The notes under the pieces are model-generated. The model made no database searches and had not been told where the DNA came from. It worked only from the letters and a program-made list of their open reading frames with translations. 64,000 nt of DNA from contig NC_022357.1 in assembly GCF_000297055.2 (NCBI RefSeq), positions 1,871,501 to 1,935,500 on the forward strand, in the 5' to 3' direction. Source of the stretch: Sulfuricella denitrificans skB26. Lineage in GTDB: Bacteria > Pseudomonadota > Gammaproteobacteria > Burkholderiales > Sulfuricellaceae. Of this stretch, positions 1 to 64,000 are shown piece by piece; position 1 is the stretch's first letter, and each line of letters starts with the position of its first letter. The translations under genes and the position numbers were made by a program.

Positions 1-503
1 CAGGGCAATTTCTGCAGCATAGGGCTATCCAGCATGACAGGAGAAATGCCGACAAACGCCAGCTTGTCTTCGAGCAAACGGTCAACATCGAGGTCCGCCA
101 GGCAGTGGATCAGGGCTTCGTCCTGCATCCGCCGCACCGCTGCATCTGGCTCTTTGACCGTGGGCAGTACCTTACTGCGCAACAGTAATTCGTAGCCGAT
201 AATCTGCTGAGAACGATCCAGAACCGGCTGGCGGCCGATGATTTTTAGCCGTAGTTTTTCCCTGTTAGTACGCTGGCCGTGCGTTTCGATTTTAGGAATG
301 CTGGCTACCACGTTATCAGCCGCAATATGGCCGGTATCGATCGCCTCTTCATCCGCTCCGGACGGAATGGAATCGAGCAAGGGGATAGATTCGCCCAGGG
401 AAGAGGAAGATGTCACAGCGGGACTGGAAACAGGGGGTACAGCTTTGGGCTTGTCACCGCCGGATTTACCGCCCCTGATGAATTTCAGATATTTCCCTAG
501 CAC
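1..503 (-). CDS. EAL-domain (EAL-HDOD type) signalling protein, 3' part outside the window
   Basis: The reverse strand is open from about 503 to the window edge, giving about 167 residues. A low-complexity Ser/Pro/Asp-rich leader of about 80 residues is followed by GRQPVLDR (about residue 90) and GYELLLRS (about 103). These are the opening motifs of the degenerate EAL domain found in YuxH-type EAL-HDOD proteins, which are often inactive phosphodiesterases acting as signalling scaffolds. I chose the GTG at 503 because a GGAG lies 8 bases upstream; a GTG at 512 is also possible. The HDOD half would lie beyond base 1 and is inferred only. The gene is divergent from the metal-resistance block. 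Confidence 0.75.
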   Translation of the reverse strand, partial: MLGKYLKFIRGGKSGGDKPKAVPPVSSPAVTSSSSLGESIPLLDSIPSGADEEAIDTGHIAADNVVASIPKIETHGQRTNREKLRLKIIGRQPVLDRSQQIIGYELLLRSKVLPTVKEPDAAVRRMQDEALIHCLADLDVDRLLEDKLAFVGISPVMLDSPMLQKLP

Positions 504-659
504 TTGACGCACTCCATGAAAGCTTGGTCGATTCTAGCACGCAACCACCTGCATATAAATGTCATAAACGCTACGTACGGGAACTTTTATTGCGGACAGT
601 GTGTCTTTTGATCTATGCTTCATCTATAAACGCACAAGAAAATCAATATCCAAAAAATT

Positions 660-1019
660 ATGAGGCACTGCCTGCGCAATTTCATACTCGGCTTTCTGCT
701 GCTGTGGCTTCCACTGCAGAGTTTTGCCGCGGCCGGGATGTCGTTCTGCCGACACGATCACACTCCGCCGCCAGCAATGCAGGCCGGGATGCAAGATCAT
801 CATGCTGGCCATGATTGCGACCATGACGCCCCCGCCACACACCAAACGCAGTGCGACGATTGCGGCTATTGCCACCTGGCTGGTGCGCCCGCCCTGCTTC
901 CTACGCTGACCGGCTTGCCCGATAACGCCCGCTTCTCCTTCAAATTCGCTTTTGACACGCACTTCCCGCTAGTCTTTCCCGAACAACCTCAGCGACCCCC
1001 TCACGCTTTTTTTTCCTGA
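660..1019 (+). CDS. Small exported His/Cys-rich protein, probable metal-binding component (DUF2946-like)
   Basis: 119 residues. A hydrophobic signal segment (residues about 8-25) precedes a stretch rich in His, Asp, Met and Cys (HDH, HHAGHDCDHD, then CDDCGYCH at about 84-91). The rest is a Phe/Pro-rich tail. Such small proteins recur just upstream of copper or CzcCBA-type efflux operons and probably bind metal in the periplasm or inner membrane. The family call is tentative and rests on size, composition and position 87 bases before cusF. No clear Shine-Dalgarno precedes the ATG. An overlapping reverse frame (624-962) has no recognisable features and I treat it as a shadow. Confidence 0.6.
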   Translation: MRHCLRNFILGFLLLWLPLQSFAAAGMSFCRHDHTPPPAMQAGMQDHHAGHDCDHDAPATHQTQCDDCGYCHLAGAPALLPTLTGLPDNARFSFKFAFDTHFPLVFPEQPQRPPHAFFS

Positions 1020-1032
1020 GTTCTACCAAATT

Positions 1033-1068
1033 TTGACTTGGATGCAGGTCTATGGGCTTATCCCATAG
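1033..1068 (+). promoter_or_regulatory. Candidate promoter with an inverted repeat upstream of cusF
   Basis: TTGACT at 1033-1038 resembles a -35 box. A perfect inverted repeat CTATGGG-CTTAT-CCCATAG lies at 1050-1068, where the spacer end and -10 region would be. The -10 match is poor, as expected for an activator-dependent metal-responsive promoter, but no regulator gene is in the window. The repeat could be an operator. This is inference from sequence only. Confidence 0.35.
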
Positions 1069-1105
1069 CTCTCCGCATGCACGACTTTAATTTTAGGAGA
1101 AAATC

Positions 1106-1408
1106 ATGAAAAAAACATTAATCACCCTCTTCGCAGCCGCCACTATGCTGACGGCGGTTTCCACCGTCCAGGCTGGCGATGCCGCGAACGGCAAAGGCAC
1201 AGTCAACAAAATCGACGCTGAAACGTCCACTCTGAACATCTCTCACGAAGCCATTCCCGCTATCAAATGGCCTGCCATGACGATGGACTTCAAGGTGGCT
1301 GACAAAAAGGCTCTGTCAGGCATCAAAGCAGGCCAGGCAGTCACTTTCGGCCTCACCAAGGATGCGAAAACCGGTTACGTGATTTCACACATCGAACCAG
1401 CAAAATAA
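1106..1408 (+). CDS. cusF: CusF-like periplasmic copper/silver chaperone
   Basis: 100 residues with a cleavable signal peptide (about 1-23, ending near VQAG). The core matches the CusF copper site: a His in SHEAIP, then KWPAMTMDF, which supplies the Trp and two Met of the His-Trp-Met-Met Cu(I)/Ag(I) site. CusF hands periplasmic Cu(I) or Ag(I) to the CusCBA efflux pump. A GGAG lies 8 bases before the ATG. It opens the run cusF-cusC-cusB-cusA-cytochrome c, with 69 bases to cusC and almost none between the later genes. Confidence 0.93.
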   Translation: MKKTLITLFAAATMLTAVSTVQAGDAANGKGTVNKIDAETSTLNISHEAIPAIKWPAMTMDFKVADKKALSGIKAGQAVTFGLTKDAKTGYVISHIEPAK

Positions 1409-1477
1409 GCTGGCTGACGGGAGGCCGCAAGGCTTCCCGTTACCGATATCGATTTTCTTTTCTAAGGACAGAGGCAA

Positions 1478-2773
1478 ATGAAACCTCATCGCTATCCAAT
1501 CATGCCTGGAAAGCTGCATACGTTCGCGCTCGTTTTGGCACTGGCTAGCGCATCGGCACTGGCCGAACCCACTGCATCACTACCCGGCGCCAACGTCGAA
1601 AACCTGCTCGAACTGGCACGCAGCCAGAATCCCGAGTTCGCCGCCATGCGCTACGAAGCGGAAGCAGCAGCGGAGCGGGTTTACCCCGCCGGCGCCCTGC
1701 CCGATCCTACCCTGCGCACCGAGCTGCGCGACATCACCAACCAGGGCATGGATGCCAGCCCCAACCTGCTGCCTGGACGGATTGGCAGCACCAAATACAC
1801 CCTGATCCAGCCGGTGCCTTTCTGGGGAAAACGCGACCTGAAACAGGATGTGGCCGAAGCTCAGGCCAATCAGGCCAGAGGTAACGCATCAGCCAGCTGG
1901 TCCGACCTGGCGGCACGTATCAAAGTGGCCTACGCCCAGTATTATGTGCAGATCCACGCCGAGGCCCTGACCAGGGAAATACTCGATCTGGTCGGCAGTC
2001 TGGAAAAAATCACCCAGACACGTTATGCCAACGGCCTTACACCGCAGCAGGATGTAATCCGCATCCAGATCGAGCGCACCGGCATGCGCAGCGAACTGGT
2101 GGCAATCGGCAACGAGCGGCACCACGCTATGATCAAGCTCAACACTTTACTGAATCGCTCAACCATGGCGTCTCTGGCCGATCCCGAATACTTGCGCCCG
2201 ATTCCTTCAGCCGCCAAACTCGATCATGGCGCACTGGAAGAACGTCTGCGCAGCCGGAATCCGCAGCTATTTGTCGAAGAAGCGCGGGTTGCCGCAGCCG
2301 GCAAAAACCGCGATCTGGTTTTGCGTAACCGCTACCCTGATTTCAACCTGGGTCTGTCGCCAGTCCAGACCGGCAGCAAGGTCAGCGAATGGGAGCTGAT
2401 GATCGAGCTCAACATCCCTCTCCAGCAGGAAAGTCGCCGTTCGCAGGAACGCGAGGCTCAGGCCATGCTGGCGGCAGCCGAGTCGCGCAGGGAATCCGTC
2501 AAGAATCAGCTGCTCGCCGATCTGTCCGAGAACATCGCCACGCTGGACACGGCCCGCTATACCGAGCATCTGAACAGCACCAGTTTCCTGCCCCAGGCCG
2601 AGCTGAGCTACAAAGCTGCCATGGCAGGATATGAAACCGGCAAGGTGGATTTTGCCGCCCTGCTCGATGCCCAGCGCCAGATCCGCAAGGCAAAATTGGA
2701 CATCCTCAAGGCACAGGGCGAAATGCAGATCGGGCTGGCCGAAATAGAACGATTGTTGGGAGAAGACCTATGA
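1478..2773 (+). CDS. cusC: CusC-like outer-membrane efflux protein (TolC family)
   Basis: 431 residues, of the size and layout of TolC/CusC channels: signal peptide (about 1-29, ending ASALAE), then two repeats of the outer membrane efflux domain. These are dominated by Ala/Glu/Arg-rich helices, including LLELARSQNPEF near residue 41 and QREAQAML-like heptads in the second half. It forms the outer-membrane duct of the tripartite Cu(I)/Ag(I) pump. Its stop overlaps the start of cusB by 4 bases (ATGA), so the two are translationally coupled. Confidence 0.9.
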   Translation: MKPHRYPIMPGKLHTFALVLALASASALAEPTASLPGANVENLLELARSQNPEFAAMRYEAEAAAERVYPAGALPDPTLRTELRDITNQGMDASPNLLPGRIGSTKYTLIQPVPFWGKRDLKQDVAEAQANQARGNASASWSDLAARIKVAYAQYYVQIHAEALTREILDLVGSLEKITQTRYANGLTPQQDVIRIQIERTGMRSELVAIGNERHHAMIKLNTLLNRSTMASLADPEYLRPIPSAAKLDHGALEERLRSRNPQLFVEEARVAAAGKNRDLVLRNRYPDFNLGLSPVQTGSKVSEWELMIELNIPLQQESRRSQEREAQAMLAAAESRRESVKNQLLADLSENIATLDTARYTEHLNSTSFLPQAELSYKAAMAGYETGKVDFAALLDAQRQIRKAKLDILKAQGEMQIGLAEIERLLGEDL

Positions 2774-4101
2774 ATAAGTCCACAGCCATTGCAATGAGCG
2801 TGGTTATCGCCGCCGCACTGGGCGCCGGCTACTGGCTGGGCAACAGGAACATGTTGGGATCCGGCACTACACCAGCAACGCAAATTGCGGGCAGCGCACC
2901 AGCCAAGAAAGTACCCAAGCTCCTGTTCTACCGTAATCCGATGGGTCTGCCCGACACTTCGCCAGTGCCGAAAAAAGACGAGATGGGAATGGACTACATC
3001 CCGGTATATGAAGGCGACGAGGACGGCAGTCCGGAATCGGCCGGCCAGGTCAAGATCAGCCCGGAGAAAATCCAGAAACTGGGCGTACGCAGCGAGGCTG
3101 CCAGTCTGCGCGACCTGACGCGTAGCGTCCATGCCGTAGGCCGGGTCGAAGCCAATGAACGACTGACCTATACCATCGCCCCAAAATTCGAAGGCTGGAT
3201 CGAGAGACTGCATGTCAACACCACCGGGCAACCGGTGAGCAAAGGTCAAGCCCTGCTTGAGGTATACAGCCCGGAACTGGTCTCGGCGCAGAATGAATAC
3301 GCCATCGCCATTCAGGGCCAGAAGTCACTGCAGCAAGGCAGCTCGGAGGCTCAGGCCGGGATGAAGCAGCTCGCCGAATCCAGTCTGGCGCGCATGAAAA
3401 ACTGGGATATCTCTGCCGAACAACTGCAAGCCCTGCGCAAAGGCAGCGAGACCCGGCACACCATCACATTCCGCTCGCCCGCCAACGGAATCGTGATGGA
3501 AAAGAAAGCCGTTCAGGGTATGCGCTTTATGCCTGGCGAAGTGCTTTACCAGATCGCCGATCTGTCATCGGTGTGGATCATCGCTGACGTATTCGAACAG
3601 GACCTGGGCCTGATCAAGCTGGGCCAGACCGCGAATGTCAGGGTCAACGCCTATCCCGGCCAGGAGTTCACGGCCAAGGTGGTCTTCGTCTACCCGACAC
3701 TGAATGCCCAGACCCGCACCATTCCGGTTCGGCTGGAACTCGCCAATCCCGGCGGTATGCTCAAGCCGGCAATGTTTGCCGACATCGACCTGGCCGTGCA
3801 GGGCAAAGGCAAGGTGCTGACCGTACCTAGCTCGGCAGTACTGCGTAGCGGCACCCACCAGACCGTATTGGTGGAACTGGCCGAAGGTCGCTTCGAACCG
3901 CGCGAAGTCAAGCTCGGCGTGCAGGGCAACGACTACGTCGAAATCCTGGAAGGTCTGGGCGAAGGCGAGAAAGTGGTCACCAGCGCCAACTTCCTGATCG
4001 ACTCGGAAAGCAATCTCAAAGCGGCGTTCAGCAACATGACCAGCGGCCAGGAAAAACCTGGAACACCGCCTGCGCCATCCAGCGAACACAAGGGGCACTG
4101 A
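2770..4101 (+). CDS. cusB: CusB-like periplasmic adaptor (membrane fusion protein)
   Basis: 443 residues. One N-terminal membrane anchor (about 8-25) is followed by a heavy-metal-binding segment at about 55-85 (YRNPMGLPDTSPVPKKDEMG), Met-rich and typical of copper/silver adaptors. Then come the barrel-sandwich/lipoyl region (FEGWIERL, about 140-150) and a beta-barrel with ADVFEQDLGLI. The C-terminal tail is Lys/His-rich. It bridges CusA and CusC and receives Cu(I) from CusF. It overlaps cusC by 4 bases and ends one base before cusA. Confidence 0.92.
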   Translation: MNKSTAIAMSVVIAAALGAGYWLGNRNMLGSGTTPATQIAGSAPAKKVPKLLFYRNPMGLPDTSPVPKKDEMGMDYIPVYEGDEDGSPESAGQVKISPEKIQKLGVRSEAASLRDLTRSVHAVGRVEANERLTYTIAPKFEGWIERLHVNTTGQPVSKGQALLEVYSPELVSAQNEYAIAIQGQKSLQQGSSEAQAGMKQLAESSLARMKNWDISAEQLQALRKGSETRHTITFRSPANGIVMEKKAVQGMRFMPGEVLYQIADLSSVWIIADVFEQDLGLIKLGQTANVRVNAYPGQEFTAKVVFVYPTLNAQTRTIPVRLELANPGGMLKPAMFADIDLAVQGKGKVLTVPSSAVLRSGTHQTVLVELAEGRFEPREVKLGVQGNDYVEILEGLGEGEKVVTSANFLIDSESNLKAAFSNMTSGQEKPGTPPAPSSEHKGH

Positions 4102-4102
4102 C

Positions 4103-7100
4103 ATGCTAAATCGCCTCATCGAGTGGTCAGCGCGCAATGTATTTCTGGTGCTGATGGCCACCCTGTTCCTCGTCGGCGCCGGTGTCTATGCGGTAATCAA
4201 AACCCCGCTCGACGCCCTGCCTGACCTGTCCGACGTACAGGTGATTTTGTATACCGAGTACCCTGGCCAGGCTCCGCAAGTCGTTGAAGACCAGGTCACT
4301 TACCCGCTCACCACCGCCATGCTGGCGGTGCCAAAGTCCCGGGTAGTACGCGGCTTCTCGTTCTTCGGCGCTTCCTTTGTGTATGTGATCTTCGAGGATG
4401 GCACCGATATCTACTGGGCACGATCGCGCGTCCTGGAATACCTCACCTCGCTTGCCGGCAGCCTGCCGCAAGGCGTCTCGCCGCAGCTCGGACCGGACGC
4501 CACAGGCGTGGGCTGGGTCTACCAGTACGCGGTACTAGCCAAGAACAAGACCCTGGCCGAACTGCGCACCATTCAGGACTGGTACCTGCGTTACCAGCTC
4601 GCCAAGGCGCCGGGCGTGGCGGAAGTCGCCAGCATCGGCGGCTTCGTCCAGCAGTATCAGGTAGTAGTTGACCCGCGCAAGCTGCAGGCCTATGGCGTGC
4701 CGCTCAACCGTGTCACCCAGGTCATCCGCGACTCCAACCGCGATGTCGGTGGGCGCGTGGTGGAAATGGCCGAAACCGAGTACATGGTGCGTGGACAAGG
4801 CTACCTGCGGAGCAAGGCTGACCTTGAACAACTGGTCGTCAAGAGCGAAAAAGGCGTGCCGGTCAGACTGACCGATATCGCCCGGGTGGAACTCGGCCCG
4901 GACGAACGCCGTGGCCTGACCGAACTCAATGGCGAGGGAGAAGTGGTATCAGGCATCGCCATGGCCCGCTACGGCCAGAATGCCCTGGAAGTGATCGCCA
5001 ACGTCAAGGAAAAGATCAAGGAAGTCGCCAGCGGACTGCCTGAAGGGGTCACCATCGAAACGGTGTACGACCGCTCCGACCTGATTCACCGCGCCATCTC
5101 CAATCTCAAGAGTACGCTGCTGGAAGAAAGCGCCATCGTCGCTCTGGTCTGCATCGTATTCCTGCTGCATGTGCGCAGCGCTTTGGTCGCCATCATCATG
5201 CTGCCGGTAGGGGTGCTGATCGCCTTCATCGCCATGCGCCTGCTCGGCATGAATTCCAACATCATGAGCCTGGGCGGCATCGCCATCGCTATTGGTGCGA
5301 TGGTGGACGCGGCCATCGTCATGATCGAAAACGCCCACAAGCACATCGAACGGCTCAAGCCCGGCGAATCGCGTGCCCAGGCCATGATAGACGCCTGCAA
5401 GGAAGTCGGCCCGGCGCTATTCTTCTCGCTGCTGATTATCACCGTATCGTTCCTGCCGGTGTTCACGCTGGAAGCCCAGGAAGGCCGCCTGTTCTCGCCG
5501 CTGGCCTTTACCAAAACCTTCTCCATGGCCGGCGCAGCACTCCTCTCCGTAACTCTGGTGCCGGTGCTGATGATGCTGTTCATTCGCGGCCATGTTATTC
5601 CCGAGGCAAAAAATCCGGTGAACCGCTTTCTGATCTGGATTTACCGCCCGGTGATCGCCTGGGTGATGCAATGGAAGAAACTGACCATCGTTCTGGCGCT
5701 GGCGGCGCTGGCAGCAAGCCTTTATCCGGCCTCAAGGCTGGGCAGCGAGTTCATGCCTACTCTCAACGAAGGCACGCTGTTCTACATGCCCACCGGACTG
5801 CCCGGCATGTCGGTCACCAAGGCGGCGGAACTGCTGCAAACCCAGAACAAAATCATCAAGACCTTTCCCGAAGTAGCCTCGGTCTACGGCAAGGCGGGCC
5901 GCGCCAATACCGCCACCGACCCGGCGCCGATGGAGATGTTCGAGACCATCATCAATCTCAAGCCGGAAGCTGAATGGCGCCCCGGAATGACGGTAGACAA
6001 GCTGACCGCCGAGATGGACAAGGCGCTGCAGATTCCGGGAATTGCCAATTCCTGGACCATGCCGATCAAGGCGCGCATCGACATGCTCTCCACCGGCATC
6101 CGCACCCCTATCGGCATCAAGGTATTCGGCAAGGACCTGACGGGTATGGAAAAGCTGGCCCGCGAGATCGAAGCCGTGGTCAAACAGGTGCCGGGCACGA
6201 CTTCAGCCTATGCGGAGCGCATCACCGGCGGTTTTTACTCGACATCACGCCACGCCGTGATCAGCTGGCCCGTTACGGCCTGACCGTAGGCGAAGTGCAG
6301 GACGTGATCTCCACCGCCCTTGGCGGAGAAATGGTCACCACCACGGTGGAAGGTCGCGAGCGCTTCGGCGTCAATGTGCGTTATCCGCGCGACTTGCGCA
6401 GCGACCCGCAGAGCATCGCAACGCAGATTCTGGTGCCGATCGGCGGCGAAATGGGAGGCCCACCCGCGATGGTGCCGCTGGGGCAACTGGCAAAGGTAGA
6501 GATCACCAAGGGCGCACCGGCGATCCGCACCGAGAATGCCCTGCTCTCCGCCTACATCTACGTCGACATCCGCGACCGCGACATCGGCGGCTACGTGCGC
6601 GACGCCCAGAAAGCTGTGCGCGAACAGGTGAAATTCCCGCCCGGCTACTACGCCACCTGGAGCGGCCAGTTCGAGTACATGGAGCGCGCCACCGAGAAGA
6701 TGAAGGTCGTCATCCCGGTCACGCTGGCGATCATCTTCATGTTGCTCTACCTCAATTTCCGCCGCCTCACCGAAACCCTGATCGTGATGCTGTCGGTACC
6801 CTTCGCTCTGGTCGGCGGCGTATGGCTGATGTGGGTGCTGGACTACAATCTCTCGGTTGCCGTGGCAGTGGGATTCATCGCGCTGGCTGGTGTCGCCGCC
6901 GAAACCGGAGTAGTGATGCTGATCTACCTCGACCACGCGCTGAACGAAATCAAAGCCAGGCGCGAGGCAGAGGGTAAATCTCTGGCTCCGGCCGACCTCT
7001 ACGCCGCCGTAATGGAAGGCGCGGTGGAACGGGTACGGCCGAAGATGATGACAGTGGTAGCGATCATGGCCGGCCTCCTGCCGATCATGTGGAGCAACGG

Positions 7101-7236
7101 CACCGGCTCCGAGGTGATGAGCCGCATTGCCGCACCGATGGTGGGCGGCATGATTTCATCAACAATCCTCACCCTGGTCGTCATTCCGGCACTGTATGCG
7201 CTGATCAAGGAATGGGCACTTTTCAAACGGAGTTAA
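4103..7236 (+). pseudogene. cusA: CusA-like RND copper/silver efflux pump, interrupted by one frameshift
   Basis: The two frames together give about 1044 residues, the normal CusA length. Frame one runs 4103-6283, and the product continues in another frame from about 6239 to 7236. The join lies at 6232-6240 (GGTTTTTACTC): one base is missing, either a C after 6238 or a sixth T in the T5 run. Restoring it gives ITGGFYLDITPRRDQLARYG, the expected family sequence. The three Met residues of the CusA metal site are recognisable in LFYMPTG, PMEMFET and ARIDMLSTG. The proton-relay Asp is in GAMVDAAIVMIEN. The pump exports Cu(I)/Ag(I) using the proton gradient. The lesion could be a real mutation, a sequencing slip or, less likely, slippage at the T run. 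Confidence 0.85.
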
Positions 7237-7237
7237 C

Positions 7238-7681
7238 ATGAACAAGAAACTGATCCTCACTCTGAGTGTCGCACTACTGGCTGGATGCGGCGATGATGCC
7301 AAACAGCCGGAAGTTCAGGGCAAGGGCCTGCGCCAGTACGACAAGAACGTGCTGACGCGCGGTGAACGTGTCTATCTAGCCAACTGCGCACAATGCCACG
7401 GCAACAATGGCGAGGCCAAGCCAGACTGGCGCATCCGCGGCACAGACGGCAAATTTCCGCCCCCGCCCTTAGATGATAGTGGCCATGCCTGGCATCACCC
7501 GCGAGCCTGGCTCAAGCAGATGGTCATCCAGGGAAGTCCCGTCGGGCAGGGGAATATGCCAGCATGGTCGGGCAAGCTCTCCGAGCAGGAAATAGACGCT
7601 GTCGTGACTTATGTCACCTCACTCTGGTCGGATGCCATACACTTGCAATGGCTTACCCGGGTAGAACAGAAGCAAAACTGA
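7238..7681 (+). CDS. Lipoprotein c-type cytochrome, monoheme
   Basis: 147 residues. A lipoprotein signal with lipobox LLAGC (Cys at about 16) precedes a cytochrome c fold with the heme motif CAQCH (about 50-54) and a likely axial Met in GNMPAW (about 105). The tail has WLTRVEQ. It starts one base after the cusA stop, so it is co-transcribed with the efflux genes. A membrane-anchored periplasmic cytochrome is not a standard Cus component. It may take electrons from Cu(I), or simply be a cargo gene of the metal island. Function is inferred from position only. Confidence 0.88.
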   Translation: MNKKLILTLSVALLAGCGDDAKQPEVQGKGLRQYDKNVLTRGERVYLANCAQCHGNNGEAKPDWRIRGTDGKFPPPPLDDSGHAWHHPRAWLKQMVIQGSPVGQGNMPAWSGKLSEQEIDAVVTYVTSLWSDAIHLQWLTRVEQKQN

Positions 7682-7780
7682 AAACACTGTTTCCGGGTTC
7701 GTGTGTAGCAATCTGGAGCAACTCGGCGGCATCGGACCCAGTTTGTCTGCCCTGGAAATCAAAAACCGGGCAATTTGCTC

Positions 7781-7814
7781 TATAATTTTGTAAAATTAGC
7801 TTTTTCTAATTTAC
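7781..7814 (+). promoter_or_regulatory. Candidate -10 box and leader hairpin before the DUF302 gene
   Basis: A perfect TATAAT lies at 7781-7786, with no good -35 partner. It is followed by an inverted repeat GTAAAATTAG...CTAATTTAC at 7790-7814, ending just before the AGGAG ribosome site at 7816-7820. The hairpin would sit directly against the ribosome site and could modulate translation. Seen in sequence; function is inference. Confidence 0.45.
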
Positions 7815-7827
7815 CAGGAGATCTTTC

Positions 7828-8217
7828 ATGTACGGATTCAGCACAGAAGTAAAAGGCTCTTTCGACGCAGTCGTTACAAAAACCATCGACGCTCTGAAAG
7901 TGGAAGGCTTCGGCGTCCTCACCGACATCGACGTGCAAGCCACCATGAAGGCCAAACTCAACATCGATGGCCGCCCCTACCGCATCCTTGGCGCCTGCAA
8001 CCCGCCGCTGGCGCACCGCGCCATCGAAGCAGACCCCGATATCGGCCTGCTGCTGCCGTGCAACGTGGTGGTGCGCGAAGAAGCCGACGGCAAGATTGTG
8101 GTCGCCTTCATGGATCCCTCCGCGGTGCTGAAACTGGTAGACAAGCCTGGCATCGAAGAACTGGCGGCAGAAGTGAAAGGCCGGCTCGAACGGGTGCGCG
8201 ACAGCCTCAAGGCGTGA
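7828..8217 (+). CDS. DUF302 family protein
   Basis: 129 residues, a single DUF302 domain with no signal peptide. Family features seen are [12 protein letters not shown] (about 12-23), [31 protein letters not shown] (about 52-67) and the acidic LLLPCNVVV segment (about 76-84). DUF302 proteins are small alpha/beta proteins of unknown biochemical role, often found beside sulfur, redox or metal genes. AGGAG lies 8 bases upstream of the ATG. The stop overlaps the GTG start of aat, which suggests co-translation with the aminoacyl transferases. Confidence 0.9.
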
Positions 8218-8897
8218 TCCCCTGGATCGATAACGACGCACCCTTTCCGCCGCTTTCTTCCGCCCTCCGCGAGCCCAACGGCTTGCTGGCGGCGGGCGGC
8301 GATCTTTCCCCGCAACGGCTGATTGAGGCCTACTCGCGCGGTATTTTCCCCTGGTTCAATCCCGGCGAGCCTATCCTGTGGTGGAGTCCGGATCCCCGCA
8401 TGGTGCTGTTTCCCGGCGAACTTAAAGTTTCCCGCTCGCTGCGCAAGACCCTGAAGAATCAAACCTGCGAAATCCGCATCGACACCGCCTTCCGCCAAGT
8501 CATGCAAGCCTGCGCTGCACCGCGCGACGGCCACAGCGGCACCTGGATATCTCCCGCCATGGTCGCCGCCTACACCGAACTGCACCGGCAAGGCCTGGCA
8601 CACTCGGTCGAAACCTGGATGAATGGCAAGCTCGTCGGCGGGCTGTACGGCATCAGCCTGGGCAGGATGTTCTACGGTGAATCCATGTTCAGCCTCGCCA
8701 CCGACGCCTCCAAAATCGCCTTCGTCCATCTGGTCAGACAGCTCGACAGCTGGGGCTACGGCATGATCGACTGCCAGATGAAAACCGCGCACCTCGCCTC
8801 GCTCGGCGCGCGCGAGATCCCACGCGCCGAATTCAGCCAAAAGTTGACGGAACTGGTAAACTTTCCCGAAGATATCGGACATTGGCACCGACCATGA
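8214..8897 (+). CDS. aat: Leucyl/phenylalanyl-tRNA--protein transferase
   Basis: 227 residues starting at GTG 8214, which overlaps the DUF302 stop (GTGA). Typical family motifs are seen: [12 protein letters not shown] (about 21-32), [15 protein letters not shown] (about 59-65), GVETW-like [15 protein letters not shown] and FYGESMFS (about 158-165). The enzyme transfers Leu or Phe from tRNA to N-terminal Arg/Lys of proteins, marking them for ClpAP. The reading frame is open upstream to 8058, but that part lies over DUF302 in another frame and has no homology features. The ATG of bpt overlaps the stop. Confidence 0.95.
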
Positions 8898-9625
8898 ATT
8901 TGCTGAATGACTTTTCCACGCGCGAGCTGCAGTTCTACCTGACCTCCGCCTACCCGTGCAGCTACCTGCCGGGACGGATGGCACGCTCGCTGGTGGCCAC
9001 ACCCAACGAGCTGGTCGACAGCACGGTTTACAGCGAGCTGATCCGTCTCGGATTCCGCCGTAGCGGCGCCTACAACTATCGGCCGCAATGCAGCCAGTGC
9101 CAGTCCTGTGTCCCAGTACGGCTGGCGGTCGATGAATTCGAACGCAACCGCGCTCAGCGGCGCGCCTGGAAAGCTCATTCCACCATGACCGCTGCGGTGC
9201 GAGAACTGGTCTACGACCCCGAACATCACGACCTCTACCGGCGGTACCAGGCATCGCGGCATGCCGGCGGCGGCATGGATCAGGACGACCGGGAGCAGTA
9301 CGAGCGTTTCCTGCTGCAAAGCCACGCCACCACCTATCTGGTCGAATTTCGCGAGGGGGATGCTTTGCGTATGGTCAGCCTGATCGACAGGGTGAATGAC
9401 GGCCTCTCATCGGTGTATACTTTCTACGATCCAGACCTGCCCCGCGCCAGCTTTGGCACATACAACATCCTGTGGCAGGCTACGCTGTGCCGTGAACTTG
9501 AATTGCCTTATCTGTACCTCGGCTACTGGATCGAACACAGCCGAAAAATGGCCTACAAGATCAACTACCAACCGCTACAAGGCTACATTCAGGACAACTG
9601 GCAAACCCTACCTGCATCGCTCTGA
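8894..9625 (+). CDS. bpt: Aspartate/glutamate leucyltransferase (bacterial Bpt/ATE type)
   Basis: 243 residues from ATG 8894, overlapping the aat stop by 4 bases. A TTG 12 bases earlier is the only alternative. N-terminal Cys cluster: YPCSYL (about 21), then CSQCQSC (about 68-74), as in the ATE N domain. The C domain has the GNAT-like core with [14 protein letters not shown] and LYLGYWI (about 205-211). The enzyme attaches Leu to N-terminal Asp or Glu, the second branch of the Leu N-degron pathway. Together with aat it gives a compact N-degron operon. Confidence 0.94.
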
Positions 9626-9771
9626 GCCGACGCAAATACGGCAAAGCCAGTTCCAGCAGTGTATTCTGTGAAATATGGGTAACCATACTCCGCCTGCATC
9701 CCAAAAAAACCTTTGCAGTCGCATAATCATGGCTAGTTTTGATCCGATGAAAGTTCAAGCTTAAGGACAAG

Positions 9772-11304
9772 ATGACCTCTATCCTCATCGTCGAAGATGG
9801 CCCCTTGATGGCGGAAGCCCTCAAACTGCAACTCATCGACTGCGGCTACCAGATCGCAGCCCTGGTCAGCAATGGGGAAGAGGCCGTTAAGCAGACACAA
9901 GCATCACCCCCCGATCTGGTGCTGATGGATATTGTGCTGCCCGGAAAAATGGACGGGATAGAAGCCGCGAACAAAATCCGCGAGTCCTGTGACATTCCGG
10001 TGCTCTACCTGACGGCCTACGCCGACGATGCCTTCTTCCAGCGCGCCCAGGTAACCGAGCCCTACGCCTATCTGCTCAAACCTAGCAGCCCCAGGGAAAT
10101 CCAGCTTGCCATCGAAATCGCCCTGTACCGCCACAAAACTGAACGAACAGCGCGCACAAAGCTGGAAAAAGCGGTAACGAAACGCACCGCCGAGCTTGAA
10201 CAAGCCCAGCGGCGCATCACTAGCATTCTGGAAAATATCTCTGATGCGTTCGTGTCGCTGGATGCCGACTGGCACTACACCTACGTCAATGCCAAAGCTG
10301 GCGAATTTTTTGGCCACAAACCGGAAACACTGATCGGCAAGCACATCTGGACCGAGTTTCCGGAGGGGGTGGGCCAGCCTTTCTACCATGCCTATCACAA
10401 AGCCATGGCGGAACAGACGCCCATCGAGCTGGAAGCCTATTATCCACCCTGGGAGCGCTGGTTCGAAAATCGCATCTACCCTTCCAAAGAGGGCCTTTCC
10501 ATTTTCTTCCACGACATTACCGAACGCAAAAAGACTGCACTTGAACTCGCAACCTACCGAGATCATCTGGAAAAAATGGTTGAGGTTCGCACCGCTGACC
10601 TCGAGGCCACCAACCGGGAACTGGAAGCCTTCAGCTATTCGGTTTCGCACGACCTTCGCGCACCGCTGCGCGCCATGCAGGGATTCGCTCAGGCCCTGGA
10701 GGAAGATTACGGCGCCAAGCTCGGTTCCACTGGGCTGGATTATATTCAACGTATTGTTACCTCTGCCCAGCGCATGGACACCCTGATCCAGGACCTGCTG
10801 GCCTACAGTCAGCTGGCCCGCGCCGACATAGAGATTAAGCCGGTGAGCCTGACCGGCGCAGTTATGGAAGCGCTGGATCAGCTCGACGTCGAGATCAAGC
10901 AATCCGGGGCGCAGATCACGGTAGCGCCCTCTTTGTCTGAGGTAATTGGACATGCCCCCACTCTGGCCCAGATCATCAGCAATCTGCTCGGCAACGCGAT
11001 CAAATTCGTCCCCTCGGGCACTCGGCCGAGCGTGGAAGTATGGACCGAGGAACGCGGCGAGCGGGTGCGCCTGTGGGTGGCGGATAACGGTATCGGAATT
11101 TCTCCAGAACATCAGAAGCGCATCTTCCGGGTATTCGAGCGGTTGCACGGGGTTGAAACCTATCCCGGCACCGGCATCGGGCTCGCTATTGTGCGCAAAG
11201 GGGCAGAGCGCATGGGCGGCGAAGCGGGTGTCGAAGCGATGGTTGGCAAAGGCAGCCGATTTTGGGTAGAGTTAGGCAAACCACCGAGTACGGAAAACCC
11301 ATGA
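9772..11304 (+). CDS. Hybrid sensor kinase: receiver-PAS-histidine kinase
   Basis: 510 residues, soluble, no membrane segments. Domains in order: an N-terminal receiver (about 3-120, acidic pair ED at 8-9, phospho-Asp in LVLMDIVLPG near 54, Lys in LLKPSSP); a coiled coil; a PAS domain (about 145-255); HisKA with HDLRAPLR near 300; and HATPase_c with NLLGNAIKF, ADNGIGIS and GTGIGLAI. The receiver is on the N-terminus, so the kinase is probably controlled by phosphorylation from elsewhere. AAGGA precedes the ATG. The stop overlaps the next receiver gene (ATGA). The sensed signal is not evident. Confidence 0.93.
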   Translation: MTSILIVEDGPLMAEALKLQLIDCGYQIAALVSNGEEAVKQTQASPPDLVLMDIVLPGKMDGIEAANKIRESCDIPVLYLTAYADDAFFQRAQVTEPYAYLLKPSSPREIQLAIEIALYRHKTERTARTKLEKAVTKRTAELEQAQRRITSILENISDAFVSLDADWHYTYVNAKAGEFFGHKPETLIGKHIWTEFPEGVGQPFYHAYHKAMAEQTPIELEAYYPPWERWFENRIYPSKEGLSIFFHDITERKKTALELATYRDHLEKMVEVRTADLEATNRELEAFSYSVSHDLRAPLRAMQGFAQALEEDYGAKLGSTGLDYIQRIVTSAQRMDTLIQDLLAYSQLARADIEIKPVSLTGAVMEALDQLDVEIKQSGAQITVAPSLSEVIGHAPTLAQIISNLLGNAIKFVPSGTRPSVEVWTEERGERVRLWVADNGIGISPEHQKRIFRVFERLHGVETYPGTGIGLAIVRKGAERMGGEAGVEAMVGKGSRFWVELGKPPSTENP

Positions 11305-11768
11305 AAGCAAACAGTTCCCTGCAAACCATCCTGCTGGTGGAGGATGATACCAACGATGTCTTGCTGTTCCAGCGCGCCTACCGCAAGTGCAAGCTGGCCA
11401 ACCCGCTGCAGATAGTGGGTGACGGCGAAGCGGCGCAGGACTATCTCGCCGGCAGCGGCAAATACGCCGACCGGGAATCTTACCCGCTGCCCGCGCTGGT
11501 TTTGCTCGACTTCAAGCTGCCGCGCATGTCCGGGCTGGAAGTGCTGGCCTGGATGAGATCGCAGACCAGTCTGAAGCGGGTGCCGGTGGTGGCGCTGACC
11601 TCCTCGCGAGAAAGATCCGACGTCAATCGTGCCTACGATCTGGGTATCAACTCCTACCTGGTGAAACCGGTCGCTTTCGACAATCTGATGCAACTGGTCA
11701 AGGCACTGGGACTGTACTGGATGATAATGAACGAACACTCAGACCTTGCACAGGCAGAAAACGCATGA
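11301..11768 (+). CDS. Stand-alone response regulator, Rcp1-like receiver
   Basis: 155 residues from ATG 11301, which overlaps the kinase stop. A longer open frame from 11262 runs over the kinase 3' end and is less likely. The receiver core has VEDDTNDV (about 10-17), phospho-Asp in LLDFKLPRMSG (about 70), and Lys in SYLVKPV (about 120). The insert between strands resembles Rcp1-type receivers that pair with PAS or phytochrome-like kinases. There is no output domain. It probably carries phosphate between the kinase and the downstream GGDEF-EAL protein. Its stop overlaps the next start by 4 bases. Confidence 0.92.
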   Translation: MKANSSLQTILLVEDDTNDVLLFQRAYRKCKLANPLQIVGDGEAAQDYLAGSGKYADRESYPLPALVLLDFKLPRMSGLEVLAWMRSQTSLKRVPVVALTSSRERSDVNRAYDLGINSYLVKPVAFDNLMQLVKALGLYWMIMNEHSDLAQAENA

Positions 11769-14251
11769 TGACAAACATGACCTCTGGCCCACTGAATATT
11801 CTTCTGGTCGACGATAACCCGGACGACCGCACCCTGCTGATCCGCGAACTGGGCCGGGAGTTTCCCGCCCTGCATGTCACCGAAATCACCGAACAGGAAG
11901 GATTCAACCAGGCGCTGGAATACGGCAACTTCGACCTGATCATCACCGACTACCAGTTATGCTGGAGCGATGGGCTGATCATACTGCGGGCGGCCAAGTC
12001 AAAATGGCCGAATTGCCCGGTGATGATGTTTACCGGCACCGGCTCCGAAGAAATCGCAGTGGAGGCGATGAAAGGGGGGCTGGACGACTACGTGCTCAAA
12101 TCGCCCAAACACTACGGCTGGCTGCCATCGCGGGTGCGTTCGGTACTGGAGCAGATCATACACAAGCAGAGGTTACTCAAAACCGAGGCTGAGCTACGCA
12201 AGAGCGATTCGATGTTGCATGCCATCATCGAAGCAGAACCGGAGTGCGTCAAAATCGTCGGGGCGGACGGAAAGCTGCGCTACATCAATGCAGCTGGACT
12301 GGCGCTGGTGGAAGCGAACTCCCCCAAAGAGATATTAGGAAAAAATATGTCAGACTTGATCTTGCCTGAATACCGGAAGGCGTATCTGGCACTGAACGCA
12401 CAAGTAATCAAGGGGGGGCATGGCACGCTGGAATTCGAAATCAGCGCTCTCAAGGGTGGGCATCACTGGCTGGAAGCCCACGCCGTGTCTCTGGAAATGG
12501 AAGATGGCCCGGCCGTGCTCGGCGTCACCCGCGATATCACTTCACGCAAACTGGCCGAAGCTTCCAGCGCCCAGCTCACCGCCATTATCGAGGCCACCAG
12601 CGACTTCATCAGCATCGCCGATATGGATGGCCGGGTTACATATTTGAACTGCGGCGGGCGAAATATGATGGGAATACCGAAGGATGAAGATATTTCATCC
12701 ACCCGCATAGAGGATTATCATCCCCGCTGGGCAATGGACATCATTCACGCTGAGGCCATCCCGACCGCGATGCGCGAGGGAACCTGGAGCGGTGAAACTG
12801 CCTTTCTCACACGCGATGGCAGGGAAATCCCGGTGTCCCAGGTAATCATTGCCCACCGGGGGAAAAACGAAACACCGGAATTTTTTTCCACCGTCGTACG
12901 CGACATCTCCGAACGCAAGCGCCACGAAGCCGAACTGATTTATCTCGCCAACCACCATGCGCTCACTGGCCTGCCCAACCGCAACCTGCTCGCCGACCGT
13001 CTGCAGCAGAGCTTGATCGAGGCGAAACGACATGACCGTCTGGCGGCTCTGGTCTTCCTCGACCTGGACCGCTTCAAGAACATCACCGAATCCCTCGGAC
13101 ACGAGGTGGGGGATCTGGCGCTACAGATGGTTGCCGAGCAACTGACCGGACTGGTGCGTGAAGGCGACACGGTAGCCCACCCCGGCGGTGACGAATTCGC
13201 ACTCTTGTTCAGCGATGTTGCCCACAGTGAGGACGCAGCCCGACTGGCGCAAAAGGTGCTTGACCACTTTGAAAACTTCCCACTCACGGTGGGTGGTCAC
13301 AAGCTGTTTGTCACCTTCAGCGCCGGCATCGCCCTCTATCCCACCGACAGTGAAAACGCGGATGGCTTGCTGCAAGCTGCGCTTACTGCCATGGATCGCA
13401 GCCAGGCTTTGGGTGGTAACTCCTACCAGTTTTACTCCAGCGAAATGAATATCAAGGCACTGGAAAACCTGGCCATGGCCAGCGCGCTGCATGACGCAAT
13501 CGCGCGCGACGAGCTCGAGCTGCATTACCAGCCCCAGGTGGATCTCGCCAGTGGTGAAATTATCGGCATGGAAGCGTTGGCACGCTGGCGCCATCCACAA
13601 CATGGCATGGTTTCGCCGATGGTTTTCATCCCACTGGCCGAGGAAACCGGCCAGATCAGCCTGATCGGCGCCTGGGTGCTGCGTGAAGCCTGCCGCCAGA
13701 ATAAAGCCTGGCAGGACGAGGGACTCCCCCCATTGCGGGTGGCCGTCAACCTATCGGCGCGCCAGTTCTGCCAACGGGACATCACCGCAATTGTTGCCCA
13801 AGCGCTTGCCGATACTGGGCTGGAGTCGCGCTTTCTCGAACTCGAAATCACAGAAAGCATGCTGATGCACGACGTTAACGCCACAATCAGCATCATGCAG
13901 CAGCTGAAGGAGCTCGGCATCAGCTTCTCACTCGACGATTTCGGCACCGGCTATTCCAGCTTGAGCTACCTCAAGCGTTTCCCGATCGAGACCCTGAAAA
14001 TCGACCAGTCCTTCGTCCGCGACATTCCGCACGACAAGGACGACTCCGCCATCGCCGCGGCCATCATCGCGATGGCCAGCGCACTGGGCATCAAGGTCAT
14101 CGCGGAAGGAGTGGAAACCCCCGAGCAACTCGCCTTCCTGAACACCCAGAAATGCACCGGCATGCAAGGATATTATTTCAGCAAACCGCTCCCATCGGAA
14201 GAGTTTGCCCAGTTGCTACGACAAGGTAAAACCCTGGATACAAGCTCATAA
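11765..14251 (+). CDS. Receiver-PAS-PAS-GGDEF-EAL cyclic-di-GMP protein
   Basis: 828 residues. A receiver (about 12-135, phospho-Asp in LIITDYQL) is followed by two PAS domains (about 145-260 and 270-385), then GGDEF and EAL. The GGDEF signature is intact (HPGGDEFALLF) and has an RxxD inhibitory site (REGD) five residues before it. The EAL domain keeps GMEALARWRHP and DDFGTGYSSL, so both synthesis and breakdown of c-di-GMP are plausible. It is the output of the three-gene overlapping cassette. No transmembrane segment was seen, so it is cytosolic. Confidence 0.95.
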   Translation: MMTNMTSGPLNILLVDDNPDDRTLLIRELGREFPALHVTEITEQEGFNQALEYGNFDLIITDYQLCWSDGLIILRAAKSKWPNCPVMMFTGTGSEEIAVEAMKGGLDDYVLKSPKHYGWLPSRVRSVLEQIIHKQRLLKTEAELRKSDSMLHAIIEAEPECVKIVGADGKLRYINAAGLALVEANSPKEILGKNMSDLILPEYRKAYLALNAQVIKGGHGTLEFEISALKGGHHWLEAHAVSLEMEDGPAVLGVTRDITSRKLAEASSAQLTAIIEATSDFISIADMDGRVTYLNCGGRNMMGIPKDEDISSTRIEDYHPRWAMDIIHAEAIPTAMREGTWSGETAFLTRDGREIPVSQVIIAHRGKNETPEFFSTVVRDISERKRHEAELIYLANHHALTGLPNRNLLADRLQQSLIEAKRHDRLAALVFLDLDRFKNITESLGHEVGDLALQMVAEQLTGLVREGDTVAHPGGDEFALLFSDVAHSEDAARLAQKVLDHFENFPLTVGGHKLFVTFSAGIALYPTDSENADGLLQAALTAMDRSQALGGNSYQFYSSEMNIKALENLAMASALHDAIARDELELHYQPQVDLASGEIIGMEALARWRHPQHGMVSPMVFIPLAEETGQISLIGAWVLREACRQNKAWQDEGLPPLRVAVNLSARQFCQRDITAIVAQALADTGLESRFLELEITESMLMHDVNATISIMQQLKELGISFSLDDFGTGYSSLSYLKRFPIETLKIDQSFVRDIPHDKDDSAIAAAIIAMASALGIKVIAEGVETPEQLAFLNTQKCTGMQGYYFSKPLPSEEFAQLLRQGKTLDTSS

Positions 14252-14373
14252 CATCAAGGTTCATCTGTACCAGATTATTCCCACGAAAGCTGGTGTAAAA
14301 TCAGCCTGGATTCAGCAACGGGAAGCAGTTAACCCAGCATTTAAATCAGCAACACCACATATACATAAATTCC

Positions 14374-15168
14374 ATGCGCCAATACCTCGATTTAATGCAG
14401 CACGTACTCGACCACGGCCACCAGAAAAGTGACCGTACCGGCACTGGCACAGTCAGCGTGTTCGGCCACCAGATGCGTTTTGACCTGTCACAAGGTTTTC
14501 CCCTGGTCACTACCAAGAAGTGCCATCTCAAGTCCATCATCCACGAGCTGCTGTGGTTCCTGCAGGGCGACACCAACATCAAATACCTCAAGGATAACGG
14601 CGTCCGAATCTGGGATGAATGGGCTGATGAAAACGGCAATCTCGGTCCGGTGTATGGTTACCAGTGGCGCTCCTGGCCGACTCCGGATGGCCGCCACATC
14701 GACCAGATTTCACAGGTGGTGGAACAGATCAAAAACACCCCGGATTCCCGTCGCCTGATCGTCTCCGCCTGGAACGTGGCCGACGTTGACAAGATGAAGC
14801 TGCCCCCCTGCCACGCCTTCTTCCAGTTCTACGTGGCGGACGGCAAGCTGTCCTGCCAGCTCTATCAGCGCAGCGCTGATATATTCCTCGGCGTGCCGTT
14901 CAACATCGCCTCCTATGCACTGCTCACCCTGATGGTGGCGCAGGTGTGCGGCCTCAAGCCGGGCGATTTCGTCCACACCCTGGGCGATGCACATATTTAC
15001 CTCAACCACCTCGAGCAGACCCGCGAGCAGCTCGCACGTCAGCCACGCACGCTTCCAGCGATGAAGCTCAATCCAGATGTGAAGAATATTTTCGACTTCA
15101 AATTCGAGGATTTCACACTGGCGGGCTATGACCCACACCCTGCCATCAAGGCGCCAGTGGCAGTATAA
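14374..15168 (+). CDS. thyA: Thymidylate synthase
   Basis: 264 residues, the usual length of bacterial ThyA. Motifs: DRTGTGT (about 20-26), the dUMP/folate region [16 protein letters not shown] (about 80-95), catalytic Cys in [12 protein letters not shown] (about 143-154), [18 protein letters not shown] and the C-terminal KAPVAV. It methylates dUMP to dTMP using methylene-tetrahydrofolate. No good ribosome site is visible before ATG 14374. The usual partner folA lies 1.4 kb downstream, with a chemoreceptor gene between them. Confidence 0.97.
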
Positions 15169-15298
15169 TCAATGAAACTTCTCGAACCAGGAGCAGAATA
15201 ATTGTGCTATATCGCAGCCCGGATTATGGTATAAATATCTTCTATTAGTGCCCACAAAATAATAATAACTTCGCTTATCCACCAGGAGGCTATATAAC

Positions 15299-16522
15299 AT
15301 GCATTGGATCAAGCACAGCATTCGCAACAAACTCTTTATGATTTCGGGAACCGGCACGGTGTTGCTGATCGCCGCAGCGCTATTCGGCCTGTGGATGGCC
15401 TGGGGTGATATTCAACTAATTGAAAACAAAAAAGCCATAGAAAGCGCCCAGAACGGCATCCTCATTAGCCTCGGTTTGATGGCAGCAGCAATAATCATGG
15501 CGTTCATTGCCTTCATGGTGCTGGTGAACAAATACATTGTCACTCCCGCCAACCAACTGGTTCATGACTTGAAGAAACTGGCCGATGGCGATTTCACAGC
15601 GACTATTTCGCACCCTACCGAGGATGAGATCGGGCAAATCGCAGTCAGCGCAGAGCAACTCCGCAACAATCTCGGCGGCATGATTACTCGCATTAGCGAA
15701 CTCATGAATGAAAGTTACAGCGCCGCCACCAGGCTTTCTTCCTCGGCAAACCAGGTCGCTTCCCGTTCGAACGAGCAAAGCGAGGCAGCCTCGGCCACAG
15801 CGGCCACAGTCGAAGAGATGGCTGTCAGCATCGCTTCCGTGGCGGAAAATACCGACCATGTAAACCAGATTTCCCGGCAAGGGCTGGAGCATATTGAAAA
15901 AGGCAACGAATCGCTGTCCGAATTGATTGGGGAAATTTCCACTGTGGAATCATCCGTGGAAGCCATCGCCGAATCGGTATCGGAATTCGTTCGCAGCACC
16001 GAGGCCATCACCAACATGACACGGCAGGTCAAGGATATTGCCGAACAGACCAACCTGCTCGCGCTCAACGCAGCCATCGAGGCTGCCCGCGCCGGCGAGC
16101 AGGGCCGCGGCTTTGCCGTGGTGGCCGATGAGGTGCGCAAGCTGGCAGAGAAATCGGCGCAATCCGCAAGCCAGATCGACCAGGTCACCATGACGCTCAG
16201 TGCGCAATCTGCCACCGTGGAACAAGCGATCCAGGATGGCAAAAAGTCCTTGCAAACCAGCCAGGATTACCTGGAGAACGTAGCCATCGTTCTGAGCGAC
16301 GCCAATCAATCTATGTCAGAGAGCGCGGAAGGCATCAGCAATATAGCCATGTCAGTGAACCAACAAAAGGCGGCCAGCCACGACATTGCCCAGCATATCG
16401 AGAAAATCGCTCAAATGGCCGAAGAAAACATGACTGCCACCCAGGAAAACACTGCGGCTGCCCAGCACATGGAACAACTGGCCATCACGGCGCAGGAAAT
16501 GGCGAAACGCTTCAGGGTGTAA
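15299..16522 (+). CDS. Methyl-accepting chemotaxis protein with a minimal periplasmic loop
   Basis: 407 residues. TM1 is at about 12-33, followed by only about 18-20 residues ([18 protein letters not shown]) and then TM2 at about 51-75. There is therefore no room for a periplasmic ligand domain. HAMP follows (about 76-130), then the cytoplasmic signalling helix with the conserved hairpin [20 protein letters not shown] (about 254-273). A strong AGGAGG lies 10 bases before the ATG. It probably senses membrane potential, redox state or another internal cue, or relies on a partner. It sits between thyA and folA in the same direction. Confidence 0.93.
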
Positions 16523-16535
16523 CGTTGGCGAGAAC

Positions 16536-17027
16536 ATGGGGCATCCACGCATTTCCATCATCGCTGCAATGGCGAGAAATCGGGTTATCGGCATAGCCAA
16601 CACCCTGCCTTGGCGCCTGCCCGAAGATCTGAAGCATTTCAAAGCCCTTACCCTCGGCCATCACATCCTGATGGGACGCAAAACCTACGAATCACTGGGC
16701 AGACCACTTCCCGGTCGAACCAGCGTGGTCATCACCCGTTCGCAGGATTTGCAGGTGCCCGGCTGCCTTGTGGCGAATTCTATTGCGGAGGCTGTCGCCG
16801 CCTGCAATAACGATGACGAAATTTTTTTCATCGGCGGAGAAAATCTCTACCGCCAGGCACTGGATGTTGCCGATCGGATTTACCTTACTGAAATCAAGGC
16901 GGATTTTTCGGGGGATGCGTGGTTCCCCGAGTTCGACACGAACCTGTGGCGGGAAGCAGAACGCAAGGCCTGCAAATCCGAAAGCGGGCTGGAATGCGAT
17001 TTTTTGATCTATGATAAAAAACCTTAA
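16536..17027 (+). CDS. folA: Dihydrofolate reductase
   Basis: 163 residues. Motifs: ISIIAAMARNRVIG (about 6-19), NTLPWRLPEDLKHF (about 22-35), MGRKTYESLGRPLPGR (about 46-61) and FFIGGENLYR (about 98-107). It reduces dihydrofolate to tetrahydrofolate with NADPH, regenerating the cofactor used by ThyA. It begins 13 bases after the chemoreceptor stop, so the two are probably on one transcript; the likely ribosome site GGCGAG is close to that stop. Confidence 0.96.
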   Translation: MGHPRISIIAAMARNRVIGIANTLPWRLPEDLKHFKALTLGHHILMGRKTYESLGRPLPGRTSVVITRSQDLQVPGCLVANSIAEAVAACNNDDEIFFIGGENLYRQALDVADRIYLTEIKADFSGDAWFPEFDTNLWREAERKACKSESGLECDFLIYDKKP

Positions 17028-17043
17028 CGCTTAAGGATAAAGC

Positions 17044-17862
17044 ATGAAATTTTTCCGCCCATTGTTTGTGTTCCTGCTCCTGCAAATTCCCCTGAGCGCC
17101 ATCGCCTCCGGCCAGGCCGAACTCACCTGGTACGGCCATGCCGCCTTCAAACTCACCACCCCTGCCGGCAAGGTATTGCTAATCGACCCTTGGCTCACCA
17201 ACCCGGCCAACCAGAATGGCAAGGATGATTTGGCGAAGCTGGAAAAAGCCGACTTGATCCTGATCACTCACGGTCACTTCGACCATGTCGGCAACAGCGC
17301 GGAAATTGCCAGAAAAACCGGCGCCAGGCTGGTCAGCACCTTCGACCTGGGCAAGGCGATCGCCCAGTACGGCGGTTACCCGGAAAAGCAGATGGGGTTC
17401 GACACCATGGGCAACTTCGGCGGCGAGCTAACGCTACTCGATGGCGAGGTGAAAATCGCTTTCATCCCGGCCATTCATAGCTCCACGGTGATGGCACCCG
17501 ACGGCAGCGCTGACAAGGACATCCACGACGGCGGTAACCCTGGCGGCTTCCTGATTACGGTAAAAAATGGCCCGACTATCTACCACACCGGCGACACCGA
17601 CGTGTTCAACGACATGACCCTGATTCGTCAATTCGGCAAAGTGGACGTAATGCTCGCCTGCATCGGCGGCCATTTCACCATGGGGCCTGAGCGCGCTGCA
17701 GAAGCCGTTCGGCTGGTCAAACCGGGCATGGTCGTACCGATGCATTTCGGCACCTTCCCGGTGCTGGATGGAACAGTGGGAAACTTTGCCAAGGCGTTGA
17801 AGAAGCTGGGTGGCAAGTCCAGACTACATGAAATGAAAGTGGGCGAGACGCTCAAATTATGA
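17044..17862 (+). CDS. Exported metallo-beta-lactamase-fold hydrolase (UPF0173-like)
   Basis: 272 residues. A signal peptide (about 1-21, ending AIASGQ) is followed by a metallo-beta-lactamase fold with WYGHAAFK (about 29-36), LIDPWLTNP and the metal motif HGHFDHVGN (about 76-84). Later metal ligands are seen in HTGDTDVF and MHFGTFP. This is the UPF0173/YtkL group, but with an export signal, which is unusual for it. Substrate unknown. The gene starts 16 bases after folA, with TAAGGA before the ATG. It converges with the decarboxylase gene. Confidence 0.88.
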   Translation: MKFFRPLFVFLLLQIPLSAIASGQAELTWYGHAAFKLTTPAGKVLLIDPWLTNPANQNGKDDLAKLEKADLILITHGHFDHVGNSAEIARKTGARLVSTFDLGKAIAQYGGYPEKQMGFDTMGNFGGELTLLDGEVKIAFIPAIHSSTVMAPDGSADKDIHDGGNPGGFLITVKNGPTIYHTGDTDVFNDMTLIRQFGKVDVMLACIGGHFTMGPERAAEAVRLVKPGMVVPMHFGTFPVLDGTVGNFAKALKKLGGKSRLHEMKVGETLKL

Positions 17863-17869
17863 GGCATAT

Positions 17870-17916
17870 GTGCCAATGAAAAACGGGCGCCAAGAGCGCC
17901 CGTTTTTCATTGGCAC
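17870..17916. terminator. Bidirectional terminator between converging genes
   Basis: A perfect inverted repeat: arms 17870-17890 and 17896-17916 (21 bases each), loop CAAGA. The core stem is AACGGGCGC/GCGCCCGTT flanked by A5 and T5, so it should terminate in both directions. It serves the hydrolase gene ending at 17862 and the decarboxylase gene ending at 17925 on the other strand. Confidence 0.93.
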
Positions 17917-17924
17917 AGCCTGCG

Positions 17925-20171
17925 CTAGAGAGACTTCACGCAATCCACATAATAACGTGACTTCCCATTCAGTTCTTCCTTCACCAGACCGTGTATATCG
18001 GTCTCAAAGCCAGGAAATTTCTCGTTAAATTCACGGGCGAATTTCAAATAACGAACGATGGTCTCATTGAAACGTTCACCGGGAATCAGCAAGGGAATAC
18101 CGGGTGGATAGGGAGTCAGCAACACGCTGGTCACGCGCCCGGCCAGGTCGTCGATCTCGACCCGGTCGATCTCCCTGTGCGCCATGCGGGCGAAGGCATC
18201 GGTCGGTTTCATCGCCGGCACCATGTCGGACAGATACATCTCGGTAGTCAGACGCGCCACGTCGTTGGCCTTGTAGATGCCGTGGATGCTATCGCTCAGT
18301 TCCCTCAGGCCCATCCGCTCGTAGCGCGGATTCTTGGCGACGAATTCGGGCAGCACGCGCCACAGCGGCTGGTTGCGATCGTAGTCGTCCTTGAACTGCT
18401 GCAACGCGGTCAGCATGGTGTTCCAGCGACCCTTGGTAATGCCGATGGTGAACATGATAAAGAAGGAGTAAAGGCTGGTTTTTTCCACGATCACGCCGTG
18501 CTCTGCCAGGTACTTGGTGACAATGGCTGCAGGAATGCCCGAGTCGGCGAAATCCCCGTCCACATCCAGTCCTGGCGTGATGACGGTGGACTTGATCGGG
18601 TCCAACATGTTGAATCCCGGTGCGAGGTTGCCGAAGCCGTGCCAGCGTTCACCCTGGCGCAACATCCAGTCGTCTCGCTCGCCCATGCCCTCTTCGGCGA
18701 GGTGCTCCGGCCCCCATACCTTGAACCACCAGGAATCACCGAATTCCGCATCCACCTTGCGCATGGCTCGGCGAAAATCCAGGGCTTCGAGAATAGACTC
18801 TTCCACCAGCGCGGTACCGCCGGGCGGTTCCATCATCGCCGCCGCCACATCGCAGGATGCGATGATGGCGTATTGCGGGCTGGTGGAGGTATGCATCAGG
18901 TAGGCCTCGTTGAATACGTCACGATCCAGCTTGCGAGTCTCGGAATCCTGAATCAGGATCTGCGATGCCTGGGACAGCCCCGCCAGCATCTTGTGGGTGG
19001 ATTGGGTAGCAAAAATCATCGAGTCCTTGCAGCGCGGACGGTCCTTGCCGATGGCGTGCATGCCCTGGTAGAAATCATGGAAAGTGGCGTGAGGTAGCCA
19101 TGCCTCGTCGAAATGCAGGGTGTCAATCTCCCCGTCCAGCATTTCCTTGAGGGTTTCCACGTTGTAGATAATCCCGTCATAGGTGCTCTGGGTGAGAGTG
19201 AGCACCCGTGGCTTGGTTTTTACCCCACGCGCGAAAGGATTGGCCTCGATCTTCTTGCGGATATTCTCCGGCTTGAATTCTTCCAGCGGAATCGGCCCGA
19301 TGATGCCGTAATGGTTGCGGGTAGGGGTAAGGAAAACCGGCACCGCACCCGTCATGATAATCGCGTGCAATATCGATTTGTGGCAGTTGCGATCCACCAC
19401 CACCACATCCCCCGGTGCAACCGTGGAATGCCATACCATCTTGTTGGAAGTGGAAGTGCCGTTGGTGACAAAAAACAGATGGTCTGCATTGAAAATGCGC
19501 GCAGCGTTACGCTCGCTGGCCGCAACCGGGCCGGTATGGTCAAGCAATTGGCCGAGTTCGTCCACCGCATTGCACACGTCTGCGCGCAGCAAATTCTCGC
19601 CGAAGAACTGGTGGAACATCTGTCCCACCGGACTCTTGAGAAAGGCGACACCACCCGAGTGGCCAGGGCAGTGCCAGGAGTAGGAACCGTCGGCGGCATA
19701 ATGAGTCAGCGCCCGAAAAAAAGGGGGGGCCAGGGAGTCCAGATAGTCCTTTGCTTCCCGCACCACATAGCGCGCAATGAACTCCGGCGTATCCTCGAAC
19801 ATATGAATAAAGCCGTGCAACTCCTTCAGCACGTCGTTGGGAATATGGCGCGAAGTACGGGTCTCGCCGTACAGAAAAATAGGAATATCCGCATTTCGGC
19901 GGCGGATTTCCACCACGAAGGCACGAATCTGCTCAACTGCCTGCTCCGCCAGTTCAGGCGTGGAGAATTCTTCATCGTCGATCGAAAGAATAAACGTCGA
20001 GGCGCGGCTCTGCTGCTGCGCAAAGGAAGTCAGGTCACCGTAACTGGTAGCACCCAACACTTCCAGGCCTTCTTCCTCAATCGCCTTGACCAGCACACGC
20101 ACGCCAATACCGCTCGCATTCTCGGAGCGGAAATCTTCATCGATGATGACTACGGGGAAACGGAATCGCAT
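17925..20171 (-). CDS. Orn/Lys/Arg decarboxylase, biodegradative type (probably arginine)
   Basis: 748 residues, a PLP enzyme of the fold-I AdiA/LdcC/SpeF class. Residues 1-130 form the receiver-like wing domain; the PLP domain carries YSWHCPGHSGGVAF (about 169-182), TNGTSTSNK, the Asp loop HFDEAWLPH and the Schiff-base Lys in QSTHKMLAGL (about 390). The C-terminal domain has TPYPPGIPLLIPGE, as usual. It makes agmatine, cadaverine or putrescine, consuming protons. Which substrate is used cannot be told by eye; overall resemblance favours the arginine/lysine forms. The start is close to a heptamer repeat array lying upstream. Confidence 0.9.
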   Translation of the reverse strand: MRFRFPVVIIDEDFRSENASGIGVRVLVKAIEEEGLEVLGATSYGDLTSFAQQQSRASTFILSIDDEEFSTPELAEQAVEQIRAFVVEIRRRNADIPIFLYGETRTSRHIPNDVLKELHGFIHMFEDTPEFIARYVVREAKDYLDSLAPPFFRALTHYAADGSYSWHCPGHSGGVAFLKSPVGQMFHQFFGENLLRADVCNAVDELGQLLDHTGPVAASERNAARIFNADHLFFVTNGTSTSNKMVWHSTVAPGDVVVVDRNCHKSILHAIIMTGAVPVFLTPTRNHYGIIGPIPLEEFKPENIRKKIEANPFARGVKTKPRVLTLTQSTYDGIIYNVETLKEMLDGEIDTLHFDEAWLPHATFHDFYQGMHAIGKDRPRCKDSMIFATQSTHKMLAGLSQASQILIQDSETRKLDRDVFNEAYLMHTSTSPQYAIIASCDVAAAMMEPPGGTALVEESILEALDFRRAMRKVDAEFGDSWWFKVWGPEHLAEEGMGERDDWMLRQGERWHGFGNLAPGFNMLDPIKSTVITPGLDVDGDFADSGIPAAIVTKYLAEHGVIVEKTSLYSFFIMFTIGITKGRWNTMLTALQQFKDDYDRNQPLWRVLPEFVAKNPRYERMGLRELSDSIHGIYKANDVARLTTEMYLSDMVPAMKPTDAFARMAHREIDRVEIDDLAGRVTSVLLTPYPPGIPLLIPGERFNETIVRYLKFAREFNEKFPGFETDIHGLVKEELNGKSRYYVDCVKSL

Positions 20172-20183
20172 GGAAACTCCTGT

Positions 20184-20264
20184 GAGGAGTAAGGAGTGAG
20201 GAGTAAGGAGTCAAGGCAAAACCAAGCGGTGGCTTTACTCCTTACTCCTTACTCCTCACTCCTC
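20184..20264. repeat. Inverted heptamer array 1
   Basis: Four tandem heptamers RAGGAGT (alternating GAGGAGT and AAGGAGT) at 20184-20211 face four heptamers ACTCCTY at 20237-20264, the reverse complement. The gap is 25 bases. The array fills the 99-base space between the decarboxylase start and the dcd stop. Two similar arrays occur at 40894-40975 and 55790-55874. The transcript could form a long stem. It has the form of an intergenic short tandem repeat; no transposase or target duplication is visible. Confidence 0.9.
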
Positions 20265-20270
20265 ACCAGA

Positions 20271-20837
20271 TCAGATTTTTGGCAAAGTCACGCCGTGCTG
20301 GCCCTGATACTTGCCGCCACGGTCCTTGTATGAGGTTTCGCAAACCTCGTCCGACTCAAAAAACAGCACCTGGGCCACGCCCTCATTGGCGTAAATCTTG
20401 GCGGGCAGCGGCGTGGTATTGGAGAACTCCAGGGTCACGTAACCTTCCCACTCCGGCTCGAATGGCGTCACGTTGACGATGATGCCGCACCGTGCATAGG
20501 TGGACTTGCCCAGGCAGATCGTCAGCACGCTGCGCGGGATGCGGAAATATTCCAGGGTACGCGCGAGAACAAATGAATTGGGCGGGATAATGCAGACATC
20601 GCTTTTGACGTCGACGAACGAATTGGGGTCGAAATTCTTGGGATCGACGATAGTGGAGTTGATGTTGGTGAATAGCTTGAATTCATCCGAGCAGCGAATA
20701 TCGTAGCCATAGCTGGAAGTGCCGTAAGAGACAATTTTTTTGCCGTCAACGCTCCTCACCTGCCCCGGCTCGTAGGGTTCGATCATTCCGTGCTGTTCCG
20801 CCATGCGGCGAATCCACTTGTCCGACTTTATGCTCAT
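20271..20837 (-). CDS. dcd: dCTP deaminase
   Basis: 188 residues, the usual Dcd length. Motifs: [12 protein letters not shown] at the start, [16 protein letters not shown] (about 42-57), the catalytic stretch [20 protein letters not shown] with its Glu (about 125-144), and the C-terminal [15 protein letters not shown]. It deaminates dCTP to dUTP, feeding thymidylate synthesis (thyA lies upstream in the window). It follows mrp on the same strand, with 90 bases between them. Confidence 0.97.
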
Positions 20838-20927
20838 AAATCCAGCCTTCAGCTATCAACAGCCAGTCACCAGTTAAAGCGGCCAGCACGAAGCTGACCG
20901 CTAAAAACCGACTACTGGCTGCTTGGG

Positions 20928-22022
20928 TTAGGTATTTTGAATCACAATATTGGGGAAGCGTGCGCTGAAATCCTGCGCCTGCTCAGCCACTTTGACCGCC
21001 ACGCGACGTGCAATTTCCTTGTAGATCTGGGAAACACGGCCATCAGGGTCTGCTACCACCGGCGGGTTACCCTCGTCGGTTTGCTGCCGGATATTGATAT
21101 CCAGAGGCAATGCACCGAGAAACTCGACATCGAAGTCCTTGCACATTTTCTCTCCGCCGCCGGTACCGAAAAGACGCTCTTCATGGCCGCAGTTGGTGCA
21201 GATGTGCAGACTCATATTTTCCACGATACCCAAGATAGGGATACCCACTTTTTCAAACATTTTCAAACCCTTACGCGCATCGATCAGGGCCACATCCTGA
21301 GGCGTGGTAACGATCACGGAGCCGGTCACCGGCACGGTTTGCGCCAGGGTGAGCTGGATATCACCAGTCCCTGGCGGCAGATCCACCACCAGGTAATCCA
21401 CGTCCTTCCAGTTGGTGTCATTCAGGAGTTGTCCCAGCGCCTGGGTGACCATCGGGCCGCGCCATACCATGGGCTGGTCCGGATCGATCAGAAAACCAAT
21501 GGACATGGCCTGCAGGCCGTGGCCATTCAGCGGTTCCAGTTTTTTACCGTCGGCAGAAGGTTCGGGACGGTCATCCTTGATGCCCAGCATCAAGGGTTGG
21601 GAGGGGCCATAAATATCGGCATCGAGAATGCCGACTCGCGCGCCTTCAGCAGCCAGTGCCAGCGCCAGGTTCACTGCGGTGGTGGACTTGCCTACGCCAC
21701 CCTTGCCGGAAGCCACGGCGATGATGTTCTTGATGCCCGGAATCAGCTTGACACCGCGCTGCACGCTATGCGAAACGATGTTGGAGGATACATTGACCGT
21801 CACACTACCGATACCGGCAATGCTCTTGACCTTGTCACTAACCAGGGTGCGAATGCTTTCGAACACGCTCTTACCCGGGTAGCCGAGGACGATGTCGAGC
21901 GACACCTTGTCGCCGTCGATCTTGATGTTCTTGACCGACTTGGTACTAACAAAATCCTTCTTGGTAGTAGGATCGGTAATTTCCTTCAGTGCATCTTGCA
22001 CCTGCTGTTCTGACACGGACAT
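20928..22022 (-). CDS. mrp: Iron-sulfur cluster carrier protein Mrp/ApbC
   Basis: 364 residues from the ATG at 22022 (MSVSEQQVQ), chosen because GGAG lies 6 bases upstream; 11 extra residues in frame before it are poor. An N-terminal MIP18/FeS-assembly domain (about 1-85) precedes the ParA-like P-loop ATPase with ASGKGGVGKSTT (about 103-114). The cluster-binding CxxC is ICTNCG (about 270). It builds or carries [4Fe-4S] clusters to apo-proteins. That fits a genome with many Fe-S enzymes such as the Qmo proteins. It is divergent from metG. Confidence 0.95.
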   Translation of the reverse strand: MSVSEQQVQDALKEITDPTTKKDFVSTKSVKNIKIDGDKVSLDIVLGYPGKSVFESIRTLVSDKVKSIAGIGSVTVNVSSNIVSHSVQRGVKLIPGIKNIIAVASGKGGVGKSTTAVNLALALAAEGARVGILDADIYGPSQPLMLGIKDDRPEPSADGKKLEPLNGHGLQAMSIGFLIDPDQPMVWRGPMVTQALGQLLNDTNWKDVDYLVVDLPPGTGDIQLTLAQTVPVTGSVIVTTPQDVALIDARKGLKMFEKVGIPILGIVENMSLHICTNCGHEERLFGTGGGEKMCKDFDVEFLGALPLDINIRQQTDEGNPPVVADPDGRVSQIYKEIARRVAVKVAEQAQDFSARFPNIVIQNT

Positions 22023-22158
22023 GCTTACTCCTTGAGTGTAACCATTTTTGCCCAATACCCATCAGGGCAAGAGGCAGAAAACGAAAGTTTAACGAATAAT
22101 TGGGCTTGCTACCACGGTTTGTTACAATTGAGGTCTTTCAAGTTCCTGACAAACCGCA

Positions 22159-24198
22159 ATGAAACGCAAGATCCTGGTTACCAGCGCCCTACCCTACGCC
22201 AATGGCAGCATCCATCTTGGCCATCTGGTTGAATACATACAGACCGATATCTGGGTACGATTCCAGAAAATGCAAGGGCACGAGTGTCATTACGTGTGCG
22301 CCGATGACACCCACGGCACCCCCATCATGCTACGCGCGCAAGCCGAGGGCATCGCCCCGGAAGCCCTGATCGAACGTGTCTGGCACGAACACAAAGCGGA
22401 TTTCGACGGTTTCCATGTCGAATTCGACAACTACTACTCGACCAATTCCGATGAAAACCGGGAATTGGCGCAGAGTATCTACCGCTCCCTGCGCGACCAG
22501 GCGAAACTGATCACTACCAAAACTATCGAGCAGTTCTATGATCCGGAAAAGGAAATGTTCCTGCCGGACCGCTTCATCAAGGGCGAGTGCCCCAAGTGCC
22601 ATGCTTTAGACCAGTACGGCGACTCCTGTGAAGTATGCGGAGCCACCTACTCGCCCACCGACCTGATCAACCCGGTTTCGGCGGTATCCGGCGCCACCCC
22701 GGTACGCAAGGAATCCGAGCACTACTTCTTCACGCTCGGCGCCTGTACTGATTTCCTGAAAGAGTGGACCAACGCCGGACATCTGCAGCCGGAAGCCGCC
22801 AACAAGATGCAGGAGTGGATAGCCGGAGGCCTGCAGAACTGGGACATTTCCCGCGACGCGCCCTACTTCGGCTTCGAGATCCCGGATGCACCGGGCAAAT
22901 ATTTCTACGTCTGGCTCGACGCGCCAGTCGGCTACATGGCCAGCTTCAAGAACCTGTGTGCAAAAAATGGCATGGACTTCGAGGAATTCTGGGGCAAGGA
23001 TTCAAAAACCGAGCTTTACCATTTCATCGGCAAGGACATCCTCTATTTTCACGCCCTGTTCTGGCCGGCGATGCTGAAGTTCTCCGACCATCGCACGCCG
23101 ACCGGCGTGTTCGCCCACGGCTTCCTTACAGTCAACGGCCAGAAAATGTCCAAGTCGCGAGGCACCTTCATTACCGCCGCCAGCTACCGCAAGTACCTCA
23201 ACCCGGAACAGCTGCGCTACTATTTCGCCGCCAAGCTCAACAGCAGCATAGAAGACATCGATCTCAGTCTGGAAGACTTTACAGCGCGGGTTAATAGTGA
23301 CCTGATCGGAAAATTCGTGAATATCGCCTCGCGCTCGGCCGGCTTCATCACCAAGCGCTTCGGCGGCAAACTCGGCAGCATTGGCGATCAGACCCTGCCG
23401 CAACGGCTCCAGGCCGCCGCCAAGGATATCGCCGCCCAGTATGAATCGCGCGAATACGGCAAGGCTTTGCGCGACATCATGCGCCTGACCGATCTCGCCA
23501 ACCAGTACGTGGACGACAACAAACCCTGGGAACTGGCCAAGCAGGAAGGCATGGAAGCCCGGTTGCACGAAGCCTGCAGTGTCAGCCTCAACCTGTTCCG
23601 CCTGCTCACGCTCTACCTCAAGCCGGTACTGCCCAAGCTGGCTGCTGACGTGGAAGCCTTTTTCAACATCGCGTCGCTAACCTGGCAAGATGCGCAGACC
23701 CTGCTGCCCGCAGGCCACGCCATTAACCCCTACCAGCACCTGATGACTCGTATCGACCCGAAACAAGTGGAAGCCATGACCGAAGAAAACAAAGCCACCC
23801 TAGCTCCGGCAGCAGAGCACTCTCCCGCGCGCCATGCCGAGAAGCAAACCCATGAAATCCAGCCGATCGCCGAAACCATCAGCATCGACGATTTCATGAA
23901 GATCGACCTGCGCATCGCCAAAATCGTCAATGCCGAACATGTAGAAGGGGCCGACAAGCTGTTGCAACTAACGCTGGACATCGGCGAGGGGAAAACACGC
24001 AATGTATTCGCCGGCATCAAGTCGGCCTACGCACCGGAGAAGTTGATCGGTCGCCATACCGTGATGGTCGCCAACCTGACACCGCGCAAGATGAAATTCG
24101 GCCTGTCGGAGGGCATGGTGCTGGCTGCCGGCGGCGATGGAGGCCTGTACATTCTCAGCCCGGACGAGGGTGCCAAGCCGGGCATGCGGGTGAAATAA
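22159..24198 (+). CDS. metG: Methionine--tRNA ligase with C-terminal tRNA-binding domain
   Basis: 679 residues. Class I signature HLGHLVEY (HIGH-like, about 20) and KMSKSRG (about 331-337) are seen. The zinc-binding knuckle is [18 protein letters not shown] (about 145-162). After the anticodon domain, a linker near 540-570 leads to the EMAP-like tRNA-binding domain ([12 protein letters not shown], about 579-590) through to the end. It charges tRNA-Met. The stop codon lies inside the terminator palindrome. Upstream is the divergent mrp gene. Confidence 0.97.
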
Positions 24199-24235
24199 AT
24201 AAAGGCGGCTCGAGCCGCCTTTATTTATTTCACCC
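24188..24235. terminator. Terminator palindrome that includes the metG stop codon
   Basis: A perfect 48-base palindrome with no loop beyond the TCGA centre: 24-base arms 24188-24211 and 24212-24235. The inner stem is AAAGGCGGCTCGAGCCGCCTTT, broken here as AAAGGCGGCTC / GAGCCGCCTTT, followed by TATTTATTT. The TAA stop at 24196-24198 is inside the left arm. It should end metG transcription and also the converging DsrE-like lipoprotein gene. Confidence 0.92.
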
Positions 24236-24247
24236 CCCTTTTTTCGA

Positions 24248-24700
24248 TCAGGGCTTCACGTAGGCGTAGTGGTATTGCGATTGTAGCTTGGATAGTTCCG
24301 CCACGCCCGATGGCACAATTTGAGCTTCCGGCAACACTGTCTTGGAATCAATCTTGCGACTGACCAGTGTGTTGTTGCACACATCGAACGTCACACCTTT
24401 TTTCTTCAGATCCTGGACAGTGATATCGTAGGGGTTCCCCTTGTCATCTCTTGCGCCTTCAAGCAGGAAGTCGATACCTTTGCCATGGGTGACAATAACG
24501 ATATGTGCTTGAGGATTGGCATCAAGATGGTTTTTGACGTTTCTCATCGCTGCGCCCGCCACTGTGGAATCGTTCACATGATAAACCACGTTCTCCTGAA
24601 ATCCAGCCTCAGCCGACTTGCCTCCGGTTGAGGCACAACCCGCAAGGCCAAACAAGCCAGATAGGGCGATCAGCAAGAATAAGTTACGCAAACGTGCCAT
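24248..24700 (-). CDS. DsrE-family lipoprotein
   Basis: 150 residues. A lipoprotein signal with lipobox GLAGC (Cys at about 22) is followed by a DsrE/DsrF-like alpha/beta domain. Recognised segments are VVYHVNDS (about 38-45), HIVIVTHGKGIDFLL (about 66-80), the conserved Cys in FDVCNNTL (about 105-112) and VPSGVAEL (about 131). DsrE-like proteins often carry persulfide on a Cys, but membrane-anchored periplasmic versions have no assigned role. A good CGAGGAG ribosome site is present. Convergent with metG. Confidence 0.85.
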   Translation of the reverse strand: MARLRNLFLLIALSGLFGLAGCASTGGKSAEAGFQENVVYHVNDSTVAGAAMRNVKNHLDANPQAHIVIVTHGKGIDFLLEGARDDKGNPYDITVQDLKKKGVTFDVCNNTLVSRKIDSKTVLPEAQIVPSGVAELSKLQSQYHYAYVKP

Positions 24701-24785
24701 TATTTGTCTCCTCGATAATTATTATTTTGAATTGGTAAAATTCCATAACTACAAAACTTCTACAGATTGCTTTTCAACTTTAGTA

Positions 24786-24879
24786 CCGTAAATTACGGAT
24801 GTATATAGTCCAAACGTACTCAATACACTGATTTTATTAGTTTTATGGATAACCAGATCTTGTTGACCGGGTTGACCGG
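24786..24879. promoter_or_regulatory. Non-coding stretch with a small palindrome and a tandem 9-mer
   Basis: The 285-base gap 24701-24985 between divergent genes is AT-rich. It holds CCGTAA-A-TTACGG at 24786-24798, about 90 bases upstream of the DsrE-like gene, and the tandem repeat GTTGACCGG at 24862-24870 and 24871-24879. Either could be a regulator site. No clear promoter pair was found. Confidence 0.3.
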
Positions 24880-24985
24880 ACACAAACAGATCAAAGGAAA
24901 TTTAATATTTACTGCTGATTTTTTACCAGCCTCTCGAATTCCGGGGCTGGAATCGGCCTATTTACACTCTACTTAAAATAGATCA

Positions 24986-25261
24986 ATGAATATCAGCCAC
25001 CATCTTAGAATTTACGGTCATGTTCAGGGCGTATTCTTCCGCGAGTCCATGTACCGCAAGGCTCGGCAGCTCGGCATCACCGGCTGGGTCAGAAATCGCA
25101 GCGACGGCTCAGTGGAAGCAATGATCCAGGGAGCGCCGGAAGTGGTCAGCGCCATGATCGAATGGGCCAGGAGAGGGCCGGACATGGCGAGGGTAGAAGG
25201 AGTGGAAATCAGTGCGGGCAGTGGCGAGTATACCGATTTTGAGAGACTGAATACTGCGTGA
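24986..25261 (+). CDS. acyP: Acylphosphatase
   Basis: 91 residues. The family signature [16 protein letters not shown] (about 11-26), with the catalytic Arg in FFRES, is followed by [14 protein letters not shown] (about 34-47), with the catalytic Asn. It hydrolyses carboxyl-phosphate bonds such as acetyl phosphate or 1,3-bisphosphoglycerate. The protein ends at the usual position. It converges with the cupin gene, 19 bases apart, with no terminator between. Confidence 0.95.
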
Positions 25262-25280
25262 AGAGTGGTAAGCAACCGAG

Positions 25281-25754
25281 TTAGAATAAGGATCTAAGAA
25301 TACCCAGGTAAGCGACCGCATCCGGCCCACCCTCGGCGGGTGCCCAGGGTGCCTTTTCTGCAGGCTCCAGTGCCTTATAGGGGCCGGCTTTGGCCTCGAA
25401 GAAAAGGCTGCCAGACTCCAGGGCCACCAGGGAATGAAACACGCCATGAGGAATGTTCACTCCCACCGCTTCACCTCCCGGAGCCAGAATTGCCGTCCCG
25501 GTTACTTTTCCTCCATGATCGAAGAAAACGACACCGAACCGACCCGCGAGCGCGATGATAGACTCATCCTTGCTCGCATCACGGTGGCAATGCGGCGGGA
25601 TATATGAATCCGGTTCCATTGCATTGAGCAGCCGATGACTCGCCTCTGCCTCTACGGCATGGAAATTAAAATTCTTGCGCCGACGCGGCGCTGCCCGCGC
25701 TTCCGACGAAACGCGGTCGAATAATTCACGGTTGATGATCTGCGGAATATTCAT
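25281..25754 (-). CDS. WbuC-family cupin
   Basis: 157 residues from ATG 25754. An ATG at 25787 adds 11 residues and neither has a strong ribosome site. The cupin metal motif is PPHCHRDASKDES (about 51-63), with the second conserved box GVNIPHGVFHSL (about 96-107). WbuC-type cupins often sit in polysaccharide gene sets. This gene is instead alone between acyP and dnaE, so its substrate is unclear. It is possibly co-transcribed with nothing else, since a terminator precedes it. Confidence 0.85.
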   Translation of the reverse strand: MNIPQIINRELFDRVSSEARAAPRRRKNFNFHAVEAEASHRLLNAMEPDSYIPPHCHRDASKDESIIALAGRFGVVFFDHGGKVTGTAILAPGGEAVGVNIPHGVFHSLVALESGSLFFEAKAGPYKALEPAEKAPWAPAEGGPDAVAYLGILRSLF

Positions 25755-25793
25755 GCGAACAATGCTACCCATGCGTGAAAAAAGCAAAAAAAA

Positions 25794-25816
25794 CGCGGTT
25801 CACCTAAGTGACCGCG
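25794..25816 (-). terminator. Rho-independent terminator of dnaE
   Basis: Read on the reverse strand: an imperfect hairpin GCGGTCAC-TTAG-GTGAACCGCG (one bulged A) followed by eight T. It lies 137 bases after the dnaE stop and just before the cupin gene on the same strand. The stretch 25817-25952 between them has no gene that I can support. Confidence 0.85.
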
Positions 25817-25952
25817 CTTAAAATCCACCAAAAAAGGAGGATGGAGGAGACAACACCGGAACAACTCACAATTGATGAGTAATTCAAGTTATTAGAATTA
25901 TCTAATATTCTCATTTTCTTTGCAACCATTAATTGAAGAATATTTAATGCAC

Positions 25953-29396
<3,444 letters not shown>

Positions 29397-29413
29397 GATG
29401 GTATAATTTTACC
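29397..29413. promoter_or_regulatory. 17-base divergent intergenic with opposed -10-like boxes (possible leaderless starts)
   Basis: TATAAT at 29402-29407 faces trhP. A start 6-8 bases downstream of it would fall at 29413-29415, on the trhP ATG itself, giving a leaderless message. On the reverse strand TAAAAT lies about 9 bases before the dnaE ATG. The stretch is nearly symmetric (TGGTA...TACCA). Neither gene has a Shine-Dalgarno in this gap. The -35 regions would be inside the opposite genes. Confidence 0.5.
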
Positions 29414-30763
29414 ATGATGATGAAGACCCCCGAACTATTACTCCCCGCCGGCAGCCTGGAAAAGATGCGCTATGCCTTCGCCTATGGCGCGGACGCCGTA
29501 TATGCCGGCCAGCCCCGCTATTCCCTGCGCGCCCGCAACAACGAATTCGGCCTGGAGGAACTGGAAACGGGCATCGCCGAGGCGCATGCGCTGGGCAAGA
29601 AATTTTTTGTCGCCAGCAACCTGACTCCGCACAACGCCAAGCTCAAGACCTATATGGCGGATATGGCACCGGTCATCGCCATGAAGCCGGATGCCCTGAT
29701 CATGGCCGACCCCGGCCTGATCATGATGGTGCGCGAGGCGTGGCCGGAAATCCCGGTACACCTGTCGGTGCAAGCCAATACCGTCAATTACGCTGCAGTG
29801 AAATTCTGGCAAACACTGGGCTTGACGCGGATAATCCTGTCACGCGAAATTTCCCTGGACGAAATCGCCGAGATCCGCCAGCAATGTCCCGACATGGAGC
29901 TTGAAGTATTCGTCCATGGCGCCCTGTGCATTGCCTATTCCGGTCGCTGTCTGCTATCGGGCTACTTCAACCACCGTGATGCCAACCAGGGCACCTGCAC
30001 CAACTCCTGCCGCTGGGACTACAAGGTTCAGGAAGCACAGGAAGACGCAGCGGGCGTGATCCGTGAAACCGAATTCGATTTCAACAAAGCCATGGGCGAA
30101 TCCGGCCTTACCGCATGCGGCGACCAGCAACGCCACCCACTCGCCGACAAGGTATGGATGATCGAGGAAAGCAAGCGCCCAGACGAACTGATGCCGGTAC
30201 TCGAGGACGAACACGGCACCTACATCATGAACTCGAAGGACCTGCGCGCAGTGGAGCATGTTGCCCGGCTGGCTGAAATCGGCGTGGATTCCCTGAAAAT
30301 CGAAGGACGAACAAAATCGTCCTACTACGTGGTGCGCACGGCCCAGATTTACCGCCAGGCGATCGACGATGCCGTTGCGGGTCGCGAATTCAACACAGCA
30401 CATTTGAGCGCGCTGGAAAACCTCGCCAACCGCGGCTACACTGATGGCTTTTACCAGCGTCACCATACCGTTGAATACCAGAACTATCTCACCGGTCAAT
30501 CGGAAAGCGTGCGGCAGACGTATGTCGGCGACATCGTCGCCTATGACTCGACCCGAAAAATGGCGAAGGTGGTAGTAAAAAACCGCTTCGCCGTGGGCGA
30601 CCGGCTGGAACTCATCCATCCCGCCGGCAATCGTGAGATGGTGCTGGAACAAATCCTTAACCAGAAAGGCGCTTCCATAATGGAAGCCCCGGGTAGCGGC
30701 TGGGTGGTTCACATCCCGCTCAGCGACAATGTCGACAGAGCGATGCTAGCGAGGTTTATTTAA
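29414..30763 (+). CDS. trhP: tRNA 5-hydroxyuridine synthesis protein TrhP (YegQ, U32 family)
   Basis: 449 residues. The N-terminus ELLLPAGSLEKMRYAFAYG and GADAVYAG (about 6-32) are typical of the U32 family; the signature EVFVHGALCIAYSGRCLLS (about 161-179) and GTCTNSCRWDY (about 193-203) give the conserved Cys set. YegQ/TrhP takes part in making 5-hydroxyuridine at the tRNA wobble position. Three ATG codons in a row at the start leave the exact initiator open. The C-terminal extension (about 370-449) is a beta-rich domain. Confidence 0.9.
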   Translation: MMMKTPELLLPAGSLEKMRYAFAYGADAVYAGQPRYSLRARNNEFGLEELETGIAEAHALGKKFFVASNLTPHNAKLKTYMADMAPVIAMKPDALIMADPGLIMMVREAWPEIPVHLSVQANTVNYAAVKFWQTLGLTRIILSREISLDEIAEIRQQCPDMELEVFVHGALCIAYSGRCLLSGYFNHRDANQGTCTNSCRWDYKVQEAQEDAAGVIRETEFDFNKAMGESGLTACGDQQRHPLADKVWMIEESKRPDELMPVLEDEHGTYIMNSKDLRAVEHVARLAEIGVDSLKIEGRTKSSYYVVRTAQIYRQAIDDAVAGREFNTAHLSALENLANRGYTDGFYQRHHTVEYQNYLTGQSESVRQTYVGDIVAYDSTRKMAKVVVKNRFAVGDRLELIHPAGNREMVLEQILNQKGASIMEAPGSGWVVHIPLSDNVDRAMLARFI

Positions 30764-30829
30764 ATTTGGGTGACTTACTCACCACGACAACAATCCAGTA
30801 AAGCCTGAGAACGCTGAATAGCCTATAAC

Positions 30830-32059
30830 ATGCTAAAAAAAATTGCTGTTAAACATCTCCGGCTGGGAATGCATCTCCATGAACTTTGCGGTTCCTGGAT
30901 GGAACATCCCTTTTGGCGAACAAAATTCCTCCTCAAGGATCCGAACGACATTCGTCTCATCATCGATAGCGGCATAACGGAAGTCTGGATCGATGTAAAA
31001 ATTGGCCTCGATGTTGAACAAGGCATCGCGCCCTCTGAAACCGAAACCAAAGAAGAAGTATCTGCCGCGGTCGATAAGGTCCTGATCCAGTCCGCTGCTC
31101 GCGACCAACCGGTCAAGCTGGTTTCGATGGCTGAAGAAGTAAAGCGCGCAGCCAAAATATGTGCCAATTCGAAAGAGGCCGTCGTCTCCATGTTTCAGGA
31201 AGTGCGCATGGGCAAGGCAATTTCCGCCGAAGCCGCGAACGAACTGGTAGATGAAATTTCCTCCTCAGTAATGCGCAACCCTGGGGCGCTAATCAGTCTC
31301 GCACGGCTGAAAACCGCAGACGACTATACCTATATGCACTCAGTTGCCGTCTGCGCCCTGATGGTGTCGTTAGCCCGCCAGCTCAATCTCGACGATAATC
31401 AGATCCGTGATGCCGGCATGGCCGGGCTATTGCACGATCTTGGCAAAGCCATGATACCCATGGAAATACTCAACAAACCGGGCAAGCTGACTGATGAAGA
31501 ATTTGACCTCATCAAGAGCCACCCGACAGAAGGCCATCGCCTGTTAGTCGAGGGGGGTACAGTGGGAGAAATTTCTCTCGACGTCTGCCTGCACCACCAT
31601 GAAAAGGTTGATGGGCGCGGATATCCGCATCAACTGAAGAACGAGCAGATCAGTCTTTTTGCCAAAATGGGCGCCGTCTGTGATGTCTATGACGCCATTA
31701 CCTCTAATCGTCCCTACAAGGCTGGCTGGGATCCGGCCGAATCAATCCGCAAAATGACCGAGTGGTGCAACGGCCACTTCGACACGAAAGTCTTTCAGAG
31801 TTTCGTCAAGAGCATCGGCATCTACCCCGTCGGATCGCTGGTGCGCCTCTCGTCCGGGCGCCTCGCGGTGGTGACCGAGCAATCAGAAAAATCGCTGCTG
31901 ACTCCGAACGTCAAAGTTTTCTTCTCAACCAAGGCAAATGCCTACATCCAACCAGAGGTGATCAATCTCTCTCGCCCCGGCACCACCGAAAGGATTGTCA
32001 GTCGAGAAGATGCAACGACATGGGGGATAAAGAATCTCGATCAGTTATGGACTGTGTAA
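30830..32059 (+). CDS. HD-GYP cyclic-di-GMP phosphodiesterase
   Basis: 409 residues. An N-terminal DUF3391-type domain (about 1-125, opening KKIAVKHLRLGMHL) is followed by an HD-GYP domain (about 145-330). The metal and catalytic motifs are intact: LLHDLGK (about 202), HPTEGHRLL, and HHHEKVDGRGYP (about 260-271). It should hydrolyse c-di-GMP to GMP. No membrane segments. Preceded by 66 non-coding bases after trhP, and followed by a good terminator at 32180-32213. Confidence 0.93.
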   Translation: MLKKIAVKHLRLGMHLHELCGSWMEHPFWRTKFLLKDPNDIRLIIDSGITEVWIDVKIGLDVEQGIAPSETETKEEVSAAVDKVLIQSAARDQPVKLVSMAEEVKRAAKICANSKEAVVSMFQEVRMGKAISAEAANELVDEISSSVMRNPGALISLARLKTADDYTYMHSVAVCALMVSLARQLNLDDNQIRDAGMAGLLHDLGKAMIPMEILNKPGKLTDEEFDLIKSHPTEGHRLLVEGGTVGEISLDVCLHHHEKVDGRGYPHQLKNEQISLFAKMGAVCDVYDAITSNRPYKAGWDPAESIRKMTEWCNGHFDTKVFQSFVKSIGIYPVGSLVRLSSGRLAVVTEQSEKSLLTPNVKVFFSTKANAYIQPEVINLSRPGTTERIVSREDATTWGIKNLDQLWTV

Positions 32060-32179
32060 TTTTCTATGCCAATGCGCGTTACTGGGAATTAGAATATGAA
32101 GTTGAGTGAATTGCAACAAGCTCAACCAACAAGCTAGCCGGAATACTCAAGAATAAGCATTCTCCAGAATTGGCAAAAA

Positions 32180-32213
32180 TAATAAGGCCCAGAAATAAAA
32201 CTGGGCCTTATTA
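32180..32213. terminator. Bidirectional terminator
   Basis: Inverted repeat TAATAAGGCCCAG at 32180-32192 and CTGGGCCTTATTA at 32201-32213, with an 8-base AT-only loop. It is flanked by A/T runs on both sides. It separates the HD-GYP gene (ending 32059) from amtB, which ends at 32266 on the other strand. Confidence 0.92.
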
Positions 32214-32265
32214 GTACCAACCGCTTCGAATTCCAGCTGCCTTTATCTGCAAAAGATCATGAAGG

Positions 32266-33462
32266 CTAGACTTCGCCCTCCGGCGTGGCGTAGATCTTGT
32301 GTATGCTAATATCAGCACCGTTGAACTCCTCTTCCGGGTCCAGCCGTATCCCCACCAGCTTCTTGAGTAGTCCATAAACCACAAAACTGCCAACCAGAGC
32401 GATAGCTATACCCATCAGGGTACCTATCAGTTGCGCGGAAAAACTCACGTTGCCGATGCCTCCCAGCGCCTTGAGACCAAATATCCCTGCAGCGATTCCA
32501 CCCCATGCGCCGCACAGGCCATGCAAAGGCCAGACACCTAGCACATCGTCAATTTTCCATTTGTTCTGGGTCAGAGTAAACGCCCACACGAATAGCGCAC
32601 CTGCCACCCCGCCAGTAATCAACGCACCCAATGGGTGCATCAAGTCGGAACCGGCACACACCGCCACCAGACCGGCGAGCGGTCCGTTATGCACGAAGCC
32701 AGGGTCATTCCTGCCCACCACCAGCGCGGCAAGAATCCCCCCCACCATCGCCATAAGCGAATTCACCGCCACCAGGCCGCTGACAGCATCTATGGTCTGC
32801 GCCGACATAACGTTGAAGCCGAACCAACCCACCGTCAGTATCCACGCACCTAATGCCAAAAATGGAATGCTTGAGGGGGGATGTGCAGCCACCATGCCAT
32901 CCTTGGAATAGCGACCACGCCGTGCGCCAAGCAACAGCACTGCCGGCAGCGCAATCCAGCCACCCATGGCATGTACCACCACGGAGCCGGCAAAGTCATG
33001 GAATTCCGCCCCGAAAGTTCCTTTAAGCCAGTCCTGCACACCGAAGTGATGATTCCATACGATGCCCTCGAAAAAGGGGTAAATAAAACCCACCAAAAGG
33101 AAAGTGGCCGCCAGTTGCGGATTGAATCTGGCACGCTCGGCGATGCCACCAGAGACAATTGCTGGAATCGCCGCGGCAAAAGTCAGCAGGAAGAAGAATT
33201 TAACCAGATCGTAGCCGCTCTTCTGCGCCAGCACCTCGGCACCGGAAAAGAAATTCACCCCATAAGCGATGCTATAACCGATAAAGAAGTAAGCAATGGT
33301 CGATATGGCGAAATCGACCATGATTTTCACCAGGGCGTTAACCTGATTTTTCTTGCGCACCGTACCCAGTTCCAGAAAGGCGAAGCCTGCGTGCATCGCC
33401 AGCACCATGATTGCACCCATGAGGATGAACAATACGTCGCTACCAGTCTTGAGATTTTCCAT
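32266..33462 (-). CDS. amtB: Ammonium transporter
   Basis: 398 residues with about 11 membrane segments and no separate signal peptide. The twin-His pore residues are seen in DFAGSVVVHAMGG (about 156-168) and GVWPLHGLCGAWGG (about 300-313). The C-terminal tail GIRLDPEEEFNGADISIHK is the usual regulatory tail that contacts a PII protein. It conducts ammonium under nitrogen limitation. CTGGAGT precedes the ATG. A sigma-54 promoter and NtrC-like sites lie upstream. No glnK is adjacent in this window. Confidence 0.96.
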   Translation of the reverse strand: MENLKTGSDVLFILMGAIMVLAMHAGFAFLELGTVRKKNQVNALVKIMVDFAISTIAYFFIGYSIAYGVNFFSGAEVLAQKSGYDLVKFFFLLTFAAAIPAIVSGGIAERARFNPQLAATFLLVGFIYPFFEGIVWNHHFGVQDWLKGTFGAEFHDFAGSVVVHAMGGWIALPAVLLLGARRGRYSKDGMVAAHPPSSIPFLALGAWILTVGWFGFNVMSAQTIDAVSGLVAVNSLMAMVGGILAALVVGRNDPGFVHNGPLAGLVAVCAGSDLMHPLGALITGGVAGALFVWAFTLTQNKWKIDDVLGVWPLHGLCGAWGGIAAGIFGLKALGGIGNVSFSAQLIGTLMGIAIALVGSFVVYGLLKKLVGIRLDPEEEFNGADISIHKIYATPEGEV

Positions 33463-33494
33463 CTTTACTCCAGAAATAAAGTTTCACCCAAAAA

Positions 33495-33510
33495 AGCAAT
33501 AATTGGGCCA
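33495..33510 (-). promoter_or_regulatory. Sigma-54 promoter of amtB
   Basis: On the reverse strand, TGGCCC-AATTA-TTGCT matches the consensus TGGCAC-N5-TTGCW with one change, and keeps GG and GC ten bases apart. Transcription would start near 33484, about 22 bases before the amtB ATG. Such a promoter requires an enhancer protein, here most likely NtrC. Confidence 0.8.
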
Positions 33511-33562
33511 GTATTGCATGCCTTGTTTCGAAAGGAACTATCCAAACACCGCACATAATTGC

Positions 33563-33607
33563 GCACCAATCTAGTGCAACCACAAATTAAGCGCCCCTGA
33601 ATGGTGC
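33563..33607 (-). promoter_or_regulatory. Two tandem NtrC-like enhancer sites
   Basis: GCACCA-ATC-TAGTGC at 33563-33577 has one mismatch to the NtrC dyad GCACCA-N3-TGGTGC. A second, GCCCCT-GAA-TGGTGC, at 33593-33607 has two. Their centres are 30 bases apart, about three helical turns, and lie about 86 and 116 bases upstream of the predicted amtB start. This is the classical enhancer arrangement. The second site ends 51 bases before the divergent DUF2279 gene. Confidence 0.75.
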
Positions 33608-33658
33608 CTGTTTGCGTAAGTAAATTGACAACATACCATCATCTGCTAGGTTTAAATA

Positions 33659-34687
33659 ATGAGGAATAAATTTCTTTGCGTTGGTGCCAACATCCGGATA
33701 TCCGCTGTTTTTCATGCGATGGCATTGTATATTTTTTCCACACTGTTCTGCCTGTCCGGTGCTCATGGCGGCACGGAATCAGACGATCCCATCAGCACAC
33801 ACTCCGTGGTTTACACCCAAGCCAAACGAAATGCTGTTGCAGCACTGAATATCCCTGCTGAGGGGGATAGCGCAAGAGCAGCAGAGCTATCCGAGGAAGA
33901 TAAGCGTTTTCGGACGCAGGCGCTAATTTGGGGCGGAGCCGGAACCGTTTTAGCCTATGGTGCCACTGTCTGGTGGAAGGAAGGAACTTCCGGCCATTTC
34001 CGTACCACCAACGAAGGATGGTTTGGACAGGACACCTATGCCGGGGGGGCGGACAAATTGGGCCATGCCTATTCTACTTATGTGGGAACCCGCCTGCTTG
34101 CCAGCGCCTTCGAATGGGCAGGAAACGACCGGGACGACGCTGTCATCCTGTCGGCAGCAACCGTGTTCGGCACAATGCTAGCTGTGGAAACGCTCGATGG
34201 CTTCTCGAAACGATACAAGTTCAGCAAGGAAGATTTGATCATGAATACTCTCGGCACCGGGCTGGGTCTATTGTTCGAGAAAAACAAACGCCTTGACGAC
34301 CTGTTCGATTTCCGCCTTCATTACTGGCCTTCCGGCGATGCGAAACGGCTCAATCAGGTCGGACCGGTCGGAGACTATTCGGGACAAACCTACTTGCTTG
34401 TTGCCAAGGCAACCGGCATACCGCAACTGAAAAACCATGATGTGCTGCGCTACTTCGAGTTAGTGGCGGGTTACGGTTCACGAGGCTTCGAACCCAACGA
34501 CGGAGTGCCAGCACCTGACCGAAGCCGGCACATCTACTTCGGCATTTCACTGAATATTTCGGAGATCTTAAGGAACACGGTATTTCGCGATGCCAAAGAA
34601 AAAAACCTCAACCGGCAGGTCACCGATACTGTCCTGGAGTATGTTCAGGTTCCCGGTACCGCTGTACTGGCCGACCACCGGCTTTAA
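33659..34687 (+). CDS. DUF2279 family exported protein
   Basis: 342 residues. A signal segment (about 18-38) is followed by a DUF2279-like region: GWFGQDTYAGGADKLGHAYS (about 120-139) is the clearest match. Further helices (SAATVFGTMLAVETLDGFS) and a C-terminal beta-rich part with aromatic and charged repeats suggest an outer-membrane or periplasmic protein. Function is unknown. Its promoter region overlaps the upstream side of the amtB enhancers. Its stop is 3 bases from the end of the converging 105-residue gene. Confidence 0.75.
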   Translation: MRNKFLCVGANIRISAVFHAMALYIFSTLFCLSGAHGGTESDDPISTHSVVYTQAKRNAVAALNIPAEGDSARAAELSEEDKRFRTQALIWGGAGTVLAYGATVWWKEGTSGHFRTTNEGWFGQDTYAGGADKLGHAYSTYVGTRLLASAFEWAGNDRDDAVILSAATVFGTMLAVETLDGFSKRYKFSKEDLIMNTLGTGLGLLFEKNKRLDDLFDFRLHYWPSGDAKRLNQVGPVGDYSGQTYLLVAKATGIPQLKNHDVLRYFELVAGYGSRGFEPNDGVPAPDRSRHIYFGISLNISEILRNTVFRDAKEKNLNRQVTDTVLEYVQVPGTAVLADHRL

Positions 34688-34690
34688 CCG

Positions 34691-35008
34691 CTATTTGGAA
34701 TCGATATCCAACCCGAAGCGGTGGGTATGGTTGATGACGTTGAGTAGCAGCTTGAATGGAATGCTCGGGCCGAACCTCTTGACGATCGCCATATATGGCA
34801 GATCAGGCCCGTTGGGGTCGAACTGGTAGCGCCCGGAAGTCATATCGTCAAACATCTGGCGCAATTCCTTGTCCATCGCATCCACCCAGGGCAGGATCAT
34901 GGTCTTGCGCTCTTCGTCATCCTCGACGATGGCGCGTAGCTCATCCACTTCATAAACCGCCTGGTGAACCAGGTCGATGTATTCATCTAAAGTTTTAGGA
35001 TTTTTCAT
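34691..35008 (-). CDS. Small conserved-looking protein of unknown function linked to the Qmo/Hdr operon
   Basis: 105 residues, acidic and soluble, with no Cys and no signal peptide. Two helical stretches, TLDEYIDLVHQAVYEVDELR (about 6-25) and DAMDKELRQMFDDM (about 43-56), precede a Pro/Gly segment and a C-terminal helix ending in HRFGLDID. I do not recognise the family. A strong AAGGAGG ribosome site supports it. It lies 106 bases after hdrB in the same direction, across a GC-rich hairpin (GGGGCG 35063-35068, CGCCCC 35079-35084) that lacks a T run. It may be a partner or assembly factor for the complex. Confidence 0.75.
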   Translation of the reverse strand: MKNPKTLDEYIDLVHQAVYEVDELRAIVEDDEERKTMILPWVDAMDKELRQMFDDMTSGRYQFDPNGPDLPYMAIVKRFGPSIPFKLLLNVINHTHRFGLDIDSK

Positions 35009-35114
35009 AATGCCTCCTTGTCCTGCGGCACCAAAAGTAGGCGCCTCTAGGCGAAACGATTAGGGGCGACCCGCAGGCCGCCCCCCAAGTTGCTGCCATC
35101 AAGATGGTTATTCT

Positions 35115-36017
35115 TTACTTCTTGTTGGCAATTTCCTCTAGCTTGGTCGCACGAACCAGCTGGCCGTCCAGCGCAGCTTCCTGCGCGCTACCGCCGTAAG
35201 CGACAGTGATCAACTGAGAATAATACATCACCGGGATGTTGAACTTGGTACCGAAGCGCTTGTTCACTTCACCCTGGTAGATCTCAACGTTGGCCTGGCA
35301 CAGCGGGCATGGTGTGACGATCATCTCAGCACCATGATCGTAAGCAGATTCGATAATATCCTTGATCTGTTTCTGGCTTTTCTCCGGCTCGGAGAAGGCC
35401 AATGCACCGCCGCAGCAGGTCACTTTCTGGTCGTAAGATACCGCTTCACCACCCATCGCCTCGATCAGGTTATCGAGATACACGGGATTTTCAAATGATT
35501 CACCGGCAAGACCGAAAGGGCGATTAGTCTGACAGCCGACGTAACCGGCGAATTTGATGCCCTGCAGCGGGTTCTTTACACCCTTCTTCAGTTCATCGAA
35601 ACCGAAATCCTCAACCAGCACCTCCGCCATATGGCGTGCCGCCTGATTGCCTTTATAGGTCAGTCCCGCCTCGTTCAGAGCCGTGTTGGCATCAGCCAGC
35701 GTCTGCGAACTGTGAGCCAGGCGCTCCTTGGATTCACGAGTGGAAAGCCAGCACGCAGCACAGGTTGCGACCAGATCCATGCCCGGGTTGTGCTGTTCGG
35801 ACAGTGCCATATTGCGGGCAGACAGCGTGATGCGCGGCAACTCGCCACCTTCGGCATAGCCGATAGATGCACCGCAACAATTCCAGTCCGGAATTTCTTT
35901 CAGTTCGATGTCCAAGTATTTGCACATCGAATTTGTCGACTTCAGGTAGTTGTCTGAGGACGCCTTGGTTTGTGACGAGCAACCGGGGTAAAACGAGTAT
36001 GTCTTTTTAGCCATCAT
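35115..36017 (-). CDS. hdrB: HdrB-like heterodisulfide reductase subunit (CCG-domain protein) of a Qmo-Hdr complex
   Basis: 300 residues with two CCG domains. The first shows GCSSQ (about 13), NCCGAS (about 46) and CAACW (about 85). The second shows GCQTNRP (about 160), TCCGGA (about 203) and CPLCQ (about 240). In methanogens these ligate the unusual non-cubane [4Fe-4S] clusters that reduce a disulfide. Here the substrate is not CoM-S-S-CoB and is unknown. It is the fourth gene of qmoA-qmoB-hdrC-hdrB, seven bases after hdrC. The ATG at 36014 (second in the pair) has the better spacing from AAGGAG. Confidence 0.92.
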   Translation of the reverse strand: MMAKKTYSFYPGCSSQTKASSDNYLKSTNSMCKYLDIELKEIPDWNCCGASIGYAEGGELPRITLSARNMALSEQHNPGMDLVATCAACWLSTRESKERLAHSSQTLADANTALNEAGLTYKGNQAARHMAEVLVEDFGFDELKKGVKNPLQGIKFAGYVGCQTNRPFGLAGESFENPVYLDNLIEAMGGEAVSYDQKVTCCGGALAFSEPEKSQKQIKDIIESAYDHGAEMIVTPCPLCQANVEIYQGEVNKRFGTKFNIPVMYYSQLITVAYGGSAQEAALDGQLVRATKLEEIANKK

Positions 36018-36024
36018 TGACTCC

Positions 36025-36624
36025 TTAGGCGAAATTCTTGCGACGGTCTTCTATTTCCTTCGCTTTCTTCAGCATGGCATGGAAGCCGGTCTTATCCTTA
36101 ACGCCGTGTCCACCAAACAATTCCATCGGGTTCAGGCGCTTCGCCTTTACCATTCCCAGGCCAACGCTCTGCATCGCCATGGCGTTCTTGACGCCCTGAG
36201 CAAAACCATCCTTGAAATAAATTCCAAGAGAAAGTTTCAGCTCGTTGACGCGGCCAGTCTGTGCCAGGTTGTTCCAGAACAGGGTGGCGAATTGCTGCGT
36301 CGGCTGGTTCTTCGGCGAAAGTCCCAGACGGTGAGCATAGTTAGCCAAACCGTGCATGATGTGGGTGATCGGCAGCTTGCGCGGGCAACGCACGACGCAG
36401 TTGTAGCAGGAAGTGCACATCCACATCGAATCGGATCTCAGAACTTCCTCGCGCTTGCCGGCGCGGATCATCATGAAAATTTCCTGTGGCGGATGTGCCC
36501 AGTGCGGGCCGAGCGGACACGAGCCGGCACACACGCCGCACTGCATGCACATTTTTACCCATTCACCTTCCTCGACCATTTCCTCAACTTCCTTGAGGAA
36601 ATTATTATGATATTTTTCGCTCAT
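36025..36624 (-). CDS. hdrC: HdrC-like iron-sulfur subunit of the Qmo-Hdr complex
   Basis: 199 residues. It carries two classical [4Fe-4S] motifs: CMQCGVCAGSCPLG (about 26-39) and CTSCYNCVVRCP (about 70-81). The second half is helical and contains no membrane segments. In the usual sulfate-reducer QmoC, an HdrC-like part is fused to a heme-b membrane domain; here that membrane domain is absent. It would pass electrons between QmoB and HdrB. It follows qmoB after 10 bases. Confidence 0.93.
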   Translation of the reverse strand: MSEKYHNNFLKEVEEMVEEGEWVKMCMQCGVCAGSCPLGPHWAHPPQEIFMMIRAGKREEVLRSDSMWMCTSCYNCVVRCPRKLPITHIMHGLANYAHRLGLSPKNQPTQQFATLFWNNLAQTGRVNELKLSLGIYFKDGFAQGVKNAMAMQSVGLGMVKAKRLNPMELFGGHGVKDKTGFHAMLKKAKEIEDRRKNFA

Positions 36625-36634
36625 TTGCCGCCTC

Positions 36635-38905
36635 CTAGAATCCCTTTAACGGGCTCATGCCGATTTCCTGGATCTTCGCCGCGTAATCGTTGATCAGCTG
36701 CGGCACGCGCTCGATGTCGGTAATTGCGACCTCGAAGGTGGCAACCCGATCTTCTTCCAGCCCCATTTGCTTGAGCGTGTCACCGATCTTGCTCATGCGG
36801 TAGCTGGCAAGCTCCGAGCCCTTGACAAAATGGCACTGGTAATCATCGCCATGCTTGCAACCCATCATCATCACACCGTCATAGCCGCTGCTCAGCGCAT
36901 CGTTGATCCAGATGGTGTTGACAGAACCCAGACAACGAACCGGAATGATACGCACGTACGCACTGTAAACGTTGCGGTTCATCGCCGCCATGTCGAGCGC
37001 AGGATAAGCGTCGTTTTCGCAGGCCAGAATAAGAATGCGCGGCTTCTCGGAAAACTCGTCAGGAACGTCAACCGCTTTCAGCTGCGAGCCGACGGTATCA
37101 ATCGAGTAGTTCTCGAAAGAGATCACGCGCACTGGACAGGCGCCCATACAGGTGCCGCAACGGCGGCAACGGGATTCATTGAACACCGGGAAGCGTTTCT
37201 CATCTTCGTCGATGGCACCGAATGGGCATTCCACTGTACAGCGCTTGCACTGGGTGCAGCCCTCGAGACGCACTTTCGGAAAGCTCAAATCGCCCGAACG
37301 CGGATGCGCGGCACGGCCCAGACCGGCATTCTCGACCGCCTGGATTGCCTTCATCGCAGCGCCTGTGGCGTCTTCCATCGCCTGCACCATGTCCATCGGA
37401 CGGCGCACCGGGCCGGCGGAATAAATGCCGGTACGGCGAGTTTCGTAAGGGAAACAGATAAAGTGCGAATCGGTAAAGCCATACTTCAGCTGCGGCACGT
37501 CAGGCCCCTGACGATAGGTCAGGTTGAGCACGGAAATCGGCTGAACGGCACCTTCGGCCTGGGAGGCATTGTAAGCTTCCAGCAGGGAGTTATCACCAGC
37601 TGCAGCGGCAATGTCTGCTTTCAGCTTGGTGTCAATATCAACGCCGGAATTCGGCACCTGACCGGTGGCCAATACCACTAGGTCGGCATTGTCGATGGCG
37701 GTCTGATCGTTGAGGATCAAGTCGTGGAAATTCACCTTACACTGGTTGCCAGCGGCTTCAACGCTGGAAACTTTGCCCTTGGTAAAAGTCACGCCCTTGT
37801 TCTGGCCGCTGCGGTAGAAATCTTCACCATTGCCGGGCATGCGCAGATCGGTGTAAATCACTACCGTATCGATGTCAGGATTGGAATCCTTGAAATACAT
37901 CGCCTGCTTGACCGAGGTCGAGCAGCAGGAACCAGAGCAGTAAGGTAAATGTTTGCCGGTATCGTCCCGCTGACCGGCGCACTGGACGAATACCACGGTC
38001 TTCACTTCGCCGCCGTCCGAGGGGCGCTTGATCACGCCACCGTTGGCCGCCTTGGCAAGCGCTTCCAGTCCGGCCTGATCGACAACGTTCGCGGACTTGC
38101 CATAGCCGAGTTCGGGAAGGTTATTGGCGTCGTACAGCGAGAAACCGGTGGCCTGAATAATGGCACCAACTTTCTCGGTCGCGGTAGAACCAGACTCAGT
38201 GCTGATCTCGATTTCAAATTGTCCCGGGGAGCCGGAGGTCTTGCTGGTGATGGCGTTGAGGTAGACCTTGATATTGGCGTCGGCTGTTATCGCCGCGTCC
38301 ATATCCGCCACTGGCGTATCTTGCGGCTCAGCATACGGCGACTTGCCCGGCGAACGCTTGTGCAACTTGGCCGCCCAACCGCCGAGGGCGCCGGATTTCT
38401 CCACTAGCACCACCTTGTAGCCAGCTTTGGAAGCCTCCAGAGCAGCGGTCATACCGGAAACACCACCGCCCACCACCAGTACGGTACGCTCGGTAACGGC
38501 TGCCGGATTACCCTCAGGCAGGGTCATTTTCTTCACTTCGGCGCAGCCCATGCGGATGTAGTCTTCCGCCATTTCCTGCGTGGTCTCGCGCGCTTCGTCG
38601 GTCTCAGGCTGGCACCAGATCACGCCTTCGCGCAAATTGGCGCGTGACACAGCGACATCGGTGAAGCCGAAAGCCTCGGTTTTGGCGCGACGTGAACAGG
38701 CGCCGATCATGACATGGGTAACGGCTTCGTTGGCAATGTCATCGCGGATCATCTTGACGCCTTCAGCGTTGCACAGGAACTCATGCTCCCTGACCAGCGC
38801 GGCCTTACCTTCTTTTTTAGCCACACCGGCCAATGCGGCCGTATCCAGGCGATCGCCCAAACCACACCCCTGGCAAATGTAGGCTGCTACTTTCATATCT
38901 GCCAT
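36635..38905 (-). CDS. qmoB: QmoB: HdrA/MvhD-like flavin iron-sulfur subunit
   Basis: 756 residues. N-terminal ICQGCGLGDRLD (about 10-21); FAD-binding VVGGGVSGM (about 143-151), followed by LVEKSGALGG; and CAGQRD with SGSCCS. Two ferredoxin motifs, CTQCKRCTVECPFGA and CRRCGTCMGACP, sit near 555-605. A C-terminal MvhD-like domain has PVRCLGSVN and GCKHGDDYQCHF. This is the layout of QmoB in Qmo complexes, which shuttle electrons between APS reductase and a carrier. The start follows qmoA by 4 bases. Confidence 0.93.
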   Translation of the reverse strand: MADMKVAAYICQGCGLGDRLDTAALAGVAKKEGKAALVREHEFLCNAEGVKMIRDDIANEAVTHVMIGACSRRAKTEAFGFTDVAVSRANLREGVIWCQPETDEARETTQEMAEDYIRMGCAEVKKMTLPEGNPAAVTERTVLVVGGGVSGMTAALEASKAGYKVVLVEKSGALGGWAAKLHKRSPGKSPYAEPQDTPVADMDAAITADANIKVYLNAITSKTSGSPGQFEIEISTESGSTATEKVGAIIQATGFSLYDANNLPELGYGKSANVVDQAGLEALAKAANGGVIKRPSDGGEVKTVVFVQCAGQRDDTGKHLPYCSGSCCSTSVKQAMYFKDSNPDIDTVVIYTDLRMPGNGEDFYRSGQNKGVTFTKGKVSSVEAAGNQCKVNFHDLILNDQTAIDNADLVVLATGQVPNSGVDIDTKLKADIAAAAGDNSLLEAYNASQAEGAVQPISVLNLTYRQGPDVPQLKYGFTDSHFICFPYETRRTGIYSAGPVRRPMDMVQAMEDATGAAMKAIQAVENAGLGRAAHPRSGDLSFPKVRLEGCTQCKRCTVECPFGAIDEDEKRFPVFNESRCRRCGTCMGACPVRVISFENYSIDTVGSQLKAVDVPDEFSEKPRILILACENDAYPALDMAAMNRNVYSAYVRIIPVRCLGSVNTIWINDALSSGYDGVMMMGCKHGDDYQCHFVKGSELASYRMSKIGDTLKQMGLEEDRVATFEVAITDIERVPQLINDYAAKIQEIGMSPLKGF

Positions 38906-38909
38906 TTAA

Positions 38910-40196
38910 TTAACCCTCCACTCTGGCAACACGGTTAACCACCTGAATTGCGCGCAAAGCGCTCGCAGTGGCGCTCTGCACCGCACGGTTCACATCTAAC
39001 GGATTGGATGCGCAACCCGCGCCGAAGAAAGCGTGGTTGGCCGGATCAGCCTCGATGAAACCACTCGAATCGGATACGATTTCCGCCGGGAGGTTGGCGC
39101 CCGTGACGGATGGCTCCATACCCACCGCCAGAACAACCAGGTCGTGAGGAGTGGCATAGCGGTGATAACCCTCGGTATTCACACCGTGCAGAATCACGTC
39201 GCCGGTTTTCTCATCTTGTGTGACTTTAGCGACCTTGGACTTGATGAAGCTGACAGTCGGGTCCTTCAGCACTTTCTGGTAGAAGTCCTCGAAACGGTCT
39301 ATCGCCCGGATATCGATGTAATAAATGGTGGACTTGCCGGCATCACCGTAGGCTTCACGCACGTAATTAGTCTGTTTCAGCGAGGCCATGCAGCAGATAC
39401 GCGAGCAGTGACGCAGATGGTTCTCGTCACGCGAACCGGCGCATTGGATGAAGGCGATGTTTTTCGCCTCCTTACCATCTGAGGGCCGCAGTATCTTGCC
39501 CTTGGTCGGACCATGAATATCGGCCAGGCGCTCGAACTCGACGCTGGTGATGACATTCGAGAAACGGCCATAGCCATAGGGTTGAATTTTCGCCGCATCG
39601 TAAGGCTTCCAACCGGTCGCCCAGATTACCGCCCCGGCCTTGAACTGGACGGTCTCTTCTTTCATGTCGAGATCGATCGCGCCATATTTGCAGGCGGCTT
39701 TGGCCTTGTCGGCATCGGCAGTACCGATAATCGACGGGTCAAGCACATAGCGCTGCGGATAGGCCATTTTATGAGGCAGATAAGCCGCCTTGATCTTGCC
39801 AAGGTTGTAATTAAACGCGTCCAGCACTTCGGCATCTACCGCCTTGGAGCATTCGCCGCAAGCGGTACAGTTTTCGTTGACGTAGCGCGGAGCCAGCTTG
39901 ACGGTGGCACTGTAATCACCTTCACCGCCAGTGATCGCCGTCACTTCAGCCATGGTCAGCACTCGGATGCGCGGATTCTGTTTGAGACGACGCAAGTTGA
40001 TTTCCAGACCGCAGGTCGGGTGGCACAGCTTGGGGAAATAGCGATAAAGCTGGGAAACACGACCGCCAAGGGCGGGGTTCTTTTCCACCAGCACCACATT
40101 CTTGCCGCACTCGGCCGCCTCTAGGGCGGCTGTCATACCGCTGATGCCACCACCGACGACCAGAATGGTCTGATTGGTTGCAATAACGTCCGTCAT
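38910..40196 (-). CDS. qmoA: QmoA: HdrA-like flavoprotein
   Basis: 428 residues. It has FAD-binding VVGGGISGMTAALEA (about 13-27) and LVEKNPALGGRVSQL (about 36-50), then CHPTCGLEINLRR and CTACGECSKA (about 116-125), and CAGSRDENHLRHCSRICCMA (about 254-273) in the HdrA core. It lacks the extra ferredoxin and MvhD parts of QmoB, as usual. In sulfur oxidisers Qmo takes electrons from APS reductase as sulfite is oxidised; aprBA itself is not in the window. First gene of the operon; GATGGAGG ribosome site. Confidence 0.93.
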   Translation of the reverse strand: MTDVIATNQTILVVGGGISGMTAALEAAECGKNVVLVEKNPALGGRVSQLYRYFPKLCHPTCGLEINLRRLKQNPRIRVLTMAEVTAITGGEGDYSATVKLAPRYVNENCTACGECSKAVDAEVLDAFNYNLGKIKAAYLPHKMAYPQRYVLDPSIIGTADADKAKAACKYGAIDLDMKEETVQFKAGAVIWATGWKPYDAAKIQPYGYGRFSNVITSVEFERLADIHGPTKGKILRPSDGKEAKNIAFIQCAGSRDENHLRHCSRICCMASLKQTNYVREAYGDAGKSTIYYIDIRAIDRFEDFYQKVLKDPTVSFIKSKVAKVTQDEKTGDVILHGVNTEGYHRYATPHDLVVLAVGMEPSVTGANLPAEIVSDSSGFIEADPANHAFFGAGCASNPLDVNRAVQSATASALRAIQVVNRVARVEG

Positions 40197-40373
40197 CAGG
40201 TTACCTCCATCACGGATAAACAGGTTCGGCGACCATGTGCGCCTACACCGGTTGAAGCATTTAATTGGAATTCTTGACCGGACACAATCTTACTCCCAAT
40301 TGGAGAGCCAATCCACAGCGCCGCTCACAAGAATAAATTGAATTTTCTTATGTTTAAATAGATTAAATCAATG

Positions 40374-40886
40374 TCAGACCGGAACTGGAAGAACTTCGAA
40401 GGTCATCAGCTCCAGGTCACCTATCACATAGGTAGGCGGCTTCCCTACTCCGCCGACCGTTCCCGGATTCACCATCCAGGTCTTTCCACCGCGGATATTC
40501 TCCACCTGTTCAATCGCGGAGCGATGGTCATGACCGCAGCAGACCATGTCCCACTCACCGGTACAGGCCAAGGCACGGGCATAATGCGGATAATGCACGA
40601 TGAAAATGGCGCGGCCATGCAGGGTGATTCCCGCATCCTGGCCATAGAAGTGGATCAGATTTCCCGACTCGTGTGCCATGCGAGACAGGGTATACAGGTC
40701 GCCGGTGTTATTGCCGTAAATTACGTGTGCCGGCATGTCCAGCTTCTTGAACACGCTCAACGTATTGGCCGCAACAACGTCACCACAATGCAGCGCAGCA
40801 ACGGCGCCACGCGCCTTGGCATCCTGCACGGCGGATGCCAGTAGCGTGCGGTTATCGTGACTATCGGAAAGTATGCAGATTTTCAT
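40374..40886 (-). CDS. YfcE/MJ0936-type metallophosphoesterase
   Basis: 170 residues from ATG 40886 (MKICILSDSHDN). A longer frame starting at 40904 has no supporting ribosome site and lies in the heptamer array. Metal motifs: LSDSHDN (about 6-12), HCGDV (about 34), YGNNTGDL (about 58), FIVHYPHY and GHDHRS (about 117-122), ending NPGTVGGVGKPPTY. This group hydrolyses phosphodiesters of unknown physiological substrate. It ends 177 bases before qmoA on the same strand and may lie on an upstream transcript from ppa. Confidence 0.9.
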   Translation of the reverse strand: MKICILSDSHDNRTLLASAVQDAKARGAVAALHCGDVVAANTLSVFKKLDMPAHVIYGNNTGDLYTLSRMAHESGNLIHFYGQDAGITLHGRAIFIVHYPHYARALACTGEWDMVCCGHDHRSAIEQVENIRGGKTWMVNPGTVGGVGKPPTYVIGDLELMTFEVLPVPV

Positions 40887-40893
40887 GATTTTC

Positions 40894-40975
40894 GTGAGGA
40901 GCAAGGATAGAGAGAAGAGAAGGGTAAGGAGAAAAGGTCAAAGGCACATCTAACGCCTCACCCCTCCCGCCTCAC
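40894..40975. repeat. Inverted heptamer array 2 (degenerate)
   Basis: GTGAGGA and GCAAGGA at 40894-40907 begin the left arm, which then decays into purine-rich sequence to about 40939. The right arm is GCCTCAC-CCCTCCC-GCCTCAC at 40955-40975. It lies between the metallophosphoesterase start and the ppa stop. It is of the same kind as the arrays at 20184-20264 and 55790-55874, but more worn. Confidence 0.65.
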
Positions 40976-40980
40976 GGATT

Positions 40981-41529
40981 TTAGAACATCGGCTTGACAG
41001 CTGCTTCCTGATACCGCTTAACGCCGGCCAGGATCTCGGTCTTGGTCTCCTCCGCACCAACCCATCCCTCCACCTTGACCCACTTGCCTGCTTCCAGATC
41101 TTTGTAGTGCTCGAAGAAGTGGCTGATCTGTGACAGCGTCAGTTCCGGCAAGTCACGCGGCGACTCGATGTTGCGATAAAGATTGCACAACTTGTCGATC
41201 GGCACTGCCAGCAGCTTGGCATCCTCGCCAGCCTCGTCTGTCATCTTGAGCATGCCTATCGGGCGACAACGCACCACCACGCCGGTAATCAGCGGCACCG
41301 GCGTAATCACCAGCACGTCTACCGGGTCGCCGTCATCAGACAAGGTATGAGGGATGTAGCCGTAGTTGCAAGGATAATGCATGGCTGTGGACATGAAACG
41401 ATCCACAAACATGGCACCGGTATCCTTGTCTACTTCGTACTTGATCGGGTCGCCGTGCATCGGAATTTCGATGATGACATTAAAATCGTTCGGTAGATCG
41501 CGTCCGGAACTGACTCGGTCAAGATTCAT
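40981..41529 (-). CDS. ppa: Soluble inorganic pyrophosphatase, family I
   Basis: 182 residues from the ATG at 41529 (MNLDRVSSG), preceded by GAGGTTAGCC. Family I signature YKYE-like [17 protein letters not shown] (about 29-45), [23 protein letters not shown] (seen in parts at about 52-74) with the three catalytic Asp, and KLLAVPI (about 105). It hydrolyses PPi to phosphate. It lies directly downstream of the membrane pyrophosphatase, with a terminator between them. Confidence 0.96.
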
Positions 41530-41544
41530 CTGGCTAACCTCAAA

Positions 41545-41575
41545 AAATAAAGCCGGCATTATACCGGCTTTATTT
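41545..41575 (-). terminator. Terminator of hppA
   Basis: Inverted repeat AAATAAAGCCGG at 41545-41556 and CCGGCTTTATTT at 41564-41575, with loop CATTATA. On the reverse strand a T run follows (TTTATTTTTTG). It lies after the hppA stop (41612) and overlaps the upstream leader of ppa, which would therefore need its own promoter or read-through. Confidence 0.88.
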
Positions 41576-41611
41576 ACAGCTACCTAACGGGCCTACTGGC
41601 CCGATTCAGGA

Positions 41612-43630
41612 TTACAGCAGAGGCACAATCATCAGCGCAACAATGTTGATGATCTTGATCAACGGATTGACAGCAGGGCCGGCAGTATCCTTATAGGGAT
41701 CACCAACGGTGTCGCCAGTAACCGCCGCTTTGTGGGCTTCGGAACCTTTACCGCCAAAGTTGCCTTCTTCGATATACTTCTTGGCGTTATCCCAAGCACC
41801 ACCGCCGGTGGTCATGGAAATAGCTACGAAGATACCGGTAACGATGGTACCGACCAGCACGCCACCCAGTGCTTGCGCACCCAGGGTCAGACCGACGATC
41901 ACAGGAACCGCAACAGGCAACAACGAAGGAATAAGCATTTCCTTGATCGCAGCCTTGGTCAACATGTCGACGCAGGTACCATATTCTGGTTTGCCGGTAC
42001 CTTCCATGATGCCCGGGATTTCCTTGAACTGACGACGAACCTCAACCACCACCGAACCCGCAGCACGGCCTACCGCTTCCATGCCCATGGCTGCAAACAG
42101 GTAAGGCACCATACCACCAATGAACAGACCGATAATCACCATGTGGTTGGACAAGTCGAAGGTCAAGCCTGGATGGTTGGTGGCTAGCGCATGCGTATAG
42201 TCAGCGAACAACACCAGCGCAGCCAGACCAGCAGAACCAATGGCGTAGCCTTTGGTCACCGCTTTGGTGGTGTTACCCACAGCGTCGAGCGGATCAGTGA
42301 TATTACGAATGGCTTCAGGCAAGCCTGCCATTTCAGCGATACCGCCAGCGTTATCGGTAATCGGACCGTAAGCGTCAAGTGCCACGATGATACCGGCCAT
42401 GGACAGCATCGAGGTCGCGGCAATAGCAATCCCGTAAAGTCCCGCGAAAGCAAAAGCGCCCCAAATTGCCAGACACACTGCAAGTACAGGAGCTGCGGTC
42501 GATTTCATCGAAACACCCAAACCGGCAATCACGTTTGTGCCATGACCGGTCGTAGAAGCTTCGGCAATGTGGCGCACCGGGCTGAACTCGGTTGCAGTGT
42601 AGTACTCGGTGATCCACACCAATGCAGCGGTCAGCAGCAGACCAATGACAGCGGAACCATACAGCGCGTTAACCGAATACACACCATTATCACCCATCAT
42701 CATGGAAGTGATCGGGTAGAACGCAATCAGCGCCAGCACAGCGGAAACAGCCAGTCCGCGATACAGGGCGTTCATGATCTTGCCACCTTCACGCGCCGTA
42801 ACAAAGAAAGTACCAATGATGGAAGCGATGATCGAGAAGCCACCCATCACCAACGGGTAAATCACCGCATTAGGAGAACTAGTCATCAACAAGCCGCCCA
42901 GAATCATAGTGGCGATAATGGTTACAGCGTAGGTTTCGAACAGGTCAGCGGCCATACCAGCACAGTCGCCCACGTTGTCACCCACGTTATCTGCAATAAC
43001 AGCCGGGTTGCGTGGATCATCTTCAGGAATCCCGGCTTCGACTTTGCCGACCAGGTCAGCGCCAACGTCAGCGCCCTTGGTGAATATACCGCCGCCAAGA
43101 CGGGCGAAGATGGAAATCAGCGAACCACCGAAGGCCAGTCCGACCAAAGCATGAGTCGCTTGAGTGGTGGTCTCGCCCAGTCCCATGGTAAGAACTGCGT
43201 AGTAACCTGCCACACCGAGGAGACCCAGGCCAACCACCAGCATGCCGGTGATCGCACCACCCTTGAAAGCCACATTCAAGGCAGCGTTGAGGCCATCCTT
43301 GGCGGCTTCAGCGGTACGGATATTGGCACGAACAGATACGTTCATGCCGATATAGCCGGTCAGACCGGAAAGAAAAGCGCCGAGAGCAAAACCAACCGCA
43401 GTTTGCCAATCCAGGGCAGCATAAATTGCCACCAGCAGAATCACGCCAACAACAGCGATCGTAGTGTATTGCCGATTAAGATAGGCTGAAGCCCCTTCCT
43501 GCACTGCAGCGGCGATTTCTCGCATGCGATCGTTGCCTGTCGGCAAGCCCAAAATCCACTTAATCGAAACCGCTCCATATAGAAGCGCCGCAATTGCACA
43601 TAACAGTGCAAACCCCAGACCACCTGACAT
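41612..43630 (-). CDS. hppA: Membrane proton-pumping pyrophosphatase, K+-independent type
   Basis: 672 residues from ATG 43630, preceded by GGGGAGAG; the frame is open five residues further up. About 16 membrane helices. The PPi-binding core has [20 protein letters not shown] (about 180-199) and [18 protein letters not shown], and [20 protein letters not shown] near the end. In [16 protein letters not shown], Lys and Thr stand at the two positions that are Ala and Gly/Ala in K+-dependent enzymes. This marks the K+-independent H+-pumping clade. It conserves PPi energy as a proton gradient. Confidence 0.96.
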
Positions 43631-43650
43631 AATTACTCTCCCCAAGTTAA

Positions 43651-43739
43651 GCCGGCCGATCAGGGCCGGCCAATCGCCCTAAAGCCAAACATCCCAACAC
43701 CCAAACCCAAAAACACCCACAAAAACTGATCTACATCAA
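43651..43739 (-). promoter_or_regulatory. hppA leader: hairpin and FNR/DNR-like box
   Basis: A hairpin GCCGGCC-GATCAG-GGCCGGC at 43651-43670 lies 20 bases before the hppA ATG, next to its ribosome site. Further up, TTGAT-GTAG-ATCAG (reverse strand, 43726-43739) matches the FNR/DNR consensus TTGAT-N4-ATCAA at 9 of 10 positions. A class II start would fall near 43691. No convincing -10 was found, so this is a candidate only. The 251-base gap to pfp holds no gene. Confidence 0.5.
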
Positions 43740-43881
43740 ATAACATTCATCCAGGAATCAGCTTTTTGTCCGGAATAATCCCGCAAAATGCGTTCGATCA
43801 TCTACGCACTCGGGAATGAACCTGCCACTGATCCGGTAAAACGGTTTGTTCAGCAGCAAGTTCATTCTTTACTCCCAAGAC

Positions 43882-45141
43882 TTAAAGCTTGAATTCGCCT
43901 AGCTTCTTCGGCACCGCTACGTTCTTGAGCCGAACATATTGTGGCAGACCATCCTTATAGGGTGGGTAGTCCTCGCCCTTGATCAGAGGTGCCAGATATT
44001 CACGACATTTTTCGGTAATCCCGAAGCCATCTTTGGTGATAAAGTTTTTCGGCATCATCTTTTCGACGTTGGCGACCTTGCTGAGCTGCGCCATACCAAC
44101 TTTCCACTTGTAAGGTGCATTCGACACACGGTCGATGGTAGGCATCACCGAGTTGTGGCCCTTGAGCGCAAATTCGACTGCCGCTTTACCCATCGCATAG
44201 GCCTGATCCACGTCGCTCTTCGAAGCGATGTGACGAGCAGCACGCTGCAGATAATCGGCCACGCCCCAGTGGTACTTAAGGCCAAGACCTTCGCGAACGA
44301 TGTTAGCCACCACCGGTGCAACGCCGCCTAGTTGAGCATGGCCGAATGCGTCCTTGAGGCCTTGGTCGGCGAGAAACTTGCCGTCGGCACTCATTACACC
44401 TTCGGACACCACTACGGTGCAATAGCCGAATTTCTTAACCAGCTCGTCCACGCGGGCAAGGAATTTTTCTTTGTTAAATGTCACTTCCGGGAACAGAATC
44501 ACGATCGGCTGCTCGGCGTCCTTGGTAGAAGCCAGCCCGCCAGCGGCAGCGATCCAGCCTGCGTGACGGCCCATCACTTCGAGCACGAACACCTTGGTCG
44601 ATGTCTTGCACATAGAGGCCACGTCAAAGGTCGCTTCCAGAGTGGAGACAGCAATGTATTTGGCAACAGATCCAAAGCCAGGGCAGTTATCGGTGATCGG
44701 CAGGTCGTTGTCCACGGTCTTCGGCACATGGATGGCCTGGATCGGATAGCCCATCTTTTCCGAAAGCTGCGACACTTTCAGGCAGGTGTCGGCGGAATCG
44801 CCACCACCATTGTAGAAAAAATAGCCGATGTTATGCGCCTTGAACACCTCGATCAGGCGCTCATACTGGAGCTTGTTCTCTTCCAGACTTTTCATCTTGA
44901 AGCGGCAGGAGCCGAATGCACCGGAAGGTGTGTGGCGCAATGCAGCGATGGCCTTGGCGGTATCCTTGCTGGTGTCGATCAGGTCTTCGGTCAACGCACC
45001 GATGATACCGTTGCGGCCGGCATAAACCTTGCCGATGATGTCCTTGTGCTTGCGCGCAGTCTCGATCAAACCGCAGGCGGATGCATTGATCACCGCGGTC
45101 ACGCCACCGGACTGGGCATAAAAAGCGTTCTTCTTAGCCAT
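43882..45141 (-). CDS. pfp: PPi-dependent 6-phosphofructokinase
   Basis: 419 residues. The substrate loop is GGGDSADTCLK (about 114-124), and the catalytic box is PKTVDNDLPITDNCPGFGS (about 144-162). The Lys of PKTVDND, where ATP-type enzymes have Gly, is a mark of PPi use. The MGRHAGWIAA motif (about 190) is also present. It phosphorylates fructose 6-phosphate reversibly with PPi. Located between adk and hppA on the same strand, with ppa further downstream, so the PPi theme is clear. Confidence 0.94.
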   Translation of the reverse strand: MAKKNAFYAQSGGVTAVINASACGLIETARKHKDIIGKVYAGRNGIIGALTEDLIDTSKDTAKAIAALRHTPSGAFGSCRFKMKSLEENKLQYERLIEVFKAHNIGYFFYNGGGDSADTCLKVSQLSEKMGYPIQAIHVPKTVDNDLPITDNCPGFGSVAKYIAVSTLEATFDVASMCKTSTKVFVLEVMGRHAGWIAAAGGLASTKDAEQPIVILFPEVTFNKEKFLARVDELVKKFGYCTVVVSEGVMSADGKFLADQGLKDAFGHAQLGGVAPVVANIVREGLGLKYHWGVADYLQRAARHIASKSDVDQAYAMGKAAVEFALKGHNSVMPTIDRVSNAPYKWKVGMAQLSKVANVEKMMPKNFITKDGFGITEKCREYLAPLIKGEDYPPYKDGLPQYVRLKNVAVPKKLGEFKL

Positions 45142-45160
45142 ATCTTTAAGACTCCCTCAA

Positions 45161-45505
45161 TTATTGATTCTGTTGACGCTTCGCGTCGTGGTCGGCCTGG
45201 AGCTTGAGTACGGTTACCACGCAATCCAGCAAGTCATCGTATTCCGCCTTGCCGGTACCGTACTGCTCGCGCGCCGAGTAAAAAAACTGGCAGCGGAAAC
45301 GGTTATCATCCACCTTGGATATCACGAAACCGGCACCCTGCTCCTTCCACACCATCGCTGGACAATGCGTCAACTCCATCACAGCAGGATCCAGACGTAA
45401 CTCGACGTCCGCCAACTGCACTTCCACCGGCTTGCCATAGCGCTCCCTGAGGGTAGCCTCGACCATCCACAGCTCGGAATCGGTGATGTTGGGGACGCCG
45501 CTCAT
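45161..45505 (-). CDS. Unknown protein between adk and pfp
   Basis: 114 residues, soluble, no signal peptide. Helix-rich N-terminus (ITDSELWMVEATLRERYG, about 7-24), beta-rich centre (VEVQLADVELRLD) and a single Cys pair region around FRCQFFYSAREQYG and LLDCVV. I do not recognise a family. It begins 10 bases after adk and ends 19 bases before pfp, so it is very likely in the same transcript. A role in the same metabolism is inference only. Confidence 0.75.
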   Translation of the reverse strand: MSGVPNITDSELWMVEATLRERYGKPVEVQLADVELRLDPAVMELTHCPAMVWKEQGAGFVISKVDDNRFRCQFFYSAREQYGTGKAEYDDLLDCVVTVLKLQADHDAKRQQNQ

Positions 45506-45515
45506 GCTCTATCGT

Positions 45516-46229
<714 letters not shown>

Positions 46230-46303
46230 TTACCCAGCTTGTCGTCAAGGATATTCAAAAACTCTTACATATGCACATTCAAATTTTGTATCCACCCATA
46301 AAT

Positions 46304-47059
46304 CTAGTTAAGAAGCCTCCTCACTCTTTGCAGATCCTCCTCGGTATCAACGCCCGCAACGGGCGCCTGCTCAACTACGGCTACGCCTATGCGATAGCCA
46401 TGCCACAACGCACGCAACTGCTCCAGCGCCTCGAACTGCTCGATCGCGGCAGGTTGTAGCTGCTTGTAAATTTTCAGGAACGAAGTGCGATAGGCATAGA
46501 TACCGATATGGCGATAGGCCGGCAATCCCGGCGGAAAATTTTCCGGCGCAACGGCAAACGCATCGCGCCCCCAGGGAATCGGAGCGCGACTAAAATACAA
46601 CGCATGTCCATCACGGTCAGTCACCACCTTGACGATATTCGGATTGAACAGGTCGGAGCTATCATGAATGGCGTGGCTGGCGGTAGAAATCGCCGCCTCG
46701 GGATGGTCGTAAAGATGTTGCGCCACCTCACGGATAAGCGACGGTTCGATCAGCGGTTCATCGCCCTGTACGTTGACCACGATCTCGTCGTCACCCCAAC
46801 CGCGTTGACTTGCCACCTCGGCAATTCGATCAGTACCGGAAGGATGATCGGATGAAGTCATACAGACTTGGTGACCACAGGCGCGCACGACGTCGGCGAT
46901 GCCCTGGTGATCAGTCGCCACCCAGACTTCATCAGCACCGCTCTCCAGAGCACGTTCGACCACATGCAGCACCATCGGCCGGCCACCGATGTCAAGCAAT
47001 GGCTTGCCGGGCAGGCGGGTGGAAGCGAAGCGGGCGGGGATGACGACTTTGAAGTTCAT
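46304..47059 (-). CDS. kdsB: 3-deoxy-manno-octulosonate cytidylyltransferase
   Basis: 251 residues. Nucleotide-binding start [17 protein letters not shown] (about 5-21), [16 protein letters not shown] (about 74-81), [10 protein letters not shown] (about 95-104) and PIPWGRD (about 150). It activates Kdo with CTP for lipopolysaccharide core assembly. It follows ycaR in the envelope cluster, after 23 bases. The 134 bases between kdsB and adk hold nothing recognisable. Confidence 0.97.
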
Positions 47060-47082
47060 GAGAGCTTATTTACCGCAGAGAA

Positions 47083-47265
47083 TCAAACCTCTTCCTCGGC
47101 CGGCAACTTGCGCGCCTCATCCTCAAGCATAACCGGGATGTCATCACGAACCGGGTAAGCCAGTCGGCAAGGCTTGCAAACCAGCTCCTGCTCGGATTTT
47201 TTGTAGACCAACGGCCCCTTGCATAACGGGCATACCAGAATTTCAAGCAGTTTGGCGTCCATCAA
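47083..47265 (-). CDS. Trm112-like small zinc-binding protein (YcaR family)
   Basis: 60 residues. The pattern CPLC (about 12-15) and CKPC (about 30-33), with the usual [11 protein letters not shown] (about 37-47), identifies the UPF0434/YcaR family, related to Trm112. Its role is unknown, but it is conserved between lpxK and kdsB in many Proteobacteria. It overlaps the end of lpxK by 23 bases. The second Met (47262) is the likelier start. Confidence 0.92.
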
Positions 47266-48253
47266 TATCCTTCAATTTTTGTAGCACTGTCTGTCCGAAA
47301 GCCGGTGGCAAACTAGCCTCCACCGCCAGAGCCCAATAGCGTTCGTCGGCGAAACCGACACATTTAACCGCATCCTTCTCGGTCATCAGCAAGGCATCGG
47401 CATTTTCGTAATCCAGATCCTGCGACCGAAAGACGCAATGATCAGGGAAAGCGTGTTCCTCGAAAACCAACCCAAGACCACGCAAATGAGTAAAAAACCG
47501 TTGCGGATTACCGATGCCAGCCACGGCATGAAGCTCCTTGCCACTAAAATCGGCCGCAGAAGCATTCAATTCCTGGTTGAGCAAATTATAGAACACTCCG
47601 CCCTGGAGATTCATTTCAAACTCGTTGCGCAGGTGCATGGCCGCCTTCGGGCCGCCCCCGTTCACCACCACCGCATCCACCGACCCGAGTCGAGAAACAC
47701 CTTCACGTAGTGGCCCTGCAGGCAATAGCAATCCATTTCCGAATTTGCGTTCCCCATCCACAACCACGATTTCCATATCGCGCTCGAGGCGATAATGCTG
47801 CAGGCCATCATCGCTCACCAGCACATCACACTCCGGATGCGCACGCAGTAAAGCAATTCCTGCAGCCACCCGGTCTCGACCAATCCAGACCGGGCAACCG
47901 CTTTTTTTTGCCAGCAACAGAGGTTCATCGCCCACGACCGCCGGCTCACTTCCGACATCAACCCCCACCATGCCACCTGTGCCGCCGCCGTAGCCGCGAC
48001 TGACAACGCCGGGATGGTAGCCGTGTTGCCGCAAAAAATCAGTCAACCATAGTACCAGCGGAGTTTTTCCGGTGCCACCGACGCTGATGTTGCCAACCAC
48101 GATCACCGGCACCGGCAATCGAATAGCGCGCAGCAACCCAACGCGGTAAAGCCCTCGACGCAGCGCCACAACCAGCCCGAACAAAATGCTCAGGGGAAGC
48201 AACACAACCTGCCACGGCGTTAGACTGAACCATTGTCGCTGGAGCCAGAGCAT
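47243..48253 (-). CDS. lpxK: Tetraacyldisaccharide 4'-kinase
   Basis: 336 residues. One N-terminal membrane segment (about 15-32) anchors it to the inner membrane, then the P-loop [17 protein letters not shown] (about 53-69). GYGGG follows near 87, and the conserved [12 protein letters not shown] near 141-152 carries the catalytic Asp. It phosphorylates the 4' position of lipid A precursor. It lies downstream of exbD, 35 bases away, in the usual betaproteobacterial order. Confidence 0.96.
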
Positions 48254-48288
48254 ATTATTCGGGGTTGAGCGCCAGACCCAATCCCCGC

Positions 48289-48711
48289 CTACTTTTCTAG
48301 TTTCGCCTGAGTGGCAAAAGTGATGTGGCTGTAGCCCGACTGGCGCGCGGCCTCCATGACGTTCACCACCGCCTGGTGGGTCGCCTTGGCGTCGGCATTA
48401 ATAATAATAACCGGATCCGGCTTATCCCCTGCGGCACGACGCAATGCCAGGCTGAGAGCAGCAGTATCGGCATCAGCCACGGCCGAACCGTTGACCATGT
48501 AACGTCCGCCGGCGTCCACTGCCACGTTGATGGCAGCAGGCTTGTCGGCCGGCTTCTCCGCCTCGGCGGTAGGCAGGTTGATTTGCAATTCGGCAATCTG
48601 GGAAAAAGTGGTGGTGACCATCATGAATATCAGGATCACCAGCAGCACGTCGATCATCGGGATCAGGTTGATCTCGGGGTCATCCTTGGCCCTGCCGCGC
48701 TGAAAATTCAT
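48289..48711 (-). CDS. exbD: ExbD/TolR-type biopolymer transport protein
   Basis: 140 residues from ATG 48711. Although the frame is open another 31 residues upstream, that part overlaps exbB. One membrane helix (about 18-40) contains the key Asp in LIPMIDVLLVILIFMM. The periplasmic part (DKPDPVIIINADAKATHQAV, about 92-111) is typical. With ExbB it forms a proton-driven motor for TonB-type uptake or envelope work. No tonB is seen nearby. Ten bases separate it from exbB. Confidence 0.95.
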   Translation of the reverse strand: MNFQRGRAKDDPEINLIPMIDVLLVILIFMMVTTTFSQIAELQINLPTAEAEKPADKPAAINVAVDAGGRYMVNGSAVADADTAALSLALRRAAGDKPDPVIIINADAKATHQAVVNVMEAARQSGYSHITFATQAKLEK

Positions 48712-48721
48712 GTTCAAACAC

Positions 48722-49354
48722 TCACTTCCGCTGGCCGTGGACGATCTGCAGCAGTTTAATCGCCTGCTGCTCCATTTCCAGCACCAGCGCTTCGGCCCGG
48801 GCACGGAAATAGCGGTAAAAAATCATGCTGGGAATTGCCACGATCAGGCCCATGGCGGTGTTGTACAGCGCCACCGAAATGCCGTGGGCGAGCTGGGCGG
48901 GGCTGCCGCCGGTGGGGGTGAGGGCGCCGAAAATCTCCACCATCCCGATCACCGTACCTAGTAAACCGAGCAAAGGACTGACCGAGGCGATAGTACCGAG
49001 CGTATTGAGCGAAACCAGGAAAGACATGCCGTATTTCAGGCGAGGTTGTTCGATTTCATGGGCAACATGCCGGCCAGTTTCCTCGATCTCTTCCTGCATC
49101 ACTTCGCGCGAACTCTTGGCATTCTTCAACCCGGCTGCAAAAATCTGCCCCAGATAGGAGTGCTTCTCCAGTTGCGCCAGCCTTTCAGCGTTCACCGCAC
49201 CCTGCTTGATCCATTCCTGCACCTGGGCAAGCAAATTTTTGGGGGCAATCAGGTTGAATGTCCACAAATGCCAGCCGATAATCGTCAAGGAAATAATCGA
49301 TGCAATAATCAGCGGCCAGATCGGCCAGCCCGCTGCTTGAATAATGGATAACAC
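48722..49354 (-). CDS. exbB: ExbB/TolQ-type proton-channel protein
   Basis: 210 residues with three membrane helices: about 8-28, about 112-135 (ending the LLGLLGTVIGMVEIF motif) and about 155-180. The conserved GLLGTVIGM and the helix with ALYNTAMGLIVAIP support ExbB/TolQ. It opens the exbB-exbD-lpxK-ycaR-kdsB run on the reverse strand and is divergent from xseA across a 347-base gap. Confidence 0.95.
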   Translation of the reverse strand: MLSIIQAAGWPIWPLIIASIISLTIIGWHLWTFNLIAPKNLLAQVQEWIKQGAVNAERLAQLEKHSYLGQIFAAGLKNAKSSREVMQEEIEETGRHVAHEIEQPRLKYGMSFLVSLNTLGTIASVSPLLGLLGTVIGMVEIFGALTPTGGSPAQLAHGISVALYNTAMGLIVAIPSMIFYRYFRARAEALVLEMEQQAIKLLQIVHGQRK

Positions 49355-49701
49355 TCGCCCTTCTCCCTTATAATTCTGGCATTTCTAAAACGCCCGTAAC
49401 TTTAGCCTGCCACAGTGTTTTCAGCAAGCCCGGTCAAGTAGCGCATCAAGAAAGAGGTTTAACTTATTGTCGTAAAAACCCTTTACTGACTATCCACAAA
49501 GACTGTGGATAACACTGTGGGCAAGTTGTACGCATTTACCCTAACTTGCCCACAGGAAAAGGTTTTTTTACGCAGGTTAAAATTTAACCTTCTGTTTTAT
49601 TGTTTAAAATCAATTAATTATAAAATATACAATGGGCTCATGGTGATAGCACAAGTTACACCTGCATACGCCAAGCTTGTGGATTAATGTAGAATGGAAA
49701 A
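49355..49701. promoter_or_regulatory. Non-coding stretch with DnaA-box-like sites, a strong hairpin and an AT-rich tract
   Basis: CTATCCACA at 49490-49498 and TGTGGATAA at 49504-49512 form an inverted pair; the second is a perfect DnaA box (TTATCCACA), the first has one mismatch. A third near-box TGTGGATTA lies at 49678-49686. A 13-base perfect stem CTGTGGGCAAGTT / AACTTGCCCACAG (49515-49527, 49543-49555) follows, then palindrome GGTTAAAATTTAACC at 49575-49589 and a strongly AT-rich tract to about 49630. No gene is supported. This may be a promoter region for exbB and xseA with DnaA control. Confidence 0.55.
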
Positions 49702-51051
49702 ATGCATTTCGCCCCAGCACTTACAGACGAATCTCCGGTCCTCAGCGTCAGCGAACTGAACCGCCGTGCGAAACAGTTGCTGGAGAAAAATTTCCCGCTA
49801 ATGTGGATTTCCGGAGAAGTCTCCAACTTCATCGCTGCTGCGTCCGGCCACTGGTACTTTTCTCTCAAGGACGGCAACGCCCAAGTGCGCTGCGCGATGT
49901 TCCGCCACAAAAGCCAGTATATCGACTGGCAGCCGCGCAACGGCGACCAGATCGAAGTGCGCGCTCTGGTTACCCTGTACGAACCGCGTGGCGAATATCA
50001 GCTTAACGTCGAAAATATCCGGCGAGCCGGGTTGGGGGCGCTGTACGAAGCCTTCGGAAAGCTCAAGGCTTGCCTTGAACAGGAAGGTCTGTTCGACGAA
50101 GCATACAAAAAACCACTGCCCTCCTTTCCCGGGCAAATCGGCATCGTCACCTCCCCTGCCGCCGCCGCACTGCGCGACGTACTCACTACACTGCGGCGGC
50201 GCATGCCCTCGATCCCGGTCATCCTGTACCCCACCCCTGTGCAGGGCGAAGGCGCCGCAGCAAAAATCGCCGAAGCAATCCGCACTGCCGCCAACCGATC
50301 TGAATGCGACATCCTGATCGTCTGCCGTGGCGGCGGCAGCATCGAAGACCTGTGGGCTTTCAACGAAGAAATTGTCGCGCGGGCGATCCATGCCTGCCCC
50401 ATCCCGGTGATCAGCGGCGTCGGCCATGAAACTGACTTTACCATCAGCGATTTCGTTGCCGACCAGCGCGCCCCCACGCCGACTTCAGCGGCAGAACAAG
50501 CCAGTCCCAACCGAGTCGACTTGCAGCACCGGATCGAAGCCATGCACGGCCGCCTGAACCGTCATCTGCGGCAGAAACTGGAACAGCGCATGCAGCAGGT
50601 GGACTACCTGTCGCGGCGACTAGTCCATCCCGGCGAAAGGCTGAACGCTCGACTGACACATCTGACCCACTTGAACCAGCGCCTGATCAACAACGCCGGC
50701 CATGCTCTCGCAGAACGTGAATGGAATTTGCAAAAACTGGCTCACCGTCTGGCGGCAGCCAAGCCTGACATCACCGCGTACGAAACAAGCCAGCGCGATC
50801 TGGCGCGACGCCTTCAGCTTTCTCTGGCCCACCGGATGCAGGATTACAAAATCGGGCTGCAACAACTACAGGCCAACCTCGTCCATCTCAATCCGCAGTC
50901 GGTGCTTGAGCGCGGGTTCAGCATGGTGCGCTCGACCGACGGGAAAATCGTCTACGACAGCAAGGAAATCGCTATGGATGAAGCGCTTTCCATCACCTTC
51001 GCGCGCGGCAACGCCGAAGCCAAGGTAACGCGCAAGGAAGATGGCCGATGA
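49702..51051 (+). CDS. xseA: Exodeoxyribonuclease VII large subunit
   Basis: 449 residues. An N-terminal OB fold (LSVSELNRRAKQLLEKNFP, about 15-33, and WISGEVSNF) is followed by the catalytic domain with IGIVTSPAAAALRDVL (about 146-161), CRGGGSIEDLWAFNEE (about 211-226) and GVGHETDFTISDFVAD (about 239-254). A C-terminal coiled coil with Arg/Leu/Gln repeats follows. It degrades single-stranded DNA with XseB, which is not in the window. It overlaps the next gene by 4 bases. Confidence 0.96.
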   Translation: MHFAPALTDESPVLSVSELNRRAKQLLEKNFPLMWISGEVSNFIAAASGHWYFSLKDGNAQVRCAMFRHKSQYIDWQPRNGDQIEVRALVTLYEPRGEYQLNVENIRRAGLGALYEAFGKLKACLEQEGLFDEAYKKPLPSFPGQIGIVTSPAAAALRDVLTTLRRRMPSIPVILYPTPVQGEGAAAKIAEAIRTAANRSECDILIVCRGGGSIEDLWAFNEEIVARAIHACPIPVISGVGHETDFTISDFVADQRAPTPTSAAEQASPNRVDLQHRIEAMHGRLNRHLRQKLEQRMQQVDYLSRRLVHPGERLNARLTHLTHLNQRLINNAGHALAEREWNLQKLAHRLAAAKPDITAYETSQRDLARRLQLSLAHRMQDYKIGLQQLQANLVHLNPQSVLERGFSMVRSTDGKIVYDSKEIAMDEALSITFARGNAEAKVTRKEDGR

Positions 51052-52019
51052 ACCTGAAATTCTGGAAAAAGAAAAAAACGCCTGAAGAAAGCGACAATAG
51101 CGCTGCAGATGAAACCATCGTCGCCACGGAAGCCGATCCGGCTCCGGTAAAACCAGGCTTTTGGACGCGACTGAAAATCACCCTGTCGTCATCGCGCAAG
51201 AAAAGCGCGCCGGAGAAGGAAGAGGCGTCTGAGTCCTCCGCGAGGCACAAGAAAGATAAGCATCAGGATGAAGAGTCTGAAGCGCCACCTCCCAAGTTGG
51301 GCTTCCTGGCCCAACTAAAAAAACTCCTATTGCCTTCACGTAAAAAGAACAAAACCGAGGACGCAGAAAATCCAGAGGACCCCAGATCTTCGGCCAAACG
51401 CACAGACAGGAAACATCCGGATGAAGAGCCGGAACCCACCGACATCCCCGCAAAAAAACCCAGGAAACGGCTAATGATAGCTCTGGCACTCCTGATTCCG
51501 TTGGCTGCCGGCGGAGGTTTTTTTGCTGCAACTAAAATATTGCCGCCGCCAGCACACCACGAAGCACCGCCAGCTATAAACGCGGCTTCGCAGGAAGTAA
51601 AAACTGACGGGCAACCCGCACCTGAGCCGACCGAAACGGCAGAACAAGCGCCGCAACCTGAGCCCGAGCAGCCTCCGACCGAACCTGCGCCACATCAGGC
51701 AGACAACGCCACGGCACATGCAGCGAAGGCCCCTGAGCCGCCAGCGGAAGCGCCCGTTGCCGACGCACCCGCCCCGACCGATGAGGATATCCAGACTCAA
51801 ATCGAAGCGATGAAAAAGCACAATCAGGAAATGCAGGCTCAAATCGAGGCGCTAAAAAAACAGCACTCTGCCGCAAGACCGGCAAGGACTGCCGCCCCGC
51901 CCCGGGAGGGCGTGCTGATCATCAACGGCAAGAATGCCAAAGAAAGCGTCCAGGGCCTCAAGGAAGTCATCGAGGGCATGAATGCCTCTTCAGGCGGACA
52001 AAATACCGACGGGCGCTAG
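51048..52019 (+). CDS. Unknown single-pass membrane protein with duplicated N-terminal modules and coiled coil
   Basis: 323 residues. Two related cytosolic modules: GFWTRLKITLSSSRKK (about 38-53) and GFLAQLKKLLLPSRKK (about 85-100), each followed by charged Glu/Lys/Asp-rich stretches. A single membrane helix (about 143-163, ALALLIPLAAGGGFFAATK) leads to a long Pro/Ala/Glu-rich periplasmic linker (about 170-245) and a short coiled coil QIEAMKKHNQEMQAQIEALK (about 248-267). I do not recognise the family. Coupled to xseA through an ATGA overlap. It may tether something to the inner membrane. Confidence 0.75.
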   Translation: MNLKFWKKKKTPEESDNSAADETIVATEADPAPVKPGFWTRLKITLSSSRKKSAPEKEEASESSARHKKDKHQDEESEAPPPKLGFLAQLKKLLLPSRKKNKTEDAENPEDPRSSAKRTDRKHPDEEPEPTDIPAKKPRKRLMIALALLIPLAAGGGFFAATKILPPPAHHEAPPAINAASQEVKTDGQPAPEPTETAEQAPQPEPEQPPTEPAPHQADNATAHAAKAPEPPAEAPVADAPAPTDEDIQTQIEAMKKHNQEMQAQIEALKKQHSAARPARTAAPPREGVLIINGKNAKESVQGLKEVIEGMNASSGGQNTDGR

Positions 52020-52200
52020 CGCAAACCTGTGTTTTCCGTAGTAGCCGTTTATTTCGAATCAGCGATAATAAGCAACTAACAAAAAAAAGAACGGTCGCCC
52101 GTTTAAAAGTTCAATATGCCATTAACACAAGCGTGGCCACTCTTTGGCAAACACTTTCATCCAATCAACAGCCGGCACGGCCACGTAAAATTGGGGCTGC

Positions 52201-54786
52201 ATGCTCGCGCTTAGACATCATGGCTACTGGAGAGCCCTGCTAGCACTACTGTTGACGCTGGCTACGGGTCTAATACAAGCGCAACCGTTGGTGCTCACCG
52301 AATTGCCGACGGGTTCGCTTGGCACTTGGGCAAGTTTGCTAATAGAGGATGGACCGCCACTGGGTCTGGGTGACGCGCAAACCCGTCAACGCGAGGGTCT
52401 GTTTCGCAAGGACAACCGGGCGGTGCTGACCTACGGTATCGGCTCCCGCCCACGCTGGGTCCATCTGGAACTTTTTAACCCGACTACCGAATCATTGCCC
52501 TTCCGTTTAGTCACGGGGACAACCTGGACTGACCAACTCAAGCTATTTGTCGTACATGACAACCGGGTAACCGCCAGTTGGAAAACTGGGGATGACTATC
52601 CCAAGCCACTTGAACTCACTCCGGGAATAGGCTTCACCTTCACGACAAGTTTTGCTCCGGGGCGCAGTGACCTGTACTTGCGAGTCGAATCGATCGATCC
52701 ACTGGTGCTCCCGATCAAATTGATGACAGAGAAGCAAGCACTATCAAGCGAGCGGTTGGTGCATTACAGCTATGGCTTCATTTATGGCTTCCTGATTGCC
52801 CTGTTGGCCTATAACGGCATGCTCTTCATCGGATTGAGAAAACGTAGCTACCTCTATTATTCTCTGTACCTGGTCAGTCTCATTCTGCTCAATTTTGCCT
52901 ATACCGGTCATGGCAGTGCTTGGCTGTGGCCGGATTATCCACTGCTGCAACGCTATATGATCCTGTTCCTGATGGTGCTGTATGGCTGTTGTGGACTACT
53001 TTTCGCCAGCCGTTTCCTTGCCCTGGCGGAACATGCGCCGCGTGTGTTGCGGCTGGTACGCCTGAGTGCCGTATCGGGATTGAGCCTGATTGCATTGTGC
53101 ATCATGGCGGGTAGCCAGCTAGGCGCAGCACTGGTGGCTTTCAGCTTCATATCATTGTTCACCCTGGGCATGGTTCTGCTCGGCATCCTCACCATTCGCC
53201 ATGGCCGGATGGCTGGCCGCTACTTTCTCGTAGCGACACTTTTCGGCATGGTTGGCGCGGCCTCCACCACCCTTGCCGTATGGGGCTGGCTGCCCTTTAA
53301 CTCGTTGACTTATCACGGACTTGAGTATGGCGCCATCATTGAAGCAACGCTTCTGGCACTGGCGCTGGCCCACCACTACAACGAAATGACTGCAAAGCTT
53401 TCCAGGATCACCTTATCGCGTGACGTATTATCCACAGAGGTTGCCGAACGCAAGCAGGCCGAAAAAATGCTGCGCAAAAGTGAAGAATCCCTCAAAGAAT
53501 CGCAGAGCATCGCAGGCTTGGGCAGTTATGTTCTGGACATTCCCACTGGACGATGGAAAAGCTCGGACGTGCTTGATCAGTTGTTGGGTATCGACGAAGC
53601 ATATGAACGCTCTTTACAGGGATGGGTTGCTTTGACCCTTCCAGATGACCGCTCGATGATAGAAGACTACTTTAGTAATGAAGGCATTGGGCAGGATAAG
53701 GAATTAGATAAGGAATACCGCATTCTCCGTCACAACGACCATACCGAACGCTGGGTTCACGGGCTGGGCAAATTGGAATTCGATGCCCAAGGTAACCCAG
53801 TAAAAATGCATGGCACGATTCAAGACATCACCGAGCGCAAGCAAGGCGAGACGGAACTTCGCATCGCCGCCACCGCTTTTGAATCGCAGGAAGGCATGAT
53901 CATCACTGATGCCAACAGCGTGATTCTGAGGGTCAACCGTGCCTTCACCGAAATCACGGGCTACACGGCTGAAGATGCTGTGGGCCAGACACCACGCCTG
54001 CTTAAATCCGGCCGGCACAATGTGGACTTTTATGCCGAAATGTGGGAAAGCATCAAGCGTACTGGGAGCTGGCAGGGTGAAATCTGGGACCGGCGAAAAA
54101 ACGGCGAAATCTATCCCAAATGGCTGACCATCACCGCAGTAAAATCAGACGACGGAACTATTACCCACTACGTTGGCGCGCACACCGACATCTCCTCGCG
54201 AAAGGTTGCAGAAGACGTGATCAAGCGTATGGCCTTCTACGACCCACTGACCCAACTGCCTAACCGACGACTTCTCAACGACCGCCTGAGCCAGGCCATG
54301 GCTGCCAGTACGCGTAGTGGTTGCTATGGCGCACTGATGTTCCTTGATCTGGACAACTTCAAACAGCTAAATGACACGCATGGGCATAGGGCTGGCGATT
54401 TGCTGTTAATTGAGGCGGCGAATCGTCTGAATCATTGTATGCGCGAGATGGACACAGTGGCACGCTTCGGCGGCGATGAATTTGTCGTAGTGCTAAGCGA
54501 TCTGACTGCTGATAAAGTCGAATCGGCTTCACAAGTTGAGATCGTTGCAGAAAAAATCCGTATTACGTTATCGGAACCCTATCTGCTGAACATCAGCCAC
54601 GATGGAAAGGCAGATACCACGATCGAGCATCACTGCACCGCAAGTATCGGCGTGGTCATGTTCATCGACCACGCCGGGAGTCAAGACGACATCCTGAAGT
54701 GGGCTGATGTGGCGATGTATCAGGCGAAAGAGGCGGGGCGCAATTTGATTCGGTTTTATGATTCGACAGCTAGCGAATCCACATAG
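52201..54786 (+). CDS. 7TMR-DISM diguanylate cyclase with two PAS domains
   Basis: 861 residues. Signal peptide (about 1-27), periplasmic DISMED2-type domain (about 45-180), seven membrane helices (about 185-395), a short coiled coil, two PAS domains (about 430-550 and 555-680), then GGDEF (about 685-855). The active site is RFGGDEFVVVL, with RxxD (REMD) five residues before it, so product inhibition is expected. It makes c-di-GMP in response to a periplasmic, probably sugar-like, ligand. It is alone, with 181 non-coding bases before it and no terminator in view. Confidence 0.93.
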   Translation: MLALRHHGYWRALLALLLTLATGLIQAQPLVLTELPTGSLGTWASLLIEDGPPLGLGDAQTRQREGLFRKDNRAVLTYGIGSRPRWVHLELFNPTTESLPFRLVTGTTWTDQLKLFVVHDNRVTASWKTGDDYPKPLELTPGIGFTFTTSFAPGRSDLYLRVESIDPLVLPIKLMTEKQALSSERLVHYSYGFIYGFLIALLAYNGMLFIGLRKRSYLYYSLYLVSLILLNFAYTGHGSAWLWPDYPLLQRYMILFLMVLYGCCGLLFASRFLALAEHAPRVLRLVRLSAVSGLSLIALCIMAGSQLGAALVAFSFISLFTLGMVLLGILTIRHGRMAGRYFLVATLFGMVGAASTTLAVWGWLPFNSLTYHGLEYGAIIEATLLALALAHHYNEMTAKLSRITLSRDVLSTEVAERKQAEKMLRKSEESLKESQSIAGLGSYVLDIPTGRWKSSDVLDQLLGIDEAYERSLQGWVALTLPDDRSMIEDYFSNEGIGQDKELDKEYRILRHNDHTERWVHGLGKLEFDAQGNPVKMHGTIQDITERKQGETELRIAATAFESQEGMIITDANSVILRVNRAFTEITGYTAEDAVGQTPRLLKSGRHNVDFYAEMWESIKRTGSWQGEIWDRRKNGEIYPKWLTITAVKSDDGTITHYVGAHTDISSRKVAEDVIKRMAFYDPLTQLPNRRLLNDRLSQAMAASTRSGCYGALMFLDLDNFKQLNDTHGHRAGDLLLIEAANRLNHCMREMDTVARFGGDEFVVVLSDLTADKVESASQVEIVAEKIRITLSEPYLLNISHDGKADTTIEHHCTASIGVVMFIDHAGSQDDILKWADVAMYQAKEAGRNLIRFYDSTASEST

Positions 54787-54855
54787 AAGTCGAAACCGTT
54801 CTGAACAAGACTCACTAGCCATTTTCGGCGTCGCCTGCCGCCGACTACTCTTTGT

Positions 54856-55845
54856 TTACAGCTTCCCGCGGAGCCAGTCGAAAACCGCATCAGTCAAGTT
54901 TCTCTCCAGGCAATCAAACTCTGCTATCCCCTCCATGCCACGCAGCCAAGTCAGCTGCCGCTTCGCCAACTGGCGCGTGGCGGCGATGCCTTTCTCGCGT
55001 AACTCGGGCGAATCGAACTCCCCATCCAGGTACTGCCAGACCTGGCGGTAGCCGACACAGCGCATCGACGGCAGGGAAAGATCAAACTCATAACTCCGCC
55101 TCAATTGTTCCACCTCTTCGATCAGGCCCTGCGCCAGCATTGCGTCGAACCGCTGGGCAATGCGCTGGTGCAGTACGGCGCGATCGCCCGGCAACAAAGC
55201 CAGAGCGTGGACGTGATATGGCAGATCGGCAACGGCCTCCTTTTCGAGCAGCGAAGACATCGTCTGTCCACTGAGAATACACACTTCCAGGGCACGCTGG
55301 ATGCGCTGCGCATCGGCTGGGTTGAGGCGCGCAGCGGTGACCGGGTCGAGTCGGGCGAGTTCCACATGCACTGCGGGCCAGCCGCTTTCAGCGGCCATGG
55401 CATCGATGCTTGCGCGGGTGGCTGGATCGGCTTGAGGCAGGTCATTCAACCCCTGCCGCAACGCCTTGAAGTACAGCATGGTGCCGCCTACCAGCAGGGG
55501 AATACGGCCGCGGGCAGTAATCTCCGCCATCAGCCGGAGCGCGTCCTGCCGGAACTGCGCGGCGGAATAACTTAGTGTCGGATCGATGATGTCGATCAGG
55601 TGGTGCGGCGCTGCTGCCAACGTCTCCGCATCGGGCTTGGCCGTGCCGATATCCATGCCGCGATAGACCATCGCCGAATCCACGCTGATGATCTCGCATG
55701 GCAGGCGCTGCACCAGATCGACCGCTACGCCGGTCTTCCCACTGGCAGTGGGACCCATGAGTAAAATTGCCGGGGGCAAACGAGAATCTAGTGCTGAGTC
55801 CTGAGTCCTTAGTGTTGAGTGTTGCGCCATCGCATCTTTACCCAT
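54856..55845 (-). CDS. miaA: tRNA dimethylallyltransferase
   Basis: 329 residues as drawn. P-loop [17 protein letters not shown] (about 28-44), [19 protein letters not shown] (about 54-72), [10 protein letters not shown] (about 120) and the C-terminal [13 protein letters not shown] (about 292-304). It adds a dimethylallyl group to A37 of certain tRNAs. The first 25 residues ([13 protein letters not shown] and neighbours) are written in the heptamer repeat array that lies there, so the true start is uncertain; an ATG at 55830 or a TTG nearer the P-loop are alternatives. Located downstream of mutL. Confidence 0.92.
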
Positions 55846-55874
55846 TACTCAGGACTCGCCACTCAGGACTCAGC
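55790..55874. repeat. Inverted heptamer array 3, overlapping the 5' end of miaA
   Basis: Five heptamers AGTSYTK at 55790-55824 (AGTGCTG, AGTCCTG, AGTCCTT, AGTGTTG twice) face four ACTC-type heptamers at 55847-55874, with a 22-base gap. The outer 17 bases at 55790-55806 and 55861-55877 are perfect inverses. The left arm lies inside the miaA reading frame, and the right arm lies between mutL and miaA. The same architecture occurs at 20184-20264 and, worn, at 40894-40975. Confidence 0.88.
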
Positions 55875-55884
55875 ACTCTCATTT

Positions 55885-57639
55885 TCATTTCCCCCGCATG
55901 AACAGCCTGTCCAGTTCTTCCATGGAAATCTCACGCCAGGTGGGACGGCCATGATTGCACTGGTCGGCTCGCTCGGTGGCCTCCATTTCACGGAGCAGGG
56001 CATTCATTTCCGGCACGGCCAGTTTTCTGTTGGCGCGCACCGAGGCATGGCAGGCTAGCGTAGCGAGCAGTTCGTTGCGCCGCTCGGCGAGCACCCGGTC
56101 GGCGCCGAACTCGCGCAATTCCTTGAGCAGATCACGTGCCAGCAATACCGGATCGGCATCTTGCAGCAGCGCCGGCAGCGCCCGCACCGCCAGCGTGGTC
56201 GGCGACAGCATGGCGATATCGAAACCCAGCGCGCTGAATGCGGCGGCATGTTCCTCGGCCACTACGACATCCAGCGCCCCGGCATGGAACGAAACCGGGA
56301 TCAGTAAGGGCTGCATGGCGACGACGCGGTTGTCGAGAGCCGCTTTCAGCTTCTCGTAAGTGACCCGCTCATGAGCGGCGTGCATGTCGACGATCACCAG
56401 CCCCTTGGCATTCTGGGCCAGAATGTAAACACCGTGCAGCTGCCCCAGGGCGAAGCCGAGCGGGGGAATTTCCGGCGCCGCTTCGGTCGGCAGTGCAACT
56501 TCCGGTCGGCCGATCCGACCGAACATGGTGGCATAAAGATCGGTGCGTTCCGCCACCCCCAGCGGCATGGCCTGCTGCCTGGGATAATTAGCGAATGAAG
56601 CCTGGTGCGTCGGCTCGGCCATCGGTGCCGCAGTGGATTCGTGGCGCGCACGGATCGGCGCGGAGAGCGCCTTGTTCAGGGCATGATAAATGAACTGATG
56701 GATAGCACGTGCATCGCGAAAACGCACTTCGATCTTGGTGGGGTGAACATTCACGTCCACCCCTTCCGGATCGATTTCGAGAAACAGTGCGAACGCCGGA
56801 TGGCGGTCGTTATGCAGAATATCCTTGTAAGCCTCGCGGATGGCATGAGCGATCAGCTTGTCGCGCACAAAACGACCGTTGACGTAAAAATACTGGGCAT
56901 CGCGTCCGCCGCGCGAAAATCCGGGCAGGCTCGCCATACCCCACAGGCGCAAGCTGCCGGCACGCTCGTCCAGAATGACCGAGGCAGCAGCGAACTCATC
57001 GCCAAGCAAAGTGGCGGCGCGGCGTTCCATTGGTCCCGCAGGAAGCTGCCAGATTTTGCGTCCGTTATGCTGCAGGGTAAAGCTGATATCGGTACGGCTC
57101 AACGCAAGGCGCCGGAACATTTCCTCGCAATGACCATATTCGGTCGCCTCGCTCTTGAGGAACTTGCGCCGCGCCGGGGTGTTGAAGTACAGGTCTTGCA
57201 CTTCCACCGCCGTACCCGACTCCAGCGCGGCTGGCTGCAGCCCGGTGACGTCACTGCCGGCAGCCTCTACTTTCCAGGCGTGACGCTCCCCCCGTCTGCG
57301 GCTGATCAGCGACAGGCGCGACACCGCGGCGATACTGGCCAGCGCTTCACCCCGAAAACCGAGGCTATTCACCGACTCCAGATCGTCGAGTGTAGCTATT
57401 TTGCTGGTGGCATGGCGCGCCAGCGCCAACGCCAGCTCCTCCGCGACGATGCCGATACCGTCATCGGCAACACGAAGCTGCTTGATCCCTCCCTGCATCA
57501 GGGTAACGGCGATCTCGTTTGCCGCTGCGTCGACACTGTTTTCCAGCAGCTCCTTCAAGGCCGAAGCAGGACGTTCCACCACCTCGCCGGCGGCGATCTG
57601 GTTAATGAGCAGGTCGGGCAAAACCCGGATGACAGACAT
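55885..57639 (-). CDS. mutL: DNA mismatch repair protein MutL
   Basis: 584 residues from ATG 57639 (MSVIRVLPD); seven further residues upstream in frame are unlikely. GHKL ATPase motifs: NQIAAGEVVERPASALKELL (about 12-31), ENSVDAAA, DDGIGI (about 59-64) and GFRGEALASI (about 92-101). A variable linker of about 330-380 leads to the dimerisation domain. It couples MutS to MutH or to strand nicking. It overlaps neither neighbour, and ends near the repeat array before miaA. Confidence 0.96.
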   Translation of the reverse strand: MSVIRVLPDLLINQIAAGEVVERPASALKELLENSVDAAANEIAVTLMQGGIKQLRVADDGIGIVAEELALALARHATSKIATLDDLESVNSLGFRGEALASIAAVSRLSLISRRRGERHAWKVEAAGSDVTGLQPAALESGTAVEVQDLYFNTPARRKFLKSEATEYGHCEEMFRRLALSRTDISFTLQHNGRKIWQLPAGPMERRAATLLGDEFAAASVILDERAGSLRLWGMASLPGFSRGGRDAQYFYVNGRFVRDKLIAHAIREAYKDILHNDRHPAFALFLEIDPEGVDVNVHPTKIEVRFRDARAIHQFIYHALNKALSAPIRARHESTAAPMAEPTHQASFANYPRQQAMPLGVAERTDLYATMFGRIGRPEVALPTEAAPEIPPLGFALGQLHGVYILAQNAKGLVIVDMHAAHERVTYEKLKAALDNRVVAMQPLLIPVSFHAGALDVVVAEEHAAAFSALGFDIAMLSPTTLAVRALPALLQDADPVLLARDLLKELREFGADRVLAERRNELLATLACHASVRANRKLAVPEMNALLREMEATERADQCNHGRPTWREISMEELDRLFMRGK

Positions 57640-57857
57640 AAAACAATCCGAACAGAACACTAAGATTCATGATTATATCCGTTCTGCCCGGACTATTCGA
57701 AACCATCCCTTAGCCGTAGCTGCCATAAAATGATTGTACCGGCATCAATTCAGACCTAGCGCCTGCAGGCAGCCGCCCCGTGTAACGCCATTGTCACAAT
57801 CGATACGTAATATCGCCTCATGGCATATGCACAATTATCTTTGACACAAACTCAATA

Positions 57858-58646
57858 ATGGCTCAGGTCCGTAGCGTTTTTATCTCGGACGTGCACTTGG
57901 GTACCCGCGCCTGCCAGGCTGAACGGCTGCTGGATTTCCTCAAGGAACATCCTTCCGAATACCTGTTCCTGCTGGGCGATATCGTGGATTTCTGGGCCAT
58001 GAGCCGGGGTGGAATCTACTGGTCTCCGGCACAGAACACCATCGTGCAGAAGCTGCTGCGGCGTTCCCGGCACGGCACCAAAGTGTTTTTTATCCCGGGC
58101 AATCACGACGAAGCCCTGCGCGAATATGTCGGCACCTCGTTCGGTGACATCCGCGTCGAATACGAATATGTTCACACCACGGCCAACGGCGAGAATTACC
58201 TGCTCCTGCACGGCGACGAGTTCGACCAGGTAACGCGACACCACCGCTGGGTCGCGGTGCTCGGCGACATCTCGTACAATTTCCTGCTGTGGCTCAACAT
58301 CTGGCTTTCCTGGCTGCGCAGGACGCTTCGCCGTCCAGGCTACTGGTCACTGGCCGGCTATGCCAAGCGCAAGGTCAAGACCGCCATCAGCTTTATTTTT
58401 AATTTCGAAGATGCCGTCATCCACCATGCTCGTGAACGCGGCCTGCATGGGGTGATCTGCGGCCATATCCACTGGCCAGCAATGAAGGAAATCAGCGGCC
58501 TGGCTTACTTCAATTGCGGCGACTGGGTCGATAGCTGTACCGCCATTGTCGAGCACCTGGACGGCCGCATGGAACTGATCCACTGGGATGGCAGCCTGGC
58601 CAGTGGCAAAGAGCTGCCGACCATGGCCGAGGATATCTCAGACTGA
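57858..58646 (+). CDS. LpxH-like metallophosphoesterase
   Basis: 262 residues. Metal motifs of the LpxH/UDP-diacylglucosamine pyrophosphatase fold: FISDVHLGT (about 8-16), LLGDIVDFW (about 38-46), IPGNHDEAL (about 80-88), LLHGDEFD and CGHIHWPA (about 201-208). It may act on UDP-2,3-diacylglucosamine, though its central helical insert (about 125-165) is longer than in classical LpxH. It faces a glycosyltransferase with which it shares only one base of space, a pair often seen together. Confidence 0.85.
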   Translation: MAQVRSVFISDVHLGTRACQAERLLDFLKEHPSEYLFLLGDIVDFWAMSRGGIYWSPAQNTIVQKLLRRSRHGTKVFFIPGNHDEALREYVGTSFGDIRVEYEYVHTTANGENYLLLHGDEFDQVTRHHRWVAVLGDISYNFLLWLNIWLSWLRRTLRRPGYWSLAGYAKRKVKTAISFIFNFEDAVIHHARERGLHGVICGHIHWPAMKEISGLAYFNCGDWVDSCTAIVEHLDGRMELIHWDGSLASGKELPTMAEDISD

Positions 58647-58647
58647 A

Positions 58648-59841
58648 TCAGCTGCGCTGCGGATCAAGGCTGGCGGCAGGTATCTCAGCATGGCGCTCGA
58701 TCACGGCCCGGTAGAACCCGGCCAATCTCTGTGCCAGTACCGCTGCGGACCAGGTTGCCGCATACTCCCTGCCAATTTTCCCCAGACCGGCTGCGTACTC
58801 CTTGTCACGCAGCAGCCTGACTGCCTTGGCTGAAAAATCCTCGATATCATCGTCTGCAATCAATACTCCTTGCCCGGGCTTGAGCACATCCTTGGCGCCC
58901 ATCCTGGCAAGAGACACCAGCGGCACTCCCTGGGCCATGGCCTCCAGCAGCACCAACCCTTGTGTTTCGGTGTGCGATGAAAATACAAAAACATCCGCCG
59001 AACGGTAGCAGCCCGGCAGTTCGCGGCGCCGGTCAAGATAGCCAACGAACAGTACGTTGCTCGACAATGACAACTTGTCCACATCCTGCTTCAAACTGGA
59101 AAGCGCCGGCCCTTCGCCAGCCACGACCAGCAGCACGTCCGGAATATCCAGCCGAACACGAACCAGTACTTTGATCAGGAAGCCGATGTTTTTCTCGAAC
59201 GCCACCCTTCCTACATACAACATCACCGGACGCTGCGCCGTGATGCCATGGCGCCGGCGGAAGGCTGCGCCATCGCCGGGTTCGAAACTCTCCGGATCCA
59301 GCCCGGTTGGAATCACCTCGGCATGCGTTTCGATGCCATAGTTGCGCAAGGCTTTGAGCATCGCAGACGAAGGTACCACCATCCCGTCGAGATTATTGCA
59401 CTGGTGGCTCGACAGGCGGCGCGCCATGAAGCGCATAAACTGTTTCGGCAGGAAGGGGACGTAGAAGTAGAGGTATTCCTCGAAGAAGGTATGGTAACTT
59501 TCGATCCGAGGCACGCCCAGTTCTCTGGCCAGACGCACCCCCAGATAGTGCGCCACGAATGGTGTCTGAATGTGCACGATATCGAAATCGGACTGATGCA
59601 GCCACTCCTTCATCGCCATCACATGCCCGGCCTTCATCATCCGGTCTTCCGGGTCGAGAATCAGGTTGCGGGAAGGAATGCGGTGGATATTGTGCTCATC
59701 CTCGGTGATCCGGCCATAGTCCGGTGCGATCAGGTGTACCTCGTGTCCCTGCGCCACCAGTTCACGCCGGAATGTGGCGATAGAGGTGGAAACTCCATTG
59801 ACGCGAGGAAAATAGACATCCGAGATCATCAGGATTTTCAC
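58648..59841 (-). CDS. Glycosyltransferase family 4
   Basis: 397 residues, GT-B fold. N-terminal ISDVYFPRVNGVSTSI (about 6-21), VHIQTPFVAHYLG (about 94-106), linker VIPTGLDPESF (about 186-196), LYVGRVAFEKN (about 218-228) and the ExxxxxxxE sugar-nucleotide motif in SSHTETQGLVLLEAM (about 309-323). No membrane segment. It resembles alpha-mannosyl or alpha-glucosyl lipid transferases, but the acceptor cannot be told by eye. Tail to tail with the phosphoesterase gene, with 1 base between the stops. Confidence 0.9.
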   Translation of the reverse strand: MKILMISDVYFPRVNGVSTSIATFRRELVAQGHEVHLIAPDYGRITEDEHNIHRIPSRNLILDPEDRMMKAGHVMAMKEWLHQSDFDIVHIQTPFVAHYLGVRLARELGVPRIESYHTFFEEYLYFYVPFLPKQFMRFMARRLSSHQCNNLDGMVVPSSAMLKALRNYGIETHAEVIPTGLDPESFEPGDGAAFRRRHGITAQRPVMLYVGRVAFEKNIGFLIKVLVRVRLDIPDVLLVVAGEGPALSSLKQDVDKLSLSSNVLFVGYLDRRRELPGCYRSADVFVFSSHTETQGLVLLEAMAQGVPLVSLARMGAKDVLKPGQGVLIADDDIEDFSAKAVRLLRDKEYAAGLGKIGREYAATWSAAVLAQRLAGFYRAVIERHAEIPAASLDPQRS

Positions 59842-60063
59842 TGTTCATTCCTCTTCTCAAGTTGGAACAGCACTGAGCCGTCCTCTCCATCATGCCCATC
59901 AATCATTTCGAACAGGCCGGAAAAATAGGGAACAGTTATTCTAAGAAAGTCAGATTACAGAATAATGACAGCACCCATGTTGCCATGCCTGTTCCATGCA
60001 TATCTGGGCGCCTTACTACTGTGGCGCATCAGAATTCACCACACTCGGCTATGCAAATAATTC

Positions 60064-60109
60064 TTGACTGTTTAGCTTGGTTATTGTCTAATGTCAAGAC
60101 ATTGTCTAA
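60064..60109 (+). promoter_or_regulatory. Promoter and candidate operator of the DsrC/TusE-like gene
   Basis: TTGACT at 60064-60069, a 17-base spacer and TCTAAT at 60087-60092 form a strong sigma-70-type promoter; the start would be near 60099. Two copies of ATTGTCTAA at 60083-60091 and 60101-60109 overlap the -10 and start site, 18 bases apart. Between them lies the small palindrome AATGTC-AA-GACATT (60090-60103). This looks like a repressor site. The 340-base gap 59842-60181 has no gene; the part before 60060 shows nothing recognisable. Confidence 0.65.
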
Positions 60110-60181
60110 ACACAGTTACAGCAAATAATCATGCACTGTGTAGTTATCAATAATTTCAGATTTCAGAAAGGGATGCTTAAT

Positions 60182-60475
60182 ATGGAACTTCCAGAGCGCG
60201 ACGGAGATGGTTATCTCGACGACATGAACATTTGGACAGAAGAGATTGGACGAGCAATGGCGGAAGCAGACGGTTATGTGCTCGATGACGCCAAATGGGC
60301 TCAGGTCTTAAAAGCCCGTGAATATTTCGAAGAATTCGGCAGCGTGCCGCCGATACGGAAGTTCGCCAAATACCTGGGCGAAGAACAAAATACCGTATTC
60401 AAACTCTGGATGACCGGTCCAATGAAGCCGATCACCAAGTACGGTGGTCTGCCCAAGCCTACTGGCTGCGTTTAA
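60182..60475 (+). CDS. DsrC/TusE-family sulfur carrier with a single C-terminal Cys
   Basis: 97 residues from ATG 60182, chosen because GAAAGGG lies 9 bases upstream; ATGs at 60131 and 60173 are less good. Typical helices (WTEEIGRAMAEADGYVLDD, about 16-34; EEFGSVPPIRKFAKYLG) lead to the tail GGLPKPTGCV, with the penultimate Cys. The second Cys of true DsrC, about ten residues earlier, is absent (Thr in PITKYGG). So it can carry a persulfide but cannot form the internal trisulfide-type disulfide. Closer to TusE/RspA-like paralogs. It carries its own promoter. Confidence 0.88.
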   Translation: MELPERDGDGYLDDMNIWTEEIGRAMAEADGYVLDDAKWAQVLKAREYFEEFGSVPPIRKFAKYLGEEQNTVFKLWMTGPMKPITKYGGLPKPTGCV

Positions 60476-60484
60476 CCAGGACTC

Positions 60485-60504
60485 GCACCGGCACTCGCCG
60501 GTGC
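60485..60504. terminator. Hairpin between converging genes
   Basis: GCACCGGC-ACTC-GCCGGTGC at 60485-60504, a stable 8-bp stem lying just after the DsrC/TusE-like stop and before the amiC stop on the other strand. No T run follows on either side, so it may be a weak or factor-assisted terminator. Confidence 0.55.
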
Positions 60505-60515
60505 TTCCAACACGC

Positions 60516-61838
60516 TTATTTGGCGCTGGCCATCTTTGAACGTGCCAGCGGCGGATTTTTCGCGAAGTAACTCTTGATTCCGCTAAGCATTGCCGCTGCC
60601 ATTTTGTCCTGATAGGCATCGTCCGAAAGCCTTCTCTCTTCTTCGGGGTTGGAGATAAAGGCGGTTTCCACCAAGATCGAAGGGATGTCCGGCGATTTCA
60701 GCACGGCGAAGCTGGCTTGCTCCACCGAACTCTTGTGCAACAGGTTTATCCCACCGAGCTCGCCGAGCACGGCCTTACCTAGTTTGAGGCTGTCGTTGAT
60801 GGTGGCCGTCTGCGACAAATCGAGCAAGGTCTGTTTGAGGTAAACGTCCTTGACGTCAATGTTGACGCCGCCAATCAGGTCGGCATCGTTCTCTTTCTTT
60901 GCCAGCCAGCGCGCTGCAGCGGACGTGGCGCCACGCTCCGACAGCGCGAACACCGAAGAGCCTCGCGCATCGGGCTTGACGAAAGCATCGGCATGGATCG
61001 AGACGAACAGGTCGGCCCTGACGTTGCGTGCCTTGACCACCCGGCCATGCAGGGGAATGAAAAAGTCACCATCGCGGATCAGCACGCCGCGCATGTTAGG
61101 CTCCGCGTCAACCTGGGCTTTCAGACGTCGGGCAATGGCCAGAGTCACGTCCTTTTCCCTTGAACCATTTCTGCCAAGTGCACCGGGATCCTCTCCACCA
61201 TGGCCAGCGTCGATCGCAATGGTGATGAGGCGTGATACCTCCGGTTTCCATGCACGCATTTCCGTCCGACCCGGTTTCTCTGCCAACTTTGCCATATCAG
61301 CGGACTTTTCGCTGGATGGACTTTCCGATGCGGTGGCAATGGTCAGTTCAGGCGACTTCTCGACTTGCTCTTTGGCGCCCCCCGGTACAGTCACTTCCTT
61401 TTTTTCCAGCAACGCCATCAGAGGGTCCGCCGGCTGTAATGGGTAAATATCCAGTACCAAACGGTGACCATAATCTCCGTAGGGCAGCAAGGTGAATATC
61501 TGCGGCTTGACCTCACCCTTCAGGTCCAGCACCACACGCACCACACCCGGCTTGTTACGGGCGACGCGCACCAGCTTGATGTAAGGATCATTTGCCGCAA
61601 CCTTGGCTGCAAGCCCTTCCAGCGCGGAATTGACGTCCACGCCCTCAAGATCGATCACCAGACGATCGGGGTTCTTGACCGCGAGAAACTGATATTTGAC
61701 CGGACTTGCGGATTCCAGCGTGACCCGCGTGTAATCGTCCGCCGGCCAGACCCGCGCCGAGGTGATGCTGATTTCCGCATGGACGCTTGCCGCTGCGACC
61801 AGAAGAAATACAAGCGCTATTCTAATTCCTGCAAGCAT
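60516..61838 (-). CDS. amiC: N-acetylmuramoyl-L-alanine amidase, AmiC type
   Basis: 440 residues. Signal peptide (about 1-21, ending ASVHAE), AMIN domain (about 25-130, VWPADDYTRVTLES), a Pro/Ser linker (about 140-205) and Amidase_3 with IAIDAGHGGEDPGALG (about 208-223), SREKDVTLAIA, LFVSIHADAF (about 275) and the catalytic Glu region SILVETAFISNPEEE (about 385-399). It cleaves peptidoglycan stem peptides during cell separation. It overlaps the end of tsaE by 22 bases. Confidence 0.95.
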   Translation of the reverse strand: MLAGIRIALVFLLVAAASVHAEISITSARVWPADDYTRVTLESASPVKYQFLAVKNPDRLVIDLEGVDVNSALEGLAAKVAANDPYIKLVRVARNKPGVVRVVLDLKGEVKPQIFTLLPYGDYGHRLVLDIYPLQPADPLMALLEKKEVTVPGGAKEQVEKSPELTIATASESPSSEKSADMAKLAEKPGRTEMRAWKPEVSRLITIAIDAGHGGEDPGALGRNGSREKDVTLAIARRLKAQVDAEPNMRGVLIRDGDFFIPLHGRVVKARNVRADLFVSIHADAFVKPDARGSSVFALSERGATSAAARWLAKKENDADLIGGVNIDVKDVYLKQTLLDLSQTATINDSLKLGKAVLGELGGINLLHKSSVEQASFAVLKSPDIPSILVETAFISNPEEERRLSDDAYQDKMAAAMLSGIKSYFAKNPPLARSKMASAK

Positions 61839-62329
61839 AGCCTACCCTTCTCACTGCCCGCCTCAACCGTGACATTCCGACCGGATTCCCGGATATCCAG
61901 GGAAATCTTGATGTCCGGCGAGGGTAACAGACCACCCGCCTTTTCCGGCCATTCGACGAGACATACCGAGTTTTCGTTGAAATATTCCCGAAAGCCCGCT
62001 TCGTGCCATTCGTCCGGATCATTGAAGCGATAAAAATCAAAGTGATATAAGTATAAGCTAGAAATCACATAAAATTCAACCAATGCATAGGTAGGGCTTT
62101 TCACTTTTCCTGCATAACCCAGCGCGCGCAGCATGGCGCGCACCAATGCAGTCTTGCCGGCGCCGAGGTCGCCACTGAGGGTGATCATCAGGCCCGGTTT
62201 CAGCACCTTGGCCAGTTCCGCACCGAATGCATCGGTCGCACCTTCATCGGCAAGATGGCGGGTTATTTTCGACTGCCGGGGGTTTTCATCTAAACTATGC
62301 ACGTGGACACTCTCACTGATTACTCTCAT
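61817..62329 (-). CDS. tsaE: tRNA threonylcarbamoyladenosine biosynthesis protein TsaE
   Basis: 170 residues. P-loop SGDLGAGKTALVRAML (about 52-67), SPTYALVEFY (about 78-87), HFDFYRFNDPDEW (about 95-107) and VEWPEKAG (about 123-130). It acts in making t6A on tRNAs. As drawn from 62329 it overlaps the queG start by 33 bases; a GTG at 62302 preceded by GAGAG is possible and would shorten this to 6. The stop overlaps amiC, so the two are translated together. Confidence 0.93.
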   Translation of the reverse strand: MRVISESVHVHSLDENPRQSKITRHLADEGATDAFGAELAKVLKPGLMITLSGDLGAGKTALVRAMLRALGYAGKVKSPTYALVEFYVISSLYLYHFDFYRFNDPDEWHEAGFREYFNENSVCLVEWPEKAGGLLPSPDIKISLDIRESGRNVTVEAGSEKGRLCLQELE

Positions 62330-63385
62330 CTGGATTTACGGCAGATTGCCGAAAATATCAAGGCCTGGGGGATGGAACTCGGCTTTCAGGCTATCGGCAT
62401 TGCCGGTAACGATCTCGGCCAGGCCGAAGCACGCCTGCTGGAATGGCTGGCACAAGGTTGCCATGGCGAGATGGATTATATGGCAAACCACGGCGTCAAG
62501 CGCAGCCGTCCGCAGGAACTGGTACCGGGCACGCTACGCGTGATCACGGCGCGCATGGCCTACTTCCCACCCCAGGCGCGCGACAGCATAGCGGTCATGG
62601 ATGACAGCAGCAAAGCCTTCATCTCGCGCTATGCACTGGGCCGCGACTATCACAAGCTGATCCGGGCCCGGCTGCAAAAGCTGGCGGAAAAAATCCAGAG
62701 CGAAATCGGCCCGTTCCAGTTCCGCGCCTTTACCGACAGCGCGCCGGTAATGGAAGTGGAACTCGCCAGCAAAAGCGGGCTGGGCTGGCGCGGAAAGCAC
62801 TCGCTGTTGCTGTCGCGCTCGTCCGGCTCGTGGTTTTTTCTCGGTGAAATCTATACCGATCTGCCGCTGCCCATCGACGAACCCGAGCAAAACCACTGCG
62901 GCACCTGCACCCGCTGCATGACCTCCTGCCCCACCGATGCGATCGTCGCACCCTATCAGGTGGATGCACAGCGCTGCATCTCCTACCTCACCATCGAGCT
63001 CAAAGGCAGCATCCCGGAAGAACTGCGCCCCCTGATCGGCAATCGCGTCTACGGCTGCGACGACTGCCAGCTAGCCTGCCCGTGGAACAAATTCGGCCAA
63101 CTCACGCGCGAGCCGGATTTCGCCGTGCGCCATGGCCTGGACGATGCAAAACTGACCGCACTTTTCCGCTGGAGTGAAGAAGAGTTCGATGCCCGGCTGG
63201 CCGGCAGCCCTATCCGCCGCATCGGCCATGAACGCTGGCTGCGCAACATTGCCGTCGGACTGGGCAATGCCCTGCCGTCAGATGATGTGATCGCCGCCCT
63301 GCAATCCCGCCTGGACCACCCGTCCGTTCTGGTGCGGGAGCATGTAGTCTGGGCACTGGAAAGACAGATCAGTCGTCGAGAGTAG
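62297..63385 (+). CDS. queG: Epoxyqueuosine reductase
   Basis: 362 residues. N-terminal cobalamin-binding region (MELGFQAIGIAG, about 25-36) and TARMAYFPP; DSAPVMEVELASKSGLGW (seen at about 144-161), then two [4Fe-4S] motifs CGTCTRCMTSCPTDAI (about 199-214) and CDDCQLACPW (about 253-262). It completes queuosine in tRNA. The C-terminal HEAT-like repeats are present. The gene is divergent from tsaE with overlapping 5' ends, and its stop overlaps the converging cytochrome gene by 17 bases. Confidence 0.95.
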   Translation: MHVDTLTDYSHLDLRQIAENIKAWGMELGFQAIGIAGNDLGQAEARLLEWLAQGCHGEMDYMANHGVKRSRPQELVPGTLRVITARMAYFPPQARDSIAVMDDSSKAFISRYALGRDYHKLIRARLQKLAEKIQSEIGPFQFRAFTDSAPVMEVELASKSGLGWRGKHSLLLSRSSGSWFFLGEIYTDLPLPIDEPEQNHCGTCTRCMTSCPTDAIVAPYQVDAQRCISYLTIELKGSIPEELRPLIGNRVYGCDDCQLACPWNKFGQLTREPDFAVRHGLDDAKLTALFRWSEEEFDARLAGSPIRRIGHERWLRNIAVGLGNALPSDDVIAALQSRLDHPSVLVREHVVWALERQISRRE

Positions 63386-64000
63386 TCAGAAATGCCAGGA
63401 TATCGCGGATTTCTTCGGGCTTGAGCAGGTTCAGGACATCCTTGCTGGGATCCTTCATATCCACGTCGTGGATGCGCTCACCTTTGATGAACTTCTCGAC
63501 CTGACGTTTCAGGTAAGTTGTGTACTGGCCAGCCAGCATTGGCACGGTTTTGTGCCCCATCCCGTCCTTCTTGTGGCAAGAAGAACATTCGGTCTTGTAG
63601 ATCTTGGCCCCGACATCCACATCCCCTTCTGAACGCGGAATGTTCAGCACCTTCTCCACCGCCAGCAACCGGGTCAGCGCGTCATCCGATTCCTTGAATA
63701 CCGGAAAGGAAGTATCCAGCTTGATCGAAGCCAAATAAGCCGCGATATGGACAAGATCCTCATCCGGCAACTCGCGCTCCTCGGTGTAGGGGAACATCGG
63801 CAAGTTAGTCCGCTTGCGATCTTTGAACTTGTGCAGTTGATCCATCAGATATTCGACATTCTGCCCCGCCAGCCGAGGATATTCACCCTTTTTGCCGCCC
63901 TGCCCAGAATCACCGTGGCAGGCTGCACAAACACCGTTGATCTGGTGCCCGGCTTCAGGATCTGCCTTGAGCGCCGCAATGGCGGCGGAAATATGGGTAG
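63369..64000 (-). CDS. Diheme cytochrome c (c4-like), start outside the window
   Basis: About 210 residues visible, open to the edge. Two heme motifs: VCAACHG, coming from near 63930, and CSSCHKK (near 63585). PRLAGQN and VPMLAGQ flank probable axial ligands, and each heme lies in its own domain as in cytochrome c4. LPMFPYTEERELPDEDL joins the halves. It would carry electrons in the periplasm. The signal peptide must lie beyond base 64000. Stop codons of this gene and queG overlap tail to tail. Confidence 0.88.
   Translation of the reverse strand, partial: THISAAIAALKADPEAGHQINGVCAACHGDSGQGGKKGEYPRLAGQNVEYLMDQLHKFKDRKRTNLPMFPYTEERELPDEDLVHIAAYLASIKLDTSFPVFKESDDALTRLLAVEKVLNIPRSEGDVDVGAKIYKTECSSCHKKDGMGHKTVPMLAGQYTTYLKRQVEKFIKGERIHDVDMKDPSKDVLNLLKPEEIRDILAFLTTLDD

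Follow-up and report, generated by a model that had tools for sequence, protein, structure and literature searches.

A predicted four-helix protein that usually accompanies QmoAB-HdrCB in gammaproteobacterial genomes: a candidate accessory of sulfite oxidation

The combination of QmoAB with HdrBC has been described in strain Hiromi 1 and in Thiobacillus denitrificans (PMC4136832), is discussed together with AprBA (PMC2211403; PMC10504309), and figures as HdrAACB/QmoABHdrCB among the proteins surveyed in strains including Sulfuricella (PMC6397845). In the excerpts of these papers available to us, the function of the complex is called not clear (PMC4136832), membrane coupling in the sulfate reducers that have the variant is thought not to be possible without QmoC, and the delivery of electrons by QmoAB-HdrCB without a membrane subunit is left as an open question (both PMC10504309). 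The QmoAB-HdrCB arrangement of sulfur oxidizers is already known, and the new part is a small gene that lies at its end. The same excerpts (PMC2211403, PMC4136832, PMC10504309, and PMC6397845) hold no mention of this gene, and a limited literature search found no published description of its product.

In Sulfuricella denitrificans skB26, the five genes lie in the window, i.e., the whole stretch of DNA that was analyzed (64,000 nucleotides of contig NC_022357.1), all on the minus strand and in the order qmoA, qmoB, hdrC, hdrB, small gene (Table 1). The intergenic gaps are 4, 10, and 7 bases, followed by 106 bases between hdrB and the small gene, exactly as in a preliminary description made from the DNA letters. 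The strong ribosome binding site credited there to the small gene is likewise present as AAGGAGG, immediately before its ATG. The highest 19-residue Kyte-Doolittle mean across all five proteins is 1.41; by this simple measure, none therefore contains a transmembrane-like stretch, in agreement with the earlier view that the subunits encoded here are all soluble.

Table 1. Features of the qmoAB-hdrCB cluster and its small gene, in window coordinates.
Feature	Coordinates	Strand	Description	Basis or remark
qmoA	38910..40196	(-)	HdrA-like FAD protein, 428 aa	NCBIfam HdrA2, E 1.4e-106, score far under its cut-off
qmoB	36635..38905	(-)	HdrA-like FAD/4Fe-4S protein fused to FlpD/MvhD domain, 756 aa	PF02662, E 5.3e-40, residues 624-749
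hdrC	36025..36624	(-)	two 4Fe-4S cysteine sets, 199 aa	best NCBIfam match HdrC TIGR03290, E 2.3e-25
hdrB	35115..36017	(-)	two CCG domains, 300 aa	best NCBIfam match SdhE, HdrB close behind
stem-loop	35062..35085	(-)	GC-rich, 10 pairs (8 G-C), terminator-like position	in the 106-base gap between hdrB and the small gene
small gene	34691..35008	(-)	four-helix protein (predicted) of unnamed family, 105 aa	ORF, purifying selection, relatives, structure model

HdrC matches the qmoC model NF038018 (E 9.1e-14) at model positions 4-91 of 360, that is, over the first ~90 positions alone. HdrB carries a complete Cys-CC-CxxC set in each CCG domain (13/47/48/86/89 and 162/201/202/237/240) and matches the model of SdhE, from 8-methylmenaquinol:fumarate reductase, at E 1.3e-51 (175.8 bits; curated cut-off 500) and that of HdrB at E 5.5e-50 (170.3 bits; curated cut-off 345.15). 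No QmoC match exceeds its curated cut-off in the whole genome, where the best of seven sub-threshold matches is the HdrC of this cluster. The earlier proposal that HdrCB occupies the place of QmoC thus holds, with hdrC and hdrB following qmoAB and no qmoC-like membrane gene over the cut-off elsewhere in the genome to complete the complex. With qmoA, qmoB, hdrC, and hdrB in one cluster and no qmoC, the locus has the gene content of QmoAB-HdrCB; the membrane heme-b subunit that characterizes QmoABC is missing from it. The aprBA genes, suggested earlier as something to look for outside the window, are found in the same genome: aprA (905.6 bits) and the qmo cluster are ~154 kb apart, and the translations around aprA read as sat-aprB-aprA. 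There are also two dsrA matches over the cut-off. In an AprA tree of 27 rows, the copy of this genome falls in one of two deep lineages together with those of the Qmo carriers G083, G233, and G345; presumably it corresponds to the published lineage II.

The small gene is under strong purifying selection, with dN/dS values of 0.014-0.071 against seven close-relative loci, six of them distinct (L012 and L140 being one and the same contig) and most pairs having synonymous sites near saturation. Among the best 80 of 146 confirmed matches, which are the named loci referred to below, protein identity ranges from 46 to 99%, and the nearest named relatives are Sulfuricella records at 94-99%. Some bins at this level of identity are labelled just proteobacteria or Hydrogenophilales. 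The AlphaFold2 model, built with 50 rows, has a mean pLDDT of 93.6 and a pTM of 0.85 and consists of four helices (7-28, 32-57, 73-82, and 86-98). The most conserved part of the protein is a C-terminal PF..LL..IN.TH..GL stretch, and no cysteine occurs among the conserved columns.

As the preliminary description had it, this protein has no family that can be named. Pfam and NCBIfam searches with the protein and 50 family members returned scattered weak matches and nothing convincing, the most frequent being NCBIfam LA_3659 and SpiroCoCo (best E 4e-4, three of the 50 members each), while 13 Pfam models matched weakly in one member each. FliT (PF05400) was rejected at 14.7 bits against a cut-off of 29.5, in one of 50 members. 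A PDB profile search gave 17 matches at E 1, none convincing; the best, a designed coiled coil (E 7e-4), had no stretch that passed individually and was set aside. Foldseek, run with the model against the PDB, reached no E value of 0.001 or lower, the best match being at E 1.0. A redox cofactor is unlikely because there is neither a conserved cysteine nor a PDB fold match, so the simplest guess suggested by the model is that the protein serves as an adaptor, docking, or assembly factor.

Whether the small gene is transcribed with hdrB is less clear than its position suggests. None of 200 base shuffles reaches the number of G-C pairs of the hairpin in the gap. Of 19 hdrB-small gene gaps, 16 contain a stem with six or more G-C pairs, and for 11 no more than 1 of 200 shuffles is as good; the set comprises the gap of the window and those of the other hdrB-adjacent loci except L030 and L031 (18 of 20), and the shuffles preserve base rather than dinucleotide composition. 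Since the gap holds a hairpin and most relatives have a similar one, co-transcription is not certain. A consensus terminator scan of the region shows no excess (6 found versus 5.4 expected), and a consensus promoter scan found nothing resembling a promoter immediately before the small gene.

Within the order of the window (Burkholderiales), the small gene is present in 23 of 200 genomes and this HdrB in 34, with all 23 among the 34. In 21 of the 23, the small gene immediately follows hdrB, with both on one strand; this count includes two weak matches (L030 and L031, E about 2e-5), the former placed by match position. The two exceptions, G088 and G129 of one genus, have the gene on another contig than hdrB, adjoining apparent sensor kinase and response regulator genes. 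Similarly, the small gene lies no more than 600 bases behind hdrB at 51 of the 80 named loci (best 80 of 146; partly the same assemblies as the 200 genomes), with a median gap of 87; hdrB is 1.4-8.5 kb upstream at 13 and absent from the stretch at 16. The 11 HdrB genomes of the order that lack the small gene still yield no match at E 1, and no diverged copy lies directly behind hdrB in the ten stretches that were opened, all of which have qmoAB-hdrCB; in the eleventh genome, G122, hdrB is cut by the contig end. All 13 QmoB loci opened in the order have hdrCB, having been chosen by HdrB or by an adjoining small gene. In a sample of 398 genomes taken at the level of the phylum, its composition listed in part, two carry the small gene, and both come from the order of the window.

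In the rest of the class, Gammaproteobacteria, the location is different. The family profile finds the small gene in 68 of 369 class genomes at E 0.01, and at none of the 67 loci outside the order (the 68 matches minus the genome of the window) is there a qmo or hdr gene beside it, within stretches of ~1.5-4 kb on each side or up to the contig end. Instead, prmB, hemN, aroC, or radA occurs in the stretch at 49 of the 67. Seen from the other side, 20 QmoB loci opened among the 61 other QmoB genomes (6 with QmoB only and 14 with both genes) are all qmoA-qmoB-hdrC-hdrB and none has the small gene alongside, although the contigs of L244 and L256 end less than 200 bases from hdrB; all searches started from the QmoB or HdrB of the window. 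The expectation of the preliminary description that relatives of the gene would always adjoin qmoAB-hdrCB therefore fails outside the order, where homologs without Qmo neighbors, named in advance as evidence against the idea, are exactly what is found. In a tree of 50 family members, 11 hdrB-adjacent copies fall on one side of a branch (91/80; present in 92% of bootstrap trees). A single move into the qmo cluster would fit this, a reading that is weak because 17 of 47 inner branches are open.

Presence in the genome, on the other hand, follows QmoB closely. With QmoB called at E 1e-120 (62 of 369 class genomes), 56 genomes have both genes, 12 the small gene alone, 6 QmoB alone, and 295 neither, giving an odds ratio of 229; one genome counted as having both, G539, matches the small gene in two pieces. 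Counted by hand for genomes at least 90% complete, the figures are 48, 9, 6, and 251, respectively. Of 106 class genomes with aprA, 53 have both, 8 the small gene alone, 5 QmoB alone, and 40 neither, so the small gene sets those with QmoB apart from the remaining aprA carriers; the Jaccard index of its overlap is 0.76 for QmoB and 0.54 for aprA. As a rough control for shared descent, no substitute for a species tree, the aprA carriers were compared within families. Both genes are variable in ten families, where the two agree in 26 of 28 genomes; when presence was shuffled inside families, an overlap as large as the real one arose in 20 of 200000 trials. In another six families, one gene varies and the other does not; these were excluded, and 6 of their 14 genomes are discordant. 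The notion of an undescribed partner thus loses constant adjacency and survives in another form, in that the gene comes with QmoB across genomes and within families.

The exceptions to this pattern are of several kinds. Seventeen genomes have the complex without the small gene, 11 in the order and 6 elsewhere in the class; searched at E 1, none gives a match below E 0.06, the best value among the six QmoB-only class genomes. The 12 genomes with the small gene alone lack QmoB even at E 1e-20, save for weak HdrA-like matches (28-30%) in G462. Of the 12, G469 has a weak match (E 0.003), the match in G462 contains a stop, and three genomes are less than 80% complete (G376, G413, and G515). In a further one, the complete genome G279, a fragment covering residues 1-52 is 69% identical to the gene of its congener G403 and lies between prmB and hemN, the same place as the intact gene in G403, which has QmoB. 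We take this apparent remnant as loss of the small gene in step with Qmo, though it is counted as discordant. The remaining six are G208, G254, G297, G416, G461, and G508, the last a complete single contig.

That the small gene is usually found in genomes with the complex and is absent from relatives without it suggests an overlooked helper of the pathway. QmoAB-HdrCB is probably a soluble Qmo variant, and the small protein an accessory of its AprBA-linked route of sulfite oxidation. In such a route, lineage-II AprBA would convert sulfite and AMP to APS and most likely pass the electrons to QmoAB; these would then travel through the flavins and clusters of QmoB and QmoA to HdrC and on to HdrB, HdrC and HdrB together taking the place of the membrane subunit QmoC. 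From the two CCG sites of HdrB, the electrons may pass to a further acceptor; by analogy with SdhE-type enzymes, the quinone pool is the simplest candidate. Because HdrB is slightly nearer to SdhE than to methanogen HdrB, both matches being far under the cut-off, quinone is a fair guess for this acceptor. For the small protein, the most likely role would be that of an adaptor or an assembly/docking factor that binds QmoAB-HdrCB or the interface of this complex with AprBA. Four elements of this scheme are inferred: which way the electrons run, what accepts them, that the small protein touches its partners, and that it acts as an adaptor. A bolder version, in which the protein is a dedicated fifth component that stands in for QmoC, docks the soluble complex to its acceptor or to the membrane, and shares the gains and losses of the complex throughout Gammaproteobacteria, also where the genes are unlinked, is possible yet doubtful.

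Alternatively, the small protein might act on behalf of lineage-II AprBA, or of the whole sulfite/APS step, and be tied to Qmo indirectly, through the pairing of most lineage-II AprBA with QmoAB-HdrCB. Lineage-II AprA, assigned by score and tree, is indeed present without QmoB in 5 of the 12 small-only genomes (G208, G254, G413, G461, and G508), so AprBA-II may be the partner there. This explanation is nevertheless rather unlikely: G292, G412, G378, G470, and G562 have lineage-II AprA with neither QmoB at E 1e-120 nor the small gene (as does G435, which is 55% complete), and it is the qmo cluster that houses the gene in the order, the distance to aprA in its own genome being ~154 kb. An unlikely reading as well is that the protein has a general role and co-occurs with Qmo through shared old sulfur-oxidizing lineages. 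The prmB, hemN, aroC, or radA neighborhoods, the absence of qmo linkage outside the order, and the six sound small-only genomes would fit such a role. Against it, the gene is absent from 301 of the 369 class genomes, and prmB, aroC, and hemN are common genes. The association also persists when the comparison is limited to aprA carriers or made inside ten families, the hdrB-adjacent copies keep to one side of a branch, and a remnant persists in a genome without Qmo.

QmoAB-HdrCB might also be a flavin-based bifurcating or confurcating enzyme, with the small protein linking it to a soluble second acceptor; bifurcation as such has been raised in print for Qmo, in the excerpt of PMC4949241. The HdrA-like flavoproteins, the FlpD/MvhD domain of QmoB, and the two complete CCG motifs of HdrB are compatible with it, as motifs. 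By eye, the ORFs between 30 and 45 kb include no recognizable hydrogenase, formate dehydrogenase, or ferredoxin gene. The midpoint potentials are about -60 mV for APS/sulfite, +110 mV for ubiquinone, and -320 mV for NAD; sulfite can therefore reduce quinone directly, a split between NAD and quinone would run slightly uphill, and no bifurcation is needed, which makes this explanation quite improbable. Least credible is that the small gene is an unrelated neighbor behind an operon terminator and the co-occurrence an artefact of sampling. The 106-base gap with its hairpin and the 29 of 80 named loci (best 80 of 146) without the gene directly behind hdrB are what such a neighbor would leave, but adjacency in 21 of the 23 genomes of the order and a strong association where the genes are unlinked leave it very little room.

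For the favored reading of the small protein as an accessory of QmoAB-HdrCB, a conserved protein that tends to come and go with the complex represents a testable missing piece in sulfite oxidation, relevant to sulfur oxidizers like Sulfuricella and Thiobacillus, both represented among the named loci, and to many gammaproteobacteria. QmoD (DVU_0851) of Desulfovibrio vulgaris is likewise a hypothetical protein directly behind qmo genes (PMC10920352, in excerpt); its identity with the small protein was set aside on size alone, the listed value of 25.8 (taken as kDa) standing against 105 residues. QmoABC of sulfate reducers and Chlorobi shares QmoA and QmoB, and HdrC resembles the N-terminal part of QmoC; in contrast, the membrane heme-b part of QmoABC has no counterpart here, either in the cluster or, over the cut-off, in the genome. 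SdhE and HdrB are both matched by the HdrB of this cluster with its two complete CCG motifs, far below both curated cut-offs. QmoAB-HdrBC/HdrAACB of sulfur oxidizers and Gram-positive sulfate reducers has the same gene set as the one found here.

Three of the twelve genomes of the class that carry the small four-helix protein gene without QmoB (G208, G254, and G508) have two aprA matches each (loci L126, L127, and L130). The members of each pair belong to different deep lineages, as judged by score, with the second copies placed by tree. For the AprA of lineage II, the deep lineage that also holds copies from Qmo carriers, no electron partner is evident in these three genomes within the stretches read. 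In the complete genome G279, which also lacks QmoB, the small gene is reduced to a truncated remnant at its usual prmB–hemN site; both the small gene and QmoB are present in its congener G403.

Among metagenome bins, hdrB followed by the small gene occurs in L205 (CAMDCO010000001.1), in a bin labelled Bordetella parapertussis, a label that is very likely a misassignment. Isolate STA_24 carries qmoAB-hdrCB and the small gene on each of two contigs of one bin (L193 and L194), which share an identical 3075-base spacing, and this doubling perhaps reflects strain duplication within the bin.

Features and their coordinates
Feature	Location	Genome or strand	Basis or position
Truncated small-gene remnant	L089 4000-4155	genome G279	between prmB and hemN
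DUF2279/VanZ-like gene	window 33659-34687	plus strand	domain match
Apparent sat-aprB-aprA and following genes	L055 7954-15805	S. denitrificans skB26	by eye from translations
Pyrophosphate-related genes	window 40981-45141	minus strand	by eye from translations

In the window, the small gene is convergent with a DUF2279/VanZ-like gene, their ends lying 3 bases apart; among 22 other small-gene loci, this neighbor has a match in L010 and L011 only.

Elsewhere in the S. denitrificans genome, dsrA has two matches over the cut-off, at C1:2112124 and C1:2761750 (505.1 and 499.9 bits). Translations read by eye place a YkgJ-type-like gene and cbbQ/cbbO-like (RuBisCO activase) genes behind the apparent sat-aprB-aprA. 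By the same reading, the qmo cluster is adjoined by genes resembling those for pyrophosphatases, one soluble and one a membrane H+-pyrophosphatase, and for a phosphofructokinase of the PPi type. Pyrophosphate is among the substrates of the ATP sulfurylase of the APS route.
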